IMG/VR virus record: IMGVR_UViG_3300015371_000206 | Span: 1-21,925 of that record | DNA from: a virus | DNA length: 21,925 bases | Direction: 5' to 3' (one strand) | Part shown: positions 1 through 21,925 of the stretch, one piece after another | Layout: each line of letters starts with the position of its first letter | Position numbering within the stretch: position 1 is the first letter of the stretch | Notes under the pieces: model-generated | What the model was told of the DNA's origin: nothing | The model's database searches: none | What the model saw: the letters and a program-made list of their open reading frames with translations, nothing else | Position numbers and translations under genes: made by a program

Positions 1-9
1 GGCGATCAT
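1..9 (-). CDS. Start of an unidentified gene (partial, runs off the left edge)
   Basis: An ATG at 9-7 overlaps the TGA (8-6) of the preceding 33-aa gene in an ATGA arrangement, which in this genome repeatedly marks coupled starts. Only three codons (M-I-A) are inside the window, so nothing can be said about the product. The call rests only on the overlap pattern. Confidence 0.4.
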
Positions 10-107
10 GCCGCCACCCACGACGGAAACTTCGCTATCCGCTCCGCGCCGGCCTCCGTGTCGATCACGAGAATCGCACCCGTCCAGATGTTGCGGAACA
101 CATACAT
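6..107 (-). CDS. Small 33-aa hypothetical protein
   Basis: A 33-residue reading frame starts MYVFRNIWTG and ends PSWVAA. It begins four bases after the stop of the zinc-ribbon gene. An AAGGGA stretch just upstream, inside the end of that gene, is a plausible ribosome binding site, and this decides the start; the frame is open further upstream but without such a signal. It would be the third gene of the small operon started by the promoter at 432-460. The short hydrophobic centre (IWTGAILVI) is not long enough to be a membrane helix. The family is not recognised and function is unknown. Confidence 0.55.
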   Translation of the reverse strand: MYVFRNIWTGAILVIDTEAGAERIAKFPSWVAA

Positions 108-111
108 CGCT

Positions 112-270
112 TCATCCCTTCTGGTCGAAACAGTCGACACACAACCACGGCGAATGGCCGCGGCGGCGACAGTAGGCACGCCTGTCGCATCCCGAACAGA
201 TTGTCCATTGCGCATAGTCGCCCCATGTCTCCCAGGCGGCGCGCGCGAGTTTCTCGAGGCTCGCGATCAT
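112..270 (-). CDS. Small zinc-ribbon-like protein (52 aa)
   Basis: This 52-aa frame starts MIASLEKLARAAWE and carries two knuckles, CSGC at about residues 25-28 and CVDC at about 44-47, with an extra Cys at 34 and His at 39 between them. Such paired CxxC knuckles usually bind one zinc ion, so a small zinc ribbon that binds nucleic acid or protein is likely. It contains several tryptophans and a basic stretch (RRAYCRRR). Its ATG (270-268) overlaps the TGA of the upstream ribbon-helix-helix gene as ATGA, which suggests translational coupling. The knuckle spacing and coupling make a chance frame unlikely. The exact role is unknown; a small transcription or regulatory partner of the upstream protein is an inference. 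Confidence 0.75.
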   Translation of the reverse strand: MIASLEKLARAAWETWGDYAQWTICSGCDRRAYCRRRGHSPWLCVDCFDQKG

Positions 271-425
271 TCGGCAAGCGCCTCATTGAGTCGTTGCCGG
301 ATCAACTCAGCTAGTAGGTCCTGGACCGATTTGTTCTCGGCCAACGCGACCGCGCGGAGCTCACGCCATTCTTCCGGCGTGATCGCCGCCCGGATCAGGA
401 TCGGCGCTGTCTGATTCGCAGCCAC
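267..425 (-). CDS. Ribbon-helix-helix (CopG/Arc-like) regulator, 52 aa
   Basis: The protein has the short ribbon-helix-helix layout: a strand (residues 8-15, PILIRAAI), helix A beginning TPEEWRELRAVALAE (16-30), a turn, and helix B VQDLLAELIRQRL (34-46). RHH proteins dimerise and insert the paired strand into the DNA major groove, often repressing their own promoter. The start chosen is a GTG at 425-423, because a TTGACA promoter with 17-bp spacing places the predicted transcription start at that codon, giving a leaderless mRNA. The frame is open further upstream, but that part would lie inside the promoter and has no RHH character. Palindromes over the -10 region are candidate operators. The stop overlaps the next gene as ATGA. 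Family call fairly sure; autoregulation is inferred. Confidence 0.75.
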   Translation of the reverse strand: MAANQTAPILIRAAITPEEWRELRAVALAENKSVQDLLAELIRQRLNEALAE

Positions 426-428
426 GCA

Positions 429-448
429 ACATATGTAGCATCCGCTAC
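429..448. promoter_or_regulatory. Candidate operator: two overlapping palindromes
   Basis: ACATATGT (429-436) is a perfect 8-bp palindrome. GTAGC-ATCC-GCTAC (435-448) is a 5-bp inverted repeat with a four-base centre. Both lie over the -10 element and spacer of the promoter in front of the RHH gene, where a bound repressor would block RNA polymerase. Binding by the RHH protein is inferred from position only. Confidence 0.5.
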
Positions 449-460
449 GTCGGTTGTCAA
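432..460 (-). promoter_or_regulatory. Promoter of the RHH/zinc-ribbon operon
   Basis: On the minus strand a perfect -35 TTGACA (460-455) is followed after 17 bases by TACATA (437-432), a weaker -10. Six bases further lies the GTG of the RHH gene, so initiation seven bases after the -10 would give a leaderless transcript. The -35 begins only eight bases past the stop of the preceding gene, in a short intergenic gap where an independent promoter makes sense. Confidence 0.65.
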
Positions 461-468
461 CCGGTCGG

Positions 469-681
469 TCAGGTGAAGATCGCGGCGAGCAGCTCCGGCG
501 GTGCGCCACGGCTCGCCGCCTTCCGCATCTGCTCGATGTCTTCGACGCCGTCCGCGAACCGGGCGGCCTCGCGCGATCCGAGGCCTGCCCGTCGAGCTTG
601 ATCGAGCCGCCACTGACGAACGGCGGCGGCCTCGTTCCCTTCGTTCTCTTCCCGCCATTTCTGAGGGAACGTGTCCCGCAC
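469..681 (-). CDS. 70-aa hypothetical protein after the lysis genes
   Basis: A charged, mostly helical protein, MRDTFPQKWREENEG..., ending PPELLAAIFT. The segment after about residue 25 (LDQARRAGLGSREAARFADG) has an alternating Arg/Ala pattern typical of short helical phage proteins. The start is a GTG at 681; an in-frame TGA three codons upstream means it cannot extend much further. It follows the 54-aa membrane protein by nine bases and is the last gene before a new promoter. It has no membrane segment and no recognised domain. A real gene is likely from its position and composition; function is unknown. Confidence 0.65.
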   Translation of the reverse strand: MRDTFPQKWREENEGNEAAAVRQWRLDQARRAGLGSREAARFADGVEDIEQMRKAASRGAPPELLAAIFT

Positions 682-690
682 CGCCGGTCA

Positions 691-855
691 CTACGCGCTG
701 GCCGGCTTGTTCGGGACGAGGTAGACGCCGAGCGCGGTACAGATTCCAGCGACGACCGTCAAGACCTGCCAGGTCGTCGAGTCGGGCGGAACGAGCCCCA
801 ATCCGGCCGTGACGGCCGCCCCGATCACAGCCACGATTGCCTTCGCGTACAGCAT
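691..855 (-). CDS. Small two-helix membrane protein, holin candidate (54 aa)
   Basis: The protein has two hydrophobic stretches, about residues 6-23 (AIVAVIGAAVTAGLGLVP) and 31-49 (WQVLTVVAGICTALGVYLV), separated by a short polar turn, PDSTT. It ends with a tail containing Lys. Small two-helix proteins of this kind next to an endolysin commonly act as holins or as structural accessories in actinophages. The ATG at 855 has a good AGGGGA ribosome binding site about nine bases upstream. It lies downstream of the amidase and of two other membrane proteins, so this region is a lysis cassette. Which of the three is the true holin cannot be decided from the sequence. Confidence 0.75.
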   Translation of the reverse strand: MLYAKAIVAVIGAAVTAGLGLVPPDSTTWQVLTVVAGICTALGVYLVPNKPASA

Positions 856-882
856 GACGGTATCCCCTTTCTAGGGTTCGGT

Positions 883-1164
883 TTAGCAACGTGCTTTCTG
901 GATTCGGATGAACTGGCGAGCGTAAAATTCGCGGATAGTCTTGTATTCCTGAGCGGTTATGTCTGGACGGTTGAGCGACGCCATTTCCGCGTCGAGTAAC
1001 AAGTCACGCATAACGTTCAGAGAAATGTTTCTCGTTTGGCATGCTTCATGGTGCCCCTGGTAGAGGGAATAGGTGACAATCACGAACGCGAGAATGAACG
1101 CGAGCGACAACGCCGCGCTCGTCCAGGGAAGGTGCCTGACCGTTGCCGCATTCTCTTCGTTCAC
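883..1164 (-). CDS. Single-pass membrane protein in the lysis cassette (93 aa)
   Basis: About 18 polar residues are followed by one strong membrane segment (around residues 17-37, LSLAFILAFVIVTYSLY). A soluble, mostly helical C-terminal part of about 55 residues ends in basic IRIQKARC. The GTG start (1164-1162) overlaps the TGA of the upstream 79-aa gene as GTGA, arguing for coupled translation; the frame is open further upstream, but that part is the shadow of the 79-aa gene. With a short N-terminus and a longer C-terminal domain it could be a holin, an antiholin or a spanin-like factor. The pairing with the coiled-coil membrane protein before it suggests they work together (inference). Confidence 0.7.
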   Translation of the reverse strand: MNEENAATVRHLPWTSAALSLAFILAFVIVTYSLYQGHHEACQTRNISLNVMRDLLLDAEMASLNRPDITAQEYKTIREFYARQFIRIQKARC

Positions 1165-1400
1165 GGCGGCGAGTTCCCGAGCAGAGAGAACACCGTGAAC
1201 GCGAACAGGATCGCCGATCCGACCGTCGCGAACGCGAACGTGTAGAACGACCGGCGAAGCGACTTGATCTCGTCCGACAGGCTCTTGACGTTGTCTGCGA
1301 GCACGTCGGGCTTCACCTCCTCGATTCGCTCGAGACGACGCTGGAGGTCGCGCGCCCACCACGGCAGACGCTCCCCATAGCTTTCCTCCCCATTCGGCAT
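1161..1400 (-). CDS. Coiled-coil membrane protein, XhlA/holin-like (79 aa)
   Basis: The N-terminal two thirds (about residues 15-50) form an amphipathic, heptad-like helix (ARDLQRRLERIEEV, then NVKSLSDEIKSLRR). One C-terminal membrane segment (about 52-73, FYTFAFATVGSAILFAFTVF) follows. This coiled coil plus C-terminal anchor resembles the layout of XhlA-type phage lysis proteins, though sequence identity to that family is not claimed. A strong GGAAAGGGG ribosome binding site precedes the ATG at 1400. It follows the endolysin by 18 bases and overlaps the next gene as GTGA. Confidence 0.75.
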   Translation of the reverse strand: MPNGEESYGERLPWWARDLQRRLERIEEVKPDVLADNVKSLSDEIKSLRRSFYTFAFATVGSAILFAFTVFSLLGNSPP

Positions 1401-1418
1401 TGGACCCCTTTCCTGCGG

Positions 1419-1958
1419 TTAGACGTTGAGTTCGCCCAGATACTCCTTTGCGTACCGCAGGAAAACATCTTTGGGGTAGCCAGCCCCCGGATCAGTATGG
1501 TTGCCGCCGAACGCCTTCGTGCAGTCGGCATGAGTTGTGACGCCTTTCCGTTTGAGCCGCAGGCTTGTCGGGCCGACCCACCGCAGAGGGATGCCGAACA
1601 GGTTCGCGTGCAGGGCGGTCTTGAACGCCGCCCGTCGGATCGTGTTGTCGTGCTTCAACCATGTCGCCCTTGACCAGGACGCATGGCCGGCCTGCTCGAT
1701 GTGGAAGCCGCAGTAGTTCGCGCCTTCGGCGCCCCATGGGATCGCTGAGTTCGGGAGCGTCCGGAAGCACTCGTCGTTGTCGACGATCAGATGTGTCGAC
1801 CCTTTCGACGCCGGGTTCGTGAACCAGACGGCGGCACCCTCGGCGGTGTCGCCCTCCGTTGTGTGGATGACGACCCAGATGACCGCCTCTTTCGGCCGGC
1901 TCCCGGAGTCGTGGACGGCGTGATACTTGGTGGAACAGGTTGCCGTGATCGGTTTCAT
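1419..1958 (-). CDS. Endolysin: N-acetylmuramoyl-L-alanine amidase (Amidase_2/PGRP fold)
   Basis: It cleaves the amide bond between MurNAc and L-Ala of peptidoglycan to release virions. The 179-aa protein is essentially one Amidase_2 domain. The first zinc His is in VVIHTTEG (H32), the second region is GVTTHADC (H143), and the last ligand lies in HTDPG (D156 by comparison with AmpD-type amidases), followed by the usual GYP. No separate cell-wall-binding domain or signal peptide is visible, so export depends on a holin. The ATG at 1958 has no Shine-Dalgarno sequence; instead the recurrent 15-bp GCTAGCCGACCAACC lies four bases upstream. Three membrane-protein genes follow, giving a lysis module. 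Confidence 0.93.
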   Translation of the reverse strand: MKPITATCSTKYHAVHDSGSRPKEAVIWVVIHTTEGDTAEGAAVWFTNPASKGSTHLIVDNDECFRTLPNSAIPWGAEGANYCGFHIEQAGHASWSRATWLKHDNTIRRAAFKTALHANLFGIPLRWVGPTSLRLKRKGVTTHADCTKAFGGNHTDPGAGYPKDVFLRYAKEYLGELNV

Positions 1959-1962
1959 GGTT

Positions 1963-1977
1963 GGTTGGTCGGCTAGC
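1963..1977 (-). repeat. 15-bp module-boundary motif, copy 1
   Basis: GCTAGCCGACCAACC on the minus strand lies in the gap between the minor tail gene and the endolysin start, ending four bases before the ATG. A further AACC follows. It is identical to the copies at 9831, 13720 and 19246, in the same orientation. Confidence 0.85.
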
Positions 1978-1982
1978 AGGGG

Positions 1983-4900
1983 TTAGAGCGGCGAGACGGC
2001 CAGGTCGATCGTCCAAGGTGTCCGGTCGTTGGTGCCGGCAACCTCGATTTTCTGGATGAAGAGGGTTTGGTCGATTCGGTTGCCGCCGCCGGGCGGTGTG
2101 CGTCGAACCTCGATGCAGTCTCCGAGCTCGCGGCGGAACGCCGCCTCGGTGACGTCCGGGACGGCGGTCGTCAGCCCGAGCTTCGTCACGCGGGGGAACG
2201 GTTCTTTGTACTTGCCGACGAGCGCGGCAGCCATCCCGGCTGTGACGCCGGCGGTGCTGACGGGAACGTCGGTGATCGACTGTGACCGTTTGAAGTAGCG
2301 GGCGATCGAGGTGGCGTCGGAGGCGGTCGCGACGAGCTGGTTCGTCGCTGTGACGTTCCATTCGTTCGTCAGGAACGCCTCGGAGAAGTCGGTTGTGAGG
2401 TCTTCGTAGGGGATCCCCTGAATGGCTTGCAGGGTGACCGCGTCGATGTAGTAGGTGCCGGCCGTCTCGGCCATCAGACGGAAATAGGGTGGCTGGGATT
2501 GGTCGGCCGAGCTCGAACGATAAGCGCCGGCGACCTGCACCCATCCGCCGTTCATGGTGACGTAGTCTCCGACATGCTCGTCGGTGACGTTGAGCTTGCG
2601 CCAGTAGACGCGCAACCCGTTCGGACCCTTGACCCACGCCGAGAGGAACATCAGCGTGCCGGGCGGCCGACGAATGTAGATGTTCGGGCTTTGGGCGCCG
2701 CTGTCGCCGGCAACCGTCACCACCATCTTGAGGCTCGCGACACCGACGAGATGTTCGGTTGTGTCGCGCGCGATCGACCCGGATGCGCCACTGAAGAACG
2801 CGGGCGTCCATCCGGCCGTGTCGGTCTCAAAACTCTGGGCGTCGTTGAAGAGGCTTTGCCCGACGAGTGACGGGTCGCGGTCGTCGAAGATTTCCTGTGC
2901 GTAGTTCCAACGGGTCGCCGGGGCGACCTGGACGGCATCGACGTAAAAGGTGCCGACCGACGCGTCGCCGCCCTTCGTGATGAACAACTGGAAATGGTCG
3001 GCGTTGGGTGGGGCGATGATGACGCCGGTGAAGAGATCCCATCCGCCTGTCGGTGTCAGGTAGCCGGCGGTCATGCCGCCGTCGATCGCGACGTTGCTCG
3101 AGTCGTAGGCGTAGATGAAGATTTGGATGTCGCCGGTTCCGGCGGTGCGTTTGATGCGCGCCTGGACGCCGTATGCCTGGTTCGCGACGAACGTGCCGGC
3201 GGTCCCGTTGAAGAAATAGCAGCCATCGAAGGTGCCGGTGCCGGTGACGACCTTGAGGGACGCTGACCCGGTGAAGTATTGCGAGGTGTCTCTGGCGATC
3301 GTGCCGGACCCGTTCGCGCCCCATCCGGACGTGTCGACCTCCATGCCGGGGTTCGTGACCACGTTCCCGTCGGTGCGGTGGCTACCGTTGAGGAACGTGA
3401 TCGTGCCGTCGCGGGCGACGAACAGCATGGCGTCGCCGCCGTCGGCGCGTCTCGCCTGGACGAGCTCCGACAGCGGATCCTGGCCGACCATGTAGGCGCC
3501 CGTCATCGCGTTCGTTCCGGTGCGGATGCTGCGCGGCACCCTCGATCCGATCGTGTCCAGGACACCGTTGATGCGGGCTTCGGGATGCTGGCCGCGCGCG
3601 AACCCGCGGGCGGTGCCGGCGCTGTAGTGGTTCTGGATCGTCGCGATCGGCAGAGAGCGCCGGTAGAACGCCAGCTCGTCCGTGTAGGTGTGCTCCGACC
3701 CGGACCCGACGTTCGGACCGACGAACAACTCGGCGTTCGCATCGAGCGTCGCCGCGAACGTGCCTGACCATGCGCTCGAGTTGACCAGAGTGCCGTTGAC
3801 GTACAACTTGATCGTGCCGGCCTCGATCGTTCCAACGACGTGGAACCAAAGGTTGGGGGTCGCGGTCCCTCCAGCGATCGACACGTTCGTCCCGCTGCTA
3901 TTGCGCGCCTCCAGCGTGAACGTCCCGGCGTTGATATACAGACGCCAGGTCGTCGCGGATCCCGCCGGCGGGCCGACACAGAGATTCATCGTCACGCCGG
4001 CGGTGTCTGTCTGAAACCATCCCTCGATCGTGAACTCGGCCAGGCTTGTCACGTCGCCGGCGTCGCCGGGATTCAGCCCTTGCGTCGACAGATAATCGCC
4101 ATGCTGGGCGACAAAGGCGCCTTCGGGCTCCTGCCCGACGATTGCGCCGAACCCGGACACCGTTTGCATCGCAGCGGTCGCGGCGACGAGGGTCGGTCCG
4201 GGACTGGCGGTCTCGGTGCGGGTCGTGGCGTTGTCGTCCATCGGCCAGTAACCGGTTGGAGCGTCAAACGCGACAACGTCGGCGTAGGTGTCTCTCGGCG
4301 GCGACGTCGTCGGCAGGTTCCCGAGCGCGAGCGGCTTGAACTCGTCCGCGCACGACACGACGGTCTCGGCGTCCGACCAACCGCCGCCCGGCCAAGATTG
4401 CTCATACGCTTCCGCGTAACCCTTGAAAACATCTTGGGTTTCGCCGGTGAACTGCTCGCGGAACCACCACCGATTCAACGGTCGAATGGCCGTTGCCGTG
4501 GTGCTGTTATGCGGCGAGCCTACCCATTGATAACCGGGCATCGAACCGTCGGCGTAGGCGCGAAGGGTGCCGCTCTCGATCACTTGGAGACCGTCGACCA
4601 ACCAGGAGGCGTTAACGGCACCCTGCGAATCTCCGAGTGTCAGGTAAATCGTGCCTCCGTTGGTTGCCGTGTCGGGCGGCGTGAAGGTGTAGAAACACCG
4701 CGTCCAGACAGATGTTGACATCGTGATCTCGCCGCCGTGGATATAGGTGAGAAACGTCGTTCCGTCGTCGGTGTTCACCTGGACATCGACTTTCACGCCG
4801 TTACTGCCGGGGAGCGCCTTCGCGTAGTAGGAGACGGTGTAGATATGTCCGTATCGGAGTGCTACCCGCGGACCGACGCATCCATCGTTTGTCCCTCCGG

Positions 4901-5294
4901 ATACTGCGGTGTTGACCTGTAGCGACGCTGTCCCGAATAGCGCGTCCGTCGTGACTCGAGCGATTCCGCTCGGCCCTGCCGTGTAACCGGTCAGGTCGAT
5001 CTCTAACGACGGATTGGGGACCATGTTTGCGGTGTGGGTCGGGTCATAAATGCGTGTCCGGTTGTCGAGCGTGAAGCTCGCGGTGCCGGCGTCGATGTCT
5101 CCGAGCTCCGATTCCCGTCCGCGTGACGTCGAGAACGCGCGCAGGTCGGCGGTCGCGTCGACCCATGTCGGGTTGACCACCGCCGCGTCGTCGGTGGTGT
5201 ACATCAGCCACGCTTCGGGGTTGTTGCCCTGCCCGACGATCTGGCCGGTCCCGACGACGAACGGGATCCGGAGTTGCGTCCCGACTGTGGCCAT
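1983..5294 (-). CDS. Large minor tail protein with LamG and three carbohydrate-binding-like domains (1103 aa)
   Basis: The N-terminus (residues 1-90, with RAFSTSRGRESELGDIDAG and a FTLDNRTRIYDP-type turn) and the C-terminus (about 995-1103, ending TIDLAVSPL) match the frame of actinophage minor tail proteins that sit at the tail tip. Inserted in that frame are a jelly-roll, CBM4/9-like domain at 90-240, a LamG/concanavalin-like domain at about 340-560 (starting PTGYWPMDD, with EFTIEGWF and KLYVNGTLV), and two more jelly-roll domains at about 643-790 and 815-957. The three jelly rolls share an NP-S/G-MEVDTSGW-like start, a GSASLKV strand and a YVDAVQV-like end. This suggests adsorption to surface polysaccharide. 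The ATG follows the upstream stop by three bases with no clear ribosome binding site, so coupling is likely. Confidence 0.88.
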   Translation of the reverse strand: MATVGTQLRIPFVVGTGQIVGQGNNPEAWLMYTTDDAAVVNPTWVDATADLRAFSTSRGRESELGDIDAGTASFTLDNRTRIYDPTHTANMVPNPSLEIDLTGYTAGPSGIARVTTDALFGTASLQVNTAVSGGTNDGCVGPRVALRYGHIYTVSYYAKALPGSNGVKVDVQVNTDDGTTFLTYIHGGEITMSTSVWTRCFYTFTPPDTATNGGTIYLTLGDSQGAVNASWLVDGLQVIESGTLRAYADGSMPGYQWVGSPHNSTTATAIRPLNRWWFREQFTGETQDVFKGYAEAYEQSWPGGGWSDAETVVSCADEFKPLALGNLPTTSPPRDTYADVVAFDAPTGYWPMDDNATTRTETASPGPTLVAATAAMQTVSGFGAIVGQEPEGAFVAQHGDYLSTQGLNPGDAGDVTSLAEFTIEGWFQTDTAGVTMNLCVGPPAGSATTWRLYINAGTFTLEARNSSGTNVSIAGGTATPNLWFHVVGTIEAGTIKLYVNGTLVNSSAWSGTFAATLDANAELFVGPNVGSGSEHTYTDELAFYRRSLPIATIQNHYSAGTARGFARGQHPEARINGVLDTIGSRVPRSIRTGTNAMTGAYMVGQDPLSELVQARRADGGDAMLFVARDGTITFLNGSHRTDGNVVTNPGMEVDTSGWGANGSGTIARDTSQYFTGSASLKVVTGTGTFDGCYFFNGTAGTFVANQAYGVQARIKRTAGTGDIQIFIYAYDSSNVAIDGGMTAGYLTPTGGWDLFTGVIIAPPNADHFQLFITKGGDASVGTFYVDAVQVAPATRWNYAQEIFDDRDPSLVGQSLFNDAQSFETDTAGWTPAFFSGASGSIARDTTEHLVGVASLKMVVTVAGDSGAQSPNIYIRRPPGTLMFLSAWVKGPNGLRVYWRKLNVTDEHVGDYVTMNGGWVQVAGAYRSSSADQSQPPYFRLMAETAGTYYIDAVTLQAIQGIPYEDLTTDFSEAFLTNEWNVTATNQLVATASDATSIARYFKRSQSITDVPVSTAGVTAGMAAALVGKYKEPFPRVTKLGLTTAVPDVTEAAFRRELGDCIEVRRTPPGGGNRIDQTLFIQKIEVAGTNDRTPWTIDLAVSPL

Positions 5295-5297
5295 CGG

Positions 5298-6050
5298 CTA
5301 GGTGACGTAGACGGGACGGATGGCGAGGTTGCGTGACCGATAGTGCGCGGTCGCCCCGGTCGGGTCATATTGCAGCTTGACGACGTCGCTGGCGGCGAGG
5401 GTGCGTTGCATGTTCGTCCGGCATGCGGCGAACCAGGTCGCCGTGCCGGTTCCGGACAGCCCGCATCCCTCGTTGAGCGATGTGGCGGCGGCGCCGAGCT
5501 TGACGGCGGCACGCCAACCGTTGCCGGCGGCGGCGGCGTTGCCTTCACATGACCACGAGATTGCGTATAGGCCGGCGCGCGGCACGGTGATCGACGGGCC
5601 GACCGTGGTCAGGTCAACGAACCCGGATCCGCCGTTCGACTCGTCGGTCAAGACTTGCGAGTAGGCGTCGGAGCCGCCGAGGCAATACCATTTCGACGCG
5701 GTCGAACTCCATTGCAACAACCAGGCGTAGGTGGGTGCGGTTGTGCTGTCGGTCAGGATCGCCTGTTGGCCGTCGGTCGGCGATCCGGGAAGCGTCGTCG
5801 CCGGCGCGGCGGCACCCGCACCGGCCCATTTCATTCCGGTCGACTGTGTCGAGTCGGCGGTCAGCACTTGGCCGTTCGTCCCGACGCCGAGCCTCGCCGG
5901 CGTAGCCGAGGCGGTAGCGGCGATGAGGTCGCCCTTGGTGGTGACCAGGTCCTTGGGGATCGCGGCGACGATGCCCGCCTCGATGTATGCGAACCGCGCG
6001 GCCGATCCGCTCGAGACGCCGTCCGTCCATGTCTGCGGTGTGTAAGGCAT
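5298..6050 (-). CDS. Tail fibre/collar-like protein with C-terminal jelly-roll head (250 aa)
   Basis: Residues 36-76 contain TTKGDLIAATASATPARLGV, then GTNGQVLTADSTQSTGMKW. This is the well-known connector segment of many phage tail fibres and appendages. Residues about 150-250 (SITVPRAGLYAISWSCEG, later DVVKLQYDPTG) look like a C1q/TNF-type trimeric jelly-roll head. The likely role is host recognition or tail-tip appendage, acting with the 1103-aa protein downstream. The ATG abuts the TAG of the tape measure gene (TAGATG) and no independent ribosome binding site is seen, consistent with termination-reinitiation. Shorter than most fibres, so it may be a small tip appendage. Confidence 0.8.
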   Translation of the reverse strand: MPYTPQTWTDGVSSGSAARFAYIEAGIVAAIPKDLVTTKGDLIAATASATPARLGVGTNGQVLTADSTQSTGMKWAGAGAAAPATTLPGSPTDGQQAILTDSTTAPTYAWLLQWSSTASKWYCLGGSDAYSQVLTDESNGGSGFVDLTTVGPSITVPRAGLYAISWSCEGNAAAAGNGWRAAVKLGAAATSLNEGCGLSGTGTATWFAACRTNMQRTLAASDVVKLQYDPTGATAHYRSRNLAIRPVYVT

Positions 6051-7904
6051 CTAGAACGCCGGCCGGCCGTTCCGCTGTTGGAAGATTTGGGCTTTGCGGC
6101 GTAGCGGGTCGATCAGCACCTCCGCGAGCTTGTTCCCATCGAGAATCAGCGACACCTCGATCGGCCCGCTCGCCGCAGCGATCCCGCCGGCCGCCGCGAA
6201 CTTCGGGAGCGGCACGACCGCCTCCGGTCCCTTCTCACCGATCATCGCCAACGTCGGCTCTTTCACGATCGCGCCGGCGGCGAGCTTCGGAATGTTGAAG
6301 TCGATCGAGCCGCCCCCGAACGTCCCGACGAGCGGAATGTGCACCTTCGGGATCGGGATGTGGATCGCGTTGAGCTTGTCGATGATCCCGTTGATCGGGT
6401 CGATGATCGCGTGCAGAAGACCCGACCCGAGACCTTCCAGCCCCTTGAGGATGCTCGACGCGATCCCCTTCCCGAACGACAACGCGGCCGACAGGACACC
6501 GGTCACCGAACCGATCGCATCGACGATGGCGTTCTTGAGCCATGTCCCGATGCTTGTCCCCCATCCCTTGATCGTCTCGATCTTCGCGGCGATCGCGGAG
6601 CCGATGTTGTTGATGACATCCCACGCGGCGTTCCCGACGCCAAGGATCGAGTTGACGACGGCGTTCTTGATCCAGTTGCCGACGTTCTCACCCCACGCCT
6701 TGACCGCCTCGATCTTCGACACGATGAACGACCCGATGTTGTTGATGATGTCCCAGACCTGGCCGGTAACACCGGTAATACCGGCGACGATCCCGTCAAG
6801 GATCGCCTTCCCGAGTTTCGTCGCGATCGTGAGGAGAGCAGTCGCCGCTGTCGTCAGCTCGGTCTTGATGAGGTCGATCTGGGTGGTGACGATTTTCTTG
6901 GCGTCTTTCCAGGCGGCCGACCAGTCGCCCTTCAACAGGTCGGTGATGAGCTTCACGACGTAGGCGACCACGACGGCGGCGTCCTCGAGCACCTTGACGA
7001 CGCCGCGGACGATCGGGCCGATCGTGTCCCAATTGTCACGGATCACGTTGACGATCTCGACGAACAGGTCAGCGAGGTTCTGAATGATCGGGGCGATCGC
7101 GGCGCGCGCCCGCCCGATGGCATCCTGGATTTCCGGCCAATGGTCGCGTAGCCATCCGATGACCTGTTGGAGGATCGGGATCGTCTTCGCGACGAGCTCG
7201 CCCATCCAGTTGTTGAACGTCTCTTTGGCGATGTTGATCTGGCCAGGCAACGTCTTGCCGAGTGCTTCCGCTGACCCGCCGAACTCTTTGTTGAGCTCGT
7301 GGAGGATCACCTTCTGGGCGCCCATCGTGTCACCCGACGCAACCATCGCCTTGATCGACTTTTTCTGCGCCTCGGTGAACGTCACGCCGACACGCGAGAG
7401 CGCACCGATTCCTTTGACCGGGTCGTTGATCGCCTTCCCGAGCATGACCGACGCATGGGTCATGTCCTGGCCGGTCGCGACGCTCATGTCGACGAGCGTC
7501 TTGGTGGTTTGGTTGAAGATGTCGTTGCCTTTGCCGACCTCGTTCCGGATGTTCGTGAACGTGAGCAGCATGTTCTCCCCGGATTTGATCGCCTCATCGT
7601 CGATCCCAGACTTTTTCAAGAGAGACCCGGAGAGCTTGTCGATTTGGGCGGCGCTGACGTTCGCGATCCCGCCGGTCGACTTGAGCACCGCGTTCGTCTG
7701 AGCCGTGATCTTCTGCGAATCAGCGAACTCCTGGATCCCGATCTTCGCGGCAACACCGATCCCGACGAGCGCGCCGGCCACACCGGCTTTCCCGGCGATC
7801 CCGACAAGCTTCCCCATCGTGGAGTGCGACTTGTCCATCGCCTTGTCGAAGTCGCGGGTGTCCGCTGTTAGCTTCGCCTCGAGCCGGGCGACCGTCGTTG
7901 CCAT
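6051..7904 (-). CDS. Tape measure protein (617 aa)
   Basis: It sets tail length and is packed inside the tail tube. Typical marks are the VARLEAKLTADTRDFDKAM start, long helical stretches, alternating hydrophobic segments (30-56, 300-325, 350-380), and tandem motifs near 384 (WDIINNIG) and 428 (WDVINNIG), repeating every 44 residues with spaced Trp residues. The C-terminus has the GEKGPEAVVPL signature (557-567) that recurs in tape measures. At roughly 1.5 angstroms per residue the tail would be about 90 nm (family rule, not measured). The ATG shares one base with the stop of the frameshifted chaperone (TGATG), the expected gene order for siphoviruses. Confidence 0.95.
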   Translation of the reverse strand: MATTVARLEAKLTADTRDFDKAMDKSHSTMGKLVGIAGKAGVAGALVGIGVAAKIGIQEFADSQKITAQTNAVLKSTGGIANVSAAQIDKLSGSLLKKSGIDDEAIKSGENMLLTFTNIRNEVGKGNDIFNQTTKTLVDMSVATGQDMTHASVMLGKAINDPVKGIGALSRVGVTFTEAQKKSIKAMVASGDTMGAQKVILHELNKEFGGSAEALGKTLPGQINIAKETFNNWMGELVAKTIPILQQVIGWLRDHWPEIQDAIGRARAAIAPIIQNLADLFVEIVNVIRDNWDTIGPIVRGVVKVLEDAAVVVAYVVKLITDLLKGDWSAAWKDAKKIVTTQIDLIKTELTTAATALLTIATKLGKAILDGIVAGITGVTGQVWDIINNIGSFIVSKIEAVKAWGENVGNWIKNAVVNSILGVGNAAWDVINNIGSAIAAKIETIKGWGTSIGTWLKNAIVDAIGSVTGVLSAALSFGKGIASSILKGLEGLGSGLLHAIIDPINGIIDKLNAIHIPIPKVHIPLVGTFGGGSIDFNIPKLAAGAIVKEPTLAMIGEKGPEAVVPLPKFAAAGGIAAASGPIEVSLILDGNKLAEVLIDPLRRKAQIFQQRNGRPAF

Positions 7905-8439
7905 CAGTTGCGCCTCGATTCGGCGGCCTTACGGGCGGCCTCTTCTGCCTGGTTCATCATGTCGGCGGCGACAACCCAGAACAACGGCGTCGTGTCTACG
8001 TCGGGAACGGGGATTCCGAGGGTGCGGGCGACGGCAAAGTGACCTGCCCATTCGGGAATGTCGGCACTTGCGCCACGGAGCCCGAAGACAGCATGGGTGG
8101 CGGCGCGGGTGAGTCTTTTCCCTCGGCGTCCGAAGGGACGGCGGCGCGAAGCATCTGTTGGAGCAACGCTTTCTGCGCCGGATATGACAACACCGCGATG
8201 TTCGTCACGGTCGGCGGGAACGGTGTCCCGTCGTCGTTGACGACATCCCATTCGAGCAGCACATCCGCGAGCGCCTTCGGGACCGACAGCGCGTCGGCCT
8301 GCTCGTCGCGTTCCGACGCCATCTGCGTCCAGGCCGGCGTGACCTTGTTCCGGTCGAACGTCAGCGTGATCGCGTCACCGTCACCCAGATCGACGGTCGC
8401 CGTGACCGGCTTCGGACGGGTGAGGTCACCGACGCGCAT
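7904..8439 (-). CDS. Tail assembly chaperone G-T fusion made by -1 frameshifting
   Basis: Ribosomes slipping back one base at the G_GGA_AAA heptamer (8122-8116) leave the shorter frame after Lys108 and continue at AGA (8116-8114). They read 70 further residues, RLTRAATHAVFGL... to ...AARKAAESRRN, ending at TGA 7906-7904. The fusion is 178 aa. In lambda and many siphoviruses the minor gpGT product bridges the tape measure protein and tail tube subunits during assembly and is absent from the virion. The downstream frame has no own start near the site, is open across the whole G overlap, and ends directly on the tape measure ATG. Coordinates join 8439-8116 and 8116-7904. Confidence 0.85.
7996..8439 (-). 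CDS. Tail assembly chaperone, G-like (147 aa)
   Basis: This is the unshifted product of the two-frame chaperone gene. The N-terminal part (1-100) has the usual features of actinophage gpG-like proteins: VTATVDLGDGDAITLTFDRNK, a helical middle (LADVLLEWDVVNDDGTPFPP), and a YPAQKALLQQML helix. The last 40 residues are Pro/Ser-rich and low in complexity, as expected for the readthrough-free tail of a frameshifting gene. Its ATG lies 14 bases inside the end of the upstream 51-aa gene. It sits between the tail tube gene and the tape measure gene, the canonical place. It should be made in excess over the G-T fusion. Confidence 0.85.
   Translation of the reverse strand: MRVGDLTRPKPVTATVDLGDGDAITLTFDRNKVTPAWTQMASERDEQADALSVPKALADVLLEWDVVNDDGTPFPPTVTNIAVLSYPAQKALLQQMLRAAVPSDAEGKDSPAPPPMLSSGSVAQVPTFPNGQVTLPSPAPSESPFPT
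8116..8122 (-). promoter_or_regulatory. Programmed -1 frameshift slippery site GGGAAAA
   Basis: The minus strand reads GAG GGA AAA GAC in the zero frame, giving a canonical X XXY YYZ heptamer G GGA AAA. Slippage moves reading into the frame that runs to the tape measure start. The next 20 bases are rich in C and G, and a stimulatory structure is possible, but no clear hairpin was established by eye. Confidence 0.85.
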
Positions 8440-8581
8440 TGATGTCCTCTTTCGACAGGTTGACGTGTCCGTCAGGGGCGACCTGCGGCTCGTCGGCCGA
8501 CAGCGAACCCTCGAACACCGGTGCGTCCGGGTCGGGTGCGGGCGTGTCCTTGTCGACGGTCTTGACGTCGTCTTTCGCCAT
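8426..8581 (-). CDS. Small acidic hypothetical protein before the tail chaperones (51 aa)
   Basis: An acidic, Asp/Pro-rich, probably unstructured protein beginning MAKDDVKTVDKDTPAPDPD. Of the two adjacent ATGs the second (8581-8579) is preferred because GGAGG lies six bases before it. That ATG shares one base with the TGA of the upstream 75-aa gene, and the 3' end overlaps the G-like chaperone start by 14 bases. These overlaps and the good ribosome binding site argue that the short frame is real. Position between tail tube and chaperones suggests a tail assembly factor, but no domain is recognised. Confidence 0.7.
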   Translation of the reverse strand: MAKDDVKTVDKDTPAPDPDAPVFEGSLSADEPQVAPDGHVNLSKEDINARR

Positions 8582-8808
8582 CATCGGCCTCCGTTTCGTG
8601 ACTTGATGCTAGGTGCCATTTCCGGGATCGAGCTCGCACCGGCGATGACGAGACCGTTCCACTGTGCGGCCAGCGTGCGGAAATGCTCTTCCCCCATCGG
8701 GACAAGGGTGACGTCGCCCGACTTCTCGATGAACGCGAGCGCCTTCGTGCCGTCAGGCATCGTCGCGACGGCCAGGCCGACCTCGCGGAGAATCGTCTCG
8801 CGCGGCAT
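8581..8808 (-). CDS. 75-aa hypothetical protein next to the tail tube gene
   Basis: A compact protein, MPRETILREVGLAVATMPDG..., with a short beta pattern (TKALAFIEKSGDVTLVPM) followed by a helix containing FRTLAAQWNGL. Its ATG abuts the TAG of the tail tube gene (TAGATG) and its stop overlaps the next start, so it is part of one coupled chain. The family is not recognised. Its place right after the tube protein suggests a role in tail assembly; it could also be a small accessory protein. Confidence 0.75.
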   Translation of the reverse strand: MPRETILREVGLAVATMPDGTKALAFIEKSGDVTLVPMGEEHFRTLAAQWNGLVIAGASSIPEMAPSIKSRNGGR

Positions 8809-9795
8809 CTAGAGGGCCGCCGTCTTGTTCTGCAACCCGATCGTCATGTACTTCGCCCAGCCGGCGTCATAGACCGCGTCGAACGTGTAGGTGAGCACCT
8901 TGACGCCGTCGTTGTCGTCGAACGCCTTGATGTCCGACACCTTGCCGGCCATGTCGATCAGCATTTGGTATTTCGCGGTCGTCGATCCGGCGTTGACGGT
9001 CGACACCGCCGACAGCCGGATGAACTGTGTCGTGCCGGCGCGCGCGTTGACGAGCTGCGCCATCCCCTGCGTGTCGGCTTCAAGGGTCAACTCCATCTGA
9101 ATCGTCGGCTCGGTCTCGACGTGCGACAGATAGGACGGAGCAGTCGAGTTGATCGGCCACACCGGGTTGAAGCGATTCTGGACCCGCAGGATCGCGTTGA
9201 AATCGCGGGTCATCTTCGTCGTGCCGATCGCGCCCGACGTCGGGTCGATGAACACGTCCAGATGGGTCGGCAGGATCGGGACATCCTCTACCGCTGTCGG
9301 TGACCCGGTCAGCGCGATGTTGTCCTGGATGTTCTGGCCGATCATGTCGCCGGTCATCGTGACGCCGTCGGTCCTGTTGAACGTCACTTCGAGGCCGGTG
9401 AAGAGACAGTAGGCGGCCTTCTGGGCGCGCGTCGCGGAGCCGGCTTCGACGGTGTAGGTCTTGACGGTGTCCTCGGTGCGGGCGGCCGGGTTGAACGTCC
9501 ACAGCTTCGCGGTCGTGTCGACGGTGGTCGGCGTCACGTTCGCGAGCAGGGAACAGAACGGGTAGATGAGCTCCGAGTAGGAACCCTGGCCGGACACCTT
9601 CCATTCAGTGAAGTCCTTGTTGGGGACGACTGTCCCGGCGACTTTCTGACCCATCGGGCGGAACCGGGAGAACCCGATCGAGATCCCCGGCTCGAGGCTC
9701 AGGTAAGAGAGCAGCTTGCCGGCGGCGACTCCGGTGCCGGGCGTGGTCTCAGCGCCGATCTGGACGCCGCTAGCAACGGTTGCGAGTTCCGGCAT
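8809..9795 (-). CDS. Major tail (tube) protein (328 aa)
   Basis: It polymerises into the tail tube through which DNA passes. The start MPELATVASGVQIGAETTPG followed by alternating beta strands (KLLSYLSLEPGI, then TGLEVTFNRTDGVTMTGDMIG in the middle) is typical of siphovirus tube proteins, as are length and position before the chaperones and tape measure. A strong GGAGGTGA ribosome binding site (9809-9802) lies six bases before the ATG, in contrast to most genes here, consistent with high production. The gene is separated from the tail-terminator gene by a plus-strand cassette, so it starts its own block. One 15-bp boundary motif lies 35 bases upstream of its ATG. Confidence 0.93.
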   Translation of the reverse strand: MPELATVASGVQIGAETTPGTGVAAGKLLSYLSLEPGISIGFSRFRPMGQKVAGTVVPNKDFTEWKVSGQGSYSELIYPFCSLLANVTPTTVDTTAKLWTFNPAARTEDTVKTYTVEAGSATRAQKAAYCLFTGLEVTFNRTDGVTMTGDMIGQNIQDNIALTGSPTAVEDVPILPTHLDVFIDPTSGAIGTTKMTRDFNAILRVQNRFNPVWPINSTAPSYLSHVETEPTIQMELTLEADTQGMAQLVNARAGTTQFIRLSAVSTVNAGSTTAKYQMLIDMAGKVSDIKAFDDNDGVKVLTYTFDAVYDAGWAKYMTIGLQNKTAAL

Positions 9796-9801
9796 TGCCT
9801 G

Positions 9802-9809
9802 TCACCTCC
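9802..9809 (-). promoter_or_regulatory. Strong ribosome binding site of the tail tube gene
   Basis: GGAGGTGA on the minus strand, six bases before the ATG at 9795. It is noted because most minus-strand genes in the window rely on overlaps and have weak or no such sites. Confidence 0.85.
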
Positions 9810-9830
9810 AAGGGTGAATCGGTTGTCTTT

Positions 9831-9845
9831 GGTTGGTCGGCTAGC
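9831..9845 (-). repeat. 15-bp module-boundary motif, copy 2
   Basis: Exact GCTAGCCGACCAACC on the minus strand, in the leader of the tail tube gene and 35 bases from its ATG. It also lies just upstream of the divergent plus-strand promoter. Confidence 0.85.
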
Positions 9846-9857
9846 CGCGCCTTCCCC

Positions 9858-9885
9858 TTGACATCTGAGATCATGGTGATATGGT
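9858..9885 (+). promoter_or_regulatory. Promoter of the plus-strand cassette
   Basis: TTGACA (9858-9863), a 16-bp spacer and TATGGT (9880-9885, four of six consensus bases). Six bases later is an in-frame ATG (9892), so the transcript may begin at or next to it and be leaderless. The geometry (six bases between -10 and start codon) is the same as in the promoter at 432-460. Confidence 0.7.
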
Positions 9886-9894
9886 TCAGATATG
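9863..9894. promoter_or_regulatory. Candidate operator within the cassette promoter
   Basis: ATCTGA (9863-9868) and its exact reverse complement TCAGAT (9886-9891) flank the spacer and -10. Inside them lies ATCA-TGG-TGAT (9870-9880). GATATG also occurs twice, 11 bases apart (9878-9883 and 9889-9894), about one helical turn. Arc-type repressors bind paired half-sites on one DNA face, and an Arc-like protein is encoded in this cassette, so autorepression is plausible. Confidence 0.5.
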
Positions 9895-9980
9895 ACCACG
9901 ACAGGAAAGGAAGGCAAAACCATGCTCCTCGATGAGGCACAACAGGCCGCCGATGAGGCGAAGGCTCAGCGGATCGCGGA
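9893..9980 (+). repeat. 88-bp direct repeat, copy 1
   Basis: Exact repeat of 10160-10247, offset 267 bases. With two mismatches the similarity runs on to 9995. It contains the leader, the ribosome binding site AGGAAAGGAAGG (9903-9914), and the first codons of the gene at 9922. The repeat begins one base into the predicted transcript start. Confidence 0.95.
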
Positions 9981-10104
9981 TCGGATCAAGACGCGCGACC
10001 CTTGGGGGATCCAGGCGATCCGCGAGGAGACAGCCGCGATCAGACGGACCATACAACGATTCGCGGACGCTCGCGAGCTCGAGGAGAAAGAGGAGTTGCA
10101 ATGA
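9922..10104 (+). CDS. Cassette gene 1: charged helical protein (60 aa)
   Basis: A highly charged, Ala/Glu/Arg-rich helical protein starting MLLDEAQQAADEAKAQ and ending ELEEKEELQ. The start chosen has a purine-rich ribosome binding site seven bases upstream; an in-frame ATG ten codons earlier (9892) lies at the predicted transcription start and could give a leaderless 70-aa form. Its first 19 residues are identical to those of cassette gene 2, owing to the 88-bp repeat. The TGA overlaps the ATG of the truncated Arc-like frame as ATGA. No known family; coiled-coil character suggests oligomerisation. It may be a partner or regulator (inference). Confidence 0.7.
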   Translation: MLLDEAQQAADEAKAQRIADRIKTRDPWGIQAIREETAAIRRTIQRFADARELEEKEELQ

Positions 10105-10202
10105 CCGTCCGGATGGAGGTCAAGGGGTACGCGTTGCGTCTGCCGCTCGACTTGAAGCGTGACCACGACAGGAAAGGAAGGCAAAACCATGCTCCTCGAT
10201 GA
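10101..10202 (+). pseudogene. Truncated Arc-like repressor gene
   Basis: The 33-aa frame begins MTVRMEVKGYALRLPLDLKR. This matches the start of the intact Arc-like protein at 11345 (GYALRLPLDLKR identical; 35 bp, 10128-10162, identical in DNA). It then runs into the second copy of the 88-bp repeat in an unrelated frame and ends after 13 residues. It keeps the DNA-contacting strand but lacks both helices needed for dimerisation, so it is most likely a relic. It begins with an ATGA overlap and shares GGAGTTGCAATGACCG with the junction before the intact copy. It may still be translated and help couple the next gene, whose ATG lies within its last codons. Confidence 0.8.
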
Positions 10203-10247
10203 GGCACAACAGGCCGCCGATGAGGCGAAGGCTCAGCGGATCGCGGA
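10160..10247 (+). repeat. 88-bp direct repeat, copy 2
   Basis: Exact copy of 9893-9980, joined directly to the cut-off Arc-like gene at a GTGA. It lacks the promoter but carries the ribosome binding site (10170-10181) and first codons now used by cassette gene 2. Confidence 0.95.
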
Positions 10248-10713
10248 ACGGCTCAAGACGCGGGCGAAGTACCGCGACGCGGCCGTCGAGAAGTTCGTGG
10301 CCGCGTTCGGTGAGACACCGACGCCGGTCGAGACGGGTGTCGGCAAAGAGATCGAGACGAGGAACGGCAGGACCCATGTGTCCGCCTGGTTGGAGTGTGA
10401 GGGTTTGGAGTTCATCGGAACCCACGGCCGCGGCGGGTATTTCGAGCTTCGGCTAGTGCTGACGTGCCCGACATGCGGCCGGCGGTTCGCGTCCGACGAG
10501 ACGTTCGGCCCATGGGTGACGGGAGAAGACAGCCGCCCCTACAACGTCAAGAGGCTCGCCAATGCGCTCGCGGAGCCGAAGACGTGGAAGCGGCACGAGT
10601 GCGAGGCGAACGTCTTGAAGCCGCTGCGGTATGCGATCCGTGAGGCGGCCGGCATTCTCAACATGAGCGAAGCCGAGACGGCGTCGGCGGCGCTGAGCGA
10701 GGAGGTCCGGTAG
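10189..10713 (+). CDS. Cassette gene 2: hypothetical protein with a zinc-binding motif (174 aa)
   Basis: The N-terminal 19 residues come from the 88-bp duplication. The rest is distinct: a basic helix (residues 20-42, with RLKTRAKYRDAAVEKF), a beta region (about 60-92, HVSAWLECEGLEF, later GGYFELRLVL), a CPTCGRRF knuckle (about 93-100) and a later RHECEA (about 134-139). The CxxC and H-x-C pairs could bind one zinc ion. The C-terminus is an Ala-rich helix. The ATG at 10189 is preferred for its ribosome binding site; an in-frame GTG ten codons upstream exists. No known family was recognised. A DNA- or protein-binding regulatory role is an inference from the zinc motif and the setting. Confidence 0.75.
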   Translation: MLLDEAQQAADEAKAQRIAERLKTRAKYRDAAVEKFVAAFGETPTPVETGVGKEIETRNGRTHVSAWLECEGLEFIGTHGRGGYFELRLVLTCPTCGRRFASDETFGPWVTGEDSRPYNVKRLANALAEPKTWKRHECEANVLKPLRYAIREAAGILNMSEAETASAALSEEVR

Positions 10714-10716
10714 ACG

Positions 10717-11148
10717 ATGCGCGCGACAAATGACACGGTTGAAATGAGGTTGACACCGGACGATGTCGAGAAGACAGCGGACCTGCTGGAGTTGTTCGCT
10801 GGGATCGACGAGGGTGAGAACACCGACTATGACGAAACGATGCGTCTTGCGTCGGTCTTCCGAGCCGCGACGGGGCAGATCACGCCGCCGCTCGAGCAGC
10901 CGAGCAAACCGCCGGCCTCTTGCGACTGCGGCGCCGAGATCGTTGCGGATGGCGAGTTGGGGCCGATTTGCGCTGAGGGACACGTTGGCTGTGTCTATGA
11001 GGCGATGACGGTTTACGTGGTGTTCACGCCGGAGAACGGCGATCTTGAGATTCTCGACGAAATGCCCCGCTGGAACTTCCGCGAGTTGGGCCAGCGAGTC
11101 TTTGTCGGCAACGTGAACGGCGGCGACTCGCAAGAGGTCGTGGCATGA
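10717..11148 (+). CDS. Cassette gene 3: acidic hypothetical protein with Cys cluster (143 aa)
   Basis: An acidic protein with an N-terminal beta/helix part (VEMRLTPDDVEKTADLLELF, about 8-27). A Pro-rich linker near 57-66 leads to a small Cys cluster (SCDCGAEIVADGEL then PICAEGHVGC, about 68-92), and the C-terminal part has a beta pattern (MTVYVVFTPENGDLEIL). The four or more Cys residues may form a zinc knuckle. It starts four bases after the stop of gene 2 with GGAGGT about ten bases upstream, and overlaps gene 4 as ATGA. Not recognised by family. Confidence 0.75.
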   Translation: MRATNDTVEMRLTPDDVEKTADLLELFAGIDEGENTDYDETMRLASVFRAATGQITPPLEQPSKPPASCDCGAEIVADGELGPICAEGHVGCVYEAMTVYVVFTPENGDLEILDEMPRWNFRELGQRVFVGNVNGGDSQEVVA

Positions 11149-11348
11149 CGATCGTGAAGGTCATCTGGAAAGACGAGGGTGATTTCGGGTTTATCTCGAC
11201 GTTCACCCAATCCGACCTCGATCACGTTGAGGCGAATCCGTGTTCGCTAGGGGTCCCGTATGACCCAGACCGTTTGCAGGCATACGGAACCGTTGAGGAT
11301 GCGCGCGCGATCGCGGTCGAGCATGACGCTGTTTTGGAGTTGCAATGA
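11145..11348 (+). CDS. Cassette gene 4: 67-aa hypothetical protein
   Basis: A small acidic protein, MTIVKVIWKDEGDFGFIST, with later DPDRLQAYGTVEDARAIAVE, giving a beta-then-helix pattern. It is placed between gene 3 and the Arc-like gene with ATGA overlaps on both sides, so it is translated as part of the chain. Its last bases and the start of the following Arc-like gene share GGAGTTGCAATGACCG with the junction at 10093-10108, which suggests that the gene 1/Arc-relic junction and the gene 4/Arc junction have a common origin. Function unknown. Confidence 0.75.
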   Translation: MTIVKVIWKDEGDFGFISTFTQSDLDHVEANPCSLGVPYDPDRLQAYGTVEDARAIAVEHDAVLELQ

Positions 11349-11500
11349 CCGCCCGTCAGGAAATCAGGGGTTACGCGTTGCGTCTGCCGCTCGACTTGAA
11401 GCGTGAGCTTGAGGCGGCGGCGGCGAAGAATCAGCGCAGCCTCAACTCAGAGATCATCGTGCGTCTACGCGCGAGCCTGGAAGGTGGTTACCGGCGATGA
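11345..11500 (+). CDS. Arc-like ribbon-helix-helix repressor (51 aa)
   Basis: Layout and sequence match the Arc family: strand GYALRLPLDLKR (9-20), helix A ELEAAAAKNQR (21-31), the SLNSEI turn and helix start (32-37; P22 Arc has SVNSEI), and helix B IVRLRASLE (38-46). Length (51 aa) is close to P22 Arc (53). Such proteins bind DNA as dimers or paired dimers through the strand and repress transcription. It is coupled by ATGA overlaps to genes 4 and 6. The likely target is the palindromic promoter at 9858-9885, giving feedback control of the cassette, and possibly phage late or lysogeny promoters elsewhere. A truncated paralogue lies upstream. Confidence 0.88.
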   Translation: MTARQEIRGYALRLPLDLKRELEAAAAKNQRSLNSEIIVRLRASLEGGYRR

Positions 11501-11649
11501 CGATCACGCAGGCGTTGTTTCGCGCCGCCCGGCTGTCCGCGACGATGCGGGCGGTGTCGAAGGGACCGGGAGCGGTGGGGAAGCGGATGGTGCGGGTGCA
11601 GGTCGGCAGGATGTGGGGCCGATCGGGGATCCCGCGTTGGCCGCGCTGA
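11497..11649 (+). CDS. Cassette gene 6: small basic protein (50 aa)
   Basis: A strongly basic, Arg/Lys/Gly-rich protein, MTITQALFRAARLSATMRAV then GPGAVGKRMVRVQVG, ending RSGIPRWPR. There are no acidic residues at all, which suggests binding to nucleic acid or membranes. The ATG overlaps the Arc-like stop as ATGA, and a terminator hairpin follows 50 bases after the stop, making it the last gene of the cassette. No family was recognised; codon use and the overlap support a real gene. Confidence 0.7.
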   Translation: MTITQALFRAARLSATMRAVSKGPGAVGKRMVRVQVGRMWGRSGIPRWPR

Positions 11650-11698
11650 CCGGTATCGTTCGCAGCCGTTAGAAGGGGAGTCCTGCTCGCAGTCGATG

Positions 11699-11728
11699 AG
11701 AGACCCGGCCGGACCGGGTCTCTTGTCG
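11699..11728. terminator. Hairpin terminator between convergent operons
   Basis: AGAGACCCGG (11699-11708) and its complement CCGGGTCTCT (11714-11723) give a 10-bp stem with a five-base loop, followed on the plus strand by TGTCGTT. The stem works on either strand. It ends cassette transcription and lies seven bases past the stop of the tail-terminator gene, so it may also end transcripts of the head operon. The U-tract is short, so strength is uncertain. Confidence 0.8.
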
Positions 11729-11730
11729 TT

Positions 11731-12159
11731 CTAGAGCGCGTGCGCCCGGACGCGGTAGATGCCGCCGACGTGCATGAACAGGTCGCCGCCCTCGATCGTC
11801 TCGTCGGTGAACGACTCTTCCCGGAACGCATGCACCTGGATCGACGCGTTCTGCCCCTCGTGTTTGTGTAGCAGCGTGTCGAGCCGGTCACCGATCGCGT
11901 TCGCGGCCGACCAGTCGGGCTGTCCTGAGCCGCGCCAATGGACGATCCCGCGGATCAGGAACGTCATGTCCGCCCAGACCCGGAACAGGTTGACGACGTA
12001 GACGTCGTTGGCGTCCTGACGGTCGATCTTGACGGCCGGGAACGGTGCCGACTGTGGCACCGATCGCAACCAGACACCCGATTCGAGAAGGCCGGCGAGC
12101 GTCGCGTCTGCGGTCAGTAGATCGAGCAGATACGTTTGGCAGGCGGCCTCTTCATTCAT
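11731..12159 (-). CDS. Tail terminator / tail completion candidate (142 aa)
   Basis: Size, order and sequence style fit the DUF3168/gpU-like proteins that cap the tail tube and join it to the head. It begins MNEEAACQTYLLDLLTADAT with a helix, then beta strands with PFPAVKIDRQDANDVYVV, a WADMTFLIRGIVHW stretch, and a C-terminal GGIYRVRAHAL strand. It follows the gp10-like and 60-aa genes and would normally be followed directly by the tail tube gene; here the plus-strand cassette intervenes. Its 5' end overlaps the preceding gene by eight bases, and no clear ribosome binding site is present, so translation is probably coupled. Confidence 0.75.
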   Translation of the reverse strand: MNEEAACQTYLLDLLTADATLAGLLESGVWLRSVPQSAPFPAVKIDRQDANDVYVVNLFRVWADMTFLIRGIVHWRGSGQPDWSAANAIGDRLDTLLHKHEGQNASIQVHAFREESFTDETIEGGDLFMHVGGIYRVRAHAL

Positions 12160-12334
12160 CGGTCGGCTGGAACCCGAACGGCAGACGGTTCTTCTCGCGT
12201 CTCTTCGCCGCCGCTTTCTGTTGGGGGTTCATTTCGCGGGTCGTAACGGCACCGATGTCGGGCGGTATCACCTTGACCGCCGCGTCACCCGACTCGATCC
12301 GGCCTTGCTCTTCCACCACGGCACCTTGGGTCAT
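12152..12334 (-). CDS. 60-aa hypothetical protein between connector genes
   Basis: A short protein, MTQGAVVEEQGRIESGDAAV, with a basic C-terminal part (QQKAAAKRREKNRLPFG). Its ATG overlaps the stop of the gp10-like gene (ATGA) and its end overlaps the tail-terminator start by eight bases; the two-sided overlaps support a coding gene. There is no domain, and it is likely unfolded in part. It could be a small neck or assembly factor, but this is unsupported beyond position. Confidence 0.65.
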   Translation of the reverse strand: MTQGAVVEEQGRIESGDAAVKVIPPDIGAVTTREMNPQQKAAAKRREKNRLPFGFQPTDE

Positions 12335-12699
12335 CTGACTCGCGCTTTCCGGTTGATGAATCGTTGCAGCTCGCCGCCCATCGCCGCCAGATACACCTTG
12401 CGCATCTTCCGATGCGCCGGCCGCATGAACGGCGACGCCGGGATCCTGGTTGTCCCGTACTCGAAGAACCTGCCATACCAGGGTTCGTAGAAGATCCGGC
12501 CGGATTGGTGGCCGATGTTCTCCTGGCCGACGTCGATCGGAAGCTCCCAGCCGTGGGTGTCGTCGATCCGCTCCAGCCGTTTCTCGGCTTCCGCCTCACC
12601 CATGTTCAGCGCGAGCTCGCGTGCATGCTGGGCGGTTTCCCACGCAGCCTTTTTGGCGGCCGGGAAGTTCGATTCGAGCTTGATGCTGGATTGCGCCAT
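12331..12699 (-). CDS. HK97 gp10-like head-tail joining protein (122 aa)
   Basis: This family builds the neck between portal ring and tail. Visible marks are an N-terminal helix (SNFPAAKKAAWETAQHAREL), the beta segment with SGRIFYEPWYGRFFEYGT, and the typical C-terminal TRIPASPFMRPAHRKM (about 84-99), where the PxPFMRPA pattern is a hallmark of HK97 gp10-like proteins. Its ATG abuts the TAG of the connector gene (TAGATG) and it overlaps the next gene as ATGA. The gene order connector, gp10-like, tail terminator is canonical. Confidence 0.88.
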   Translation of the reverse strand: MAQSSIKLESNFPAAKKAAWETAQHARELALNMGEAEAEKRLERIDDTHGWELPIDVGQENIGHQSGRIFYEPWYGRFFEYGTTRIPASPFMRPAHRKMRKVYLAAMGGELQRFINRKARVR

Positions 12700-13710
12700 C
12701 TATCCGAGGTTGACCTCGCGGTAACTCCATGCGGCGGCGATCGACGCGGCCGGCAGGGTGAGCAGCCGTTGTGATCCGCCGGCCATGATGACGGTCGTTC
12801 CGCCCTCCCCGGCACTCTGGCCGGTTTCGCTGAGGTCCTGCCGATAATGCTCAACGTCGCGGTCGTAGATGGCGGCGATGGCGTCGAGTGCGGCCTGTCG
12901 AATGTTGCCCGGCACCGCCGGGAACCCCCATGTGCCGGTGACCGCGATCCGCATCCCGGCCGACAGCGTGATGACGGTCGGGTGGAACTCCAATTCGGTG
13001 ATCGGCTCCCACGGCTTCCGGACCATCGGCCGGCCGGTGACGAGGTTCGTGGCGGGACTGGCGAGCACCGTCGTCCAGTCGGTGTCTAGGATCTGGACGG
13101 CCGTGAACGACGTCAGGTCACCGATCGCGACGCGGCGCCGGTTGATGTTGAGATCACCGACGTAGTCACCGTCGATGTAGCGGGGGCGGCGTAGCCCGAT
13201 CTCTGGAACCTCGAACGTCCTGGTTGCCGGGTTCGTCCCGTTCGCTTTGAACTCGCGTTCGGCCTCCTGATGGAGGCGATCCGAGACGTCGTTGATGATC
13301 CTGGCGAGCTCGAGATCGTTGGATGTGTCGACGTTCTGTTGGTTCAGCCAATCTTTCGTTTCAGCGAGACCGACGAGCGCGCGCGGGTCGAGCGGCGCGA
13401 AGAACTCGGACGGGTCGACGATCGCCTCTTGGTCTTCGGTGGCGGCGGCGGCGCCGGTCCCCTCGAACCGGGAGAACCAGTAGCCCTGAGCTGTCAGCGG
13501 AACCGAATACTTGAAGACCCCCGGCCCGACCCTTGTGATCCCCGACCCGCCGGTTGAGCCTGAGACCGGCCCGACGGTGGTGATCGTGCCGGCCGGATCC
13601 TTGATCTTGACGGTGACGTTGGTCGGGTCGGTGGGGGTCCCGCCGACCGTGAACGTCGCCTGAGGCGTCCAGATGTCGCCTTGGTCGTAGTGGGTGATCT
13701 TGACGGCCAT
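12700..13710 (-). CDS. Head-tail connector with an N-terminal Ig-like domain (336 aa)
   Basis: Residues 1-98 form a beta-sandwich-like domain (DIWTPQATFTVGG, NVTVKIKDPAGTI, GVFKYSVPLTAQGYWFSRF). From about 108 a gp6-like connector follows, with ALVGLAETKDWLNQQ, the long helix SNDLELARIINDVSDRLHQE (about 130-149), GMRIAVTGTWGF and a C-terminal QAALDAIAAIYDRDVE helix (about 284-299). The connector half forms a ring under the portal and contacts the neck. Ig-like modules in phage structural proteins often bind weakly to cell-surface glycans (general knowledge). The ATG at 13710 has no Shine-Dalgarno sequence; the 15-bp boundary motif ends nine bases upstream. Both halves lie in one uninterrupted frame. 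Confidence 0.85.
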   Translation of the reverse strand: MAVKITHYDQGDIWTPQATFTVGGTPTDPTNVTVKIKDPAGTITTVGPVSGSTGGSGITRVGPGVFKYSVPLTAQGYWFSRFEGTGAAAATEDQEAIVDPSEFFAPLDPRALVGLAETKDWLNQQNVDTSNDLELARIINDVSDRLHQEAEREFKANGTNPATRTFEVPEIGLRRPRYIDGDYVGDLNINRRRVAIGDLTSFTAVQILDTDWTTVLASPATNLVTGRPMVRKPWEPITELEFHPTVITLSAGMRIAVTGTWGFPAVPGNIRQAALDAIAAIYDRDVEHYRQDLSETGQSAGEGGTTVIMAGGSQRLLTLPAASIAAAWSYREVNLG

Positions 13711-13719
13711 CCGCTAGAT

Positions 13720-13734
13720 GGTTGGTCGGCTAGC
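13720..13734 (-). repeat. 15-bp module-boundary motif, copy 3
   Basis: Exact GCTAGCCGACCAACC on the minus strand, ending nine bases before the connector ATG. Its TAG serves as the stop codon of the repeat-rich gene upstream. Confidence 0.85.
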
Positions 13735-15484
13735 CCGGAACGTCGCTGACCGTCACATCCGGCCCTGAGAGGTCCTGTGTCGTGGCGGCCGGGGCGGGCG
13801 AGTCAACCACCGCGATGTCGGCTCCGGCGGCGTCCTGGACGAGGAGAGCCGTCCCGGCGGCGTCTGTGGCGGTCACGACCACGTTGCCGGTGTCAGTGAC
13901 GACCACTGTGGCGGGAATGAAGAACACACCGGCGATCGCGACGGGGGCCGGCGTCGACCCTTGTGCGAGGGCGGCGGCGACCTGGACGAGCTCGAGAACG
14001 GTCGGGACGGGCGCGGAACCGGCGGCGAGGGCGGCGGTGGCAGGCCGAACGATCAGGATCGCCGGGGCGGGTGCCTGCCCGGTCGCGAGGGCGGCCGACA
14101 CGACAACGGTGACGTTGCCGGCGATGATGACCGACGGGGCCGGGGCTGTCCCGGCCGCGAGGGCGGCGGTCAGCGGCACGACGACCTGTTCGACGGTCGG
14201 GTTGGTCAGCCCGGCGGCGAGCGCAGCCGTGACGGTCTTGGCGACGGCCGGGACGGCGGCCGGTGTGATCCCGAGCGCGAGCGCCGCCACCGTGGCGGCG
14301 GTGTCGATGACGGCCGGGGCGGGCGCGAACCCGGCGGCGAGCGCGGCGAGTTGGGGGATGGTGACGAGCACGACCGGTCCGGGGGTCGACCCGAGCGCGA
14401 GCGATGGGCCGACGGTGACGGTGACGGCACCGCCGATGACAACTGACGGGGCGACCGTGACCCCCAACGCGAGCGCGGCCGTGATCGGCACGACAACCTG
14501 GACGACCGGGGCCGGCGACGACCCCAACGCCAGGGAGGCGGTCGTGGTGACCTGCTCGAGCGGCACCGGTGCGGGCGCCGACCCTAACCCGAGCGCCACG
14601 GTCGGCGGGACGGTGTCGAGCGGAACCGGGGGCGGGGCGACACCGGCGGCGAGGGCGGCGGTCTCGACGACCGTGTCCAGCGGTGTCGCTGGCGGCGTGG
14701 TCCCGGCGGCGAGCGCGGCGGTTGCCGGGACGGTGTCCAGGATGACCGGCGGCGACGCAATCCCGAGGCCGAGGGCGGCCGAGATCGACACGAGCACGTC
14801 GGAGGGAACAGGGCTGTCGAGCTTCGGGAACCCGAGCTGGAGCGCGCCCGGCTTGGCGTACTTGCGGAGCGCAAGCATGAGCGGGCGAAGCTGCGGCACC
14901 GATCCGGCGGCGAGGTCGCCGCCCGACCAGTTGTCGACCGTAGCCGCAGTTTCGGTCGACGAGTACATGATGCCCGGCTGTCCGGAAGAGATCTTTGAGG
15001 CGCCGCCGCCGGAATCGTCGAAGCTCCCGACCTGCGTGCCGTTGATGAAGACCTTGATGACAAAGCCCGTAACCTCAACCTTCAAGGTGTCGCCGTTAGT
15101 CCAGGCCTGCGTGAAACTTGTGAGGCTCGTGAACGTGCCGGCGTTGGTTCGGCCGATGTTGATGTTGTTCGTGGCCGCATGGTCGGCCACGATCCGGTAG
15201 TCGGTGGCCGTACCCGACCCGTTGCTACGCACCAGCAGCCCGGCGCCCGCCGCGCCGCCAACGGTGCCGGTGACGCTCAGCGTTACCTGCGAGAACTGGT
15301 CGGCGCCGAACGTGTTGGCGCTCGTCTTCCAGGTAGCCCTAGCGTCGTCCGCCAAGTTGTTGGGCTGGACGAGGTTCCCCGCCAGATTCCACTTGTTTGA
15401 GGTGCCGCCGAAGCCGGGGTTGTCCCAATTCCCGGCTAGCGGTGTCTCGTTCGCGCGGTTGAAGTCGTCAGATGCGGTCGCCAT
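13730..15484 (-). CDS. LamG-like protein with fourteen 20-residue repeats, head or neck fibre candidate (584 aa)
   Basis: Residues 1-190 are a concanavalin/LamG-like domain (ATASDDFNRANETPLAG, DTLKVEVTGFVIKVFINGTQV, ATVDNWSGGDL). A short linker (190-231) leads to a long Ala/Pro/Val repeat region (about 232-515): units such as AALAAGTTPPATPLDTV recur with the conserved Gly at 241, 261, 281, 301, 321, 341, then 365 to 445, then 469, 489 and 509. A beta-rich C-terminal piece (516-584) ends DVTVSDVPG. The sugar-binding-like head plus extended stalk suggests a fibre, yet the gene sits between capsid and connector genes, pointing to a capsid- or neck-attached fibre. The start ATG has only a weak GCGAG upstream. 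Confidence 0.75.
   Translation of the reverse strand: MATASDDFNRANETPLAGNWDNPGFGGTSNKWNLAGNLVQPNNLADDARATWKTSANTFGADQFSQVTLSVTGTVGGAAGAGLLVRSNGSGTATDYRIVADHAATNNINIGRTNAGTFTSLTSFTQAWTNGDTLKVEVTGFVIKVFINGTQVGSFDDSGGGASKISSGQPGIMYSSTETAATVDNWSGGDLAAGSVPQLRPLMLALRKYAKPGALQLGFPKLDSPVPSDVLVSISAALGLGIASPPVILDTVPATAALAAGTTPPATPLDTVVETAALAAGVAPPPVPLDTVPPTVALGLGSAPAPVPLEQVTTTASLALGSSPAPVVQVVVPITAALALGVTVAPSVVIGGAVTVTVGPSLALGSTPGPVVLVTIPQLAALAAGFAPAPAVIDTAATVAALALGITPAAVPAVAKTVTAALAAGLTNPTVEQVVVPLTAALAAGTAPAPSVIIAGNVTVVVSAALATGQAPAPAILIVRPATAALAAGSAPVPTVLELVQVAAALAQGSTPAPVAIAGVFFIPATVVVTDTGNVVVTATDAAGTALLVQDAAGADIAVVDSPAPAATTQDLSGPDVTVSDVPG
13940..14791 (-). repeat. 60-bp coding tandem repeats (20-aa period)
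   Basis: Fourteen units encode the A-L-x-x-G-x-x-P-x-P pattern with a strict 20-residue period. Two intervals are longer by exactly four residues (341 to 365 and 445 to 469). The two long units resemble each other (SVVIGGAVTV and SVIIAGNVTV) and lie 104 residues apart, so a block of about five units was duplicated. The DNA copies are diverged. Confidence 0.85.
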
Positions 15485-15499
15485 CGCGGCGCTCGCCTG

Positions 15500-16111
15500 T
15501 TAGGTCATCGCGTTGACGGCGAGGTCCTGCACGGTGACAGCCTCAGCCGTCGACCCGGAACGCTTCATGTCGACATGGATCGTCCCGGCCAACGTCATAT
15601 CGACGTTCGTCTGAGTGACCCCGGTCGTCGCAGGAATCAACAACGGGTTCTGCGACGTGGTCGTGAACAGGCCGCCGGCACCGTCGTACATGAACCGTCC
15701 GTAGCAGCCCAGCGGCGACGCGGTCGGCACGAACGTCGACGGGTCACCACGCGACTCAATCCACACTTCGAGCTCCCACGAGATATTGGTCTTGTTCGCG
15801 GCGAGCGCGGTCGCCGCCGACGTGGCGATGATCGTGCCGCCCGCGTCGGTGGGTGCCGCCCCGGTTTGGTGACGAACCTCCAACGTCATGTTTCCCGGTG
15901 TCGCCGCGGTCGTCATCTGGCCGATCATCCGGATCAGCCACCGCCGTCCCGGCTTCAACCAGTAGCCGGCCGGAAACACAAGGTTCGTCGCCGGGACACG
16001 GAGGATCGGGATCAGCGAGATCGAGGTGGTGATTGGCGAGACCGCCGTGAACCCGGTCGAAACGAAATACGGGTCGCGGGTTTCGTGGTAGTTCTGGGTT
16101 TCGCCGGCCAT
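15500..16111 (-). CDS. Beta-rich structural protein, capsid-associated candidate (203 aa)
   Basis: An uncharged, Thr/Ala/Gly-rich protein with regular beta strands (SISLIPILRVPATNL, RRWLIRMIGQMT, GNMTLEVRHQTGAAP, ISWELEVWIESRG) and a C-terminal half with LAGTIHVDMKRSG. This composition is that of a beta-sandwich virion surface protein. The ATG abuts the TAG of the 147-aa gene (TAGATG). It lies in the block between capsid and connector genes and may act with its neighbours as decoration or fibre base. The exact family was not recognised. Confidence 0.7.
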   Translation of the reverse strand: MAGETQNYHETRDPYFVSTGFTAVSPITTSISLIPILRVPATNLVFPAGYWLKPGRRWLIRMIGQMTTAATPGNMTLEVRHQTGAAPTDAGGTIIATSAATALAANKTNISWELEVWIESRGDPSTFVPTASPLGCYGRFMYDGAGGLFTTTSQNPLLIPATTGVTQTNVDMTLAGTIHVDMKRSGSTAEAVTVQDLAVNAMT

Positions 16112-16555
16112 CTAGGTCACGTCGATCTTCGCGACACCGGTTGCATCCCATTGGATCGTGAAGTTCGCGGCCGTGACCGACTGTGCCCCAAGATCGAAGA
16201 AACACATGACCGGGTCGGTTGTCGACGCGCCGGCGGTGTCTTCCCACACAACCGCGATACGGATGCCGGCGATCGTGGCGGTCGTCCAAACCGCGTCGGC
16301 GGCGTCCAACCGGATCTCGTCGGTTGCCGTGTCGTAGGTGTTCGTCTTCGACCCGAGCGTGACGCCTTTGGTGGTGTAGTTGGTGCCGGTCACCTCGTTC
16401 GTCGCGTCGTTCCAGAAGTCATCGGTGTCGTTGTTCGGAACGTAGGTGACGGTGTGCAGCGAACATTGCTGTGTGCCGGACACCCAATCGGTTTTCGCGC
16501 CGCCACCGGCGGCACCCCCAAACTGGCGTTGCAGGAATAGTCCATACCAGGGCAT
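16112..16555 (-). CDS. Conserved phage structural protein, decoration-like (147 aa)
   Basis: The sequence has the pattern of a widespread phage virion protein: TDWVSGTQQCSLHTVTYVP, NNDTDDFWNDATNEVTGTNY, a TYDTATDEIRLDAADAVW stretch, and a C-terminal FTIQWDATGVAKIDV strand. Members are usually found near capsid or tail genes as accessory surface proteins. The ATG abuts the TAG of the 106-aa gene. That it decorates the capsid is inferred from position. The N-terminal MPWYGLFLQRQFGGA looks like a short anchoring peptide. Confidence 0.75.
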   Translation of the reverse strand: MPWYGLFLQRQFGGAAGGGAKTDWVSGTQQCSLHTVTYVPNNDTDDFWNDATNEVTGTNYTTKGVTLGSKTNTYDTATDEIRLDAADAVWTTATIAGIRIAVVWEDTAGASTTDPVMCFFDLGAQSVTAANFTIQWDATGVAKIDVT

Positions 16556-16876
16556 CTACTTCATCTCCTCGACCGACTCGACGGTGAACCCGTTTTCGTA
16601 GCGTGCCTGGTCGGCCTTCCGTTTCTCGGTTTCGGCTTTCACCCATGCGTCGGTGAGGCCGGCACCAACCATGCGCGGGTCGATCGCGAGCAATCCCGGC
16701 TTCCCGGTTTCTTTCGCCTGCTCGAGCCTGTCGAAGGTAAGGGGGAACCGCTCGGCTCGACGGTATTGGGCGCGCTGCGCGAGCTGTTCGGCTTCCGCCT
16801 TGTCCTTGGCTTCGAGCAGAACATGGACAAGGTTGCCGTCTGAGCCTTTCAGCACAACCCGAAACGTCTTTGCCAT
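16556..16876 (-). CDS. Hypothetical protein in the capsid block (106 aa)
   Basis: The first 35 residues (KTFRVVLKGSDGNLVHVLLE then a DKAEAEQLAQRA helix) suggest a small alpha/beta unit like those in phage proteins annotated as capsid-associated. The second half is helical and charged (DAWVKAETEKRKADQAR). The ATG at 16876 has AGGAAAGGGGG upstream, a good ribosome binding site. Genes of this kind near the capsid gene may be decoration or assembly factors; no firm family. Confidence 0.7.
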   Translation of the reverse strand: MAKTFRVVLKGSDGNLVHVLLEAKDKAEAEQLAQRAQYRRAERFPLTFDRLEQAKETGKPGLLAIDPRMVGAGLTDAWVKAETEKRKADQARYENGFTVESVEEMK

Positions 16877-16900
16877 GAGCGGTTTCCCCCTTTCCTTGCG

Positions 16901-17167
16901 TTACTCGTCGGCCTTGGGTCGGCCGTCCGGGTCGAACTCGTCCGCGTCGGGCGGTGTGTGAGCACCGGCACCGGCGGCGAGCGTCTGCGCGATCGGCGTG
17001 TCCGGTGTCGCCGCCCTGACGGGCGGGTCGTCCGGCTTCGCGTCCATCGCGTTGGGTAGCGACGACTTGTCGGCCTCGGCCGGCGTCTCGGTCGTCGTGG
17101 ACTGCACCGCCGAAGACACGGAAGCCTCCGGCTCGTCGATCTTGCTCTTCGCTTTGCTCTCTGCCAT
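16901..17167 (-). CDS. Acidic disordered protein after the capsid gene (88 aa)
   Basis: A low-complexity, Ser/Thr/Pro/Ala/Asp-rich protein starting MAESKAKSKIDEPEAS and ending DPDGRPKADE, predicted to be largely unfolded. It follows the capsid gene by 20 bases, with GGGGAGG about nine bases before the ATG, a usable ribosome binding site. Such proteins next to the capsid gene may help assembly or decorate the shell; no domain supports one choice. Confidence 0.7.
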   Translation of the reverse strand: MAESKAKSKIDEPEASVSSAVQSTTTETPAEADKSSLPNAMDAKPDDPPVRAATPDTPIAQTLAAGAGAHTPPDADEFDPDGRPKADE

Positions 17168-17187
17168 CGAGTTTGAAGCCTCCCCTC

Positions 17188-18450
17188 TTAGGTCGCGGAG
17201 TTCTGGAGGACACGCATGGCGTCCGCGAGCACGACACGACCGTCGACACGCTCGAAGCCGCGGAACCCTACCTGTCCGTTGTTCGAGTAGAGCTCCGTCT
17301 GCCGCTGCAACGAGAACCCGTTGACGCGGCGGATGGTGTAGCCGCGACGGATGTCACCGAAGATCCCGGATTTCGCGGACGCTGCGACGGCGGCCAGGTC
17401 GGGGGACGAGTAGATGGGATAGCCCATGAACGTGTCGCCCTGCCCCTGCGCGGTATTGACCGCCCACAGCGGCCTCTGCTGACCGTCGACCATCGTGTAG
17501 AAGTTCCGGACACCGGTGTCGGAGAAGATCCACGACGCGTTCTGCCGGTACTGGTACGGCAGCGCGAAGATGAACCCGACGAGCGCCGCATACGTGAACG
17601 ACGTCGAGTTGCCGACCGCGGCCTGCACGATCGACACGCCGGAGCCGGCGTTCGCGATCCCCATCGGCTTCCCGGATCCGTCACCGACCGCGTAGGCCGA
17701 CTCTTCGAGGAGCCCGATCGAGTCGCCCAACTCCTGCGCGAGATACCCGTCGAGCGCGAACGCGGAGTCGGTGAGCAACTCCTCGGACACGATGACGGTT
17801 CGGCCGGCCTTGAACGCGTTCAGCGTCACCTGGCCGAACGTCTCGTCGGAGGCGGTGTAGGCGGCGTTCTCTGCCGTCCACGTCGCGACGCCATGCGCGG
17901 ACACCGCCGGGATCTGGATCGCCTCGCCGCTGTTCGTGTTCAGCGTCGTCGCGAGCTGGTTGATGGGGCCGGTGAACCGGAGGATGTTGATGATCTGGTT
18001 GTAGAACGACGTCGGCACGAGGTTCGCGCCGGCACCGGCGGTCGCCTTCGACAGAACACGATGCTCCTCGACGTCCAGGTCGGTGAGCTTCCCGGCGGTC
18101 AGATAATGCCAGTAGGCCGCCCGGTATTCGGGGCTGTCCTGCGGTGCGGCGCCGCGGGTCTTGTCGCGGTACTCCGACAGCGTCATCGGGACGTCGTCAC
18201 CGTCTGCGACACGCAACTCGATCGGCGTGTCCAGCGACTTCTGCACCTCTTTCTGGGCGTTGAAGAGCTCTTCGGCTCTCTGCCAACGGTCGGTCAGCGA
18301 CCGAAAGTCGGCCTCCATCTTGTCGTACTCGGCCGATTCTTCCGCCGTGAACTCGCGGCCTTCGCCTTCTGCGACCGCGAACTTGTCGACCATCTGTTTG
18401 TGGATGCTGGCGCGCTGTTCCTTGAGCGCCAGGATGTCATCCCGTCTCAT
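17188..18450 (-). CDS. Major capsid protein, HK97 fold (420 aa)
   Basis: The first 105 or so residues are charged and helical (DDILALKEQRASIHKQMVD, MEADFRSLTDRWQRAEEL), the delta/scaffold domain removed by the protease during maturation. The HK97-fold part follows, with GAGANLVPTSFYNQIINIL, GEAIQIPAVSAHGVATW, the ENAAYTASDETFGQVTLNAFK strand, VSEELLTDSAF, and a C-terminal FRGFERVDGRVVLADAMRVL. This order is standard for HK97-type capsids. Its ATG overlaps the protease stop as ATGA, so both are made in coupled fashion. Confidence 0.96.
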   Translation of the reverse strand: MRRDDILALKEQRASIHKQMVDKFAVAEGEGREFTAEESAEYDKMEADFRSLTDRWQRAEELFNAQKEVQKSLDTPIELRVADGDDVPMTLSEYRDKTRGAAPQDSPEYRAAYWHYLTAGKLTDLDVEEHRVLSKATAGAGANLVPTSFYNQIINILRFTGPINQLATTLNTNSGEAIQIPAVSAHGVATWTAENAAYTASDETFGQVTLNAFKAGRTVIVSEELLTDSAFALDGYLAQELGDSIGLLEESAYAVGDGSGKPMGIANAGSGVSIVQAAVGNSTSFTYAALVGFIFALPYQYRQNASWIFSDTGVRNFYTMVDGQQRPLWAVNTAQGQGDTFMGYPIYSSPDLAAVAASAKSGIFGDIRRGYTIRRVNGFSLQRQTELYSNNGQVGFRGFERVDGRVVLADAMRVLQNSAT

Positions 18451-19238
18451 TCGATGTCTCCCGTCGTGAGGATGAGGAAAGAGAGAGCGCGTTTCCTTGC
18501 TGCGATCGAACGATGCTCGTCGGTCGCCCCGGATTCGTCGCTGTCGCCGGCTTCCGGTGTCTCCCCGTCGGAAGGTTCGGGCTCGTCGGCTGGGTTCTCT
18601 TCGGGAGGTGTATCGGCCGGCTCGAGACCCGGCTCTTGAAGCTGCGGATACGCGCCCATCAAGAGTTGCTGAATCGAGTCGGGTGAAGAGGCATACTGCA
18701 TCGCCATCGACCGGAACTGCGCTTCGGTCGTGACGTAGGCCGGATCGAACGTCGTGCAGACGTCCAAGATTTTCCGGAATCCTTGGATGGCGCGATGCGG
18801 CCGGCCGGAGCGCAACGAGATTTTCGCGTTGCCGCGTCCGACGACCATGCCGATCGACATGCCGCCGATGTCGCCGGAGTCGACGAGCGCCTTGATGCGT
18901 TCCGACAGGTCGGTCCTGACGACGTCGGCGCGAGCTCGCAACCCTTTGCCGTCTTCGGACAGGTTGAGCCGGCCGGACCGTGTCGATGCGAGCAGGTCGC
19001 GCGGGTTGTGCTCGTGGAGGAACGGAATGTTGTCCTTGGACGCCGCCAGGAACCGGCGGAACGCGCCCCGCTCGTACTCCTCGGTGAAGTCTCCGAGATC
19101 GGCTGTGACACCGGTCGGCGCGGCGACACCGTCGAACTTGAAGCCGCCGGCGGTTTCGACCATTTCAACGTCGGAGAACGCCGCCGACCGCAGGTTCGGG
19201 ATATCGGCAAGCGCCTCGAAGAACGCGTCGTGATCCAT
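18447..19238 (-). CDS. Prohead protease, HK97/S78 family (263 aa)
   Basis: It cleaves the scaffold part of the capsid protein during head maturation. The catalytic core covers about 20-175: strand FKFDGVAAPTGV, the helix YERGAFRRFL, FLHEHNPRDLLAS with His75/His77, and GGMSIGM with Ser128, matching the His and Ser motifs of family S78. The C-terminal third (about 190-245) is acidic and Pro/Glu-rich (ADTPPEENPADEPEPSDGE), likely a scaffold-like or self-cleaved tail. The ATG has no clear ribosome binding site; the 15-bp boundary motif ends seven bases upstream. Confidence 0.93.
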   Translation of the reverse strand: MDHDAFFEALADIPNLRSAAFSDVEMVETAGGFKFDGVAAPTGVTADLGDFTEEYERGAFRRFLAASKDNIPFLHEHNPRDLLASTRSGRLNLSEDGKGLRARADVVRTDLSERIKALVDSGDIGGMSIGMVVGRGNAKISLRSGRPHRAIQGFRKILDVCTTFDPAYVTTEAQFRSMAMQYASSPDSIQQLLMGAYPQLQEPGLEPADTPPEENPADEPEPSDGETPEAGDSDESGATDEHRSIAARKRALSFLILTTGDIE

Positions 19239-19245
19239 CTGTGAG

Positions 19246-19260
19246 GGTTGGTCGGCTAGC
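19246..19260 (-). repeat. 15-bp module-boundary motif, copy 4
   Basis: Exact GCTAGCCGACCAACC on the minus strand in the 30-base gap between the portal stop and the protease ATG, ending seven bases before the ATG. Confidence 0.85.
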
Positions 19261-19268
19261 GGCCGAAG

Positions 19269-20546
19269 CTACTGGCCGGAAGCCGGCGGGGCGAGCCTCA
19301 ACCGGTCCTGCATCGCCAGCATTTCCGGGGCGAGCTGCGGTGTGCCGTCGGCCGGCTGGGCGTTCGGGTCGGGGGTTGGGGCGGGCGTCTCGAGCGCCGA
19401 CTGTGGGATGTTCTCGCGGGCGGCGATGTACTCCGGGTCAAGGTTGAGGGTGGTTTTCATCGACGCCCAATACTCGGCGCGGGTCTTCATGTCGGCCCGC
19501 ATCAAACCCTCCAGCGTGAACTCGGCGTAGTTGACGTTCTGCGGCAAAAGGCTCGCGTCGTTCGTCACGGCCGCCTGGATGCGGGTGGTGATCGGGGCGA
19601 CCGCCATCTGTGCGAACTGGATCGAGTTCGACTCGGTCGTCGCATACGTCAGCGAGTCGCCGGTCGGCCCTCCAAGGTAGGCGGGCGGAAGGTTGAACAG
19701 GGTCGCGATCTCGGTCAGCGACATCTGCGAGTTCTCGACGAACTGCATGTCGGCCAGCGACATCCCAACCTGTTTGAACGACGCGCCCTCTTCGAGCACC
19801 GGTGTCTTATGTCGGTTGCCCGCCCCGCCGTGTTTCGTGGTCATCGCGTTCGCGAGGTTCGCGGTCCCGGTTTCACCCAGCCGGCCGGGGTATTCGATCA
19901 CGCCGGCGAAGTGTCCGCCCTGCGCGTAGAACTCACCCTCGAACCGGGCACGACCCAGCGCGGTCCCCAACGTCTCCCGGCAATACGTGATTCTCGAGCA
20001 GCCGATGATGCCGTTCAGCGAGAACCCGACGACATGCAAAATCTGGTCGGCGTCGAAACGGTTCCGTTCGACACCGTTCTGTTGAACGAACGTCTTCGAC
20101 CGGCCGTCCCATTCGACGGTCATGTTGCAAGGATCGAGGAGATACAACGACTCGACAATCCCTGCCTGGTCGCGTTCTTTCCAGATGAACGCGTTGCCGT
20201 CGAGCAACAACTGTGCGGTCACCGTCGACCAGAACGCGCGGGCGGTCGTGCCTTCGTTCGGTGCGTCGTGAAGCATCCGGTAGGACCGATGGGTTCGCGC
20301 CTCGACACGGTTGTCGTCGTCGGTGATCCGGTACACCTTCAACGGCAGCGACCCGACCGCCTCCGAGATTTTCTCAACCGCCGAGAACACCGCGGCGATC
20401 CCCATCGCCTTGTCCCGCGTCACCCGTTCACCCGAGTAGGACGCGTTCGTCCCGAACCCGTCGAGCAGCCATCCGGCCGGCGACGACAGACCCGACGCGA
20501 CACGGAGCTCGGTCATGCCTGCCGCGACGCGCGAGAAGAAATTCAC
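19269..20546 (-). CDS. Portal protein, HK97 family (425 aa)
   Basis: It forms the ring at the vertex for DNA entry and exit. Typical segments are GIAAVFSAVEKISEAVGSLPL, LLLDGNAFIWKERDQAG, ILHVVGFSLNGIIGCS, LAD-MQFVENSQMSLTEIA, FNLPPAYLGG (about 287-296) and the clip/stem part after it. The C-terminal 60 residues are Pro/Ala-rich and flexible. The start is a GTG (20546-20544) overlapping the TGA of the small membrane protein as GTGA. Length is in the usual range of 400-450 residues. Confidence 0.95.
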   Translation of the reverse strand: MNFFSRVAAGMTELRVASGLSSPAGWLLDGFGTNASYSGERVTRDKAMGIAAVFSAVEKISEAVGSLPLKVYRITDDDNRVEARTHRSYRMLHDAPNEGTTARAFWSTVTAQLLLDGNAFIWKERDQAGIVESLYLLDPCNMTVEWDGRSKTFVQQNGVERNRFDADQILHVVGFSLNGIIGCSRITYCRETLGTALGRARFEGEFYAQGGHFAGVIEYPGRLGETGTANLANAMTTKHGGAGNRHKTPVLEEGASFKQVGMSLADMQFVENSQMSLTEIATLFNLPPAYLGGPTGDSLTYATTESNSIQFAQMAVAPITTRIQAAVTNDASLLPQNVNYAEFTLEGLMRADMKTRAEYWASMKTTLNLDPEYIAARENIPQSALETPAPTPDPNAQPADGTPQLAPEMLAMQDRLRLAPPASGQ

Positions 20547-20692
20547 GCCGCCACCTTACCGCCACGCAGCGACAGCCACCCGACCGCGACCAGGCAGACA
20601 CCGGCGACAACCAGGCCGGCCGGCAGATAGACGAGCCCGGCGCCGACGGCGATCAGCGCGACACCGGACACGATCAGGACAGCCTCCACCAT
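20543..20692 (-). CDS. Small two-helix membrane protein between terminase and portal (49 aa)
   Basis: Almost the whole protein is hydrophobic: residues 2-21 (VEAVLIVSGVALIAVGAGLV) and 23-40 (LPAGLVVAGVCLVAVGWL), then a basic tail, SLRGGKVAA. The ATG shares one base with the terminase stop (TGATG) and the stop overlaps the portal GTG, so it is made within the packaging chain. Tiny membrane proteins at this place are known in other actinophages but lack a clear function; a holin-like or assembly-site anchor are possibilities. The tight overlaps make a chance frame unlikely. Confidence 0.8.
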   Translation of the reverse strand: MVEAVLIVSGVALIAVGAGLVYLPAGLVVAGVCLVAVGWLSLRGGKVAA

Positions 20693-21925
20693 CAGACGGC
20701 GACCGCCTCCCTGGTTTCGTACACCGACGGCTGGGCGAGCGACGCACGCCACACCGCGAACGCCAACGCCGGGACCGCGTCGATCGGAAGCTTCGGGTTG
20801 ATCTTCCGCAACCGGCGGATCTCGCGTGTCCGGTCGTCCCGCTCGACGGTGGTGTTCGCCAGATGGGAACGGATGACCGGGTCGTTGCAATGCCGAAGCC
20901 GCCCATCCACGACAGCCGTGAACAACGCCTGATACGCGTCCCTGGCGTGCTTCGACGACGGCTCAACCGCGATGATCGCTGACGACGGCAACCTCCGGTC
21001 GACCAGCTCCATCGACCGCTCGAGGTAGCGGGGATCGTAGGCGGTCTCAAGCGGACGCATCTGGTCGAACAAACCCAGCATGAACCCCTCGACGTCGTCG
21101 AAGTCGATCCGGCCTCCCGGATGCAACGAGTGATGCGGCACATCCGGCCGAACCGAAAACACATGGGCCGCCACATCAACCCGGTCAGACATCGCTGTCG
21201 CCCACGCCACCACCGTCGTATCCCACGTTCGGGAACCGTCCGCACCCAAACAAACCTGTGCGCCCGACCCGATCGGGACACCGTCACCCAACCGATCCCA
21301 TGCCGCCAGGTCGATGAACAACTCGGTGTCCGTCTGCGCCGGCACGTTGCACGTAAACCGTTGCCAATGCGAATCCGTCATCGTCGGGTCGGCATGTTTC
21401 TCCGACAGCGACTCCACCGTGATCTTCGAGAACGGGTTCGCCGCCTTCACCGACACCATGTCGTCGAACCGGCCGTCCCGCACCGCGTAGTCGTGGATCA
21501 CAACCCGGTCGGTCGCCGCCCGCAGAAACGCACCATCAACCCGCACATCCGTCGCCTGCGCCTTGATCTTCTCACGCGTCTCCTCGAACTCCGACCCCGG
21601 AGCGCCCGCCGTCGACATCGCCAACAACTGGCCGCCCCTCTTCGCAAGCTTCCCCGCCCACGTCCGATACAACTCCAACGTCTGACGATGGAGCTCGTCG
21701 ATGATCGGCAACGTCGGAATCACACCATCCGCATGCTCCGCACCCGCAGCGAAAATCTGGATCCGCGAACCGTTCGCGAACGAGATCCGCCGGTAGCCGT
21801 CATAACACCGCGGCGACCGATCCATCGACTGCGCGAAAACCTTCGCCTGCGTGTACCCGATCTCGGCCTGATCGCGCGCCGACGCCGCCCACGGAACAAA
21901 CGCTCGAGGCCGAAACTCACAGTGA
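20692..21925 (-). CDS. Terminase large subunit (partial, 5' end outside the window)
   Basis: About 410 residues are visible; the frame stays open to the right edge, so the N-terminal part with Walker A is missing. A Walker B-like IPTLPIIDELHR (DE about visible residues 76-77) marks the ATPase, followed by a motif III-like LLAMSTAGAPGSEFEETR. The nuclease domain follows, with acidic residues in VCLGADGSRTWDTT, IIAVEPSSKHARDAY and the last LPIDAVPALAFAVWRA, where the Asp is the usual third metal ligand. It cuts concatemeric DNA and drives packaging into the prohead via the portal. A downstream ATG at 21825 exists but would cut into conserved sequence, so it is not taken as start. Confidence 0.95.
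   Translation of the reverse strand, partial: HCEFRPRAFVPWAASARDQAEIGYTQAKVFAQSMDRSPRCYDGYRRISFANGSRIQIFAAGAEHADGVIPTLPIIDELHRQTLELYRTWAGKLAKRGGQLLAMSTAGAPGSEFEETREKIKAQATDVRVDGAFLRAATDRVVIHDYAVRDGRFDDMVSVKAANPFSKITVESLSEKHADPTMTDSHWQRFTCNVPAQTDTELFIDLAAWDRLGDGVPIGSGAQVCLGADGSRTWDTTVVAWATAMSDRVDVAAHVFSVRPDVPHHSLHPGGRIDFDDVEGFMLGLFDQMRPLETAYDPRYLERSMELVDRRLPSSAIIAVEPSSKHARDAYQALFTAVVDGRLRHCNDPVIRSHLANTTVERDDRTREIRRLRKINPKLPIDAVPALAFAVWRASLAQPSVYETREAVAV

Follow-up and report, generated by a model that had tools for sequence, protein, structure and literature searches.

The window, a 21,925-bp stretch of viral DNA, carries between its tail-terminator and tail-tube genes an antisense cassette that is probably a moron of modular make-up, governed by an Arc-like repressor that limits its own synthesis, in a clade of temperate siphophages of the HK97 type. 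The moron would be transcribed on its own as an accessory unit, on the strand opposite the late operon, with one near-consensus promoter driving the passenger genes and, close to the end of the operon, the gene of an Arc-like RHH protein. We infer that this protein most likely binds an operator in its own promoter, as Arc does, keeping output low and autoregulated, and that the passengers are made in the prophage, at a time when the late operon is off. Within the clade, the RHH gene would be the constant core and the passengers the variable part. At the sequence level, this reading is supported by the position of the cassette, its composite structure, a promoter-like site with leaderless spacing, the family of the RHH protein, conservation of the site, swapping of cassettes, and temperate relatives.

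An antisense operon between two tail genes

All structural genes of the window (amidase, tape measure, tube, terminator, neck, HK97-type capsid, prohead protease, portal, and terminase) lie on the minus strand. Between the tube gene (8809–9795, minus strand) and the terminator gene (11731–12159, minus strand), an operon of ORFs A1, A2, B, C, RHH, and D occupies positions 9858–11728 of the plus strand, as an earlier sequence-only reading had recognized in describing a self-contained cassette on the opposite strand. A1 (9892–10104) encodes 70 amino acids (aa) from the ATG at 9892; an alternative start at ATG 9922, behind an SD-like AGGAAAGGAAGG (9903–9914), would give 60 aa. A2 (10189–10713) contains a zinc-ribbon-like CPTC...HEC arrangement, and its similarity to Pfam zf-C2HC_2 (E = 0.004) is under the cut-off; the start at ATG 10189 is preferred for this ORF, giving 174 aa, the length assigned to it earlier. 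B (10717–11148; 143 aa) has four clustered cysteines (CDC...C...C) and is followed by C (11145–11348; 67 aa), the RHH gene (11345–11500; 51 aa), and D (11497–11649; 50 aa, basic). As read from the sequence, ATGA overlaps join A1 to a truncated RHH gene described below (RHH1′), B to C, C to the RHH gene, and the stop of the latter to D.

A codon model trained on the late genes favored the plus-strand frames of A1, A2, B, C, and RHH and gave negative scores to the long antisense ORFs opposite the cassette. The coding signal was weakest for D; of the five short ORFs proposed earlier besides the RHH gene, A1, A2, B, and C are thus codon-supported, and D is a weak candidate. The two cysteine-containing proteins, A2 and B, had been put forward as effectors. 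This proposal gained no support: no relatives of either were detected in viral contigs, isolated phages, Pfam, PHROGs, or PADLOC, and single-sequence AlphaFold models (pLDDT of 48 for A2 and 38 for B) were too poor for fold searches. The terminator assigned to the cassette corresponds to a real 15-bp hairpin between the convergent operons (11694–11728, plus strand; z = −3.7); however, it lacks a T-run and has no equivalent in the five RHH-carrying relatives, being present in the window alone.

The composite nature of the operon had been overlooked. A segment containing the A leader and N terminus (9893–9995, plus strand) occurs again at 10160–10262 (plus strand) with 98% identity, and a second direct repeat, D2, links 10092–10162 to 11336–11406, at the start of the RHH gene, with 89% identity. 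Repeat D2 and phmmer both point to a truncated first RHH gene at 10101–10158 (plus strand), of which only the β-strand part is left. Its RHH sequence breaks off after the DNA-reading strand; a shared TGA marks the passage into the second, duplicated A leader, to which it is joined out of frame, with a stop at 10202. Because it ends after the DNA-reading strand, its product cannot fold as an RHH protein. The window therefore has one intact RHH gene, the other copy being truncated, unlike P22 with its Arc and Mnt. In the simplest reading, the cassette is a tandem composite of two related cassettes fused by recombination. The fusion would have truncated the first RHH gene and removed the second promoter, leaving both passenger sets under one promoter.

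Occupancy of the site across relatives

Relatives were collected by searching with aligned tube proteins, which yielded 80 loci. In agreement with the earlier statement that the terminator and tube genes are normally adjacent, the gap between them is ≤84 nt in 66 of 83 related contigs, a tally that includes near duplicates and one long relative counted twice; in the window, the gap is 1936 nt. The comparison of relatives, suggested earlier as a check, showed that the genes are not collinear throughout: the site is empty in these 66 contigs, and the passengers differ among the six phages that carry an RHH gene. In a tree built from 64 distinct tube rows, these six form one clade (100/100; one change), and in every member, the RHH gene lies antisense at the terminator-tube site. 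No Arc-family match was found in the 24 other records tested.

The RHH gene is the only gene conserved across the cassettes, with homologs at the same site and in the same antisense orientation in L003, L004, L011, L012, and L013. The 51-aa protein of the window matches Pfam Arc (PF03869) with 32.7 bits against a curated cut-off of 20.4 (E = 6.6e-8), as well as solved AmrZ, Arc, and Mnt chains in the PDB, which bears out its earlier designation as Arc-like; the L013 protein falls slightly under the Pfam cut-off. Thus, the clade proteins resemble the Arc/Mnt/AmrZ repressors in family and core motif (RSVNSEI in Arc, RSLNSEI in the window), but residues of the DNA-reading strand vary between clade members. 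Since these residues differ, the operators probably also differ from member to member.

Apart from the RHH gene, no gene is common to any two of the six cassettes. In L004, there is an RHH gene only, in a 193-nt gap. The cassette of L012 combines the RHH gene with that of a 52-aa Cys protein, and that of L013 combines it with the gene of a lipoprotein-type 124-aa protein; in L011, an 86-aa CxxC/CPLC protein and an 83-aa protein are encoded along with the RHH protein. The L003 cassette is one gene (7451–7906, minus strand), in which an HNH endonuclease domain is naturally fused to an Arc-like RHH domain (Pfam HNH_3, 2.9e-5; Arc, 2.1e-4; PHROG HNH, 5e-8). This fusion could suggest a homing-type element spread by the nuclease, with RHH as its DNA-binding part and the other cassettes as remnants. 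We regard such an origin as very unlikely: HNH occurs in one of the six cassettes only, and the remaining cassettes combine intact RHH genes with promoter-like sites and different passengers.

RHH proteins often serve as antitoxins, and weak matches to RHH proteins of the FitA/HicB/ParD type were seen, as might be expected of a toxin-antitoxin module in which a passenger is the toxin. However, no passenger belongs to a toxin family, the L004 RHH gene has no partner, and the partners in the other cassettes, which are not related to each other, precede the RHH gene in some phages and follow it in others. With no conserved partner gene, a toxin-antitoxin module is highly improbable, and we rejected it.

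Five distant relatives (L039, L048, L057, L062, and L065) have another kind of insert at the terminator-tube junction. Their ORFs are long (398 to 589 aa), on the sense strand, and encode proteins with signal-like N termini and Pro/Thr-rich linkers, possibly glycoside-hydrolase-like.

Among 50,697 isolated phage records, the tube and large terminase found no matches, and the portal found distant ones only. A search of 84,980 species genomes returned a single distant relative, a 3.4-kb contig of an Armatimonadota metagenome-assembled genome (MAG) with an empty terminator-tube site. A tyrosine integrase is encoded in all four long relatives; the window, itself a fragment, contains no integrase match, and its phage would be temperate judging from these relatives. 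Three of the four also have a divergent HTH_3 gene pair away from the cassette. Such a pair is a usual immunity switch. Since the integrase and, in three cases, the divergent pair are found in the long relatives, a conventional switch probably exists, and the cassette would not be the main immunity region.

Promoter-like site and translation start

The cassette had been credited with its own promoter, and a promoter-like site, TTGACA-16 nt-TATGGT, is present at 9858–9885 (plus strand), where its −10 element ends 6 nt before the ATG at 9892. It is the only sigma-70-like match on either strand of the 9600–12300 region, for which shuffled sequences give 0.2 matches. In five of the six cassettes, a −10-like hexamer ends 6 to 7 nt ahead of the first ATG. 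This spacing criterion was chosen after inspection; nonetheless, five of six is far beyond the background, as the same spacing is seen for 0.3 to 0.8% of all ATGs in the same contigs. The cassette ATG is also the sole ORF start in the window that has such spacing and lies outside any longer ORF. Given this spacing, the cassette mRNAs are probably leaderless.

In the window, the palindromes described along with the promoter are not above chance as a candidate operator. When the promoters of all six cassettes were considered, nearby inverted repeats were weakly enriched (joint P of about 0.03).

A comparable arrangement was observed elsewhere in the contig of L012 (G006). At 13027 on the plus strand, TTGCCA-18-TACACT lies 6 nt before the ATG of a 48-aa protein (MEIWEYKARNLKKV...GWEFVAM), which is possibly a second leaderless antisense gene in the late region.

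Cassettes are exchanged between conserved flanks

The tube proteins of L011 and L013 are 91% identical and their terminator proteins 94% identical. In contrast, the RHH proteins of the two phages share 46% identity over 35 aa, and, these distant RHH genes apart, the two cassettes are unrelated. DNA homology ends at the terminator stop codon (4274/4406) and restarts at 4941, roughly 60 nt upstream of the tube ATG, so that with near-identical flanks around unrelated cassettes, the boundaries of the swap are visible almost to the base. The window cassette likewise marks a mosaic joint, since the window terminator is closest to that of L012 (74%) and the window tube to that of L011 (68%). In the preferred reading, recombination within the tail genes conserved on both sides moves passengers from one phage to another.

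These data also bear on whether the RHH protein chiefly regulates the neighboring late genes, with the passengers incidental. It would then bind in the gap from which tube and cassette diverge, and antisense transcription would run into the terminator gene; tail genes would be kept down in the prophage or tube levels tuned. Several features are in line with such a role. L004 retains the RHH gene alone, 58 to 96 nt separate the first cassette ATG of each of the six phages from the tube side, and the cassettes are arranged tail-to-tail with the terminator gene, whose stop is overlapped by the cassette end by 4 nt in four of six. Moreover, the terminator hairpin is missing in five of six, and an influence on the amount of tailspike has been suggested for the ant moron of P22 (PMC2629481). 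However, a regulator tied to the tube and terminator genes should be conserved with them, and between L011 and L013, the RHH gene and promoter were swapped wholesale while the tube and terminator remained 91 to 94% identical. We therefore consider it unlikely that late-gene regulation is the chief function.

A repeat located ahead of late genes

The minus strand of the window contains four exact copies of CTAGCCGACCAACC (1976–1963, 9844–9831, 13733–13720, and 19259–19246). All are located in gaps just before genes, those of the amidase, the tube, the 12700 gene, and the protease, where none is expected by chance; the copy at 9844–9831 flanks the cassette boundary on its tube side. Relatives have variants of it: CTAGCCGAAAACC in G001 and G006, CTAGCCGAAGAACA in G005 and G007, and TTGGCCGAACAACC in G002. 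The 13- to 14-bp repeat is thus exact within a phage and different between phages, in several cases before orthologous genes, and exact copies are confined to the late-sense strand. In DNA pattern scans of other viral contigs, the 14-mer repeats gave single occurrences only among the matches listed, known relatives apart. In L092, whose capsid is 70% identical, three GTAGCCGATTAGCGG-type repeats form what is apparently a further variant; this record has no Arc-family match.

Of the two nearest known kinds of repeat, one is the stoperators of mycobacteriophages (PMC6550527). The other, the start-associated sequences (SAS) of cluster K phages, is restricted to nonstructural genes (PMC3203893), unlike the repeat described here, which sits in the late region. 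By analogy, the repeat may be termed stoperator- or SAS-like.

If the RHH protein read this motif, the cassette could belong to a stoperator-like second immunity system acting before late genes. Among the loci examined, clear forms of the motif and the RHH gene are found in the same six phages, and one copy adjoins the cassette. On the other hand, G005 and G007 share an identical repeat, while the RHH proteins of these two share 46% identity over 35 aa and have different reading strands (DLHVR versus RTVRF), and L092 has a motif variant without an Arc-family match. Since the repeat is shared by G005 and G007 and the reading strand is not, the RHH protein is probably not the reader of the repeat, and we give a second immunity system of this kind very little credence.

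Discussion

The moron-like character proposed for the cassette by the sequence-only reading agrees with our results: it interrupts a junction that is uninterrupted in most relatives, has its own promoter-like site, encodes an Arc-family repressor, and belongs to a temperate clade. The alternative of a second immunity or antirepressor system, taken strictly, is not supported. The P22-type antirepressor domains PF10547 and PF03374 are absent from all six records, several of which are fragments; there is one intact RHH gene, and the divergent HTH_3 pair lies elsewhere in three of the four long relatives. As had been noted, none of the accompanying proteins resembles P22 Ant, A1, A2, B, C, and D matching no antirepressor family.

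Because L004 keeps the RHH gene without passengers, the repressor may have a role beyond serving its cargo. The site could even be a dedicated plug-in site, in which RHH itself is selected throughout the clade and the passengers change, with tail genes also silenced or tuned by divergent repression and antisense transcription, beside a separate start-associated repeat system; we consider this extended scheme doubtful. The RHH-only version found in L004 makes it testable whether selection keeps the repressor itself. For the moron reading that we prefer, the value of the clade is that it presents a moron whose passengers turn over around a fixed core, an Arc-like repressor.

Like the morons of tailed phages, the cassette is an insert between genes that are adjacent in relatives, with its own promoter as judged from its sequence, and unrelated passengers are found at the same site in different phages. 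Unlike them, it has a conserved regulator as its constant core, and the relatives have no terminator hairpin.

The closest parallel is the ant moron, or immI, of P22-like phages, where mnt, arc, ant, sieA, and other genes are found between late genes 16 and 9; this one site in the late operon, where Mnt or Arc repressors are encoded, has contents of ten types in sixteen genomes (PMC2629481). The parallel with immI drawn earlier is apt for the fixed late-operon site, the RHH repressor, and the variable passengers, but not in the strict sense. Since the defining antirepressor was not found, the locus is not immI; it would work like the repressor part of immI. The clade also differs in having a single intact RHH gene, another morphotype, another site (terminator-tube rather than 16–9), and cassettes that are antisense to the late operon and whose first genes look leaderless. 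What the two systems share is a repressor of the Arc/Mnt family, a fixed position in the late operon that is empty in some relatives, and passengers in rapid flux, with some versions consisting of the repressor and one unknown gene. The cassettes parallel the P22 ant moron independently, in a group of phages for which no relative of the tube protein was detected among isolates.
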